IMG/VR virus record: IMGVR_UViG_3300009079_000044
Location: 1-40,322 of that record
DNA from: a virus
DNA: 40,322 nucleotides
Direction: 5' to 3' (one strand)
Numbering within the stretch: the stretch's first letter is position 1; every line of letters begins with the position of its first letter. This document shows positions 1 to 40,322 of the stretch, in pieces. Both the position numbers and the translations under genes were made by a program. Under the pieces are notes generated by a model. It was not told the origin of the DNA. It made no database searches and was given only the letters and a program-made list of their open reading frames with translations.

Positions 1-198
1 ACATTCTTGTTCTGGGTCTTCTACGGTTCTGGGCAAAGCATAATCCGCATAGTTACTACCCATCAGGTCTGCCCAGATACGAAATGCTCCACGAATGCTC
101 TGCCATCCAGTCATCCAGCAGTGACCAATCCAATACTCCCACCAATTCAAGGTAGTTTTCTTTTTATCTGTTGCTAATACTGGTTTAGAGAATGTCAT
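1..198 (-). CDS. Hypothetical protein, C-terminal end outside window
   Basis: The frame opens with ATG and runs off the left edge without a stop, so only the first 66 residues are visible. They are rich in aromatic residues (NWWEYWIGHCW, then FRIWADLMG) with a basic KKK patch near the N-terminus. I do not recognise a domain. It is the last visible member of the small-gene run read leftward from 1922, and the preceding gene ends 1 nt before its start. It is very probably a real phage gene because codon structure is open and gene packing is continuous. Confidence 0.7.
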   Translation of the reverse strand, partial: MTFSKPVLATDKKKTTLNWWEYWIGHCWMTGWQSIRGAFRIWADLMGSNYADYALPRTVEDPEQEC

Positions 199-199
199 A

Positions 200-352
200 T
201 CAAAATACCGGTAATACTTCTATTTGTTTACATCCCTGAGATTCTACCATATTCTTCCAGAAAAAGGCACTCTCAACATCAAGGAAGACCGCAGATTGTT
301 TACTGAACTGACCCTTTTTCTTGGGTTTGAGGTAGACAACGCTGTATTTCAT
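200..352 (-). CDS. Small hypothetical protein (50 aa)
   Basis: The chosen start is the ATG giving MKYSVVYLKPKKKGQ. A longer version from an upstream TTG would add a hydrophobic stretch that is antisense-like to nothing and overlaps the neighbour more. The C-terminal half (AVFLDVESAFFWKNMV) looks like an ordinary soluble alpha/beta protein. It overlaps the 3' end of the preceding gene by about 50 nt in another frame. No function is assigned. No strong Shine-Dalgarno is visible, so translational coupling is likely. Confidence 0.6.
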   Translation of the reverse strand: MKYSVVYLKPKKKGQFSKQSAVFLDVESAFFWKNMVESQGCKQIEVLPVF

Positions 353-533
353 AATTAGGAAAATGGTGAGTACGAAGAGCATTATACACAATAAATGAGT
401 TTGTAATAAAAATGGAAAGAAACGCAATCAGACGAACCACCGCAATTTGGTCCGATTCTTTATCCGTATCACCACTCTTTTCCCCAAGAGACTTCGCAAT
501 AATTTTCCATAAATTACTTTGCTTCTGTTTCAT
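300..533 (-). CDS. Small putative membrane protein (77 aa)
   Basis: The start is the second in-frame ATG (MKQKQSNLW) because GGAG lies 7 nt upstream of it. A polar, charged N-terminus (about residues 1-30, GEKSGDTDKESDQ) is followed by one hydrophobic segment (about 31-50, VVRLIAFLSIFITNSFIVY) that could span a membrane. The tail is short and polar. Its start overlaps the end of the preceding gene by 20 nt and its end overlaps the next gene's start. Function unknown; an inner-membrane location is inferred only from hydrophobicity. Confidence 0.6.
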   Translation of the reverse strand: MKQKQSNLWKIIAKSLGEKSGDTDKESDQIAVVRLIAFLSIFITNSFIVYNALRTHHFPNYEIQRCLPQTQEKGSVQ

Positions 534-708
534 AATCTCCAATAATTTCTATATTTTTCCATTCATTTGGATAAACTAACATACAAACACTTCTGAACTT
601 ATCATCATAGGTTTCTATACAAACCGTGACATATTCATCGGATACAAATTCAATAAACCCATTACAGTTTTTGTATTCAACCTGAATTCCTTTGGTAAAT
701 GTCATCAT
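514..708 (-). CDS. Small hypothetical protein (64 aa)
   Basis: Two consecutive ATG codons can start this frame. The first forms an ATGA overlap with the stop of the preceding gene, so coupled initiation is likely, and a GGAG lies about 11 nt upstream. The protein is short and beta-rich (FTKGIQVEYKNCNGFIEF) and ends acidic (EWKNIEIIGDYETEAK). No family recognised. Confidence 0.65.
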   Translation of the reverse strand: MMTFTKGIQVEYKNCNGFIEFVSDEYVTVCIETYDDKFRSVCMLVYPNEWKNIEIIGDYETEAK

Positions 709-989
709 ACAAAACACATCTCCAAAGAAGTTTTCTTGAGTGGCATAGCAGTATAAGAAGTAGTATTCTCTATATTTACCTCTTTGCCAGGAGTCTTAGA
801 ATTTACCGGAGCATAATAGACTCTTTTCTTTGGAGAATAGAATCCCCATACAGTTTTAGTAGGAGCACCCAGATTATAATCAAACTTACGAGTACAGCAC
901 AACCAAATACGAACTATTTTTGTATTGAATTGTTCGTACTCATAAGAATATTCTTTTGTGGGTGCCTTATGAGGAAACTCGGGAATCAT
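705..989 (-). CDS. Hypothetical protein (94 aa)
   Basis: The ATG overlaps the preceding stop by one base (TAATG), a typical coupled junction in this run. The sequence has many Tyr, Pro and Lys residues (EYSYEYEQF, VWGFYSPKKRVYYAP) and two adjacent Cys (WLCCTRK). No signal peptide or membrane segment is seen. The C-terminus carries the Shine-Dalgarno of the next gene. Function unknown. Confidence 0.65.
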   Translation of the reverse strand: MIPEFPHKAPTKEYSYEYEQFNTKIVRIWLCCTRKFDYNLGAPTKTVWGFYSPKKRVYYAPVNSKTPGKEVNIENTTSYTAMPLKKTSLEMCFV

Positions 990-1219
990 TAGGTTGTAAA
1001 TGAATCAATAATACCGGACTCGTACTCGTCCGAGAGTTTGAATTTCTGAGCACTGACTACATTTGGCATAATCAGATTCACATACCTTTCGTCATAGGAT
1101 TCTTCTTGTGACAAAATACTAAATGCTTCGGTGTCATTTTCGGCAATTAGATTGATTAGTCCACCATATTCCGAACTTGGAAAAGGAACCCAAAAATCAA
1201 TCAGATACAAATACTTCAT
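989..1219 (-). CDS. Hypothetical protein (76 aa)
   Basis: A compact acidic protein beginning MKYLYLIDFWVPFPSSEYGG. It has no recognisable catalytic motif. AAGGAG lies upstream, though about 16 nt from the ATG, and that AAGGAG is itself the end of the preceding 56-aa gene. A sigma70-like promoter (TTGACT, 17 nt, TAAAAT) sits just upstream, inside the preceding gene, so this appears to be the first gene of a transcript running to the left edge. Confidence 0.7.
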   Translation of the reverse strand: MKYLYLIDFWVPFPSSEYGGLINLIAENDTEAFSILSQEESYDERYVNLIMPNVVSAQKFKLSDEYESGIIDSFTT

Positions 1220-1232
1220 TTCTTTTGTTTGA

Positions 1233-1403
1233 TTACTCCTTTATTTTAGCAGAATGTTGTAGACAAGTCAACTGGCGGCTAAGTTCAATTCTTACCGGAA
1301 TCAGATTGTGGGAAAAAAACATCTCCCATTGATTACCCTTCACCAAATTGATAATATTATCCAACTGACGTAGTGCCAGCAGAATCTTCATTTCATTAGT
1401 CAT
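1233..1403 (-). CDS. Small hypothetical protein (56 aa)
   Basis: The frame starts MTNEMKILLALRQLDNII and ends SAKIKE, with the last codons AAG GAG TAA supplying the ribosome binding site of the next gene. Its ATG overlaps the preceding TGA (ATGA). The predicted protein is mainly helical. The 3' third of the gene doubles as a sigma70-like promoter, so this stretch is under dual coding/regulatory constraint. No homology recognised. Confidence 0.6.
   Translation of the reverse strand: MTNEMKILLALRQLDNIINLVKGNQWEMFFSHNLIPVRIELSRQLTCLQHSAKIKE
1243..1271 (-). promoter_or_regulatory. sigma70-like early promoter
   Basis: TTGACT at 1266-1271, a 17-nt spacer, and TAAAAT at 1243-1248 on the minus strand. 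It lies inside the end of the 56-aa gene and points to the gene that starts at 1219. Confidence 0.65.
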
Positions 1404-1543
1404 AGAAACTCCGCAACAAAGTAATCAACCGTCAGTTCCAGTTTTGCGGCAGTGCTCTCAATATATTCATCAATCAGTTCGGGAGAATCTTGCTGAATAA
1501 TGGCATAATAACTATACCAGAGAGGAGAAAGAACTTCACTCAT
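1400..1543 (-). CDS. Small hypothetical protein (47 aa)
   Basis: Reads MSEVLSPLWYSYYAII followed by an acidic helical part (SPELIDEYIESTAAKLEL). Both ends overlap their neighbours by ATGA, which is the main support for it being translated. No domain recognised. Confidence 0.6.
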   Translation of the reverse strand: MSEVLSPLWYSYYAIIQQDSPELIDEYIESTAAKLELTVDYFVAEFL

Positions 1544-1689
1544 TTGGAGTAACGACAATCAGGATGGGGTTGTGGAAGTGAGGCACATACAGTATCATAT
1601 GCCTTGAAGAGTTCTATATCGCGTTTGGCAATTGCGGCATTATACATTAGAATGCCAATAAACGCAAGAAAAATGTAAGTAACTTTCAT
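1540..1689 (-). CDS. Small secreted or membrane-anchored protein (49 aa)
   Basis: The N-terminus MKVTYIFLAFIGILMYNAA is a single hydrophobic segment ending near AIA, consistent with either a signal peptide or a membrane anchor. The remaining 25-30 residues are polar and carry two Cys (VCASLPQPHPDC) that could form a disulfide outside the cytoplasm. ATGA overlap with the next gene and a one-base TGATG overlap with the previous gene support translation. Function unknown. Confidence 0.6.
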   Translation of the reverse strand: MKVTYIFLAFIGILMYNAAIAKRDIELFKAYDTVCASLPQPHPDCRYSK

Positions 1690-1922
1690 CAGCAGGCACC
1701 CATCATAGGATTGACATTGGCAGGTTGAGTATTGAATCCGGTCACTTTATAACCAAGACCAATACGCTCATCACACTCGTGCTCAAAGTCACTTTTGGTG
1801 ATACATTTGGTGCTCATTACGTCAGTACCCTGAAACTTGAGAACCTTGTAGATAAACTGTGTATCACCGGCAACGGGGAAATAGTCAACAACCATTGTGC
1901 CGGTGGTGGAAGTGAGTTGCAT
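1689..1922 (-). CDS. Hypothetical protein (77 aa)
   Basis: The ATG is preceded by GGAG at an 8-nt spacing and by a cassette promoter, so it is the first gene of the 1922-1233 group. The protein is beta-rich (MQLTSTTGTMVVDYFPVAGD) and has Cys residues in CITKSDFEHEC and at the very C-terminus. No family recognised. Confidence 0.65.
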   Translation of the reverse strand: MQLTSTTGTMVVDYFPVAGDTQFIYKVLKFQGTDVMSTKCITKSDFEHECDERIGLGYKVTGFNTQPANVNPMMGAC

Positions 1923-1947
1923 CTGGTGCTCCGTTGATTACCTTGTT

Positions 1948-1990
1948 ATTATAGGGCATTACCAGCACCACAGCAGTGCCGCTGGGCCAG
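1948..1990 (-). promoter_or_regulatory. Promoter/stem-loop cassette C1
   Basis: Minus strand: CTGGCCCA box ending at 1990, a GC-rich interval able to form small hairpins, then TGCCC-TATAAT (-10 at 1948-1953). The box start lies 37 nt before the -10. There is no TTGACA at the usual distance. It drives the 1922-1233 gene group. Confidence 0.6.
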
Positions 1991-2160
1991 TTTGGAAATT
2001 GGTTTTGACTGTCTGGGATACCATAGGAAGCGGTCGGTGCTTGGAGAGGCACCCAGAACCCTTACAAACACTAGGGTCAAAACCTGATTTTTTGCGATTT
2101 TCACTCCTTAGGTACTATGCTTGGTCTGTGCGGGCAGAATCCGCTGTTTTTTAAAGTTCC
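1954..2160. other. Intergenic stretch without a clear gene
   Basis: Apart from cassette C1, this stretch shows only very short frames on the minus strand. One is an 18-codon frame overlapping the end of the 69-aa gene, another a 21-codon frame MVSQTVKTNFQTGPAA at 1959-2024. An AAGGAG with no suitable ATG after it lies near 2108-2113. The stretch may be a decayed gene. I see no convincing RNA gene. Confidence 0.4.
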
Positions 2161-2370
2161 TCATCCTTTTTTGAGGCAGATACGGTCCATTATACACATA
2201 GCAAGGTCAAATTGCAAGTCCTCATCAATTTCTCCAAGTTTGTCTTTCAGAGCATCAGGAACAACCTCCTGCATAAATTCACACCAACGCTCATCCAGAT
2301 AGATGTAATCAATCACTTCAGGAACCAGAGCATCTGCCAGATTGCTAATTGTTTGATTAGAGAGTGCCAT
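2161..2370 (-). CDS. Hypothetical acidic protein (69 aa)
   Basis: The whole 69 residues look helical and acidic (MALSNQTISNLADALVPEV, GEIDEDLQFDLAMCIMDR). It has the appearance of the small conserved proteins of unknown function in cyanomyovirus genomes. It is separated by 2 nt from the preceding gene, in the same orientation, downstream of cassette C2. Function not assigned. Confidence 0.7.
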   Translation of the reverse strand: MALSNQTISNLADALVPEVIDYIYLDERWCEFMQEVVPDALKDKLGEIDEDLQFDLAMCIMDRICLKKG

Positions 2371-2372
2371 AA

Positions 2373-2603
2373 TTACTTGAGATTGTACTTGGAAATGAGA
2401 AGGTCTCTTACAAGTTCGCGGTCAATACTATCACCACAGAACTTTTCACCTTTGATTCTGGCAATCTTGATGATGTCATTAGTTGCCTTACGAATCACAG
2501 TACGATTGGCACCCATAGGATAGATACCATCAGAACCATAGAACGACATCACATAATCAACAAAATCGTTGATGAGTTCTTTTGAAAGTGTGGTTGCAGT
2601 CAT
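2373..2603 (-). CDS. Conserved-type cyanophage hypothetical protein (76 aa)
   Basis: The start chosen gives MTATTLSKELINDFVDYVM, just after the previous stop. An alternative ATG 36 nt upstream (position 2639) would overlap the previous gene. The sequence pattern (VDYVMSFYGSDGIYPMGA, then DSIDRELVRDLLISKYNL) matches my memory of a small protein common in marine cyanophages and their hosts, whose function is not known to me. No transmembrane part. Confidence 0.7.
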   Translation of the reverse strand: MTATTLSKELINDFVDYVMSFYGSDGIYPMGANRTVIRKATNDIIKIARIKGEKFCGDSIDRELVRDLLISKYNLK

Positions 2604-2604
2604 T

Positions 2605-2811
2605 TCAGTTAGCAATTTGGTTGAGAATGTTGCGAGCATACTTCATAAAGTCATATGCAGTCACATTGCCATTGTAATTCTCAATACAATAACCATCAAG
2701 CATATCAGATTGATTATAAGTATTCACAATCAGCAGGCAGGCATCATAGAGTGCCGCTTTATGTTCTGCTTCGGCATTAAACTGAATTGCGCTGTAGGTC
2801 GGGAGGGTCAC
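2605..2811 (-). CDS. Hypothetical protein with GTG start (68 aa)
   Basis: Begins at GTG (VTLPTYSAIQFNAEAEH) because AAGGA lies 8 nt upstream and no ATG is better placed. The product is a soluble, mostly helical protein. It is the first gene after cassette C2 and its stop is one base from the next ATG. Function unknown. Confidence 0.7.
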   Translation of the reverse strand: MTLPTYSAIQFNAEAEHKAALYDACLLIVNTYNQSDMLDGYCIENYNGNVTAYDFMKYARNILNQIAN

Positions 2812-2836
2812 TGGTGGTTTCCTTGATTACCTTGTT

Positions 2837-2879
2837 ATTATAGGGCAGAACACAGGCGGTTCGGGAAGTACTGTGCCAC
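2837..2879 (-). promoter_or_regulatory. Promoter/stem-loop cassette C2, inside the end of the metallopeptidase-like gene
   Basis: GTGGCACAG box at 2871-2879 and TGCCC-TATAAT (-10 at 2837-2842), with 37 nt from box to -10. The TAA stop of the upstream gene lies within TATAATAA, so the gene's last codons (GCC CTA TAA) are the cassette. It drives 2811-2161. Confidence 0.6.
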
Positions 2880-3317
2880 TTTGGGGGCTGGCACACCCTG
2901 TTTATCAATTAAGTACTCAACATATAGAGTTTCTTCTTGCTCCCGTGCCTCAATTTCATGCCCTTGATGCCAATATTCGTAATCTTCCATACAATCTTTA
3001 CCATAATACATTTTTCCGCGTTTCTGACGGAGAGAACCCACTACCCACTGCCGCAGATGGGTCATTTCGTGTAAAAGAGTTTTTATATACAACTCTTCAC
3101 ACATATGGGTATTCAGTTCAATAATGAAGTCTCTGGGGCGATAGGTTCCTTCCAGTACATCACACCAACCATAAACACCTTCACGCCTCAATCCACGATG
3201 TACAATCTGAACATAGATTTTATGTCGTGGAAGGAACTTATTCAGAAACCAAGAGGCAACATCCTCACAGGTCCGCTTGCGATAACCGTATCCACTAATT
3301 TCAATGAGAGAGTGCAT
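2838..3317 (-). CDS. Putative zinc metallopeptidase-like protein (SprT-like HExxH)
   Basis: The sequence has LLHEMTHLRQWVVG in the middle, an HExxH zinc-binding helix, followed about 30-40 residues later by an acidic EIEAREQEETLYVEY segment that could supply the third ligand. This is the arrangement of SprT-like and related phage metallopeptidases, so peptidase activity is inferred from the motif. The ATG at 3317 is used; an upstream TTG (3335) would add six residues. The preceding 44-aa frame overlaps the N-terminal coding part. The last residues RLCSAL are encoded by cassette C2. Substrate unknown. Confidence 0.7.
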   Translation of the reverse strand: MHSLIEISGYGYRKRTCEDVASWFLNKFLPRHKIYVQIVHRGLRREGVYGWCDVLEGTYRPRDFIIELNTHMCEELYIKTLLHEMTHLRQWVVGSLRQKRGKMYYGKDCMEDYEYWHQGHEIEAREQEETLYVEYLIDKQGVPAPKVAQYFPNRLCSAL

Positions 3318-3376
3318 GACCAATGTAAGAACCAAATGAATGATGAGATGAAAATCAGTTTGTCTTTAGTAGTCAT
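3242..3376 (-). CDS. Possible small membrane peptide (44 aa), overlapping
   Basis: ATG lies 2 nt after the preceding stop and encodes MTTKDKLIFISSFIWFLHW, a short hydrophobic segment, then TLSLKLVDTVIA. It overlaps the metallopeptidase-like gene by up to 76 nt in another frame, so one of the two may be over-extended. The position and hydrophobic N-terminus favour a real membrane peptide, but support is modest. Confidence 0.4.
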   Translation of the reverse strand: MTTKDKLIFISSFIWFLHWSCTLSLKLVDTVIASGPVRMLPLGF

Positions 3377-3378
3377 AA

Positions 3379-3804
3379 TCAGCAACCAAACATTAGTGCT
3401 CCAATACCCGCACCAAAAATACCCCACGAATTACTTCTCTTATTTCCATAAGAATAGTTGTAACTACCAGAGTTGCGGTTGCGAGTATAGTTAGAATTGT
3501 AGTTGTATCCTGTTTGACCTGAGAGGGCAGTCGCTAGTCCATAACCAACGGCAGCACCAGCAGCAGGATTACAAACTCTCTGACGTTGATAAGTGGGATT
3601 CCAGTTACCACCACTCACCTGATTACAAGGAACATTATAGGATTGAGTCTGAACTCCACCCGGATAGTAGTTTCCGTACTGGTCATAACCACCAGGAACA
3701 TAAACTTCCTGATATTGAGTACAGACACCAAATTGATTCACCTGTTGTGCCATTACTGGTGCGGGCAGAAATACTAGCGGAAGAAGGAGAAGAAGTTTTT
3801 TCAT
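3379..3804 (-). CDS. Secreted glycine-zipper protein (141 aa)
   Basis: A textbook signal peptide (MKKLLLLLPLVFLPAPVMAQQ, cleavage probably after AMA/AQ near residue 19) is followed by a Tyr/Gly/Asn/Gln-rich exported part (GGYDQYGNYYPGG, NYNSNYTRNRNSGSYNYSY). Two glycine-rich hydrophobic stretches follow, near GAAVGYGLATAL and at the C-terminus (GIFGAGIGALMFG), of the glycine-zipper kind. That suggests membrane or envelope association in the host. The start overlaps the preceding 50-aa gene (ATGA). Its role is unknown; modification of the host envelope or superinfection exclusion is only a guess. Confidence 0.65.
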   Translation of the reverse strand: MKKLLLLLPLVFLPAPVMAQQVNQFGVCTQYQEVYVPGGYDQYGNYYPGGVQTQSYNVPCNQVSGGNWNPTYQRQRVCNPAAGAAVGYGLATALSGQTGYNYNSNYTRNRNSGSYNYSYGNKRSNSWGIFGAGIGALMFGC

Positions 3805-3953
3805 TGTGAAGGAGGAGGAAGTTTTGGAGCGGACATTTGTAATGTTTGTTTCTGTAAACCGAGCATGGCACCATCAAGTGCCTGTGCGATTGGACCAAAT
3901 CCAACCGTTGCAGCAATAATACCAAAGATAGTTCCAGCAACAAAATTAATCAT
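3801..3953 (-). CDS. Small membrane protein (50 aa)
   Basis: Encodes MINFVAGTIFGIIAATVGFG, one glycine-rich transmembrane segment, then a short tail ending APKLPPPSQ. ATGA overlaps at both ends: with the HNH gene's stop upstream and with the secreted-protein start downstream. It probably acts with the neighbouring secreted protein in the envelope. The HNH gene seems to have inserted directly in front of it. Confidence 0.6.
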   Translation of the reverse strand: MINFVAGTIFGIIAATVGFGPIAQALDGAMLGLQKQTLQMSAPKLPPPSQ

Positions 3954-4450
3954 TTTAGTAATTTGTAACCTTTACAAGTTGTTCCAGGATTTCGCAGAGA
4001 CCTTAACATATTTCCAGAGGATTTAAGTTCCAAAACTTCACGGCACCATTTTGTAAGATTAGAGACAACAATAACTTCACCAATTGGAGTTTCAATCAAA
4101 CGGATTTTTGCTTGTGAATATGCTACGTTGTCAGCATTACTCATCCATTCAAGATTTGATACGTGATTGTTTGTTTTGTTTTCATCAATATGATTTACAG
4201 TATCATAATTATTTGGATTTGGAATATATGCTAATGCTACTGCCCTATGAATAATCATAGTTCTAGCATTAGAAGTATTTTGTTCCAAAATAACATTCAT
4301 ATATCCTTTGTGGTTAATTTGTGGTTTTAGTTCTCTTTTGTAAGAATAATCAAGGACTTTTCCTTTTCCCATTCCTCCCGTTTTTTTATGAGAATAGATT
4401 ACACCGTCTTCGGTGACACTATATGCCTCATATCCTGGTATAAGTTTCAT
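3950..4450 (-). CDS. HNH homing endonuclease with NUMOD4-like N-terminus
   Basis: Residues 1-55 (LIPGYEAYSVTEDGVIYS) resemble the NUMOD4 DNA-binding module. Residues about 65-110 hold the HNH_3-type core: IHRAVALAY, then NHIDENKTNNHVSNLEW, giving the H, N and H positions of the metal site. The C-terminal 50 residues likely contact DNA. At 166 aa it is a normal length for a free-standing phage HNH enzyme. It sits between two unrelated small genes and has its own late promoter core TATAAATA 25 nt upstream. A homing endonuclease is the best reading; the target site is unknown. Confidence 0.9.
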   Translation of the reverse strand: MKLIPGYEAYSVTEDGVIYSHKKTGGMGKGKVLDYSYKRELKPQINHKGYMNVILEQNTSNARTMIIHRAVALAYIPNPNNYDTVNHIDENKTNNHVSNLEWMSNADNVAYSQAKIRLIETPIGEVIVVSNLTKWCREVLELKSSGNMLRSLRNPGTTCKGYKLLK

Positions 4451-4474
4451 AGTTGATTGGTTTATAACTACTTA

Positions 4475-4482
4475 TATTTATA
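4475..4482 (-). promoter_or_regulatory. T4-like late promoter core TATAAATA
   Basis: Exact TATAAATA on the minus strand, 25 nt before the HNH endonuclease ATG and downstream of the stop of the 147-aa gene. Confidence 0.7.
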
Positions 4483-4502
4483 CCAGAATGATTGGGTCTT
4501 GA

Positions 4503-4946
4503 TTACTTATACAAATATGACCCGCTCCAATCCGCATTCTCAAGCAACCATTCACGCTGCTCAATCAATCGCAAATCATAACGAACACCTTTGGCAGGAG
4601 ATTTCCAACTGGCACTTTTATAAATTTGTCCAGTTTTCTTATCTACAAAAGCATGAACAGAGCGAGAACCAGCAGCATTCATAATGATTTTGTGATACTT
4701 ACGACCACTCTCAATAATGAACTCATAATCACATTCACCATTCTTTAGTTTTTCAACACATTCCTGATGATAAGGAACATAAGACTCATCCTTATTCTTA
4801 ATGGCATATTCATGAGACTTGATGTTGTAATCAATGAAGTTTTGACGCAGTGCCTCACAAAGTTCCCAAGTGTGCTTCAGAACGGCAAGTTCAATGTTCT
4901 TCCGTGCCTCTGTGGCGGCAGCGTAGTCAGCGAAGGTGGTCGTCAT
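4503..4946 (-). CDS. Conserved-type phage hypothetical protein (147 aa)
   Basis: The N-terminal two thirds look helical (MTTTFADYAAATEARKNIE). The C-terminal part GSRSVHAFVDKKTGQIYKSA followed by WKSPAKGVRYDLR is a pattern I recall from several cyanophage hypothetical proteins. No catalytic motif can be named. It is the only gene between cassette C3 and the HNH gene. Start at ATG 4946, 23 nt from the -10 of C3. Confidence 0.7.
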   Translation of the reverse strand: MTTTFADYAAATEARKNIELAVLKHTWELCEALRQNFIDYNIKSHEYAIKNKDESYVPYHQECVEKLKNGECDYEFIIESGRKYHKIIMNAAGSRSVHAFVDKKTGQIYKSASWKSPAKGVRYDLRLIEQREWLLENADWSGSYLYK

Positions 4947-4968
4947 CGGTTTGCTTGCTTATGAGGTT

Positions 4969-5011
4969 ATTATAGGGCATCCAGCAGGGGATTCTGAGGG
5001 TCTTGTGCCAG
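4969..5011 (-). promoter_or_regulatory. Promoter/stem-loop cassette C3, inside the end of the DNA methylase gene
   Basis: CTGGCACAAG box ending at 5011 and TGCCC-TATAAT with -10 at 4969-4974, 37 nt from box to -10. The methylase gene's last residues LAQDPQNPLLDAL and its TAA stop are this cassette. It differs from cassette C4 at about three of 43 positions. Confidence 0.65.
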
Positions 5012-5857
5012 TTCCCAGTCTGCACACCGCTTGGTTGCGATTTCTGTATAGTGTTCACTAAGATCTATACCCACAAAGTTTCTATTTTCCCGAATGGCGG
5101 CAACTCCTGTGCTGCCACTACCAACGAACGGGTCAAGTACCGTAGAATTGATAGGAGAATAGATCTTGATAAGATACGCCATCAAATCTACTGGTTTGAC
5201 TGTAGGATGGTCATTGTCGGATCCTTTTTCTTTTCTTGTGGCACGAGGAGCATAAAAATATTTTTGATGTTCTGGTAATACGTCACCAATGATATTAGAA
5301 GGATATCTACCAGCAGGGTTAGCATCTACAGTTCCAAACTCTTCTTGTGTTCCTGTAGTTTTTCCATCACGTCCAAATGTACGACGTTTAGCACCATCTT
5401 TTACCCAACCTGTTGGTGGTTTCTTATCCCATGGCACTCTAGTATTTTCAGTATCAATTAAACCACATCCCCACTTCTCAAAATTATTTTGAAGTGTTCC
5501 TTGATATGGTTTTTGTGCTACTACTATTGGTTCATGTGCTGGTTTTAATCTATTATGTTTGGGCATTTTAGTAGTGGTCATCCACATAATTTGATCTTTA
5601 ATTTTAAATCCAGCATCCTCTACATTACATGCCAGACGATGATAAAGTTCTGGAGAACAAAATGCTAAGCAAAAAGCACCTGGGCGAAGTGTGCGAAACA
5701 CTTCAACCCAGATGTCTACGGAAGGAACTGAATGATCCCAATGGTCCATATTCATTCCATAAGGGGGATCGGTGATACAACTATGAAAAGTATTATCTTC
5801 GTAATTAGATAACACTTCTTTAGAATCACCTAATAGAATTGAGAACGTTTTGTTCAC
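4970..5857 (-). CDS. DNA methyltransferase, DPPY class (beta-type N4/N6)
   Basis: Amino-methyltransferase using S-adenosylmethionine. The catalytic motif IV TDPPYGMNMDHW is at residues 29-40 and the SAM-binding motif I LDPFVGSGSTG at about 241-251. The order IV before I is typical of the beta class, with a target-recognition region between. The GTG start has GGGAG at an 8-nt spacing. Its 5' end overlaps the nuclease gene by 32 nt, so the two are translationally coupled like many restriction-modification pairs. The C-terminus is encoded by cassette C3. Base (N4-cytosine or N6-adenine) and recognition site cannot be read from sequence. Confidence 0.9.
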   Translation of the reverse strand: MNKTFSILLGDSKEVLSNYEDNTFHSCITDPPYGMNMDHWDHSVPSVDIWVEVFRTLRPGAFCLAFCSPELYHRLACNVEDAGFKIKDQIMWMTTTKMPKHNRLKPAHEPIVVAQKPYQGTLQNNFEKWGCGLIDTENTRVPWDKKPPTGWVKDGAKRRTFGRDGKTTGTQEEFGTVDANPAGRYPSNIIGDVLPEHQKYFYAPRATRKEKGSDNDHPTVKPVDLMAYLIKIYSPINSTVLDPFVGSGSTGVAAIRENRNFVGIDLSEHYTEIATKRCADWELAQDPQNPLLDAL

Positions 5858-6449
5858 AGATTAATCTCCCTTCGTGTTTAAAATAATTAGTTTTTTCAGC
5901 ACTACCATTCTGAGTGTACATATTTCTTATGTAATAGTCAAATCCACGAGATTTATCTTCCCATTTTGGCATGTTTTGATATTTATGCAGAATTTGATTT
6001 AGTTCTACAAGCAATTTTGAATACAATTCTCTCTTTTCTGATTTTAGCACATCTTTACCATAAAAAATTGTAGTCTCATTAGTTTCTTTACTTGTAAAAA
6101 TGTAAATATACTCTTCCCCTGGAAGTCCACCATTATAAACGGGATAAGTCTTGTTGGATGATTTACATTCAATAAAATAAAGTTTACCATTGTACCTTAC
6201 AATGAAATCCGGACTGGAATTTTTTCCTGTCGGTTGTGAAATATATTCTCCTTCTTTTAATTCAGGAATATCACCACCATTAAGTGCTTTTTTGAGTTGT
6301 AATTTTGTAATTTTTTTAATTTTTGATTTTAAAAATCCATTAGAAATCAAAGTATTTTCTACAGAAACTTCGTGTTCTGATACTTGATATCCACCAGACA
6401 CAAAATTAAGTTCAAGAATTTCTTTGAAAAATTGATTCAAATTTGCCAT
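5826..6449 (-). CDS. Putative type II restriction endonuclease (PD-(D/E)XK)
   Basis: Starts at ATG (MANLNQFFKEILELNF); an upstream TTG would add nine residues. The motif SPDFIVRYNGKLYFIECKSS carries D81 and E94-x-K96, the metal-binding signature of PD-(D/E)XK nucleases. The residues before it (PTGKNS) make a restriction-type fold plausible. At 207 aa it is in the size range of type II enzymes. It is directly coupled to a DPPY methylase and follows a Dam-type methylase, so a restriction-modification role is the natural reading. A homing or host-DNA-degrading nuclease is the alternative. Confidence 0.75.
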   Translation of the reverse strand: MANLNQFFKEILELNFVSGGYQVSEHEVSVENTLISNGFLKSKIKKITKLQLKKALNGGDIPELKEGEYISQPTGKNSSPDFIVRYNGKLYFIECKSSNKTYPVYNGGLPGEEYIYIFTSKETNETTIFYGKDVLKSEKRELYSKLLVELNQILHKYQNMPKWEDKSRGFDYYIRNMYTQNGSAEKTNYFKHEGRLICEQNVLNSIR

Positions 6450-6495
6450 AACAGTTTTTCTGACGATTGCCGTCAATTCGATTGTTTACTCTGTA

Positions 6496-6538
6496 ATTAT
6501 AGGGCATCCACCAGGGGATTCGGGGGGTCTTGTGCCAG
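6496..6538 (-). promoter_or_regulatory. Promoter/stem-loop cassette C4
   Basis: CTGGCACAAG box ending at 6538 and TGCCC-TATAAT (-10 at 6496-6501), 37 nt apart. No TTGACA; the -35 position reads CCCGAA. It separates the Dam-type gene from the nuclease/methylase pair and is nearly identical to C3. Confidence 0.65.
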
Positions 6539-6540
6539 TT

Positions 6541-7383
6541 TCAGGACTGCCACACGGCAATCAGTTCACTTGCTTTTTTTCTGCTAGAACTCTTTGCAGA
6601 AATGGACCTTGACACCTGAATTGAATGGATTTTGGCATTTTTATAAAGTTCTCTTGTAACGGGAACATCGTGATTAGAAAGTATCACCTTAATTCCACGA
6701 TTTGCCAGAGTTTCTGCTAAATCTCTCAATTCAATCTGTTGTTCGTGAGTAAATCCATCTGTTGCATAATTGGTAAAGTTAGAAGTCTCAGATGTGGGAA
6801 CATAGGGAGGGTCAAAGTAAACAACATCACCCTCTCCTAAAGATTCATACAGTAATTCGTTGGAGAATGTGGTATTGGTAAATTCAACACATCTATTATT
6901 AAATGTGGCAATAAAGTCCAACATTTCTTTTTCGGGAAAGTGTGCCTTTGTATTTTCTATTACCCCAGTCTTTGAGTTCTTGTTCTCCTTACCATAGGGA
7001 ACATTAAACTCACCTTTAGAATTATAACGACAGAGACCATTAAAGGCGTGTTTGTTCAAGTATAAGAACAGTTTAGCTCTCTCTCTGGCATCAGTCTCGG
7101 AATTAAACTTATTCCTAATTTCAATATACCTTTGTCTTGTATTATTATCGTCCACAAATATCTTGGCACAATCAGAAACAAACTCAATATCAATATTTGT
7201 ATAAAGAGAATGCAGATCTGAATTAATGTCATTTAGAATATATTCATATGCCTGTACGTTTAGTGCTACAGACAGACTTCCACCAAAAGGTTCACAATAT
7301 CTGGTGGGTGTTCCAATTAAAGGTAAAAGATGGGGCAAGACCCTAAACTTGTTTCCTGCCCACTTGAGAGGTGGTTTAATCAT
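6541..7383 (-). CDS. dam: DNA adenine methylase, Dam/D12 class
   Basis: N6-adenine methyltransferase of the D12 (alpha) class, most often specific for GATC. Visible motifs are KWAGNK (7-12) for SAM binding, EPFGGSLSVAL (31-41), LNDIN (50-54), and the catalytic YFDPPYVPTSET (189-200). Length 280 aa matches Dam and DpnM-type enzymes. The ATG has GGGA 6 nt upstream and its own sigma70 promoter with terminator hairpin. It is followed by a nuclease and a second methylase, the same gene content as DpnII-type systems. It could also act alone, as T4 Dam does. GATC occurs repeatedly in this window. Confidence 0.92.
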   Translation of the reverse strand: MIKPPLKWAGNKFRVLPHLLPLIGTPTRYCEPFGGSLSVALNVQAYEYILNDINSDLHSLYTNIDIEFVSDCAKIFVDDNNTRQRYIEIRNKFNSETDARERAKLFLYLNKHAFNGLCRYNSKGEFNVPYGKENKNSKTGVIENTKAHFPEKEMLDFIATFNNRCVEFTNTTFSNELLYESLGEGDVVYFDPPYVPTSETSNFTNYATDGFTHEQQIELRDLAETLANRGIKVILSNHDVPVTRELYKNAKIHSIQVSRSISAKSSSRKKASELIAVWQS

Positions 7384-7405
7384 TATATCCCACTATATGA
7401 ATGTA

Positions 7406-7434
7406 ATCATAGCATAAAAAAAGAGGGTTGTCAA
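7406..7434 (-). promoter_or_regulatory. sigma70 early promoter for the Dam-type gene
   Basis: TTGACA at 7429-7434, 17-nt spacer, TATGAT at 7406-7411. The -35 lies in the loop of the terminator hairpin and the T-run lies in the spacer, so terminator and promoter are one compact element. Confidence 0.8.
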
Positions 7435-7440
7435 ACCTCT
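7416..7440 (-). terminator. Rho-independent terminator overlapping a promoter
   Basis: Minus strand AGAGG, a loop containing TTGACA, CCTCT, then seven T. It ends the transcript that includes CP12. Confidence 0.8.
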
Positions 7441-7445
7441 TGCAA

Positions 7446-7658
7446 TCAATTATCATACATTCTACATTCTAGAGCATCAGGGTGCGAATCACAATAAAGT
7501 TCAAGTCGTGTCGGATCGTGAGAATCTTCTGGATGATTTTCTTTATATGATTTCAGTGCTTCTAATTCTTCTGAAGTATGCCGACGATTTTGTGGTGAAA
7601 TTGTTGGGTCATCAAGAACTTGTTTGTCTTTTTCGATATGCTGATCGATTGTACTCAT
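7446..7658 (-). CDS. cp12: CP12-like Calvin cycle inhibitor
   Basis: CP12 is a small disordered protein that binds phosphoribulokinase and glyceraldehyde-3-phosphate dehydrogenase and so switches off the Calvin cycle. Cyanophages carry it to steer host carbon towards the pentose phosphate pathway. The start is the internal ATG (MSTIDQHIEKDKQVL); upstream codons are poor. The diagnostic C-terminus LELYCDSHPDALECRMYDN has the Cys pair (C56, C65) separated by eight residues and the ECRxYxx ending, as in CP12. The N-terminal Cys pair of plant CP12 is absent. 70 aa is the usual cyanobacterial/phage size. Confidence 0.85.
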   Translation of the reverse strand: MSTIDQHIEKDKQVLDDPTISPQNRRHTSEELEALKSYKENHPEDSHDPTRLELYCDSHPDALECRMYDN

Positions 7659-7689
7659 AATACTCGGTAAATTAGATATAATATTTATT

Positions 7690-7875
7690 TTATTTTGTTT
7701 GTGAGGATACAGAGTCACCTTTACCATAAAGTGACCTAACAAATAATGCCGTAAATTTTTCCATCTTTTGTGGGCAAACTTGACTCGGATTGTAATTAAT
7801 TGCTTCTCTCAGAGCATTCAGTTCTCTCCACTCTTCTTGAGTGAGATATTCTGAGTTTGTTTTGGGAAGTGTCAT
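7690..7875 (-). CDS. Conserved-type cyanophage hypothetical protein (61 aa)
   Basis: Begins MTLPKTNSEYLTQEEWREL and continues with INYNPSQVCPQKMEKFTALF. I recall this EEWxELNALRxAINYNP pattern from cyanophages, without known function. Helical, soluble. Upstream there is a short perfect hairpin (TGTTAG, 4-nt loop, CTAACA at about 7889-7904). It is followed by CP12 after about 30 nt. Confidence 0.7.
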   Translation of the reverse strand: MTLPKTNSEYLTQEEWRELNALREAINYNPSQVCPQKMEKFTALFVRSLYGKGDSVSSQTK

Positions 7876-7930
7876 GGGTTTAATAAGAATGTTAGGATTC
7901 TAACACAAATCCTTTATATTATGTAGAAAC

Positions 7931-8302
7931 TTAACATTCTCTTTTGTTTTCAACAAATTCCTCTAAAGCATCCAAATCATCTTTGAGTTCCTTTTCTGCT
8001 TTTTGGTCGTGATAATAAGACCACAATGAGTTATGTACGGTCATTAATTCCGAAACCCAAAATCCGCCCGGATATATGCCCAGAGCATCTTGCAGTCCTC
8101 TGTGACTGGTTCCTTCTTTCTCTGCCTTACACATAATATAGCAGATTGCCTGGACCATATCAAGTTTATCAGACTCAGAGAGCATAAAGTACTTACCTAT
8201 TGCTCTTTGCTTTGCCTCTTCATTTGACTTCTGAAGTTCTTTGCAGGCATCAGACGCCCACCATTCTTTTAGCATCTTACCAAATTCGTTAGGTTCAGTC
8301 AT
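7931..8302 (-). CDS. Conserved-type cyanophage hypothetical protein (123 aa)
   Basis: Start at the ATG giving MTEPNEFGKMLKEWW, within the tail of the preceding gene, with GGAAAGG immediately before. The core ESDKLDMVQAICYIMCKAEK, then GTSHRGLQDALGIYPGGFW, is a strongly protein-like block that I recall as conserved in cyanophages. The C-terminus is an acidic helix (KELKDDLDALEEFVENK). No catalytic residues recognised. Confidence 0.75.
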   Translation of the reverse strand: MTEPNEFGKMLKEWWASDACKELQKSNEEAKQRAIGKYFMLSESDKLDMVQAICYIMCKAEKEGTSHRGLQDALGIYPGGFWVSELMTVHNSLWSYYHDQKAEKELKDDLDALEEFVENKREC

Positions 8303-8525
8303 CCTTTCCAAATATAGTTCCAAAGAATCCGGTGTCACCAAATTTACGATTCTCCAGTTTATCCAGAATAGAATCAGTATTTTGAACTGATTCAATACGA
8401 CTAATCAAATCAGCAATAACTGAGCATATCATAGGTCGTTCTTGTCGTGCTGCAAATGCCAGTGCTGCTCTCAAAGATTGTTCTGCATCTTTTAAATTTT
8501 CTTCAACTGATTGTGATAGTGCCAT
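8295..8525 (-). CDS. Hypothetical helical protein (76 aa)
   Basis: ATG preceded by GAGGAGG at 6-nt spacing, one of the best ribosome binding sites here. The sequence MALSQSVEENLKDAEQSLR to RIESVQNTDSILDKLENRK is likely all helical, with a Gly/Phe tail (GDTGFFGTIFGKDD). It overlaps both neighbours. Function unknown. Confidence 0.7.
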   Translation of the reverse strand: MALSQSVEENLKDAEQSLRAALAFAARQERPMICSVIADLISRIESVQNTDSILDKLENRKFGDTGFFGTIFGKDD

Positions 8526-8682
8526 CGTTTTCCTCCTCAAATAACATACAGTCAATACAGGACTTTAGTTCCAATACATCATCCTTAGAAAGTCCATCTA
8601 AGGTAATTGCTTGTTTCTCAAATGCAATGGTGATATTATAAACTTCACCATCAAATCCACCACAGGTTTGAATGGTTCTCAT
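8503..8682 (-). CDS. Small hypothetical protein (59 aa)
   Basis: Starts MRTIQTCGGFDGEVYNITIA with ATGA overlap to the previous stop and ends within the next gene (23-nt overlap), whose ribosome binding site it encodes. The C-terminal part has DVLELKSCIDCMLFEEEND, with a CxxC pair. No family recognised. Confidence 0.65.
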   Translation of the reverse strand: MRTIQTCGGFDGEVYNITIAFEKQAITLDGLSKDDVLELKSCIDCMLFEEENDGTITIS

Positions 8683-9251
8683 TCTTTAAACCAGAAACCA
8701 TCGGCAGTCATAGTCCAACCTGCCGCAACCATTTTATCATAAGTTTTTGGTTGTGTAATTTTGCGGAGAAGAAAACTGCCATCATTATTATCCACCCATT
8801 CCACCTCATCACCCGGAGAAAGATTTGCTGCTTCCAACAAGTCATCTGGGAATGTGATAAAGTATTCTTGCTCTCCGGTTATACAATCAGTTCCTTCTTC
8901 AACAGGAAGTTGCCACTTGACTACTTTATCTTGTTTAGGTTCTTCTGGGGGTAGATTAGAAAGATATTCCAAATCACTGTGCCCCCAAGGCGGCATACAA
9001 TCGTCAGTCTCTTCTTGATTGATTTTAGTTACAGTTTCTTTCCAGGCATCCTTAAACTTCCTATCAAAGTCTTCAAGGTAATACTGAAGAAATTCATCCG
9101 CAGCATACAGAAGAGTTTCTGCTTTATCATACTGATGCTCTTGAAGTCTATCAACAGCACTATCCAAAATCTCACGGGCAGAAGAAATTTTGGCGGTGAC
9201 CATTTCTAGGTCATTCATCACATTCCAAATTTTTTGGTAATTAGTCGTCAT
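8679..9251 (-). CDS. Hypothetical protein with AbrB/MazE-like C-terminal domain
   Basis: The N-terminal part (about 1-75) is helical (KIWNVMNDLEMVTAKI, then QYDKAETLLYAADEFLQYYL). The C-terminal part (about 125-170) reads ITFPDDLLEAANLSPGDEVE then WVDNNDGSFLLRKI, the swapped-hairpin pattern of AbrB/SpoVT/MazE DNA-binding domains. This suggests a transcriptional regulator or antitoxin-like DNA binder. The extreme C-terminus (GWTMTADGFWFKE) is unassigned. The start overlaps the previous gene by 11 nt. Confidence 0.7.
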   Translation of the reverse strand: MTTNYQKIWNVMNDLEMVTAKISSAREILDSAVDRLQEHQYDKAETLLYAADEFLQYYLEDFDRKFKDAWKETVTKINQEETDDCMPPWGHSDLEYLSNLPPEEPKQDKVVKWQLPVEEGTDCITGEQEYFITFPDDLLEAANLSPGDEVEWVDNNDGSFLLRKITQPKTYDKMVAAGWTMTADGFWFKE

Positions 9252-9429
9252 TTTGGTTCAGTCTGTCTTGGATTGCTTCTCGTACTATAACCTGAATCTC
9301 TTTGCTTGTCAAGTTATTCAACCACGACCAATTGGGGTCTTCCTTGTCCCAACTCATTTCATAAGACCCATCATCATTTTGAGTAATTTTCAGTGAATCA
9401 ATCTCTTGGTTTTGGTTTGTTACACTCAT
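9241..9429 (-). CDS. Hypothetical protein (62 aa)
   Basis: Reads MSVTNQNQEIDSLKITQNDD then SYEMSWDKEDPNWSWLN; acidic, with a C-terminal helix (SKEIQVIVREAIQDRLNQ). I recall similar short proteins in cyanophages. It starts inside the end of the zinc-ribbon frame (32-nt overlap). Confidence 0.7.
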   Translation of the reverse strand: MSVTNQNQEIDSLKITQNDDGSYEMSWDKEDPNWSWLNNLTSKEIQVIVREAIQDRLNQNDD

Positions 9430-9607
9430 TGCAGTAATAAGAATAATTGTGCTTAAAGTATTTTACCACCTGAAAATTCGATTTGTCAAGTGGTTTTTCT
9501 ACACCACACTTGGAGCAGACTCTAGTTTGGGGTGTTCCACTCGGACTTTTCTTCTTTACGGAGTGCCTTAAGTTCTTTATATAAGATTTTGATTTGCTGA
9601 TACGCAT
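9398..9607 (-). CDS. Small zinc-ribbon protein, start uncertain
   Basis: The clear part is a four-cysteine zinc ribbon: RVCSKCGVEKPLDKSNF followed after about 13 residues by YYCNECNKPKPRD. The nearest ATG in frame is at 9607 and would add a basic N-terminus (MRISKSKSYIKNLRHSVKKK) encoded out of frame within the 63-aa gene. That gene shares 86 nt with it. Alternatively the ribbon is joined to the 63-aa protein by a +1 shift near its end. The ribbon may bind nucleic acid or protein; target unknown. Confidence 0.55.
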   Translation of the reverse strand: MRISKSKSYIKNLRHSVKKKSPSGTPQTRVCSKCGVEKPLDKSNFQVVKYFKHNYSYYCNECNKPKPRD

Positions 9608-9713
9608 CTTCAGGTGAGATTTTATCAGATATTTCAAGTCCCGCAATGAGACCCACTTTATCCCCAAAACGGGCAAGTGCTCTTTCATATTCTGTTAAAT
9701 TATCATAAGGCAT
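9522..9713 (-). CDS. Conserved-type cyanophage hypothetical protein (63 aa)
   Basis: Starts MPYDNLTEYERALARFGDKV and continues LEISDKISPEDAYQQIKILY, a soluble two-helix-like protein that I recall from cyanophages. Its ATG follows the end of the GIY-YIG gene by 1 nt. The last residues EWNTPN end just where the zinc-ribbon frame becomes recognisable, one base out of register. Confidence 0.7.
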   Translation of the reverse strand: MPYDNLTEYERALARFGDKVGLIAGLEISDKISPEDAYQQIKILYKELKALRKEEKSEWNTPN

Positions 9714-9714
9714 T

Positions 9715-10315
9715 TTATTTTCTCTTTTTATAGGGTTTTAATGGTAATCTTCCAGATTTCCATTCTTTACCAGGACATTCTACACTTCTTTTGTTAATTT
9801 GTCCATCATTCCACCATTTTGTTTCTTTATTATTATTATGAGTTCCTGGAAATGGTTTTCCTTTATGGACATTTCTTATTTTTTCTTTAGTTTCTTCTGA
9901 ATGAGTTTTACCTAACCAATTAGTGTTACCTTTTTTTGCTTCACCATTTTTTCTTCTATGTTCTTCTGAACGAGTTTTACCTCTATTTGCATTTCCTATT
10001 TTATTTTTTGTTTCTTCACTTAATTTTCTACCAGCAACACCTCCACCAGTTCCACCATCTACAAGATTTCTCAATATACCTGTTCCGTCATATTTTTTAC
10101 CGAAAATGAAAATCATATAAATTTCGTGTTTATTAGCATCGTTAAGAGAAAGATTATCTTTTAGTATAATTCTTCTTTTTTCATTTGGAACAGAAACACT
10201 ATGACCAAATTTAGTGTTCATTCTTCTATATTTTGATTTTTTTTTGATGCTTTCCCCTTCCAATATAATAAGGTGTGCCGTCTTCACGCAAATAAGCGTA
10301 AGTATAATATTCCAT
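9715..10315 (-). pseudogene. GIY-YIG homing endonuclease with NUMOD3 motifs, frameshifted at an A9 tract
   Basis: The true start is the ATG at 10315: MEYYTYAYLREDGTPYYIGR is the GIY-YIG catalytic start (YAY and YIG). After GRGKHQKK the frame meets a stop. Removing one A from the nine-A run at 10237-10245 would join it to the long frame that holds the rest of the nuclease domain (NEKRRIILKDNL, KHEIYMI) and NUMOD3-like repeats (GRKLSEETKNKIGNANRG and two more). The restored protein would be about 199 aa, matching the two other copies here. The gene could be inactive, expressed by slippage, or affected by a sequencing error. A late promoter and terminator lie upstream. Confidence 0.85.
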
Positions 10316-10320
10316 CTGCT

Positions 10321-10396
10321 TTACTTGTGGTTATAGTTATTTATACAAGGAAAGGAGCATTTCTGCCCCCATTCTGCTTAAATAACCACAAATAAG
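10321..10396 (-). promoter_or_regulatory. Inverted repeat enclosing a terminator and a late promoter
   Basis: On the minus strand the arm CTTATTTGTGGTTAT (ending at 10382) can pair with ATAACCACAAGTAA (10334-10321), about 14 bp with one G.U. Between the arms lie a terminator hairpin and TATAAATA (10338-10345). The distal arm is just before the GIY-YIG ATG, so transcripts from upstream could hide the translation start while late transcripts could not. Confidence 0.65.
10349..10369 (-). terminator. Terminator-like hairpin with GAAA loop
   Basis: GGGGCA, GAAA loop, TGCTCC, then TTTCC on the minus strand. It follows the 103-aa gene and precedes the late promoter of the GIY-YIG gene. Confidence 0.6.
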
Positions 10397-10401
10397 CATC
10401 A

Positions 10402-10713
10402 CTATTTATTCATATAATGTTCGGCAAGAATATCTATACGGGCATCAACTGCATCTATAGAGTTGGCATTTTCATACAGACAATTTGTAGTCTCTACATT
10501 CTCTTCTTCAAGACGCTTAATGTCTATAAGAGCACCTTCATACTTTTGTTCCAGAGTAGTAATGCGTTCTTCAAGTATAGCAACGTGCTTGGCAAGAGAA
10601 GAACAAAGTCCTACAAGACAATACTCATTATCGTGCTCATCAGAAACGATAAGTTTGTACTTGTCAGGCATCTCATAATCTTTGAGAAACCAATCAAATA
10701 ATCTAAATCTCAT
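10402..10713 (-). CDS. Hypothetical coiled-coil protein (103 aa)
   Basis: The ATG follows AGGAG by 7 nt and overlaps the previous stop by one base (TGATG). The N-terminus MRFRLFDWFLKDYEMPDKY leads to a beta part, then a long helical part with heptad-like leucines (AKHVAILEERITTLEQKYE, IDIKRLEEENVETT), a likely coiled coil. Probably an oligomeric or scaffolding phage protein; no specific role. Confidence 0.7.
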   Translation of the reverse strand: MRFRLFDWFLKDYEMPDKYKLIVSDEHDNEYCLVGLCSSLAKHVAILEERITTLEQKYEGALIDIKRLEEENVETTNCLYENANSIDAVDARIDILAEHYMNK

Positions 10714-10877
10714 CACAAAACTCCTATTTCTTTAAGATATTGTCTGTACCTCATAAATCTACCGACACTTGGTTGATTTGGTACATTCAGTTGATGACAA
10801 ATTTCGGAGTAGCACAACCACTCATACCAAGGTGTGGTAGAGTCCAGAGTATGATAAGGATAATCAGAGTTTTCCAT
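10713..10877 (-). CDS. Small hypothetical protein (54 aa)
   Basis: Encodes MENSDYPYHTLDSTTPWYEW and ends RYRQYLKEIGVL. Its start lies 14 nt inside the preceding gene and its stop overlaps the next start by TGATG; the last codons contain the next gene's AGGAG. Coupled overlaps at both ends argue it is real. The middle (EICHQLNVPNQPSVGRFM) resembles a winged-helix-like segment but is too short to assign. Confidence 0.65.
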   Translation of the reverse strand: MENSDYPYHTLDSTTPWYEWLCYSEICHQLNVPNQPSVGRFMRYRQYLKEIGVL

Positions 10878-11073
10878 CCACGCTTCCCTGATGAGTAATT
10901 ACTTCCATAAATCCTTCTTGAAGACCTTTCATATAGTACCTAGTGGCATTAATACAACCTTCCTCGGTCAGTGATGTAATGAGTCGTTTTTCTTCTTTAT
11001 TATAAGAGTGATAAACACCCCATCTTGCTTTTTCAATATAAAAGCAATCATCAATCAGTTTTTTTTCCGTCAT
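10864..11073 (-). CDS. Hypothetical protein (69 aa)
   Basis: Begins MTEKKLIDDCFYIEKARWGV and ends THQGSVDGKL. Soluble, mixed alpha/beta, one Cys near each end. It overlaps the 43-aa gene upstream by 23 nt and the 54-aa gene downstream by 14 nt. No family recognised. Confidence 0.65.
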   Translation of the reverse strand: MTEKKLIDDCFYIEKARWGVYHSYNKEEKRLITSLTEEGCINATRYYMKGLQEGFMEVITHQGSVDGKL

Positions 11074-11182
11074 TTACTTTTTTTACTGTTTCGTGAAGTT
11101 GTTTAAGTGCCTCAATGGTTTCAGGAGTTTCTTCCCATTCCCATTGGTTTTCGTTTTTTTGAGTATAAGTGCGTGTGGTCAT
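11051..11182 (-). CDS. Small hypothetical protein (43 aa)
   Basis: Short acidic/basic peptide (MTTRTYTQKNENQWEWEETP, then LKQLHETVKKVNDGKKTD) whose ATG overlaps the previous stop as ATGA. Its frame is open with sensible composition; no known family. Confidence 0.6.
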   Translation of the reverse strand: MTTRTYTQKNENQWEWEETPETIEALKQLHETVKKVNDGKKTD

Positions 11183-11370
11183 TGTTCGTTCTTGTAGATA
11201 ATAGTGTAATCTTTCTTTTTGAAATTGTTACGGGCAATGTACTTTTGAGCGTGGTCTTCGGTCTGGAAATAGCAGGTCTTGAAATCCTTTAGTTCTTTAC
11301 CATCCTTATGAGTTATTTTAATAGGAAATCCATCTCCGTGAGGAAACTCTTCTTTAATGGGTTTGATCAT
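11179..11370 (-). CDS. Hypothetical protein (63 aa)
   Basis: Begins MIKPIKEEFPHGDGFPIKIT and contains FQTEDHAQKYIARNNFKKKD. First gene after the 11401-11429 promoter. The fold looks like a small alpha/beta protein; function unknown. Confidence 0.65.
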   Translation of the reverse strand: MIKPIKEEFPHGDGFPIKITHKDGKELKDFKTCYFQTEDHAQKYIARNNFKKKDYTIIYKNEQ

Positions 11371-11400
11371 AAATTGGCAAAGTGGTTCAGATACTTAGTT

Positions 11401-11442
11401 ATCATAGCAAGACTTTGATTATTCGTCAAGTTCCTGTGCGAG
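11401..11442 (-). promoter_or_regulatory. sigma70 promoter in cassette C5
   Basis: TTGACG (11424-11429), 17-nt spacer, TATGAT (11401-11406). A box CTCGCACAGG ends at 11442, 36 nt before the -10, one base different from the other cassettes. The box and -35 encode the last residues LAQELDE of the upstream gene. Confidence 0.7.
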
Positions 11443-11616
11443 TTGTAGCATATCATTTTTATCCAGAACAATCAAATTGTCTTGAGCATTATAAAACCTT
11501 ACAGTTTCTGCGGCAACTTGTAGGATTGCAGAAACCAGTTTCTCTTCAGTATCAGCACCTTGATTGTTCCTACAATCCCATACTGCGTTCATAAATGCTT
11601 GTGAGCGTTCAGACAT
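11419..11616 (-). CDS. Conserved-type cyanophage hypothetical protein (65 aa)
   Basis: Start at ATG (MSERSQAFMNAVWDCRNNQG) with GAGG upstream. Helical throughout (EEKLVSAILQVAAETVRFYN). I recall closely similar small proteins in cyanophages but no function. The C-terminal LAQELDE comes from cassette C5. Confidence 0.7.
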   Translation of the reverse strand: MSERSQAFMNAVWDCRNNQGADTEEKLVSAILQVAAETVRFYNAQDNLIVLDKNDMLQLAQELDE

Positions 11617-11791
11617 AAGTTTCGTCCTCAAAGGTAAAGTATTCGTAAATTTGTGCCATTACACACTCTTCAATATGGTCACAGATAGACTCTTCAGTCG
11701 GGTTCTCAATATGCTTATGAGCACGACGATAACCACGCCGCACACCTTCTTCAATCGCTTGTTCTAGTATCACAAGTGTTTTTACTTTCAT
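11609..11791 (-). CDS. Small helical hypothetical protein (60 aa)
   Basis: MKVKTLVILEQAIEEGVRRG followed by YRRAHKHIENPTEESICDHI. The arrangement suggests one basic helix and one acidic helix. The start overlaps the phosphoesterase stop (ATGA), so it is likely coexpressed with it. Function unknown. Confidence 0.7.
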   Translation of the reverse strand: MKVKTLVILEQAIEEGVRRGYRRAHKHIENPTEESICDHIEECVMAQIYEYFTFEDETYV

Positions 11792-12594
11792 AGTTCTACC
11801 TCAAAGTTAGGGTCAAAGTTAATGTTCAGGTCTGCATTATTGTATCCGTTGTAATAACCACGAGGATTACATACAACTCTACAATTACCAATCATATAAT
11901 CCATACTTTCGTGTGTATGACCGTGACTCCAGCATTTGATTTGAGGATTATTCAAAATCAAATCATCAAGGTCACTTACATAAGCACCATTTGCAATACC
12001 AGAACTTCGGTATTTTGGATGAACCGATTGATAAGATGGTCCGTGATGGGTAAGAACCCAGGTTTTAGTATCCTTAAACTCTTCCAACTTTTGTTGAAGG
12101 AATAGTTTGGAATTCTTATGAAACTTGAGAGTATCATCAGTAGTTAGTTTGCGATAGTTAGAACCAATACGAATGACTTTATAATCATTCATACACTGTG
12201 CTGCCTCCATCATCTCTAGAGCATTTTCATTACGAAAATCAGTCCATAGAGTTGTCCCAAGAAATACCCAGTCCTTGATTTTTACAAAGTCATTTTCTAC
12301 AAGATGAATTTCCTTTGGTAGATGCTCTGCAAGAACATCCCAAGTTCCTTCATAGTTGTATCCATATGCTTCGTGATTTCCCGCAAGATACAGAACCTCA
12401 TCAAAGTTCTTTACACACTTTTGTAGAAAGTCATTATAAACTTTCTTAAGAGGTCCATCCTTCTTAAAGTGACGAGCACAAAGAATGTCTCCACCAAGAA
12501 TCAGAACCTCACCTTCTCCAAGGTCAGGAACTCCGTGCCCGTGCTCACAACACTCTAAATGTAAATCACTGACTACTTTGATTTTCATTTCCAT
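11788..12594 (-). CDS. Calcineurin-like metallophosphoesterase
   Basis: Two-metal phosphoesterase fold. Motifs in order: SDLHLE (D10, H12), LGGDIL (G34-D36), AGNHEAYG (N73, H74), THHGPSYQSVH, and SHGHTHESMDY near residue 227. These are the five conserved blocks of the family. 268 aa is a normal length for the nucleotide- or nucleic-acid-acting phage members. The substrate (cyclic nucleotide, RNA end or DNA) cannot be deduced. A second ATG two codons in is an alternative start. First gene after cassette C6. Confidence 0.9.
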   Translation of the reverse strand: MEMKIKVVSDLHLECCEHGHGVPDLGEGEVLILGGDILCARHFKKDGPLKKVYNDFLQKCVKNFDEVLYLAGNHEAYGYNYEGTWDVLAEHLPKEIHLVENDFVKIKDWVFLGTTLWTDFRNENALEMMEAAQCMNDYKVIRIGSNYRKLTTDDTLKFHKNSKLFLQQKLEEFKDTKTWVLTHHGPSYQSVHPKYRSSGIANGAYVSDLDDLILNNPQIKCWSHGHTHESMDYMIGNCRVVCNPRGYYNGYNNADLNINFDPNFEVEL

Positions 12595-12623
12595 AGGTCA
12601 TCGCTTTGGATTTGTATGTATAT

Positions 12624-12666
12624 ACTATAAGGCACCTGACTCGGAAGGTCAAGTGCCTTGTGCCAG
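12624..12666 (-). promoter_or_regulatory. Promoter/stem-loop cassette C6
   Basis: Box CTGGCACAAG ending at 12666, TTGACC (12647-12652), 17-nt spacer, TATAGT (12624-12629). The arms at 12629-12640 and 12648-12659 form a 12-bp hairpin with one G.U in the minus-strand RNA, enclosing the -35. Confidence 0.75.
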
Positions 12667-12683
12667 TTCTTCAATTGGATTAG

Positions 12684-12881
12684 TCATTCCGATTTTAGCA
12701 TAGAAAAATACATCTTATAGTATTTTTTCTTGAGTTGAGTTATGGTTTCAAAGTCTTCTTCATCAATACAATCAAGTAAGTATGAAACTCCCTCAAGCTC
12801 ACTCAATAATCTTGCTATTGTTGTTGAGTTCAGTTGCTTTACATTCCATTTCTGCCTGAAGTTCTCTTGCGAGTCTTTCAT
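12684..12881 (-). CDS. Small helical hypothetical protein (65 aa)
   Basis: MKDSQENFRQKWNVKQLNST, then LLSELEGVSYLLDCIDEED. It shares 83 nt with the end of the preceding membrane-protein gene in another frame. The second half (from LLSELEG) has no overlap and looks coding, so the 5' limit is less certain than the 3' end. Function unknown. Confidence 0.6.
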   Translation of the reverse strand: MKDSQENFRQKWNVKQLNSTTIARLLSELEGVSYLLDCIDEEDFETITQLKKKYYKMYFSMLKSE

Positions 12882-13071
12882 ACTTCCATTTCATCATCAG
12901 GTTTGTAATCGGATTTTTTGGATGAAGTCTTATCATCCACAACATTCTTTCGGTATTGATTTTTATAACTTTGAAGATAAGAGTCAAATATATCGCAATA
13001 TTTTCATCTACCCATATCAGGTATGCGAGTATTCCGAATATTACAACACAGGCAGATTGAAAAGGTGTCAT
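12799..13071 (-). CDS. Putative membrane protein (90 aa)
   Basis: N-terminal hydrophobic part MTPFQSACVVIFGILAYLIW, then IAIYLTLIFKVIKI, can form one or two membrane helices. The C-terminal half is basic then helical (MMKWKYERLARELQAEMEC). Probably an inner-membrane protein with a cytoplasmic tail. Its last part is shared with the next gene's start. Confidence 0.6.
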   Translation of the reverse strand: MTPFQSACVVIFGILAYLIWVDENIAIYLTLIFKVIKINTERMLWMIRLHPKNPITNLMMKWKYERLARELQAEMECKATELNNNSKIIE

Positions 13072-13098
13072 ATGAAATTACCTCTTTATTGGCACTAT

Positions 13099-13302
13099 TT
13101 AGAACCCGACTGCCTTAGATTTCTTTTTAGTTTTATCAAGGGCATTTACATAATCCAAATAATCGGGGATTTGGTTGTGAACGAACCAATACCCCTGAAC
13201 GCCCGTCCAATCGTCAAAAAATATGGTTTTGCCACTTTTCAGGACAAGTTCGTAGTTATGACGATTATATGGGGCATCAGAGGTTTGTTGAAATACTTCC
13301 AT
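13099..13302 (-). CDS. Hypothetical protein (67 aa)
   Basis: The ATG overlaps the previous stop (TGATG); a GTG one codon earlier is less likely. MEVFQQTSDAPYNRHNYELV leads to LKSGKTIFFDDWTGVQGYWF and a basic KKKSKAVGF tail. I recall similar cyanophage proteins with the FxDWxxxQxYW pattern. Function unknown. Confidence 0.7.
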   Translation of the reverse strand: MEVFQQTSDAPYNRHNYELVLKSGKTIFFDDWTGVQGYWFVHNQIPDYLDYVNALDKTKKKSKAVGF

Positions 13303-13502
13303 CACTGAATTCCATCAAACTGACGAAGATATGCCACACAATTCTTCCACTTTTGAAATTCAGCATCCGAAAAATTATCAGAGGCATAGGGAATGTTCAC
13401 AATTGCGGCACAAACCCGATTCACATTTACAGTAATCATCATTTCATTTGCCGATGCCGGTTGAATGAAAAGAAGAGGAAGAAGAAAGACAAGTTTTTTC
13501 AT
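13302..13502 (-). CDS. Small exported protein (66 aa)
   Basis: A clear signal peptide (MKKLVFLLPLLFIQPASANE, cleavage likely after ASA at residue 18) precedes a 48-residue mature part with two Cys (NRVCAAIVNIPYAS, WKNCVAYLRQFDGIQ) that could form a disulfide in the periplasm. ATGA overlap with the preceding gene and GAGG upstream. Likely acts on the host envelope during infection; no known family. Confidence 0.7.
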   Translation of the reverse strand: MKKLVFLLPLLFIQPASANEMMITVNVNRVCAAIVNIPYASDNFSDAEFQKWKNCVAYLRQFDGIQ

Positions 13503-13753
13503 AGATATTCCTCAAGACTGGATGATGTAGTACGCTTTCGTGGAGTCTGTTTAACTTTTTTCTGAATGTAGTCCTTGGCAGTTGTGAGGTTATTTGAGGT
13601 ATGAACCTGTTCGCCATTACAGATAATAACGAACTTATTACCCCAAGGAACTGCTGCCCATTTCCCGTCTTTAGTCACATAACCAGCAGGGTCTGAAGGT
13701 TTATTATTCAGAATATCATAATTGGGAGTATTTGGTATGTTAGGGGTCAGCAT
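13499..13753 (-). CDS. Hypothetical protein (84 aa)
   Basis: MLTPNIPNTPNYDILNNKPS, then KWAAVPWGNKFVIICNGEQV, and a basic C-terminus (KKVKQTPRKRTTSSS). Soluble. Its ATG lies after the preceding stop within 2 nt. No family recognised. Confidence 0.65.
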   Translation of the reverse strand: MLTPNIPNTPNYDILNNKPSDPAGYVTKDGKWAAVPWGNKFVIICNGEQVHTSNNLTTAKDYIQKKVKQTPRKRTTSSSLEEYL

Positions 13754-13881
13754 GTGACATTCACAACTCTGGCGTTTAGATTTCGTGCCTCAATAACTTT
13801 TTTTGCCTCAGCAGGATTGTTAGCATATACTTCTTCTGTTTGGCGTTGATTACCGGCAATAAAAATCACCCGATACTTCAT
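13747..13881 (-). CDS. Small hypothetical protein (44 aa)
   Basis: MKYRVIFIAGNQRQTEEVYA followed by NNPAEAKKVIEARNLNARVV. The ATG has GAGG 8 nt upstream and follows the -10 of cassette C7 by about 30 nt, so it is the first gene of the 13881-12684 group. It looks like a tiny alpha/beta unit of the kind found in many phage small proteins. Confidence 0.65.
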   Translation of the reverse strand: MKYRVIFIAGNQRQTEEVYANNPAEAKKVIEARNLNARVVNVTC

Positions 13882-13909
13882 TTGAGTTTCCTCTTTTGGT
13901 TACTTGTGT

Positions 13910-13951
13910 ATTATAGCAGGAAAGGGGTCCGTTGAAAACCCCCTGTGCCAG
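13910..13951 (-). promoter_or_regulatory. Promoter/stem-loop cassette C7
   Basis: Box CTGGCACAGG ending at 13951, AGGGG/CCCCT hairpin, TATAAT (13910-13915); 36 nt from box to -10. The -35 (TTTTCA, 17-nt spacer) is weak. Nearly identical to C9. Confidence 0.65.
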
Positions 13952-13964
13952 TTATGAAAGTGGA

Positions 13965-15023
13965 TCAGAGGAGTTGAATTGCTTCAGTTTCCCCTTCAAT
14001 TTGAGGAGCTGCCCACAATTCAAGCGGGAGTTCATCAAGAGACACTGTAGGAGGAGTAATCATACCACCAAACTGTGCGTGAATCTTCTCACAGTAGAAG
14101 TTAATAGGTCCGAGGAACACTTCTTCCATAACCTTGATAATCTCTTGGCGATCTGCTTCGATGTCAGATTCGTGCTCGGCGTAGCTGTTACAGATTACGC
14201 GAACCTTTTCACCCTTTCTCCAGGCAGATATCGCCCACTTGAGAATGTCTCCAGCATACCGATAAGTGAACTGGGAGTCAAGAATCTTATGTCGGGTTGC
14301 AACTCCATCTTCAGAGGAATAGTTGTTAGAACCAAACATCGGATTGGATTTAATCCACTGCTTGATTTCTTCCTTGGTAGTGTTAAAAACCTTGGTAGAT
14401 TTAGTCTTTCTATCCAGAATAGCATTTTCAATTGCCGTGATGACAGGTTTATGTGCATACCGAGAAGTAATGCCACAGATATCTAGCAATTCCCCGACAA
14501 CATCACGAGTCAGAGGAAGACTCTCATCTTCAATCACCAACTTCACAACGTTGATAAAGTCATTCTGAACCGCATTTACTGTACCATCCGTTGCATTTGC
14601 ATACAAACCCATCAAACTTAAAGCAGAATTGTCAGAAAGATTGTCGTAAAGTTCGTTACCAGTATCCTTTCGCACATACAATGCAACAGGAACGGAGTGA
14701 TAGTTGTTTTCCTTTACTGCCTTCAGAAGGTGTCGATGGTCGAACAAACTCTCATTACCATCGCCATCTACAAATACACTAAATGGCCATTGTCTTACTG
14801 CCCATCCTTCCTTTGTTGATGCGATCAGAACATCCAGATTGCCCTTGGCAAGTTCAGTCTTTCGAGGATAATTGGCAGTTGTGGGAATGATTTTGGAAGT
14901 TAATCGTGGAACGAAGTTATCATCAATTAACTGTAGTAGTGGGTATTGAGGTCCGTCTTCAGAAGTAACCTCAACACGATGAACAGGAAAAACCTGCTCT
15001 GAGTGAACTTTAATTTTTTTCAT
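13965..15023 (-). CDS. Hypothetical protein, weak ParB-like resemblance (352 aa)
   Basis: No firm family. Residues about 78-118 (WPFSVFVDGDGNESLFDHRH, then LLKAVKENNYHSVPVALYV) recall the ParB N-terminal fold, in which a GxRH/DHRH-type motif precedes a helix and a VPV strand. That would fit a ParB/Srx-like nuclease or CTPase, but the match is only impressionistic. The remainder is helical (DVVGELLDICGITSRY, KILDSQFTYRYAGDIL) and ends acidic. Preceded by promoter/cassette C8 and followed by C7. Confidence 0.7.
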   Translation of the reverse strand: MKKIKVHSEQVFPVHRVEVTSEDGPQYPLLQLIDDNFVPRLTSKIIPTTANYPRKTELAKGNLDVLIASTKEGWAVRQWPFSVFVDGDGNESLFDHRHLLKAVKENNYHSVPVALYVRKDTGNELYDNLSDNSALSLMGLYANATDGTVNAVQNDFINVVKLVIEDESLPLTRDVVGELLDICGITSRYAHKPVITAIENAILDRKTKSTKVFNTTKEEIKQWIKSNPMFGSNNYSSEDGVATRHKILDSQFTYRYAGDILKWAISAWRKGEKVRVICNSYAEHESDIEADRQEIIKVMEEVFLGPINFYCEKIHAQFGGMITPPTVSLDELPLELWAAPQIEGETEAIQLL

Positions 15024-15072
15024 TTAGTTTAATGCGATGTGTATTGCCCATCAATTGATTGAGCATATGAGT

Positions 15073-15114
15073 ATCATATACCAAAAAGGAATCCTTGTCA
15101 ACCCCCTGTGTCAG
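15073..15114 (-). promoter_or_regulatory. sigma70 promoter in cassette C8
   Basis: TTGACA (15096-15101), 17-nt spacer, TATGAT (15073-15078), with a box CTGACACAGG ending at 15114, 36 nt before the -10. The left 28 nt match cassette C9 almost exactly. Confidence 0.8.
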
Positions 15115-15127
15115 TTCAGCGATTGTC

Positions 15128-15730
15128 TCAGGGAAAAATATCGGAATTTCTACCATCAATCCAAAGATTATCATCTAATTGAATAAGACCATTTTCACCT
15201 ACATCATCAAAGTATTCTTGAAGTCGGGAAACCTTATTCTTCAAACTAATATCTTCAACAACATACCCTTCAAGTGTTTGTGTTGTAACATCTGGATCAT
15301 CACCAATATTTTCTAAACGATCTCGTTCGTTATTATCTACAAGAGGTGCAAGATTTTCCCAAGTATTACCAAGACCATTTGCAAGACAAGGATTACAGTT
15401 CAACTTATACATCAAGGTGGTAATCATAGTATGAATATTATCCGCATTTGGTTCTTCTAAAGTATATTCAAATGCTTCTGCAAGTCCAAGACCACACTCA
15501 CCAGTTTTGATTGGATCTACACCAGTTGGTTCATATTCTGTATAAAGACTTGGACTCAATCCATTATCTGGTTCCGCTTCAGTGCGCTCTTGTTTAACTA
15601 CCTTTGATGCAGAAGAATAGTTAATATCTTTTAAACAAAGTTCTGGTTCTTGATGAAGAGAAGTCCATGCCCATTCAAGAATGTTACAAAGTGCATCATA
15701 TTCAGTTGGAGTTAAAATTGGTTTCGTCAT
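15128..15730 (-). CDS. Hypothetical acidic protein (200 aa)
   Basis: Start at the ATG giving MTKPILTPTEYDALCNILEW; a longer frame would begin inside the promoter. The protein is acidic with few basic clusters (EYEPTGVDPIKTGECGLGLA, LVDNNERDRLENIGDDPDV) and has Cys at several positions (LNCNPCLANG). It is flanked by the near-identical cassettes C8 and C9, so it may be a swappable gene. Function unknown. Confidence 0.7.
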   Translation of the reverse strand: MTKPILTPTEYDALCNILEWAWTSLHQEPELCLKDINYSSASKVVKQERTEAEPDNGLSPSLYTEYEPTGVDPIKTGECGLGLAEAFEYTLEEPNADNIHTMITTLMYKLNCNPCLANGLGNTWENLAPLVDNNERDRLENIGDDPDVTTQTLEGYVVEDISLKNKVSRLQEYFDDVGENGLIQLDDNLWIDGRNSDIFP

Positions 15731-15751
15731 AATGATTTTAAATCTCAGAGT

Positions 15752-15794
15752 ATTATAGCAGGAAAGGGGTCCGTTGATCAACCCCCTGTGCCAG
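15752..15794 (-). promoter_or_regulatory. Promoter/stem-loop cassette C9
   Basis: Box CTGGCACAGG ending at 15794, GGGG...CCCC hairpin, TATAAT (15752-15757), 37 nt from box to -10. -35 candidate TTGATC with an 18-nt spacer. The copy lies directly after the helicase stop. Confidence 0.65.
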
Positions 15795-15795
15795 T

Positions 15796-17067
15796 TCAGC
15801 GATTGATCGTGCTGATTGCCACATCCCCCTTCTGGAAGATAATGTCCATCACGTTCTGAACCTTCTGTGCCGTGCCCGTAGATGCCTTGTCAAAGGTCGG
15901 GCAAATCACCAGACCATAGGATTTGGTGTAGGAGTCCAGAGCACCTGCCACAAGGGCACCAGAGCGGATTCCAGCGGCATCCTGGGGGTGAAGACGCAGC
16001 GTCCTACCGACCGTTTGACCGATACCTACGATGTCCATAGAACGCATAAACACAACCGCTTCCAGAGCAGAGATGTTAATGCCTTCTGCCAGAATGCTGT
16101 GATGAAGAACCACAAACTTCTTGTCGGCATCCTTACCCCACTCGTTGAGAGTATCAAAGAATACCTCACGATTGACTTTATCACCATCAATAAAGGCACC
16201 GTGCTTGGAAGTAATGTGCATCACAGAATAACCTTCCTCTGCCAGTTGTTCGGCAAAGTCAGTTTCGGAAAGCAGACCAATAATGTGCTTGGTTGCCTTG
16301 GCACAAATCAGGACTTTATCAACAGAGTTTGAGTAATCAACCAAACCCTCAGTTACAGTAACCTGCTTGGGATTAAGGATAAGGTCAAGTAGATACTCAC
16401 AGTCCCGTTGAGCGATGTCCTCACCCTTGACCGAAAGTCGCATCTGCTTGCAAATCACCTTAGGAGGAATGATGTAACCGTTCTGAACCAATTGAGGAGC
16501 AGGAACCTTAGCGATGATGCTACCGTAGACCTCAGTATCATTCATACCTGCCTTACCAATTACATTGCTGTATTTTGGGGTGGCAGTAAAGAAGAAACAA
16601 CGCTCTGCCTCTGCACTGAAATACTCTACCGCAGGGAAGAAGTGACGTTGAATAGAATTATGTGCCTCATCCATATAAATTGTATCAACGGTGATTTCTG
16701 CCCTTTGTAGTTGCTGTAGAGAGTTATAGGTGGTGAAGATAAGTTTGTGACCTTGTGCCTGCTCGTACCAATTACGAATTACATTAGGTTTCGTGGTGCT
16801 AAAATGCCTAGTTTCTCCGGAGTGAATATGAAGAACATTAGCATTAGTGATAAACTCAAGATACTCAGAAGACAACTGTTCAGCAAGCAAAATACGAGGA
16901 CTAACAACTACAATTGTCTTTGAGATGTTAGACTGGAATTGGCGAACAGCATCGAAAATACCTACATTAGTTTTACCGCCGCCTGTTGGCATCACGACAA
17001 TACCTTTAGAATGCTGCGAGAGAGCATCCATAGCAGTTTGTTGGTGAGGACGGAGTTGGAACATCAT
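15796..17067 (-). CDS. SF2 DEAH-box helicase
   Basis: ATP-dependent helicase of superfamily 2. Visible motifs: Q-like LRPHQQTAMDAL (about 7-18), Walker A MPTGGGKTNVG (about 27-37), motif II YMDEAHNS (about 132-139), motif III FTATPKY (about 161-167), and motif VI GQTVGRTLRLHP near residue 350. Length 423 aa suits a stand-alone helicase of the type found in cyanophages, acting on DNA during replication or recombination. It does not clearly match T4 UvsW or Dda. The start is one of two ATG codons at the very beginning, and no Shine-Dalgarno is seen. Driven by cassette C10. Confidence 0.93.
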   Translation of the reverse strand: MMFQLRPHQQTAMDALSQHSKGIVVMPTGGGKTNVGIFDAVRQFQSNISKTIVVVSPRILLAEQLSSEYLEFITNANVLHIHSGETRHFSTTKPNVIRNWYEQAQGHKLIFTTYNSLQQLQRAEITVDTIYMDEAHNSIQRHFFPAVEYFSAEAERCFFFTATPKYSNVIGKAGMNDTEVYGSIIAKVPAPQLVQNGYIIPPKVICKQMRLSVKGEDIAQRDCEYLLDLILNPKQVTVTEGLVDYSNSVDKVLICAKATKHIIGLLSETDFAEQLAEEGYSVMHITSKHGAFIDGDKVNREVFFDTLNEWGKDADKKFVVLHHSILAEGINISALEAVVFMRSMDIVGIGQTVGRTLRLHPQDAAGIRSGALVAGALDSYTKSYGLVICPTFDKASTGTAQKVQNVMDIIFQKGDVAISTINR

Positions 17068-17086
17068 CAATCAATTCAATACTCAT

Positions 17087-17129
17087 ATTATAAGGCACTT
17101 TCTGGCAAAACTCAAGGGTCTTGTGCCAG
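17087..17129 (-). promoter_or_regulatory. Promoter/stem-loop cassette C10
   Basis: Box CTGGCACAAG ending at 17129, TTGAGT (17110-17115), 17-nt spacer, TATAAT (17087-17092). GGCAC of the box can pair with GTGCC before the -10. It encodes the C-terminus LAQDP and stop of the GIY-YIG gene upstream. Confidence 0.75.
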
Positions 17130-17654
17130 TTTTTTTTCTGTCCACCACCTTTTTATACTTTCAGACCTTTTTTGCTTAGTCTCTTCGCTTTGAGGTCTTC
17201 CGGTGCTTGCCTTTTTTTGTTTTTCTTTTGTTTCTTCACTATGTTGTTTGACTCTTGGATTTTTTCTATTACTTTCTGATATTTTATTTCTATATTCATC
17301 AGTATCATAAAGACCACTTTGCCATTTATTTTTCATAGCAGCAGATATTTTTTGTTTAGTTTCCTCTGAAAGCTTTCTACCTTTGCAACTACCACCACGA
17401 CTATCTCTAACGTGATTTCTTAATACCCCAGTTTCATCCCAAACTAAACCAAACAAGTCAATCATATATTCTTCGTGTTTGATTGCTTGCTCTTTTGATA
17501 GATTATCTTTTAAGATTAATCTTCTTTCTTGTGGAGGTATACCGCAAGTATGTTTTTGAGTCATTCTATGATATTTGTATCCAGAATGATGTTTTCCTCT
17601 ACCAATATAATATGGAGTCTTATCTTCTCTTAGATATGCGTAAGTATAATACAT
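17112..17654 (-). CDS. GIY-YIG homing endonuclease with NUMOD3 repeats (intact)
   Basis: N-terminal GIY-YIG nuclease: MYYTYAYLREDKTPYYIGRG has the paired tyrosines, the arginine and the YIG, and KHEEYMIDLFG supplies the metal-binding glutamate. Residues about 90-175 carry NUMOD3-like DNA-binding repeats (GRKLSEETKQKISAAM, QHSEETKEKQKKA, PQSEETKQKRSES). About 180 aa is normal for Seg/I-TevI-type free-standing enzymes. The last five residues LAQDP are supplied by cassette C10. The gene follows a late promoter and a strong terminator. Confidence 0.92.
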   Translation of the reverse strand: MYYTYAYLREDKTPYYIGRGKHHSGYKYHRMTQKHTCGIPPQERRLILKDNLSKEQAIKHEEYMIDLFGLVWDETGVLRNHVRDSRGGSCKGRKLSEETKQKISAAMKNKWQSGLYDTDEYRNKISESNRKNPRVKQHSEETKEKQKKASTGRPQSEETKQKRSESIKRWWTEKKLAQDP

Positions 17655-17695
17655 AAGTGGCGAAACCTACCATATTATTATTTATATAATTATAC
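17644..17695 (-). promoter_or_regulatory. Late promoter within a start-codon hairpin
   Basis: TATAAATA at 17679-17686 lies between GTATAAT (17689-17695) and ATTATAC (17644-17650), 7-bp complementary arms. The second arm covers codons just after the ATG (TAT TAT AC), so a read-through transcript could mask the start. Confidence 0.6.
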
Positions 17696-17698
17696 AAC

Positions 17699-17724
17699 AA
17701 AAAAGGGGTCCTGTGAAGACCCCC
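17699..17724 (-). terminator. Rho-independent terminator after the tail-fibre gene
   Basis: GGGGTC, loop TTCACAG, GACCCC, then six T on the minus strand: a perfect 6-bp GC-rich stem. It follows the 650-aa fibre gene and precedes the GIY-YIG late promoter. Confidence 0.9.
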
Positions 17725-17785
17725 AGTGGACGGTTCTTTAAGTGGATTAAAGTCTCATCTTCAACGGGGACAAACCTAGTCTAGC
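17725..17785 (-). ncRNA. Candidate short RNA between promoter-like site and terminator
   Basis: An extended -10-like element (TGCTAGACT near 17778-17786) with TTGACA at 17802-17807 (18-nt spacing) would start a transcript of about 75 nt. It would include a perfect hairpin CTTTAA-TCCAC-TTAAAG and end at the strong terminator. No open frame fits. The promoter is weak, so this is only a candidate. Confidence 0.35.
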
Positions 17786-17815
17786 AGTATTATGAGTATT
17801 CTGTCAAGCCCCTCC

Positions 17816-19768
17816 TTATAATGTCACCCAATTAGTTCCCGTATATCCCTGAAACTCATTGATACTTGTATTAAAGATAACTGCACCACTAGAAATACCA
17901 ACAATTAAATTTCTTTGTGCTGTTGTCATTCTTGGAAGATATAATGGTTGTGTTGTAGAAACTAAATCTAAAACACCTTTTGGATTTGTAATTCCTATGC
18001 CGACAGAACCAGAAACATAAGCACCACCAGTAACTTGAAGTGTTTGTGATGCTGTTCCTGTGGAGGTTGTAGTGCCGATACCAACAGAAGATACTATAAT
18101 ATCGGGAGATCCATTAAGGTTGTATGCTCCATAAGCAGTTGTTGCTGTCCCAGTTACATTTCCAGTTACATTTCCAGTTACATTTCCAGTTAGAGGACCA
18201 ACAAAACCTAAAGTAGAAGTTATAATACCACTATTATTAATGTTCGTACTGGTTATACTTGTTGATCTAATATTTCCTGATGCTCTAATACTAGTCTTAG
18301 TTATTGAAACTCCTTCACCAAATACCGGATCACCACCAACAAAGAATTCATAAGAATTAGTTGAAATTGTGCTTGTAGAAATACCTAGTCTAGAAAAAGT
18401 TGTGATTCCAAGATTGCCAGTTATATACCCATTAAATGTTATATTTCCATAAACATATAAATTTTGATTAACATCTAAATTACTATCAATTGTTGTAATG
18501 CCAGTAATATAGGATGTTCCCACCACATGAAGTTTTGATTGTGGGTTGGTAATACCTAATCCTAGATTTCCACCATAGGTGAGTGACATTAATGGACTTG
18601 ATGGACTCTGCCCATAAATCCAATTAAAATTACCAGTTCCTACCCCTGCCGAACCATAATCAAGATAATAGTTGACATTTTCAGCATTATAGTTTATAAT
18701 ATCAAGAGAGTTTCTAGTGCTATATGGATATAAATTATTGACATTTCCGGTTCTTATTTCTGCACTTCTTCCAATACCAATACTTGCAATATCATTATTA
18801 CTACTAATTACTCTTATCGATGAAATACCAGACTTATTAACTTCTATGTCTGCCTCTGGTGCCGTGGCAGTTCCTACTTTAATTTTACCAGTTACATAAA
18901 GAGTATCAGTTATTGTTGCAATTCCTGTTGAACTAAATCCACTATTTACCGAAGTAATTGATATAGTTGCCGAAGAAGGAAGTGTTGATGCCGTCGTTGC
19001 TGTTCCAGTTAGATTGCCAGTTACAGTACCGGTCAAAGGTCCACTAAATGAGGTTGCAGTAACAATACCACCACTAATTGTAACACCGGTTCCTACTTTA
19101 AGTGTGGAGAAAGTTGAAATACCACTAGAATTTATATTTCCTGTTAGGTTTCCGACAAAACTATTAGAATTTACAATACCACCACTAATAGTGACTCCGG
19201 TTCCTACTTGAAGTGTGGAAAAAGTTGAAACACCACTAGAATTTATATTTCCTAGTACATTTCCTGTTAAGTTTCCAACAAAACTAGGTGCCGTTATAAT
19301 TCCAGTTGTATTTACATTTCCTGTGATGGCATCAACCGAAAATCCATTCCCAGTTAGAGGGTTCTGACCTACCTGTAATGAATGGTATGGAAGTGTGGTT
19401 CCTATACCTACTTTAGATGTTGTAGAGAGGTTTCCGGCATTAACAATCCATCCATCAACTGCAATTGCATAAATGCTAGTTAGTCCAACGGCACTTCCAT
19501 AAAATGCCGTGGCACTTACGATTCCTGTAGAGGCATACATCGTAATTCCAGAACCAACTCTTACATCACTATAAAAAGTGGAAACTCCGGTGATTGTCAG
19601 ATTCGTTGCCGTGACTAATCCGGTAACCTTTGCGGTTCCGTAAACATCCAGAAACTCTGTAGGAATTGATGTTCCGATTCCAACCAAACCATTTGCATTT
19701 ACAATAAAGTTGTCATCATCGACCTGAACTCCATTTCTAAAATTAAATGATTTGTTATAATTTGCCAT
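17816..19768 (-). CDS. Tail-fibre-like structural protein with tandem repeats
   Basis: Virion structural protein expected to be trimeric and outside the particle. The N-terminus MANYNKSFNFRNGVQVDDDN leads to many short beta repeats: GIVSATAFYG/GIVTATSF, STFSTLKVGTGVTISGGI and TGNVTGNVTGNVTG, the composition of cyanophage fibre shafts. The C-terminal block (LVSTTQPLYLPRMTTAQRN to FQGYTGTNWVTL) resembles fibre C-terminal domains in cyanophages. DNA shows tandem repeats at about 18147-18195 and 19068-19290. It follows the large fibre gene, with a CATAAATA late promoter 18 nt before its ATG. Host recognition role inferred. Confidence 0.8.
   Translation of the reverse strand: MANYNKSFNFRNGVQVDDDNFIVNANGLVGIGTSIPTEFLDVYGTAKVTGLVTATNLTITGVSTFYSDVRVGSGITMYASTGIVSATAFYGSAVGLTSIYAIAVDGWIVNAGNLSTTSKVGIGTTLPYHSLQVGQNPLTGNGFSVDAITGNVNTTGIITAPSFVGNLTGNVLGNINSSGVSTFSTLQVGTGVTISGGIVNSNSFVGNLTGNINSSGISTFSTLKVGTGVTISGGIVTATSFSGPLTGTVTGNLTGTATTASTLPSSATISITSVNSGFSSTGIATITDTLYVTGKIKVGTATAPEADIEVNKSGISSIRVISSNNDIASIGIGRSAEIRTGNVNNLYPYSTRNSLDIINYNAENVNYYLDYGSAGVGTGNFNWIYGQSPSSPLMSLTYGGNLGLGITNPQSKLHVVGTSYITGITTIDSNLDVNQNLYVYGNITFNGYITGNLGITTFSRLGISTSTISTNSYEFFVGGDPVFGEGVSITKTSIRASGNIRSTSITSTNINNSGIITSTLGFVGPLTGNVTGNVTGNVTGTATTAYGAYNLNGSPDIIVSSVGIGTTTSTGTASQTLQVTGGAYVSGSVGIGITNPKGVLDLVSTTQPLYLPRMTTAQRNLIVGISSGAVIFNTSINEFQGYTGTNWVTL
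18147..18195. repeat. 12-bp tandem repeats in fibre gene
   Basis: CCAGTTACATTT units repeat three to four times in a row, encoding TGNVTGNVTGN. A related array is at about 20654-20705 in the larger fibre gene. Confidence 0.85.
19068..19290. repeat. About 120-bp imperfect tandem repeat
   Basis: Two consecutive copies of a unit beginning near ccactaattgtaacaccggt, encoding STFSTLxVGTGVTISGGI blocks. Likely a fibre-shaft repeat that can expand or contract by recombination. Confidence 0.75.
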
Positions 19769-19785
19769 CTTGGAGACTTTTTAAG

Positions 19786-19793
19786 TATTTATG
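19786..19793 (-). promoter_or_regulatory. Late promoter core CATAAATA
   Basis: It lies 18 nt before the 650-aa fibre ATG. The TAA stop of the preceding 1876-aa gene is contained in it. Confidence 0.6.
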
Positions 19794-22700
19794 AAGTTCT
19801 CATAATAAATGCAAGAGCATAATATGGTGGGAGGTTTGCATTTGTTGCAGGATCCCCGAAAGGATCAATTGTTGTCGCAACTGTGATGAGAGTTACCTTG
19901 GATTGTGTCACTACTGCTCCCCTATCGGGACCACCATCCCACCCAGCAAATTCTTGATTTGCTCCTTGACCGGTTCCCTCATTTGCAGTGGAATCTCTCG
20001 TATCAAGTGTGTGAGTATGTCCAGGATCATTAACATCTGAAGTTGCAGTATGACTGTGAGATACTAAAGTTGCATCAGCACTACCCCCAATATCTCCAGG
20101 ATCATATGGAGAGGTTCCAGCTTGAGATGTAGTTCCAGTCTTAGTAAGACTATCTGCAGCAACAATAAATCTATTTCTTAGGTTTGGAGTTCCATTACTT
20201 CCATTACATAATGACCATCCTGTTGGAACCGCAATTCCAGACCACATAATAATTCCACCAATAGGAACTAATGCATTTTGGAAATCTATTTTTGCAGTAG
20301 TTACTGCATTAGCAACAATCTTTCCAGATGTTACCGAATTATCATCCAAAGTAGTAACTAATTCAACATTGCCAGTTCCATTAAAAGAAACTGCGGGAGC
20401 ATCAACAACTCCAGTAATACTAAAGGTCCTTGAGGTTTGTAGTTGAGTTGCAGAACTAGCAGTACCACTTAAAGCACCAACAAATGTAGATGCCGTTAAA
20501 GCATTAGTATCAGCATTATAACTCAATCCAGAATCAATAAACGGACTTTGATTACCAGTTGATTGATTTGCGACTAATACTACCGAAGTTGATGTATCTG
20601 TTGATGTAGTTGCTGAAATGTTTATGTTATTTGCATTAGTTGCAGTACCAGTAAGATCACCAGTTACATTACCAGTTACATTACCGGTTGTATTGCCCGT
20701 TATATTAGCAATTATACTACCAGCAACATTTAAATTTCCACCAACATTCAGGTTCTTGGCAATACCAACACCACCAGATATAACTAGTGCTCCGTTTGCC
20801 GTAGTTGTGGACTGGGTATCGGCACTTACTTTTAATTGTGACTTAGCATTTACTGCACCAGCAAACTTAACTTCTTTATTGAATGTAACAGGTCCATCAA
20901 ACTGAGAAAGAACAGTACCAGAATTACCTCCTTCAACAACAAGTCTTTCCTTAACCGTTACCTCATCAAATACGGCACTCAATCTAGATGGGTCTTCACC
21001 AGTAATTGTTGGAATTGGATTATCAAATGTAACTTCCTCACCAGTTGATGAAGATGTCTTACGATTACCAATAAAAGAGTCTCCATTATTGTTCATACCA
21101 GTATAAACAACAATACCACCGGACCTTTCTTGGGATTGTACTAAGAACTCTTCTCTTTCTGTCAAAGTTACGCTCTGAACCTGAGGCAATCCAGTTGAGT
21201 AGTTTCCTGGACCATATCCAAGATACTCAAAAGTATGCCCAGATGCTCTGACAATTGAAGGTCTTCTAAATTCAATTGAGATTGGTTTAATCTTTCTGAT
21301 CAGTGAACCACTATCGTGAGATACTTGTCTTGTGGCAAGAGCACCACGAATCACTGTAAAAGTACCACCCACAGGGAATCCAGCAACTCTCATAATCTCT
21401 TCATCAATCTGAATATAAGAACCGAGTGGGAATCTCTTCGTGGTTGCTGCTGCACCTACAGAACTTGATACTGTAATTGTAGAAGTAGTGTTAGTAATTG
21501 CACTAGCAGCAACAAGTGTTTCTTTATCAAATAATGGAATACTTCTGATTCCTAGATTTTCTGCGGTAGAATCAGAACTTGAATCATTTGTAGAAAGACC
21601 GTGCTTGAGGACATATCCACCATTCACACTTATGGTAGGTGTAAGTGCCGTAAATGTATCAATGTCAACTCTATCTTTTACAATATAATCTCCTCTATTA
21701 TTATTTGAAGAATCAATTACTCTAAACTTATTACCGGCAACTAATCCGTGAGGTCCAGAACAATTAAAGGTACTTATACCAGAAGAATAACTGGTGGTTG
21801 TAATCTGAACTGAAGGTCCAACAACATAAGCATATTGATTTGATGTAATTACAGGGTCTCCTGAAGTCCTGGCAATTGAAATTTGATTATCGGCAGAAAC
21901 TGCCGTAATACGATGATAGGTGTCAGAAGTTGTTCCGGCACCAGTAAATTGAACTACATTACCAACTGCCGTAGTGATTCCTGATGTTGCAATAGTGTAT
22001 CTTGTATTATTACTACCATTACCAATCACAGAGGCATCAAAGAATAGATTGCCAGCAGAATAACCAGAACCAGAAGAAACAACATCTACAGAATCAACTC
22101 CACCACCAGATACAACAACTCTTGCCGTTGCTCCCTGCCAGGTTCCAGTTTGAGAAGTATTGAGAAGTTTGAGGTTTTGATATGTTCCATCAGTATAAAG
22201 AGTACCACCATTTGGAGTTATGGTTCCAGTAACAATACCGGCAAGACCGTGCCTTCTTGCAAAGGTAATTGTTGGTGAAGTTGTTGTAGGATTAGAAACA
22301 GAGGAAACATCAAGACCAACTCCTAAACTTGTGAGTAAAGTGTCGGTAGATTCTTTTGTAATACTCTTTTTGAGGTCATTTGTTACAACTTCACCAAGAG
22401 GAGACCTTTTGGCAAATGACTTGGAAGGAAGTGGATTATCATTAATATTATCTCTGTCTAACTGTGGATATAAATCAACAACATTCTGACTATACTTAAT
22501 ATTTGTGAACTCTGTTGGAATTGCCTTATCGGCACTTAAAGTATAGATGTGATAAACACCATCCTGAATACCACTAATGTATGGAGTGATTACTTCGCTT
22601 CTATAATTGTAAAGATTTGCTTGTAAGTCATTTCTCTCAAATCTTGGAAGTGAGGTTGTTCTGTTGGAGGTTACATTTGTGAATGATCCTAAAGTAGTTA

Positions 22701-25419
22701 TTCCTACAGAATATCTAAAGGTCATATCATCAAAAACTGATGAAACCCCAACGGTTCCATTATATCCAGAATTTCCAACTCCAGCAGGGTTGGTGCTGTC
22801 CGTTACATTCTTGATAATAATACTATCACCAACTTGAAGATTGTGTGGAAGTTCAGAAGTAACAGTTACAATTTTGGTAGATTCATTGAAAGAGCAAGTA
22901 CTAATAAATCTTGGATTTCTGTTATACTCATAGTCTGATGTTGAAAGAGATGATAAATTAATGTCAGTATCCGATCTAATTCCAGTAAAACTTGATTCTT
23001 GAATTACAAATCCATCCTCTGGGTTTTTGGCACCCACAAGTTCTTTTGGAATTACAACTCTAATCTTATAAAGTTTTTCATCCAAACTTCTGGTATCTTC
23101 AGTTCTCTTTACATAAGAAGGTTCGGTTCTTTCTGTTAATCCCGCAACACCCAATGAATTGATTGCCGTATAAATGCCACTATTAGCATTTGTGGTAATA
23201 TACCACTGAGTACCATCATATTGTACTGGGTGCCCGACATCTCCGGCAACCTTATCTGATACCCGACTCAGAATTCTTAGACCAGTTCCTTTATAAACGC
23301 TAATTGCATTTGCACTGACTGCTGCCGATTGTGAAGAAGCAAGTTTAATTTCATTTGCAGTTAAACTACCGTCAACATCACTTGCAATTGCATAATAAAC
23401 TGTATTTTCTACAATATTTTCTGGCAAATCACCATCATCACTCAGAATAATAACTTTTTCACCAGTCTGAATATTATGAGATCCAATTGTAAATTTATTT
23501 GATGATGGGATGCCAGTTACTGAATATTCTTTAACAGAACTTGTGACTCCATCGGACATTAAAATATTTGCCGAGTATTCTGTCCCGTTTGCAGTAAAAT
23601 ATAGTTTATCACCTACTTTTGCACCAATTCTATATCCCTGAGTGAGTACTGGTGGTACATCATCTTCAGAAGTAAATCCAAATAGATATAGTCTGGCGTT
23701 ATTACTACTCGGTGCATCAATCTTGGCAACATCTAATGAAATCCAATCAATATTATCTTCTTCTCCTACAATTGCTCTTGGAGCAATAATTGAGGTGATG
23801 AATGCTTTATTGTCCTTATCAAATGCTTCTTTCTTAAATCCAGAAGAAGTAAGTGAAATCTGCCCGAAGTTGGAGTTTGAGTTAGTGATACTCAGGTCTC
23901 CACCACTTTCAGAATCAAAGTGCTTATTAAAACCAATTGCAAATACGGAAACAATCTGAATAAAGGCATCATTTGTTGCTTTAATGTGACTTGATTCCCA
24001 TCCACTTCTATAAATTGATAGTGGTTCTAGATGATATGCTATGCTGGTAGAAGAAGAATTACCAGATAAAGTTGCTCCGGCAACTCTGGAGATGGCAATA
24101 TTGTCAGAATAATCTCTATTTGTTGGATTATATCTTACAAATGCACGGTCATCTTTTTGTAGAGATACGCCAGTAAATTGTGCAACAACCATCGAACGAA
24201 AACCCGATGCCTTACTACCATCGGCAAGCATTCCATTCATACCATAAACGGAACGCAATGAAATATTAAAGATATATGGAGATGCTCCGGATACGGTATC
24301 AGTCTCAATTGTTACAAATGCACTAGATGCACTTCCTGGTGTTGTTAGATTGAGTGGGAAATTTGGAAGAAGATATGTAAAGACAGTTGGGTCCGTATCA
24401 CTAATACTCTGAACTTTTGTTGAGATATTATAGTTTTCCGGAGAAACTCCACTAATCTTAATTGGAGTTCCTGCCGAGAGTTCGTGAGGTACTAAAGTTT
24501 TGACCGTAACCTGACTACTTGCGGTTCCACCAGACCCAGACTCAATTGTAGAAATCTTAATAGGATCTGCGGCAAAAGCACCTACAATCTCCCATTCTGG
24601 CCTCTGCTTCTCAAAACCAAGAGGATCGGCAGGATACTTTTGATCGATGTCTCTACCAGATGCAAGATTAAATGCATTAGAGAGTTTCGCATAATACATA
24701 TCCAAGTCAGTAAGACCTGTATCTTCATATAGATTTACTCCATCTGCATACTCAAAGCATGTGAGTTTGTGGTGGGAGAATGTTGGGATTGATTTGTTAT
24801 TGACGGAAAAATCTGTTGGGTCAGTATATACCGTACCTTCTGTACTGCCGTCAAAGATACAGAACTGCCAGAAATAGCAGGCACCGGTAATTCTAAAAAT
24901 TGCCGAGTTTGGAACAGAAGAATCTGTTGGGTTCGGAACATATTTTGGACGAATCTTAGTCTTTCTTAAATCTAGACCAACGATTGAGGTTCCTCTGGGT
25001 ACAACAACACCACCATTAACACTATTGAACTTATAAAGAATATTATCGTCTTGTGTGAGGTCAAATACTGAATTGAGTGTAAGTGATAAGGTATTTGATG
25101 CCGCAGATGTTGCCCCACTTGGAGATGTTACTGTTGCAGTAGTACCAACAGTTTTTATAGAAAAACCAGGTCTGTTATCAACCGTATGTGCTCCTGGCAT
25201 TAAGAGAATTGTAGTCTTCTCTACATCATCATTACTATTTCCTCTCTGATAGGAAAATCTTGCTGCTTCTAGAAGTGCTCTCTGTAGCGTCTTGAAGGGT
25301 TGAGCAAGTGAATTACCCTGATTACTAATACTATCAGTAGAATCAAGGTCACTTGGAGAAACATAAAGAATGCGACCTTCTGTGTTCTTTATAAAATTAT
25401 CAAGTTTGTTTAATCCCAT
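19789..25419 (-). CDS. Giant tail-fibre/collar-domain structural protein (1876 aa)
   Basis: Largest gene in the window. N-terminal part (MGLNKLDNFIKNTEGRILYV, then LAQPFKTLQRALLEAARFSY, GTSIVGLDLRKTKIRPKYV) resembles the pectate-lyase/parallel beta-helix-like N-terminus of conserved cyanophage structural proteins. The centre is long, repetitive and beta-rich. The C-terminal about 170 residues form a phage tail-collar domain: VPIGGIIMWSGIAVPTGWS, CNGSNGTPNLRNRFIVAAD, HSHTATSDVNDPGHTHT and LPPYYALAFIMRTS, as in T4 gp12 and fibre tips. The HSH/HTH metal-binding histidines typical of gp12-type tips are present. Probably host-range determining. Confidence 0.85.
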   Translation of the reverse strand: MGLNKLDNFIKNTEGRILYVSPSDLDSTDSISNQGNSLAQPFKTLQRALLEAARFSYQRGNSNDDVEKTTILLMPGAHTVDNRPGFSIKTVGTTATVTSPSGATSAASNTLSLTLNSVFDLTQDDNILYKFNSVNGGVVVPRGTSIVGLDLRKTKIRPKYVPNPTDSSVPNSAIFRITGACYFWQFCIFDGSTEGTVYTDPTDFSVNNKSIPTFSHHKLTCFEYADGVNLYEDTGLTDLDMYYAKLSNAFNLASGRDIDQKYPADPLGFEKQRPEWEIVGAFAADPIKISTIESGSGGTASSQVTVKTLVPHELSAGTPIKISGVSPENYNISTKVQSISDTDPTVFTYLLPNFPLNLTTPGSASSAFVTIETDTVSGASPYIFNISLRSVYGMNGMLADGSKASGFRSMVVAQFTGVSLQKDDRAFVRYNPTNRDYSDNIAISRVAGATLSGNSSSTSIAYHLEPLSIYRSGWESSHIKATNDAFIQIVSVFAIGFNKHFDSESGGDLSITNSNSNFGQISLTSSGFKKEAFDKDNKAFITSIIAPRAIVGEEDNIDWISLDVAKIDAPSSNNARLYLFGFTSEDDVPPVLTQGYRIGAKVGDKLYFTANGTEYSANILMSDGVTSSVKEYSVTGIPSSNKFTIGSHNIQTGEKVIILSDDGDLPENIVENTVYYAIASDVDGSLTANEIKLASSQSAAVSANAISVYKGTGLRILSRVSDKVAGDVGHPVQYDGTQWYITTNANSGIYTAINSLGVAGLTERTEPSYVKRTEDTRSLDEKLYKIRVVIPKELVGAKNPEDGFVIQESSFTGIRSDTDINLSSLSTSDYEYNRNPRFISTCSFNESTKIVTVTSELPHNLQVGDSIIIKNVTDSTNPAGVGNSGYNGTVGVSSVFDDMTFRYSVGITTLGSFTNVTSNRTTSLPRFERNDLQANLYNYRSEVITPYISGIQDGVYHIYTLSADKAIPTEFTNIKYSQNVVDLYPQLDRDNINDNPLPSKSFAKRSPLGEVVTNDLKKSITKESTDTLLTSLGVGLDVSSVSNPTTTSPTITFARRHGLAGIVTGTITPNGGTLYTDGTYQNLKLLNTSQTGTWQGATARVVVSGGGVDSVDVVSSGSGYSAGNLFFDASVIGNGSNNTRYTIATSGITTAVGNVVQFTGAGTTSDTYHRITAVSADNQISIARTSGDPVITSNQYAYVVGPSVQITTTSYSSGISTFNCSGPHGLVAGNKFRVIDSSNNNRGDYIVKDRVDIDTFTALTPTISVNGGYVLKHGLSTNDSSSDSTAENLGIRSIPLFDKETLVAASAITNTTSTITVSSSVGAAATTKRFPLGSYIQIDEEIMRVAGFPVGGTFTVIRGALATRQVSHDSGSLIRKIKPISIEFRRPSIVRASGHTFEYLGYGPGNYSTGLPQVQSVTLTEREEFLVQSQERSGGIVVYTGMNNNGDSFIGNRKTSSSTGEEVTFDNPIPTITGEDPSRLSAVFDEVTVKERLVVEGGNSGTVLSQFDGPVTFNKEVKFAGAVNAKSQLKVSADTQSTTTANGALVISGGVGIAKNLNVGGNLNVAGSIIANITGNTTGNVTGNVTGDLTGTATNANNINISATTSTDTSTSVVLVANQSTGNQSPFIDSGLSYNADTNALTASTFVGALSGTASSATQLQTSRTFSITGVVDAPAVSFNGTGNVELVTTLDDNSVTSGKIVANAVTTAKIDFQNALVPIGGIIMWSGIAVPTGWSLCNGSNGTPNLRNRFIVAADSLTKTGTTSQAGTSPYDPGDIGGSADATLVSHSHTATSDVNDPGHTHTLDTRDSTANEGTGQGANQEFAGWDGGPDRGAVVTQSKVTLITVATTIDPFGDPATNANLPPYYALAFIMRTS

Positions 25420-25446
25420 ATTTATTACTAATATACCTAATATGTT

Positions 25447-25992
25447 TTATTTATGTTTATTCATCCAATACTTGTTCAGAAATCCTAAAACATATTCTTC
25501 ACCGGGACATTCTTTACAGAGTTTATTTTCTACACCATTATTCCACCACTTTTTCCCAAAAGACGGATTATTTTCTCCCATAAAAACTTTACTCATTTTT
25601 TCTCTTGTTTCTTCACTTGCTTTTCTTTTCTTCGCCGCCTCACTTAATGCTTTTCGGTGTGCCTCACTTTTCTTTCTTCCTTTATGACTATCACTCAACT
25701 TCTTTTTTGTTTCTTCACTTAAAACACGACCGGCACAACCTTCCCCACCATCGGTCATATTTCTTAAAATTCCTGTTCCTAAATCTTTTCTACCTAAAAC
25801 AGCAATCATATAAATCTCGTGCTTCCTTGCTTCTTCATCGGTAAGATTTTTCTTTAAGAATATTCTTCTTTCTTCTTTTACTGGAAGATGAATAGTGTGT
25901 AAGGTATTATTAATTCTACCTGCTTTACCTTTACCGATATAATATGGTGTTCCATCTTCACGCAAATATGCATAAGTGTAATAATTATTCAT
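25447..25992 (-). CDS. GIY-YIG homing endonuclease with NUMOD3 repeats (intact)
   Basis: MNNYYTYAYLREDGTPYYIG and GKGKAGR form the catalytic start, with KHEIYMIAVLG carrying the glutamate. NUMOD3-like repeats follow (GRVLSEETKKKLSDSHKG, KKSEAHRKALSEAAKK, KASEETREKMSKVFMG) and then a C-terminal GKKWWNNGVENKLCKECPG shared with the frameshifted copy near 9715-10315. 181 aa. Inserted between the giant fibre gene and the tRNA island; its stop codon lies within the fibre gene's late promoter. Its own late promoter sits within an inverted repeat. Confidence 0.92.
   Translation of the reverse strand: MNNYYTYAYLREDGTPYYIGKGKAGRINNTLHTIHLPVKEERRIFLKKNLTDEEARKHEIYMIAVLGRKDLGTGILRNMTDGGEGCAGRVLSEETKKKLSDSHKGRKKSEAHRKALSEAAKKRKASEETREKMSKVFMGENNPSFGKKWWNNGVENKLCKECPGEEYVLGFLNKYWMNKHK
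25448..25455 (-). promoter_or_regulatory. Late promoter core CATAAATA for the giant fibre gene
   Basis: About 29 nt before the fibre ATG, made of the last codons and stop of the GIY-YIG gene (AAA CAT AAA TAA). Confidence 0.65.
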
Positions 25993-25997
25993 TCTAC

Positions 25998-26080
25998 TTT
26001 ATTCGTGGTTATACTTATTTATACAAGAAAAGGAGCATTTCTGCCCCTTAATCTTTGCCTAAACAACCACGAATAAGCAC
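25998..26080 (-). promoter_or_regulatory. Inverted repeat enclosing a terminator and a late promoter
   Basis: Minus strand CTTATTCGTGGTT near the right end pairs with AACCACGAATAA near the left (about 12-14 bp). Between them lie a GAAA-loop terminator hairpin and TATAAATA (26016-26023). It is the counterpart of the 10321-10396 element with compensating base changes in the arms. Confidence 0.65.
26026..26047 (-). terminator. Terminator-like hairpin with GAAA loop
   Basis: GGGGCA, GAAA, TGCTCC, then TTTTCTT. Follows the 102-aa gene. Confidence 0.65.
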
Positions 26081-26086
26081 CATTAT

Positions 26087-26395
26087 TTATGAAGATAAGT
26101 CCTGCCGCAAAAACTCATAACCTTCATCTGGAAGGTCTTGGGGGTTTTCTAGGTCCATATCAAAAAGTAATGGGTGTGCTTCCTCGTCTATAAGATAGAA
26201 TGAGTTCTTAAATAAATCATCTGGTTCATATGCACGATACTTATCTGCCGTTCTACAGAGGTCTTGGTCGTATAAGTGCCCGTCAGGTAATTCATCGAAG
26301 GTAAATGGAATCTCGTTGATGAAGTACATTTTCACAATCATACTTCCGTTATTATACCAACAGTATGACTGACTTATTTTATACTTGAAAGACAT
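26087..26395 (-). CDS. Hypothetical protein (102 aa)
   Basis: Acidic soluble protein (MSFKYKISQSYCWYNNGSMI, then LPDGHLYDQDLCRTADKYR, DLENPQDLPDEGYEFLRQ). No domain recognised. It lies downstream of the tRNAs and may share their transcript. AATAAATA, similar to a late core, occurs 20-30 nt before its ATG. Length and composition are unremarkable. Confidence 0.65.
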   Translation of the reverse strand: MSFKYKISQSYCWYNNGSMIVKMYFINEIPFTFDELPDGHLYDQDLCRTADKYRAYEPDDLFKNSFYLIDEEAHPLLFDMDLENPQDLPDEGYEFLRQDLSS

Positions 26396-26427
26396 TTGAG
26401 TATCTCAATATCTTATATTTATTTCAA

Positions 26428-26509
26428 TACCCCCTGCCGGGTACGATCCGGCACGACTAAAGTCAACGGATTTTAAATCCGTAGCGGCTACCAATTACGC
26501 CAAGGGGGC
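26428..26509 (-). tRNA. tRNA-Leu (anticodon UAA)
   Basis: 82-nt class II tRNA. Acceptor GCCCCCT pairs with AGGGGGT (closing G.U), discriminator A, no encoded CCA. Anticodon stem ACGGA/TCCGT around loop TTTAAAA gives UAA. Long variable arm GACT-TT-AGTC as required for leucine. T stem GCCGG/CCGGC with loop ATCGTAC, unusual at positions 54 (A) and 58 (U). Reads UUA, a common codon in this AT-rich genome. Confidence 0.9.
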
Positions 26510-26552
26510 TTGTGTATGAGACCATTATAACTCAAAGAGTCATTATGGTCAA

Positions 26553-26625
26553 TAGGCAGAGAGGGCCATGATCCCTCATAACTCCGTTATAAGCAGAGCA
26601 TTTTGACCAATTAAATTATCCGCCC
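26553..26625 (-). tRNA. tRNA-Ile (anticodon UAU)
   Basis: 73-nt tRNA. Acceptor GGGCGGA pairs with TCTGCCT (G.U pairs at two positions), discriminator A. D stem ATTT/AAAT, anticodon stem CTCTG/CGGAG around CTTATAA gives UAU. T stem GAGGG/CCCTC with loop ATCATGG, also A54 and U58. UAU reads AUA, a codon rare in many hosts but useful to an AT-rich phage. Confidence 0.88.
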
Positions 26626-26627
26626 AT

Positions 26628-26647
26628 AAAAGTTGCCTTGAAGCAAC
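26628..26647 (-). terminator. Possible terminator upstream of the tRNAs
   Basis: GTTGC, loop TTCAAG, GCAAC, then TTTT on the minus strand, between the antitoxin gene and tRNA-Ile. A similar but weaker copy (GTTG...CAAC) overlaps the antitoxin stop, and CAAGGCAACTT is repeated between them. It could also be an RNA processing site. Confidence 0.5.
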
Positions 26648-26673
26648 ATATAAGACCTATAAGTTGCCTTGAC

Positions 26674-26856
26674 TCAACAACCTTCTTCGTGGTCGGTGTG
26701 TATTCGTATGAGGTCGTCTGCTTCTTTGTATTGACTATAAGGAATCATCATAGCATCTCCGTGTTCGCTAGTAACAATAAAAGACTCTCCATTTTCCACT
26801 CTTTCTAGTAGATTATCAAAGTCTGATTGAAATTCTTCTACCGTAAACTTTTCCAT
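26674..26856 (-). CDS. Phd/YefM-like antitoxin-family protein (60 aa)
   Basis: MEKFTVEEFQSDFDNLLERV followed by ENGESFIVTSEHGDAMMIPY is the Phd/YefM N-terminal DNA-binding fold (helix, then VxxGExFxVTxxGxxxxxxxP). The tail IRIHTDHEEGC is short. No toxin gene of a recognisable type lies next to it. In cyanophages such orphan genes occur, and could neutralise a host toxin or regulate transcription. Preceded by the 61-aa gene with a 3-nt gap. Confidence 0.8.
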   Translation of the reverse strand: MEKFTVEEFQSDFDNLLERVENGESFIVTSEHGDAMMIPYSQYKEADDLIRIHTDHEEGC

Positions 26857-26859
26857 TTA

Positions 26860-27045
26860 TCAAAGAGGATTTGAGTATGCAAGACAATCATCACTTACCT
26901 GAGCACGAACCACTTCAAGAACATTCATAAACTGGTCTACGGTCTCACAATTCACAACTTTTTCACCACCTTCGCTTGAATACAGATAGAACTTACGAGC
27001 AAGAGTATCGACAACACAGCGGGTCAGGGTCTCTTCGACAGGCAT
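26860..27045 (-). CDS. Conserved-type cyanophage hypothetical protein (61 aa)
   Basis: MPVEETLTRCVVDTLARKFY then VVNCETVDQFMNVLEVVRAQ; a compact protein I recall from cyanophages, function unknown. It is the first gene after the strong promoter at 27072-27100. Confidence 0.75.
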   Translation of the reverse strand: MPVEETLTRCVVDTLARKFYLYSSEGGEKVVNCETVDQFMNVLEVVRAQVSDDCLAYSNPL

Positions 27046-27071
27046 CAGGCGTTTCGTTTGATTACCTATGT

Positions 27072-27100
27072 ATTATAGGGCATCTGGGGCGGGTTGTCAA
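27072..27100 (-). promoter_or_regulatory. Consensus sigma70 promoter
   Basis: TTGACA (27095-27100), 17-nt spacer, TATAAT (27072-27077): consensus match. An 11-nt direct repeat TTGACAACCCC precedes it. The spacer ends in the cassette-type GATGCCC, but no CTGGCACA box is present. Confidence 0.9.
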
Positions 27101-27107
27101 GGGGTTG

Positions 27108-27307
27108 TCAATAGTATAATATATAAGTAAAATTACCACCACCATTATCAAATATTTCACCCTGACTTGGAATCCATCGAAGGTCATTGTAGTCGCCATC
27201 AACACCATCTTCCAACCACATTTGATTGAGGTCAGTTATAAAATCATACCCTTGTATAATACTTGCCGTTCCACCATCCGACCTGCCCGTAAATTAATAT
27301 TTGTCAT
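27108..27307 (-). pseudogene. Small late gene broken by a one-base deletion
   Basis: ATG 27305-27307 opens MTNIN and then runs into an early stop. One base out of register, a clean frame continues FTGRSDGGTASIIQGYDFIT, DLNQMWLEDGVDGDYNDLRW, then SQGEIFDNGGGNFTYILYY to a stop at 27108. Adding one T to the TTT at 27291-27293 (minus strand) restores a 66-aa protein starting 1 nt from the preceding gene. The protein looks like a beta-rich virion part. The break may be natural or a sequencing error in a homopolymer. Confidence 0.7.
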
Positions 27308-27308
27308 T

Positions 27309-27935
27309 TCATAAACCCACAATTGAAGTTATATTACCAATGATGCCACTGCCACCGATGCCTCCGATCTCACCACTTTCAACGAAGACATCAGCAATAT
27401 TAAATGCTGCATCAAGAACATCAGAACCAACAAATGTTCCGGCAAAGACTTGAGCACCCCAATTGGTATTTTTTGGTGCCAGATTTCCGGTTAGTGCATC
27501 ACAGTCTGCCTTATTTGCTTTGAGTAAGATTCTTCCCGAACCAGAATCTAATGTAATATTTCTTCCTGCTTTAATATCTACATCTTCATCTGCATCAATC
27601 ATAATATTTTGAGCACGAATTCTTACTCTTCCATTTTTTTCTGCAGTTATACAAACATCACCATTTCTCCCACTAATAATAATATCTACACCATTTGACT
27701 CACTTTTTTGCCCGGCAATAATTTCTATTGATCGGTCATTATATAGTCTGTAATTTCCACCTTCAGTCAATCCAGTAAGACAGACATCATTATTATTAGT
27801 TACGGCATAAAGATTATAAACTTCAGTACCATTACAACCCATTTGAGGGTTATTCATATCTATTCTGAACTTCGGTCCAAAGCTTGTTAGACTTCTTCCC
27901 TGCCAGTTTTGTTTATCAAAAGGTCTTTCTGCCAT
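27309..27935 (-). CDS. Baseplate spike-like beta-helix protein (208 aa)
   Basis: The C-terminal two thirds carry repeating short beta strands (VDIIISGRNGDVCITAEKNG, RVRIRAQNIMIDADEDVDIK, AGRNITLDSGSGRILLKA) of the gp5/VgrG beta-helix type. The gene follows gp5 by 1 nt and a glycine-rich tail (GEIGGIGGSGIIGNI) ends the protein. It could form or extend the central spike at the tip of the tail. The start is ATG with no alternative nearby. No catalytic residues. Confidence 0.65.
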   Translation of the reverse strand: MAERPFDKQNWQGRSLTSFGPKFRIDMNNPQMGCNGTEVYNLYAVTNNNDVCLTGLTEGGNYRLYNDRSIEIIAGQKSESNGVDIIISGRNGDVCITAEKNGRVRIRAQNIMIDADEDVDIKAGRNITLDSGSGRILLKANKADCDALTGNLAPKNTNWGAQVFAGTFVGSDVLDAAFNIADVFVESGEIGGIGGSGIIGNITSIVGL

Positions 27936-27936
27936 T

Positions 27937-30024
27937 TTATGTTACACAATCTATTACTTGTTTTACTTCACCTTGGAACTCTGCTGGCGGTGTATCTAGT
28001 ATGGGTCGTAATATAGCACCAGAACCAGTATCAGATTTAATGGTAATTATTGGAAGATCGTTCACAATAACTATAGTATTTATTGGTTGTATCTTAGTAA
28101 TAGATCCCTCAAATATTTCAATAGAATATTCATTATCAAATTGATCTGTTGCCGTGTCTCCACCGACTCCCCCAATATAATTTTGACCTGGATTTTGAAT
28201 AAGAATCTTATTCACACTATAATTTCTGGCAATTAATGATTGTGTCTGATTTTCGGTTGAATTATTAATTACTGTGTTTGCAGTTGTAGATACTGAATTA
28301 TCATATAAATCTCCCGTTGGATAATTTTCTCCTTCGGATACAATATAAACCGAATCAACTTCTCCGGCATCATTAATAGTTGCTCTGGCAACGACACCAT
28401 ATCCTTGATTACAATTATCTCTAATCTCCACGAATGGTGGGAATCTATATCCAGAACCTCCATTTGTTACTTTTGCACCAATAACACTTCCGGTTGAACC
28501 AGAAATTGCCCCAATTAATGGTATTGCAGTTGCTCCTGTTCCACCTCCACCAAAAATAGTCACCACAGGAGCACTACAAAATAGTGGTGGTCCGGTATAA
28601 CAACCACCAATTTGATTTGGAATGTTGTTTATTGCACTAAATGCACCCGCAACTCCACCAACAATATCAGTAACTGCTCCAATAGCACCTTGTATTCCAC
28701 CTAATACATCACCAGCAGTTGCTATTGCATTAGTAACATTTGCATTTTCTAAAATTTCATCAAAATTAGGTGTAGGTGCATTTGTCGGTCCGCAACCAAT
28801 TATCCATTCATCAACAATACCATTAGATTTTCCTTTACTCTGATTACAATCAAATAGTCCAACAAGACCTTTGATTGAATCTACACTATTACGCAAAAAT
28901 CCATCAACACTAAATGATGGAGTAAATTCTAAAATTGTCTGGATTCCTCCAAGTGAGGCACTCAATCCGCTTGATATTTTACCAATAATATCATTAACGA
29001 GTACTCCAGTAAATTGATTTGCGGCACAAGACACAAAATTTTGAACATTATCAACTACAGAATTAAGTATCTCTTCTATGAGACTTCCAAGACCACTTAT
29101 GATTGCACCGGCAACACAAGGAATTGCCTGTTCTACTGCCTTAATTGGATTAACCATCGCAGTTTGTGCGGCAACACCAGCAAGATGAGCAGCAGCAGGA
29201 TTTTGAGTTGCTGCCAGAACTATACTATAAACTGAATTATAAAGTAATTGAAGACCACTATTCAATATTGGTATCATACCTTTGTATAAACCATTAACCA
29301 TATTACCAACAAGACCATTTGTAATTGCCTGTATCTTATCGGTTACACGAGTAATTTCATTTGCAATATTTGTAAAGATTGCCGGTGCCTTAATCTTATT
29401 CAGTAAATTACCAACCTCAGTAGATATTTTACCAATAATAGTATTATTTACCGTATTTCCAAGTAGAATTTTATCACCAATTGCACTAAAGGAAGAAATC
29501 TCATCATCTGCAATTGCTTCTGCTTGTTGTGGTGAAACACTTCTTGGAGACTTTTGAGATTTTGCATTTTGTTCAAGTGATTGGTCAGGTTTCAGTGTAC
29601 CATTTGGTTTTTTAACCTTACCAGTATATCCAGTAAAAGGTATAAAAGGTCCGGCATAATCTCCGGAAGGAACTTGTGAAGTTCTTCCAAAACATCCCAT
29701 AATAACTGGAATCTGAGCATTATCTCCATCTAGGAAGAATCCAAATACAGTATCTCCTGGAGATACTTTTACCGTAGTTGCATTATTTCCTGCTCCAGTT
29801 CCTGAAGTTGTTGGTAATAAGCACTGTGCCCATGGTAAATCTTCATTCGGAAGTTCTACCGTATTATAAGGATGATACCCCATAATACGAACTTTAAATC
29901 TATTTCCCCATCCTGCTCCATTTATTTGCCCACCATGAGAACTCTCCGGTGGAATCTGACCTATCCACCAACGGAATCCATCTCTTCCTATAAAATTACT
30001 TTTGAGTAAAGATTCGTCTATCAT
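27937..30024 (-). CDS. 5: Baseplate hub protein gp5-like (695 aa)
   Basis: The N-terminus (about 10-115: FIGRDGFRWWIGQIPPESSH, GNRFKVRIMGYHPYNTVELP, PWAQCLLPTTSGTGAGNNAT, VMGCFGRT) matches the OB-fold domain of T4 gp5, the hub and spike protein. The lysozyme domain of T4 gp5 is not visible; the middle is a long helical, hydrophobic segment (IKAPAIFTNIANEITRV, IKAVEQAIPCVAGAIISGLG). The C-terminus has glycine-rich repeats (IFGGGGTGATAIPLIGAIS). Cyanophage gp5 proteins are of this size. It overlaps the gp27-like gene (ATGA). Confidence 0.8.
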   Translation of the reverse strand: MIDESLLKSNFIGRDGFRWWIGQIPPESSHGGQINGAGWGNRFKVRIMGYHPYNTVELPNEDLPWAQCLLPTTSGTGAGNNATTVKVSPGDTVFGFFLDGDNAQIPVIMGCFGRTSQVPSGDYAGPFIPFTGYTGKVKKPNGTLKPDQSLEQNAKSQKSPRSVSPQQAEAIADDEISSFSAIGDKILLGNTVNNTIIGKISTEVGNLLNKIKAPAIFTNIANEITRVTDKIQAITNGLVGNMVNGLYKGMIPILNSGLQLLYNSVYSIVLAATQNPAAAHLAGVAAQTAMVNPIKAVEQAIPCVAGAIISGLGSLIEEILNSVVDNVQNFVSCAANQFTGVLVNDIIGKISSGLSASLGGIQTILEFTPSFSVDGFLRNSVDSIKGLVGLFDCNQSKGKSNGIVDEWIIGCGPTNAPTPNFDEILENANVTNAIATAGDVLGGIQGAIGAVTDIVGGVAGAFSAINNIPNQIGGCYTGPPLFCSAPVVTIFGGGGTGATAIPLIGAISGSTGSVIGAKVTNGGSGYRFPPFVEIRDNCNQGYGVVARATINDAGEVDSVYIVSEGENYPTGDLYDNSVSTTANTVINNSTENQTQSLIARNYSVNKILIQNPGQNYIGGVGGDTATDQFDNEYSIEIFEGSITKIQPINTIVIVNDLPIITIKSDTGSGAILRPILDTPPAEFQGEVKQVIDCVT

Positions 30025-31364
30025 TTTCTTTCTTTGTTATTGACTCCAAAAGTATCTCTCAGCAATTTCATCGAAGTATAGGAATTATTCACATCAAAAT
30101 GGTGGCAAAGTTCCTTAATCATATATAGACCACTTGTTTCGGAATCGTGTTCGCTTTTATCCGATTTACTATTATTTGGAAATAGGCACTCGATGACATC
30201 ACCCGCTCTTAAATCAGTATTTACGGGAATCATTACACTCAAAGCTTGTGTAAAAAGAATATTGTATCTCATTAAAGATTGAGATTGATATAATGATGGA
30301 TCTGCGTTTTCAGATTTTGATACTTCTTTTTCTACGGTTCCAATATCCAGAATGGCAGTAATAATTCTTGAAGGGGCATCTCCGAGAGATAAATCAGATC
30401 CCTCAGATATTTTAGGAAGTTGTAAATCTGTCCCACCAAGGTTATTAGTTTTATTGGAATAATTTTGTAATTTAAACAGTCCTTCTTTAGGATCAGTAAA
30501 TGTAAAATCTAAAGGATTGAAAAATGTTCTTTGACTTGCATAAGTACCAAGACGAAGTTTCTCAATTAAATTTTGATTTTTCTGTGTACTATAATTCAGA
30601 ATCTTAAATTCATTATCAACTTTTTCATTATTATCATTATAAGAAACTGTCGTTGGACTATAAACATATGTTGCCTTTGATTTTTGAGAGATTAAATTAT
30701 CAATTGCACGAAACTGAAATCCATCCTGAGTTTGATAAAATACAAATCCGGCAGTTGCATTTCCAGAAACTACTGGAACACCTTTAGATGCCAACCAAAT
30801 TAATGTTGTGAAAGGTTTTCTCATATTTCCAATAAATCCATACTTATTGGAAGTCTCATCAATTGTTCCGATACTATCAGTTTTTAGAACATCTGTTAAT
30901 ATTTTACGAACCGACTCACTAATCTTTGATGATGTTGAATATTTTCTTGATACTCGTGAAGTTTCATTCGTGATTGCCTCTCTTGAAACTAGATTTAGAG
31001 TGAAACTTTCTTGCTGTGCTTCTGAGATTACATCGGTAATACTAGAAACATAAAGATATTTTTTTGGATTATTTGAGAAGTCCAAAGATTCTCTTCCCGG
31101 AACATTTCCGGCAATTTTCATTGAGAGCCTTTCACCACCACGAAGAGGAAGACCATTATAAATTGATTGCTTTTCTCCGTCTTGGTCCTTAAAAGATGTA
31201 ATGGTATTTCCAGTATTAACCACCTTGACTCTGGCAGTAATTGTTGGGGAGAAAATATCCTCAAAATATTCGAGTGCGATTGTTCCATTTTTAATATCAA
31301 CCGTCCTTTTCTGGTCGTTTGATTCAAGAACTAATTCTTCATATATGGATTTACTAATTGACAT
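30021..31364 (-). CDS. 27: Baseplate hub protein, gp27-like (447 aa)
   Basis: Between the lysozyme-domain protein and gp5. The sequence (IALEYFEDIFSPTITARVKV, LSMKIAGNVPGRESLDFSNN, LYVSSITDVISEAQQESFTL) has the beta-rich pattern of gp27/Mu gp44-type hub proteins that hold gp5 in the tail tube. The C-terminal VMIPVNTDLRAGDVIECLFP and SGLYMIKELCHHFD fit that family. T4 gp27 is 391 aa, so this is a little longer. The call rests on position and general pattern. Confidence 0.7.
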   Translation of the reverse strand: MSISKSIYEELVLESNDQKRTVDIKNGTIALEYFEDIFSPTITARVKVVNTGNTITSFKDQDGEKQSIYNGLPLRGGERLSMKIAGNVPGRESLDFSNNPKKYLYVSSITDVISEAQQESFTLNLVSREAITNETSRVSRKYSTSSKISESVRKILTDVLKTDSIGTIDETSNKYGFIGNMRKPFTTLIWLASKGVPVVSGNATAGFVFYQTQDGFQFRAIDNLISQKSKATYVYSPTTVSYNDNNEKVDNEFKILNYSTQKNQNLIEKLRLGTYASQRTFFNPLDFTFTDPKEGLFKLQNYSNKTNNLGGTDLQLPKISEGSDLSLGDAPSRIITAILDIGTVEKEVSKSENADPSLYQSQSLMRYNILFTQALSVMIPVNTDLRAGDVIECLFPNNSKSDKSEHDSETSGLYMIKELCHHFDVNNSYTSMKLLRDTFGVNNKERK

Positions 31365-33325
31365 TATAGGTAAGCGAGGTCGAGTAGAAGTTTATTTTTT
31401 ATAAAATTATTTAACAAGGCAAAATCACTTATTGGTGAAGACCCTCCACCAGAAGAACCTCCACCACCAGAAGACATCATTTGTTGTGCCGGTGATGAAG
31501 GATTTTGAGAAACAATCACGGTTGGTCCGGTTCTCTCTTGTGCTAGTGATTGACTTATTTGTGGATTTTGTGGAGTACCGGTTGGTGTTATTTGTGCTGG
31601 TGTTGGGGGTTTTGCTTGTGGTGTTGCTGATTGAGATGCTAGTTGTGCCCGTGGTGATGCTCCCGAAACATTACTTGCAGTAGATCCCGCTGCTCCGTGA
31701 GCTAGCGTTACGCCGCCACTACCAAGAACTTCAGCTTCTCTACCATATCCACTTCCACTAGATAGAGACGATACTTTTCCTACTGCAAGAGGAAAAGCAA
31801 TTTTAGATCCAGGCAAACCAGCAATAGTTGGTCCAACATTTGGATTTATTTCTTGAAGATCTATTCCACCCTGAGTTCTTCCTTTTTTACTGTGAGCTTT
31901 TTGCTCACGTAGAATCATTGATTTTATTTGAGAATCTGAAGCGCCAGCAAGAAGATCTTCTTTGATATTGCCAAAATGAATCCTAGAACCTCTAGCCAAC
32001 ATTGCTTTAACAGCAGCAAAAGCAACATCCCTAGCTTTTTTATAACCATCTTCAGTCATATTTGGTGGGCTTAAATGGAAATGAACGCCATAACGTCCCT
32101 GATCTTCTTTACCATCTCCAGAAGCACCTTGAAGAAAACCACCAGCACCAGTTTGTGGTATTAATGATGTAGTTCCTGTTGATACTGGTCTTGATGGTGC
32201 AGATGATTGTTGAGATGCTTGTGATTGAGAACTTCCAGGTTTGAATGATTTAATAAAAGCATTATGTGTTTTTCTCCTATCAGCATAAACTCTTGGATCC
32301 GGATTCTCCCACTGTATCATAAAATCATCTGCTGCTTGTTCCGGAGAACTAAACTGTTTTCTTAAATATAACGGAGTATTCGGGTCACTCTTTATTGCAA
32401 AATCAATCTGCCCTTTCCAGTTAGTTTTATAATCAGGAACTGCTTTTAAAAATGCTTGTTTTCGGCTAGGAAATGTATATTGAAATAAACCAACTCCTTG
32501 CTTACTATCACCTTTTTCTTGAGCTCCAATTTGAAAACCACTCTCTCCTTGAATATTTGCCAATATACCTAAAGCGTGTATTTCAGAAACTCCTAAACTT
32601 TTAAGATAAGAATATACTGCTTGCGAACTAACCCTTCCACCAGATGTTTCTGGACCTTGACTACCACTATAAGGTGCAGTTCGTTCATAGGCACCCTCAT
32701 TAGTATTTTCAGTTCCGAGTGGTCTGGCATCCTCTCCAGAAGCAATACCCTCACTTAATGGAGTTGTTATTAATTTGATTGCATTCTCAAAGTCAGTACC
32801 CCAATTTTCCACACTTAAATTTAGGTCATCAAAAGCAGTTTTAACTCTTCCAGAAGTATCAGAAAAATCAAATGTCATTAAATTTTGTAAAGATGCACCC
32901 AAAAGTGTTGTAAACTTAGTAAATACGGTCGTAACATTACCAACAAAGTTTCCAAGTATCTTACCCATTTGTTGAGTTCTGGCAATAAACTCTTTACCCA
33001 TCGAAATCCAAGTGGGTAGATTATTAATTATCCATCCTGCGGTCAAATAACTAAGGAATCCCACCAATCTTTCAAAAAATCCTTTGGCACTACCTGCAAT
33101 TAATCCTGCTGCTCCACGAGGTTTTGTTACAAGATTTGGTGCCTCAAGTTCATCCTCTCTCTGTTTTCTTCTTTCATTTTCTATTCTACGATTTTGTAAG
33201 ATTGTTTGCCTTTGAAATATTTCTCGTTTAACTTTTGTTCTATTGAGTAGAATAGTCTGTAACTTTCTAATCGTTTTTGTTGAACCTGTTGGAACTTTTG
33301 ATTGAAGTGGTGATGAGATTGCCAT
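31364..33325 (-). CDS. Tail structural protein with phage tail lysozyme-like domain (653 aa)
   Basis: Residues about 232-355 (YLKSLGVSEIHALGILANIQ, GESGFQIGAQEKGDSKQGVG, LFQYTFPSRKQAFLKAV) match a phage tail lysozyme/transglycosylase-like domain. ANIQGESGF carries a likely catalytic glutamate (about E261), suggesting local cell-wall opening during DNA injection. The N-terminus is basic and helical, and the region around residues 80-150 is helical and hydrophobic. A segment YGVHFHLSPPNMTEDGYK follows, and the C-terminus is Gly/Ser/Pro-rich. The start ATG is preceded by a 1-nt gap from the 577-aa gene. Confidence 0.75.
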   Translation of the reverse strand: MAISSPLQSKVPTGSTKTIRKLQTILLNRTKVKREIFQRQTILQNRRIENERRKQREDELEAPNLVTKPRGAAGLIAGSAKGFFERLVGFLSYLTAGWIINNLPTWISMGKEFIARTQQMGKILGNFVGNVTTVFTKFTTLLGASLQNLMTFDFSDTSGRVKTAFDDLNLSVENWGTDFENAIKLITTPLSEGIASGEDARPLGTENTNEGAYERTAPYSGSQGPETSGGRVSSQAVYSYLKSLGVSEIHALGILANIQGESGFQIGAQEKGDSKQGVGLFQYTFPSRKQAFLKAVPDYKTNWKGQIDFAIKSDPNTPLYLRKQFSSPEQAADDFMIQWENPDPRVYADRRKTHNAFIKSFKPGSSQSQASQQSSAPSRPVSTGTTSLIPQTGAGGFLQGASGDGKEDQGRYGVHFHLSPPNMTEDGYKKARDVAFAAVKAMLARGSRIHFGNIKEDLLAGASDSQIKSMILREQKAHSKKGRTQGGIDLQEINPNVGPTIAGLPGSKIAFPLAVGKVSSLSSGSGYGREAEVLGSGGVTLAHGAAGSTASNVSGASPRAQLASQSATPQAKPPTPAQITPTGTPQNPQISQSLAQERTGPTVIVSQNPSSPAQQMMSSGGGGSSGGGSSPISDFALLNNFIKNKLLLDLAYL

Positions 33326-33326
33326 A

Positions 33327-35060
33327 TTATATCACCACATTATAATTCAGTTGAGAGTAAAGAACATAAAAATTATCAGGATTAGAAGAACTAATCAAAG
33401 GAGTATCGGTTCCATTCGTTGGTGCCTGTGAAATAGAAGATTGTTGATTGTTACTTTGACCCGATGACATCATTACCACATTCGGTGCCGGTTCAGTAAG
33501 TTCTCCTACATTTTGAGTGGGTTTAGGAAGTGGTTGAACCTGTGCTGATGGTAGTGGTACTGCTTGGACTGTAGGTGGTTTTTCGACCAACTTCATTTCA
33601 GTCCAATCCTTGTCTGTTGATTTTGCCCATTCCTTTGCCTGCTGTTGCTGTTCATAAGTCATATTATTCCAGGCAGACTCAATTCTTCCTCTTGCCATAG
33701 AGTTATCTTTATATTTCCAAGCCATCTCAAAGTTTTTCACCATTTCGGGACTTGGTGGAGGAATTGCCGGTGTTTGTGGTTGAGATATTGGTGCTGCCTC
33801 TGATATTGGTTGAGACAACATAGAGTTTTGTGGTTGCACTGCTGCCGGTGCTGCCGCTGGTTCTTCTATTGGTCCTACTATTGTTGGTGGTGGTGTTTCT
33901 GGTTTTGGTGCTGGTTTTGGATTTCCTGCCTTAGGAGTTGTTGGTAAGACTTTTGCCGCTGGTGTTGTTGGTGGTTTTTCTGGTTCATTTGGATTTTTAC
34001 CAAAAATATTACCACCAAACATTTCTCTAATTGAATCTAGACCATATGCAAGACCAAAAGGAATTTTGAGTGCTCCGGGAGCAAGTAAAGCACCAGCGGC
34101 AAGAGCAGAGTCTGTATATTGCCCGGATGCAGCATCCATAACACCACCAACAGCAGTAAGTGCTTTTCCAGCAAAATTGGCAACTGCACCCACACCTCTT
34201 GCAATTGGATTTCCTGATGCTGGAGGTTTTACACCAGGTCCAGCAGGAGGTTTTGGACCACCAGGTTTTGGACCACCAAAAAGACCTCCCACTAATGGAG
34301 CAGCTTGAAGAGCACTTCTTAAAAGTTTTAGAGGAGCTTTGGCAAGTTTAAGTAAAATTGAACCTATTTTTCCAGTAATACCAGTAATAGTTTTGATTAC
34401 CAAATCAAATCCTATTTTGATTGCACCAATAGCAGCTACGCCAAATCCAATATGTTTAAGAACATTATCTTTAATTTCTTCTAATTTGTTTTTATTTCCT
34501 TCTGATGCTGCCTTAAGTGCTTCTATTCCTTGATTAGTCAACCATCCGGCAAATAATGCAGTTAGAGCCTCTCCTATTCTTCCAAATATATTACCAACTT
34601 TCTGCTGCAGAGCCTGAACAGGTTTTGCCAGAGCATTTGTAATTTTTTGTTCTAGTTGAGATTCTTTCCCCAGTCTAATATTTGTTTCGGCAAGTTTTCT
34701 TTCACTTTCTGCTTCTGCCGATGCCTGTTGCTTCTCTACGGCACTATCTTGCTGTATTAGATTAGAAACATTTCCAAGACCATTATTTAGAGTTGTGGTT
34801 TCTGCTCGTAAGGCATCTACTGTACCTCTAAGAGCAGAAATCTCTTGAGTTTGTTGAACATTTTGGACAGTTTGAACCTCCAAATTTCTTTCAACATTAA
34901 CTAAACTTGCCTGAGGTTGCACGGCAAGAGCACCACCTCTTCCTCCACCTCCACCAGGAATACCACCACCTCCACCGGCACCACCACTTATGACAGAACG
35001 AGAAACTGTTCTTGCCACAACATCTATAGTGGGTCCAATTGGAGATGATAGACTAGCCAT
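33327..35060 (-). CDS. Putative tape-measure protein, gp29-like (577 aa)
   Basis: A coiled-coil part (about 60-170: TVDALRAETTTLNNGLGNVS, AEAESERKLAETNIRLGKES) leads to hydrophobic helices (ALTALFAGWLTNQGIEAL, FGVAAIGAIKIGFDLVIKTI) and a long Pro-rich C-terminal part. Immediate location after the gp26/57-aa pair and a length close to T4 gp29 (590 aa) suggest the tail length determinant. It lacks a motif that would prove this. The start overlaps the 57-aa frame by 8 nt. An N-terminal Gly run (GGAGGGGGIPGGGGGRGG) is notable. Confidence 0.6.
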   Translation of the reverse strand: MASLSSPIGPTIDVVARTVSRSVISGGAGGGGGIPGGGGGRGGALAVQPQASLVNVERNLEVQTVQNVQQTQEISALRGTVDALRAETTTLNNGLGNVSNLIQQDSAVEKQQASAEAESERKLAETNIRLGKESQLEQKITNALAKPVQALQQKVGNIFGRIGEALTALFAGWLTNQGIEALKAASEGNKNKLEEIKDNVLKHIGFGVAAIGAIKIGFDLVIKTITGITGKIGSILLKLAKAPLKLLRSALQAAPLVGGLFGGPKPGGPKPPAGPGVKPPASGNPIARGVGAVANFAGKALTAVGGVMDAASGQYTDSALAAGALLAPGALKIPFGLAYGLDSIREMFGGNIFGKNPNEPEKPPTTPAAKVLPTTPKAGNPKPAPKPETPPPTIVGPIEEPAAAPAAVQPQNSMLSQPISEAAPISQPQTPAIPPPSPEMVKNFEMAWKYKDNSMARGRIESAWNNMTYEQQQQAKEWAKSTDKDWTEMKLVEKPPTVQAVPLPSAQVQPLPKPTQNVGELTEPAPNVVMMSSGQSNNQQSSISQAPTNGTDTPLISSSNPDNFYVLYSQLNYNVVI

Positions 35061-35226
35061 TCTGCTGGTTCTTTAGATTTTGCTCTTCAATATATTGAGA
35101 AAGAAGAGTAATATAAACTTCTTTTTCCCAAGGTAACATATTTTCTAACTCCGTTAATGAATATTTATGATGCTGCATTAACTGAAATGTAGTCTTATAG
35201 TATGACTCCAACGAAGTATGAGCCAT
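35053..35226 (-). CDS. Small tail-assembly-type frame (57 aa), probably made by frameshift from gp26
   Basis: Reads MAHTSLESYYKTTFQLMQHH then SLTELENMLPWEKEVYITLL, resembling the short C-terminal extensions of tail-assembly chaperones. Its own ATG has AGGA directly against it and no proper spacing. The frame lies -1 relative to gp26 and starts 3 codons after a T TTT TTC slippery site at the end of gp26, so a gp26 fusion of about 298 aa is likely. It could instead be translated independently at a low level. Confidence 0.7.
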   Translation of the reverse strand: MAHTSLESYYKTTFQLMQHHKYSLTELENMLPWEKEVYITLLSQYIEEQNLKNQQNG

Positions 35227-35228
35227 TC

Positions 35229-35948
35229 CTAGGCGAAAAAAGATGTTAATCCCTCCAGTATGACCTCACTTTCCACATCAGTATTTGGATTTTTCAATTT
35301 AATAGTATAAGAAAGTTTAGGCATCGTCTCAAAAAACTTCTCAATTTCCTTAAACTGATTAGTAGTAAGTTGTTCCAAAAACTCATTTAGTTCTTTTTTA
35401 GTCGTATCAGAAGCATTCCAAGATTCTTCTTCACTATAAATCTGCTCTACACAGGCAGAAATCATCTCAAAAGTATCATCTACACTCACAGATTCATTAT
35501 TATTAAAGTTGTTCTTAATGAACTCCTGCATAGATGGATATTTCATACGAAGAGTTAGAACATCATCAAGTTTAATATCCTTTGAATGATTTTCATCTAC
35601 ATTTACTTTAATTTCATCCAGATTGATTGAAACTGGAACTTGTGTGGTTCCATCATCGGGGCAGGTAATTAAAACATCCACCGACTCTCCAACTGACTTT
35701 CCACGGACATTCAAGAACAAATATTCAATATCAAAAGTTGATAGTTGCTCTACCTTGATTCCTTTCGTAATAATACAATTTGAAATTACGGTTTTTACCG
35801 CTTCTGCAATTTGTTTTGTATCCTCACTTTCCATCGCAATAATTAAAATCTTTTCTTCTTTAACCAGAAAAGGTCTATACTTAATATTCTTTTTTAATGA
35901 TGGAACTTCCAACTCATATGTTGGCACCGCAATTTTTGGTAATGGCAT
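35229..35948 (-). CDS. 26: Baseplate hub/tail assembly protein gp26
   Basis: MPLPKIAVPTYELEVPSLKK, NIKYRPFLVKEEKILIIAME and VEQLSTFDIEYLFLNVRGKS match the T4 baseplate protein family that includes gp26 and gp51. T4 gp26 has 208 aa; here 239. It is needed for hub assembly rather than being a large structural part. Encoded just after a CTAAATA late promoter. The last codons TCT TTT TTC GCC TAG hold a slippery heptamer leading into the 57-aa frame. The protein ends TSFFA. Confidence 0.85.
   Translation of the reverse strand: MPLPKIAVPTYELEVPSLKKNIKYRPFLVKEEKILIIAMESEDTKQIAEAVKTVISNCIITKGIKVEQLSTFDIEYLFLNVRGKSVGESVDVLITCPDDGTTQVPVSINLDEIKVNVDENHSKDIKLDDVLTLRMKYPSMQEFIKNNFNNNESVSVDDTFEMISACVEQIYSEEESWNASDTTKKELNEFLEQLTTNQFKEIEKFFETMPKLSYTIKLKNPNTDVESEVILEGLTSFFA
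35235..35241 (-). promoter_or_regulatory. Candidate programmed -1 frameshift site T TTT TTC
   Basis: The heptamer is in the correct register for slipping (TCT TTT TTC in frame). The -1 frame has no stop before the 57-aa frame: CGC CTA GGA ATG. Confidence 0.7.
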
Positions 35949-35976
35949 AATACTTGAATAAAAACTTCATTAAGGA

Positions 35977-35983
35977 TATTTAG
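35977..35983 (-). promoter_or_regulatory. Late promoter core CTAAATA for gp26
   Basis: 29 nt before the gp26 ATG, directly after the end of the gp54-like gene. Confidence 0.65.
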
Positions 35984-35984
35984 G

Positions 35985-36800
35985 TCAATTATTTAAAATC
36001 GTAGGAAACACACTTCCTTGATTTGGAATTGTACCTCTTACTCCACTTTCACCAAGAGATTGTCCAGTTCTATAAACAACTCTTTGATTATTGCTTTGAT
36101 TATTGCTTTGATTATTATTATTGATTTGATTATTGATTTGATTATTATTATTGCCAATAATTTCATTCAAACTTAATGATTTACCTGCAATATAACGATC
36201 ATACTCAAAAGTCACCGACATCTTAAGAATATCTGATGAACTATAACTTACTGGAATTGATGACATTGCCGATGGAAATAGTCCAATAAAAGTATATTCT
36301 ATTTCTCTATTATAATCTCTATCAAACTTTGTGATTGTAGTTCTATCAGATTTATAATATTCTGGATATTGCATTCTAGAGATATAATCCTTACGATTCT
36401 GCCCTATTGGAGCAAGACTACTTCCAATTGGATTATTGGAACCACTTGCAATAAACTCCATCCAACTTTCCATAAATTTAAGAGCATTATAATTTTTATC
36501 TACATAAAATTCTAGACTGATTGGAATATATTGTCTGGTGTGTGCAAACTTCTCCGTTATACCCATAAAGTTCCCACTAACATTAGCAGTTGCCAAAGAA
36601 GTAGTTGGAAGAGATGCCGAAAAACAAAGTAATCCAGCATCTTCGGCAATAAATCTTTGACTAATTCCTTTACGAAAAAGATATGCCATTAGTGGTCCCC
36701 CAAGAGGTCCTACACCACCAAATCTTACTTCATAATGAGAAGTCTGTGCAAGATTCGTGAAGAGTGGTTTAAAGTCGGATATTCTGCGGATACTAGGCAC
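35985..36800 (-). CDS. Baseplate tail-tube initiator, gp54-like (271 aa)
   Basis: Tail tube-type protein. LAQTSHYEVRFGGVGPLGG, RFIAEDAGLLCFSASLPTTS and NFMGITEKFAHTRQYIPISL are the pattern of a cyanophage tube-initiator protein; FIGLFPSAMSSIPVSYSSSD then SVTFEYDRYIAG resembles the C-terminal part of T4 gp54/gp19. T4 gp54 has 320 aa. An Asn/Gln-rich low-complexity part (NNNNQINNQINNNNQSNNQ) near residues 218-240 is encoded by short DNA repeats. Another tube-family protein is an alternative. Transcribed from the divergent late promoter. Confidence 0.65.
   Translation of the reverse strand: MPSIRRISDFKPLFTNLAQTSHYEVRFGGVGPLGGPLMAYLFRKGISQRFIAEDAGLLCFSASLPTTSLATANVSGNFMGITEKFAHTRQYIPISLEFYVDKNYNALKFMESWMEFIASGSNNPIGSSLAPIGQNRKDYISRMQYPEYYKSDRTTITKFDRDYNREIEYTFIGLFPSAMSSIPVSYSSSDILKMSVTFEYDRYIAGKSLSLNEIIGNNNNQINNQINNNNQSNNQSNNQRVVYRTGQSLGESGVRGTIPNQGSVFPTILNN
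36090..36152. repeat. Short tandem repeats encoding an Asn/Gln tract
   Basis: Alternating TTTGATTATTG(C) and TTATTATTATTG units. They encode the low-complexity part of the gp54-like protein on the minus strand. Confidence 0.8.
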
Positions 36801-36801
36801 T

Positions 36802-36808
36802 CTAAATA
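36802..36808 (+). promoter_or_regulatory. Late promoter core CTAAATA, plus strand
   Basis: 32 nt before the gp4 ATG. Forms a 9-bp inverted repeat with the minus-strand core. Confidence 0.75.
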
Positions 36809-36833
36809 CCTTTATGAGTCTTATTAGTATAAG

Positions 36834-36840
36834 TATTTAG
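36834..36840 (-). promoter_or_regulatory. Late promoter core CTAAATA, minus strand
   Basis: 33 nt before the gp54-like ATG, ending just before the gp4 ATG. Confidence 0.75.
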
Positions 36841-37284
36841 ATGTCTTATAAGGGAAAATTTAAACCATCATTTCCAGAAAAATATGTTGGCGACCCTACT
36901 AATATTATATACAGGTCTCTATGGGAATTGAAGTTTCTGAAATATTGTGATACGAATGTAAATATTTTGGAGTATGCCTCCGAAGAACTTGCCATCCCCT
37001 ATCGTTCTCCGGTAGATGGTCGTATTCATAGATATTTTCCTGATGCTTATATAAAAGTCAAAGAACCCGATGGAAGTATTAAGAAATATTTGATTGAGAT
37101 TAAACCTCATAAACAAACGATGCCACCACCCAAACCAAAAAGGCAGACCAAAGGATATATCTATGAGGCATATGAGTATGCTAAGAATCAATCAAAATGG
37201 GAGGCAGCAAGGGAATATTGTAAGGACAGAGGATGGATTTTTAAGGTAATTACAGAATACGAATTAGGTATTGCCAAAAAATGA
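36841..37284 (+). CDS. 4: Head completion nuclease gp4
   Basis: MSYKGKFKPSFPEKYVGDPT, IIYRSLWELKFLKYCDTNV, RYFPDAYIKVKEPDGS and KKYLIEIKPHKQ are diagnostic of T4 gp4 (150 aa; here 147). The PD...EIK residues (about D68, E86, K88) form the PD-(D/E)XK-like nuclease site. T4 gp4 is needed to complete packaged heads before tails attach. First gene of the plus-strand late operon; the stop overlaps the next ATG (ATGA). Confidence 0.92.
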   Translation: MSYKGKFKPSFPEKYVGDPTNIIYRSLWELKFLKYCDTNVNILEYASEELAIPYRSPVDGRIHRYFPDAYIKVKEPDGSIKKYLIEIKPHKQTMPPPKPKRQTKGYIYEAYEYAKNQSKWEAAREYCKDRGWIFKVITEYELGIAKK

Positions 37285-37628
37285 ACCGCATCAAACCCCT
37301 ACTTAAAAAATTATACGGAACAGAAGATGCGGATGATTTGATGTTGGAAATACTTGATGTACTAAAAGAAACTACTAGTTCTCCAGAGGTAGGTAAATTT
37401 TACACTTTTGTTTATAGACCAAAGACTCCTCGTGTAAGGTATGATGCTCATCCTTTGGTTGCCGTTACAAATGTTTATTCCTGGGGGTTTAGTGGCATTA
37501 ACTACCACTGGGAAAAACGGCGTCAATATACCCTTGAAGAAGTGATTGGACCTCTACATATTGTGGATAAAAATGAAGTCGGTGATTTGAGAAGAATACC
37601 TTTCGGACAAATCAAGATAAATAACTAA
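37281..37628 (+). CDS. Conserved-type late hypothetical protein (115 aa)
   Basis: MNRIKPLLKKLYGTEDADDL then VGKFYTFVYRPKTPRVRYDA, VTNVYSWGFSGINYHWEKRR. The pattern is one I recall between gp4 and gp48 in cyanophage genomes. Coupled with gp4 by ATGA and 9 nt before gp48, so part of the head/tail late operon. A structural or assembly role is likely but unproved. Confidence 0.7.
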   Translation: MNRIKPLLKKLYGTEDADDLMLEILDVLKETTSSPEVGKFYTFVYRPKTPRVRYDAHPLVAVTNVYSWGFSGINYHWEKRRQYTLEEVIGPLHIVDKNEVGDLRRIPFGQIKINN

Positions 37629-37637
37629 AAACTATAA

Positions 37638-38648
37638 ATGGCTTTTTCAACTCCAATATCATCAGCCACTCAGAATGCCATTATTGGTGGATATAAAGCA
37701 GCGGCAAATAGAGCACCATCATCAAAAATATTTCGCTATCCATTAAAGAATATTGATAAGTCCGATGATTATCTGCAGATTGAATCTTATGAGTATCTTC
37801 CACCGGGATTGAGTCTTGGTGAGACGAATTTTGCACAAAGAAGTTCTGATGATGTTGTTGCGGAAGGTGGGTATGGAGCAAAAAACATCAAAGGAACCGT
37901 AATATTACCAATTCCAGAAGGTATTCAGGATAGTAATAGTGCAGGTTGGGGTCCTGGTGATATGGGACCCCTACAAACTGCGATACTGGGGGCAGGAAAA
38001 GAAATAATTGAGGGCGGAAACTTTTTTAAGAGTACAGTAGGTGCAGTTAGCAATCTAATTGGTAAAGCTAGTGGGGCATCACAAACGGCGATTGGGCAAG
38101 ATACAGTACAAGCATTTTTTGCTAGTCAGGCAGCAAAGGCACTACTTGGAGGTTCAGACTTCAATCAAAATCTTTCCAGAGCAACCGGAGCAGTTTTTAA
38201 CTCAAATACGGAACTTCTTTTTAGTGGAGTAACACTAAGAAGTGGATTTTCATTTTCATTTGATTTAGTTCCTCGTTCTAAAAAAGAATCGGATGAAATC
38301 AAAGATATTATCAGATTCTTTAAGTCTGAATCTGCGGCACAAAAAGGAGCAGCAAGTGATGGTGCTGCCGGATTATTCCTCAAATCTCCAAGTGTGTTTA
38401 GACTTCGGTATATGAGTGGTGGAAAACCGCATCCATTCTTGAATCAATTTAAGATATGTGCCTTGAATGCTATGTCAGTCAATTATACTGCTTCAGGAAC
38501 ATATGCCACATATTCTGATGCCACACCGGTTCATATGAATATGACTCTAACATTCCAAGAACTCACGCCAATCTATCGTGAGGATTATATTGAAGCAGGG
38601 TCACCAACCGGTGATTATAAGTCCACTATAAAAGGAACAGGATTCTAA
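37638..38648 (+). CDS. 48: Baseplate tail-tube connector gp48
   Basis: T4 gp48 (364 aa) caps the baseplate where the tail tube starts. Here 336 aa with MAFSTPISSATQNAIIGGYK, KIFRYPLKNIDKSDDYLQIE, FKSESAAQKGAASDGAAGLF and ALNAMSVNYTASGTYATYSD, the C-terminal tube-like domain. ATAAATA-like sequence precedes the gene. The stop overlaps the gp53 ATG by one base (TAATG). The call is from sequence pattern and gene order. Confidence 0.8.
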   Translation: MAFSTPISSATQNAIIGGYKAAANRAPSSKIFRYPLKNIDKSDDYLQIESYEYLPPGLSLGETNFAQRSSDDVVAEGGYGAKNIKGTVILPIPEGIQDSNSAGWGPGDMGPLQTAILGAGKEIIEGGNFFKSTVGAVSNLIGKASGASQTAIGQDTVQAFFASQAAKALLGGSDFNQNLSRATGAVFNSNTELLFSGVTLRSGFSFSFDLVPRSKKESDEIKDIIRFFKSESAAQKGAASDGAAGLFLKSPSVFRLRYMSGGKPHPFLNQFKICALNAMSVNYTASGTYATYSDATPVHMNMTLTFQELTPIYREDYIEAGSPTGDYKSTIKGTGF

Positions 38649-39295
38649 TGTCTTACTTCAGAGAACTTCCAAACTTAGAATACCAGTCATTCTTATCCAG
38701 TAGTAAAGGTTCCGATGAATACTTATTGGTAAAAAATGTATTTCGTAGAGTTAAACTTCGTGATGACTTACAAAATGTTTTTACCATATTCAATAAGTAT
38801 GAAATCCAAGAAGGAGCAAGACCTGATACGGTTGCCGAAGAACTTTATGGAAGTTCTCAGTATGATTGGGTCGTATTGATTGGTGCCAATATTATAAATG
38901 TAAGAAATGAATGGCCTCTTTCTGATAGAGACATCTATAGATACTCAGAACAATTATACGGAAATGACATAAACGCAGTTCATCATTACGAAACGATAGA
39001 AGTCAAAGATTCTAGAGGAAGACTCATACTTCCGGCAGGTAAAATCGTAGATTCTACTTTTACTATCCCAGACCCTAATATTCCCGTACAAACTCTAAAT
39101 CCTGTTGTTGGTATTAGTAACTATGAATATGAAGTCAGAAAAAATGATAAAAAAAGAGACATTTATGTTCTCAAACCTGCATATCTTCAGCAGGTTATTA
39201 ATGATACAAGAAAAGCGATGACTTATGATAAATCATCGCAATATGTAAATGATAAATTAATTCGCACCGAAAACACAAGAGTCACGATGCCATAA
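38648..39295 (+). CDS. 53: Baseplate wedge protein gp53
   Basis: MSYFRELPNLEYQSFLSSSK, YEIQEGARPDTVAEELYGSS and YDWVVLIGANIINVRNEWPL are the gp53 signature: the disordered N-terminus and LysM-like fold that joins baseplate wedges. T4 gp53 is 196 aa; here 215. Last gene of the plus operon, ending at the bidirectional terminator next to gp32. Confidence 0.9.
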   Translation: MSYFRELPNLEYQSFLSSSKGSDEYLLVKNVFRRVKLRDDLQNVFTIFNKYEIQEGARPDTVAEELYGSSQYDWVVLIGANIINVRNEWPLSDRDIYRYSEQLYGNDINAVHHYETIEVKDSRGRLILPAGKIVDSTFTIPDPNIPVQTLNPVVGISNYEYEVRKNDKKRDIYVLKPAYLQQVINDTRKAMTYDKSSQYVNDKLIRTENTRVTMP

Positions 39296-39320
39296 AAAAG
39301 AGGAGATTTCTCTCCCCTTT
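39294..39320. terminator. Bidirectional terminator between gp53 and gp32
   Basis: GGAGA/TCTCC stem with a GAAA/TTTC loop. On the minus strand it is followed by TCTTTTTT (good for gp32); on the plus strand by a shorter CCTTT. Confidence 0.8.
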
Positions 39321-39326
39321 ACCTTA

Positions 39327-40238
39327 TTATTCCGCTAGGCGAGCAAAATATGATAAGGATTCATCATCTTCATCATCATCAACCGCAACAGAACGAGTCG
39401 GTTTCAGGTTGCTAAGTTCAGTACGCAAATCTTCAGTCAGAGAAGGAGCAGGACCACGATAGTTGTCCTCATCCTCAACTTCAGAATCAATACGAGCAGA
39501 CTTTCCGCCTAAGGCAACTTCAAGACGCTTCTTCATTTCTTCATAAGACTTGAATTGGTCAGGAGAAACAAACTCAGAAAGAGAAAACTGCTTCTTCCAA
39601 ATTGCTTCCATAGCATCATCATCATTCAACAAAGCGCCCTGAGAGGCAAATTCACTGGAATCATAGTTTCTATAACCGGCAACACTCTTTGCCTTCAGTT
39701 TGAAATTGGCACCAGTCCAGAAATCAAACGGATCGATGGCAGTTTCATCTTCAAACTCAGGTTGCATTGCTTCCGTGAGTTTGTCAAAGATTTTCTTACC
39801 ATACTTGAAGAGGAAGACTTTACCCTCATTATCAGGATTAGCAGGGTCCTTGACAACATAGATATTACTCATATAAGTCAGTTTACGCTTCTGCTTACGG
39901 GCAACTTCCTTATTGGAGTCTATACCAGAGTTCCACAATTGACCGTTGTGCTCACATACGGGGCACTTCTGGTTGAGAGTAGTTAGGCACGAGTCAATCA
40001 ACCAACCACCGGGTCCCTGAAAGGCGTGAGAATAGACTTTGACGAATGGCAAGTCTTCACCATCAGGAGCAGGAAGGAAACGAATAACGGCATAACCATT
40101 ATTTGCTTTGTCACATTCCAATTTCCACAAACGGTCATCAGAAGAATTACCAGAATTATTCATTTTTTCAACTTCTTTCACCAGTTTTTCGGTGAGAGAA
40201 CCAAGTTTAGATTGTTTTTTTAAGTCCGAAAAGCTCAT
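39327..40238 (-). CDS. 32: Single-stranded DNA-binding protein gp32
   Basis: T4 gp32 homologue. The basic N-terminal cooperativity part (MSFSDLKKQSKLGSLTEKL) leads to the core, with zinc ligands H71, C84, C92 and C95 in HAFQGPGGWLIDSCLTTLNQ and KCPVCEH. These match the H-x12-C...C-x2-C arrangement of T4. The acidic C-terminal tail (AVDDDEDDESLSYFARLAE) is the usual protein-interaction region. 303 aa against 301 in T4. It coats ssDNA during replication, repair and recombination. A consensus sigma70 promoter precedes it. Confidence 0.95.
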   Translation of the reverse strand: MSFSDLKKQSKLGSLTEKLVKEVEKMNNSGNSSDDRLWKLECDKANNGYAVIRFLPAPDGEDLPFVKVYSHAFQGPGGWLIDSCLTTLNQKCPVCEHNGQLWNSGIDSNKEVARKQKRKLTYMSNIYVVKDPANPDNEGKVFLFKYGKKIFDKLTEAMQPEFEDETAIDPFDFWTGANFKLKAKSVAGYRNYDSSEFASQGALLNDDDAMEAIWKKQFSLSEFVSPDQFKSYEEMKKRLEVALGGKSARIDSEVEDEDNYRGPAPSLTEDLRTELSNLKPTRSVAVDDDEDDESLSYFARLAE

Positions 40239-40282
40239 TTTGGATTTTTTGGATAAATTGGATTTTGTTTTGAGACAACTTT

Positions 40283-40311
40283 ATTATAGGAGATCTATAA
40301 AGGGATGTCAA
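40283..40311 (-). promoter_or_regulatory. Consensus sigma70 promoter for gp32
   Basis: TTGACA (40306-40311), 17-nt spacer, TATAAT (40283-40288). An AGGG...CCCT mini-hairpin spans the -35. An AGATCT (GATC) site lies in the spacer. Confidence 0.88.
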
Positions 40312-40322
40312 GCCCTCGTCCA

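Follow-up and report, generated by a model that had tools for sequence, protein, structure and literature searches.

A probable programmed -1 ribosomal frameshift joins gp26 to a gp51-like frame in T4-like cyanophages and their relatives

Results

Organization of the gp26 locus

The stretch of DNA analysed in this study (the window, 40,322 nt) covers positions 1 to 40,322 of IMG/VR record IMGVR_UViG_3300009079_000044, an uncultivated virus whose gp26 shares 78% identity with gp26 of Synechococcus phage S-SRM01. The locus has the gene order tail tube, gp26, 51 and a long ORF presumed to encode the tape measure protein, with the following features:

35985-36800, minus strand: tail tube protein gene, upstream of gp26 (PF23849 Phage_TTP_2, phrog_45)
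35229-35948, minus strand: gp26 homologue, 239 aa, the predicted short product (TAC-N or G-like; PF12322 T4_baseplate, phrog_150 baseplate hub)
35252-35256, minus strand: Shine-Dalgarno (SD)-like putative stimulator GGAGG, 10 nt 5' of the heptamer (antiSD pairing)
35235-35241, minus strand: slippery heptamer T TTT TTC, 3 nt ahead of the gp26 stop (kept as T6N in 268 of 275 junctions)
35229-35231, minus strand: TAG stop of gp26, out of register once in the -1 frame
35053-35235, minus strand: -1 frame, predicted C-terminal extension (T-like part), 60 sense codons (35235-35056) and TAG (35055-35053)
35053-35226, minus strand: 57-aa ORF, conventionally annotated as gp51-like or hypothetical, probably no separate gene
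35202-35226, minus strand: candidate stimulatory hairpin, 8 nt 3' of the heptamer (stem 35226-35220 with 35208-35202)
33327-35060, minus strand: 577-aa ORF, presumed tape measure by position and length only, downstream

The gp26 homologue matched the profile of PF12322 (the T4 gp26 family) with 246.9 bits, against a curated cut-off of 24.5. The 57-aa ORF sits one frame back from gp26, just 3' of the gp26 stop codon, and this second frame matched phrog_634 ('baseplate hub assembly catalyst', that is gp51; E 1.8e-25) and, weakly, the end of phrog_150. Its last 8 nt are overlapped by the 577-aa ORF. The preliminary description had placed the second frame ahead of the tape-measure gene, and the tail tube gene found upstream agrees with this location. 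However, the tape-measure identity of the 577-aa ORF is a purely positional assignment, since BLAST of this ORF against T4 gp29 and the KVP40 equivalent gave no match; its positional equivalent in phiN3 showed a weak match to tape-measure families (3.5e-5). The presumed tape measure gene is directly followed by a gene for a 653-aa protein (31364-33325, minus strand) that carries a phage tail lysozyme domain (PF18013) and weakly resembles the tape-measure family phrog_9570, and for which BLAST against the KVP40 equivalent likewise gave no match. Either the 577-aa or the 653-aa ORF could encode the tape measure, or the role could be split between both.

Elsewhere in the window, tRNA-Leu (TAA) and tRNA-Ile (TAT) genes adjoin at 26428-26626 (minus strand), and a homing endonuclease-like ORF (25447-25992, minus strand) adjoins a tail fibre gene (phrog_314, phrog_655). 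A 424-aa ORF (15796-17070) matched only the middle of the DNA helicase family phrog_16 (268-589 of 986), and a 295-aa ORF (4970-5857, minus strand) matched DNA methyltransferase families and a weak piece of phrog_16; these two ORFs are possibly fragments or split genes.

A slippery heptamer at the end of gp26

On the minus strand the 3' end of gp26 reads CTG GAG GGA TTA ACA TCT TTT TTC GCC TAG, so that an X XXY YYZ heptamer stands in 0-frame register shortly before gp26 ends. The larger genes of the window comprise about 9,570 codons, and T TTT TTN occurs in slip register nowhere else in them. Following a -1 slip, translation would proceed as CGC CTA GGA ATG GCT and continue for 60 codons up to the TAG at 35055-35053, giving a predicted fused product of 298 aa (238 + 60) with the junction TSFF-RLGMAHTSLES. 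These results bear out the preliminary description, which had reported the heptamer in its slipping register, the passage into the 57-aa frame without a stop codon and a fusion of about 298 aa.

Conservation of the junction

A total of 275 distinct junctions were gathered from uncultivated viruses and named phages and reduced to 169 lineages (<85% identity). A T6N heptamer in slip register was identified in 268 of the 275, with carriers including Kyanoviridae, Pelagibacter phage Mosig, KVP40, AS-zj, EniLVp02, DLP6, phiN3, OLIVR5 and RL2RES. In 205 junctions it is TTTTTTC located 3 nt before the stop; in others TTTTTTC lies 0, 6 or 24 nt before it, and the rarer forms are TTTTTTT and, once each, TTTTTTA and TTTTTTG. 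The -1 frame was open through the site and for 53-69 codons past the slip in all 268 heptamer junctions, compared with at most 29 codons in the +1 frame. In 18 of the 169 lineages a -1 stop codon stands directly 5' of the heptamer, thus a slip in these lineages must occur on the heptamer itself. Among the 128 cases with a single 0-frame codon after the heptamer, the residue read in the -1 frame is Arg in 111, and the 0-frame residue overlapping this Arg varies (A, G, V, E, T, S or Q). The seven junctions without the heptamer are five T4-clade gp26 genes (GAG TTC TTT GAG), Vibrio phage K369 and the contig locus L164. The check that the preliminary description had proposed, conservation of the heptamer and of the -1 register in relatives, was thus carried out and did not refute the frameshift.

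Putative stimulatory elements

An SD-like element was found 8-10 nt upstream of the heptamer across lineages. The mean antiSD pairing at this element was -5.85 kcal/mol versus -4.06 kcal/mol in synonymous shuffles (169 lineages), with a z of -12.7 that overstates the significance, because the shuffle and codon-usage statistics treat lineages as independent; consistency across distant phages is better evidence than such extreme values. The same lineage scan found no comparable antiSD signal further upstream. By this measure the SD-like element is kept beyond protein constraint.

Downstream of the heptamer, the RNA at positions 5-45 had a mean folding z of -1.70 relative to shuffles, compared with -0.44 in a control region. 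Within the window's clade (59 distinct sequences), the column pair 21-35 of the candidate hairpin was U-A in 30 sequences, G-C in 26 and A-U in 3 and broken in none, and sliding the partner column in this alignment abolished the pairing. One side of this pair is a third base in an Ala/Ser codon region and the other side switches between Glu, Ala and Val, so that the pairing is not readily accounted for by the encoded protein. Taken alone, the 55-nt stretch of the window folded little better than its shuffles (z -1.30), therefore the support for the hairpin comes from covariation, not from energy. More distant clades, beyond the window's wider clade, mostly lacked these pairs. The putative stimulators are the SD-like element across lineages and the hairpin in the window's clade.

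Relationship to T4 gp26 and gp51

T4 gp51 (249 aa) matched PF12322 over residues 1-201 and phrog_150 over nearly its whole length, and T4 gp26 (208 aa) ends at phrog_150 position 235. In profile comparisons, T4-type gp51 aligned with cyanophage gp26 as far as its residue 200 (E 1.5e-10) and with the second frame over its residues 208-245 (E 4.3e-7), and BLASTP indicated that T4 gp26 and gp51 are paralogous (E 2e-6). AlphaFold2 models of the window's gp26 (mean pLDDT 88.7) and of a T4-type gp51 (85.4) share the order of their elements, and gp51 has three additional helices at its C-terminus. As read from these alignments, T4 gp51 is the gp26 part and the 51 tail in one protein, and T4 gp26 is a short paralogue without the slip site; by the collinearity together with the models, gp51 is the natural in-frame version of the predicted slip product and T4 gp26 is the short form. 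The two products predicted here would thus have a common N-terminal domain, with an extra C-terminal domain in the long one, which argues for a chaperone pair of the lambda G/GT type.

Searches for structural relatives gave little: a PDB sequence search with the gp26 and gp51 profiles found no relative, the highest probability in a Foldseek search of the PDB was 0.60 for the HK97 chaperone 2OB9 (E 2.1, not significant), and the fold search with the gp51 model gave no useful match. T4 gp26 (L001:3803-4429) also weakly matched phrog_1140, the family of the baseplate hub distal subunit gp28 (E 9.4e-4), possibly a further distant relative.

One gene or two

The conventional annotation implies two genes, in which ribosomes stop at the gp26 TAG and reinitiate at the ATG at 35226, the product being a free gp51-like protein of 57 aa. 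The window and about 40% of lineages do have such an ATG, at codon 8 of the second frame or earlier, and database records annotate a separate gp51. However, the second frame has no ATG in its first 11 codons in 99 of the 169 lineages, over half of them, and no ATG, GTG or TTG in its first 12 codons in 76, and its peptide is conserved from the slip onward even in lineages lacking a start codon; ACG-2014j has no annotated gp51 at all. A strong SD was found at none of 69 second-frame ATGs versus 47% of gp26 starts across lineages. The preliminary description had pointed to the missing ribosome site of the 57-aa ORF; its ATG does have an antiSD score of 0, but in the window this argument is weak, since gp26 and the next gene also have no ribosome site. 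As a stand-alone argument it was therefore dropped, while the contrast across lineages holds. Two separate genes would also leave the invariant heptamer and the SD-like element 10 nt upstream unexplained, the hairpin would occlude the ATG, and T4 has the same segment fused to a gp26-like domain. Taken together, translation as two genes is very unlikely.

Slippage of RNA polymerase on the T6 run, by which some mRNAs, a minority, would gain or lose one base and encode the fusion, is less probable still. The run has six T, and seven in about 19% of lineages, but polymerase slippage usually needs runs of about 8 or more, and it gives no reason for the conserved codon register of the heptamer or for an antiSD element and a hairpin at ribosomal spacings. 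Least credible is the absence of any frameshift, with TTTTTTC merely encoding a Phe-Phe that is nearly invariant at the gp26 C-terminus: Phe-Phe pairs elsewhere in the same genes have T followed by TTT as the first codon in only 9 of 164 cases, so that the protein sequence fails to explain the codon choice, and T4-clade gp26 keeps its Phe-Phe as TTC TTT without a heptamer, in the very clade whose long form is encoded by a gene of its own. We consider it very probable, on the sequence comparisons, that gp26 and the 57-aa frame are one gene, read by programmed -1 ribosomal frameshifting to yield a tail assembly chaperone pair.

Exceptions to the proposed frameshift

At locus L164 (3001-3894) a single ORF comprises both gp26 and the 51 frame (TCT TTT TGG TTA GGA ATG), due to a 2-nt deletion relative to relatives reading TTTTTTCGG. 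The locus is single copy on a 236-kb contig with intact neighbouring ORFs; the in-frame fusion could be a natural loss of the frameshift, or it could be an assembly error. Vibrio phage K369 (L101:2483-3400) has an open -1 frame of 58 codons from an overlapping TAATG and no slippery heptamer, and it may use coupled reinitiation.

Discussion

The signal at the gp26 junction, its conservation and register, and the homology of its two parts to T4 proteins are established here by comparison of sequences. From these we infer slippage, its rate and the binding steps of the chaperones, in the following scheme. Most ribosomes would terminate at the gp26 TAG and yield the 239-aa product. A ribosome would pause while GGAGG is paired to its 16S rRNA and the hairpin stands at its entry, and a minority would slip, with the two Phe tRNAs re-pairing from U UUU UUC to UUU UUU, and translate 60 more codons into the 298-aa gp26-51 fusion. 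The outcome would be much gp26 and some gp26-51 with a common gp26 part, a pair like lambda G and GT. By analogy with lambda G/GT (PMC5009743), both forms would attach to the tape measure protein through their gp26 part, and the 51 part may bring in components of the tail tube or hub, after which both would dissociate. T4 has two paralogous genes for the same two products, gene 26 for the short one and gene 51 for the long one.

T4 gp26 and gp51 are both counted among the chaperones of hub assembly; assembly requires gp51, which the particle does not contain, and the presence of gp26 in the hub is disputed (PMC3004832). The analogy to the G/GT chaperones drawn in the preliminary description is supported by the gene order and by these separate paralogous chaperones of T4.

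The E. coli dnaX site, A AAA AAG, has an SD-like stimulator approximately 10 nt upstream and a hairpin downstream. The junction described here shares with it the X XXY YYZ heptamer, the upstream SD-like element with its spacing of about 10 nt and the downstream hairpin, but dnaX is a bacterial DNA polymerase gene whose shifted frame ends early and adds no domain. The slip site of lambda G/GT is G GGA AAG, whereas the one here is T TTT TTC, and the lambda proteins belong to another family. Lambda G/GT likewise comprises a short and a -1-shifted long product encoded after the tail tube gene and just before the tape measure gene (PMC5009743). The Vandenendeviridae phage Adele also has a -1 frameshift with a poly-T signal in a myovirus tail chaperone gene, but it belongs to an unrelated phage family and its signal is GTTTTT (PMC12846349).

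According to the review of Atkins et al. (2016, PMC5009743), the long-tailed phages have conserved the G-T frameshift, 'except T4'. Vladimirov, Gautam & Davidson (2022, Virology 566:9-15, 10.1016/j.virol.2021.11.003) named T4-like tail assembly chaperone genes, proposing, according to their title, a mechanism other than frameshifting; judging from papers that cite this work, the protein families are probably the same as here, gp26 and gp51. As summarized in PMC10885494, some T4-like phages carry a short gene and a fused long gene in that study, and PMC12846349 refers to it for poly-T slip signals in the short chaperone (TAC-N) genes of T4-like phages. Given these two summaries, the main idea of a frameshift at this junction has probably been published already. 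In the literature covered, which is incomplete, we came across neither the SD-like element nor the covarying hairpin, nor the exceptions L164 and K369.

More tentatively, the G/GT-type frameshift might be ancestral to the T4 superfamily and have been lost by several routes: duplication into a short and a long gene in the T4 clade (26 and 51), in-frame fusion through the 2-nt deletion at L164, and loss of the heptamer in K369. The ancestral site would then have two stimulators new to the literature, an SD-like element and a clade-specific covarying hairpin.

Public records split the gene, with its downstream half annotated as free gp51 or as hypothetical, and the gene model in hundreds of cyanophage genomes is thus probably wrong. 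The place of T4 outside the G/GT rule can now be accounted for: the probable frameshift is kept in most of the relatives with gp26 that were examined, and in T4 it has been divided between two genes. The functions of T4 gp26 and gp51, which are poorly understood, become directly testable as the short and long forms of a chaperone.
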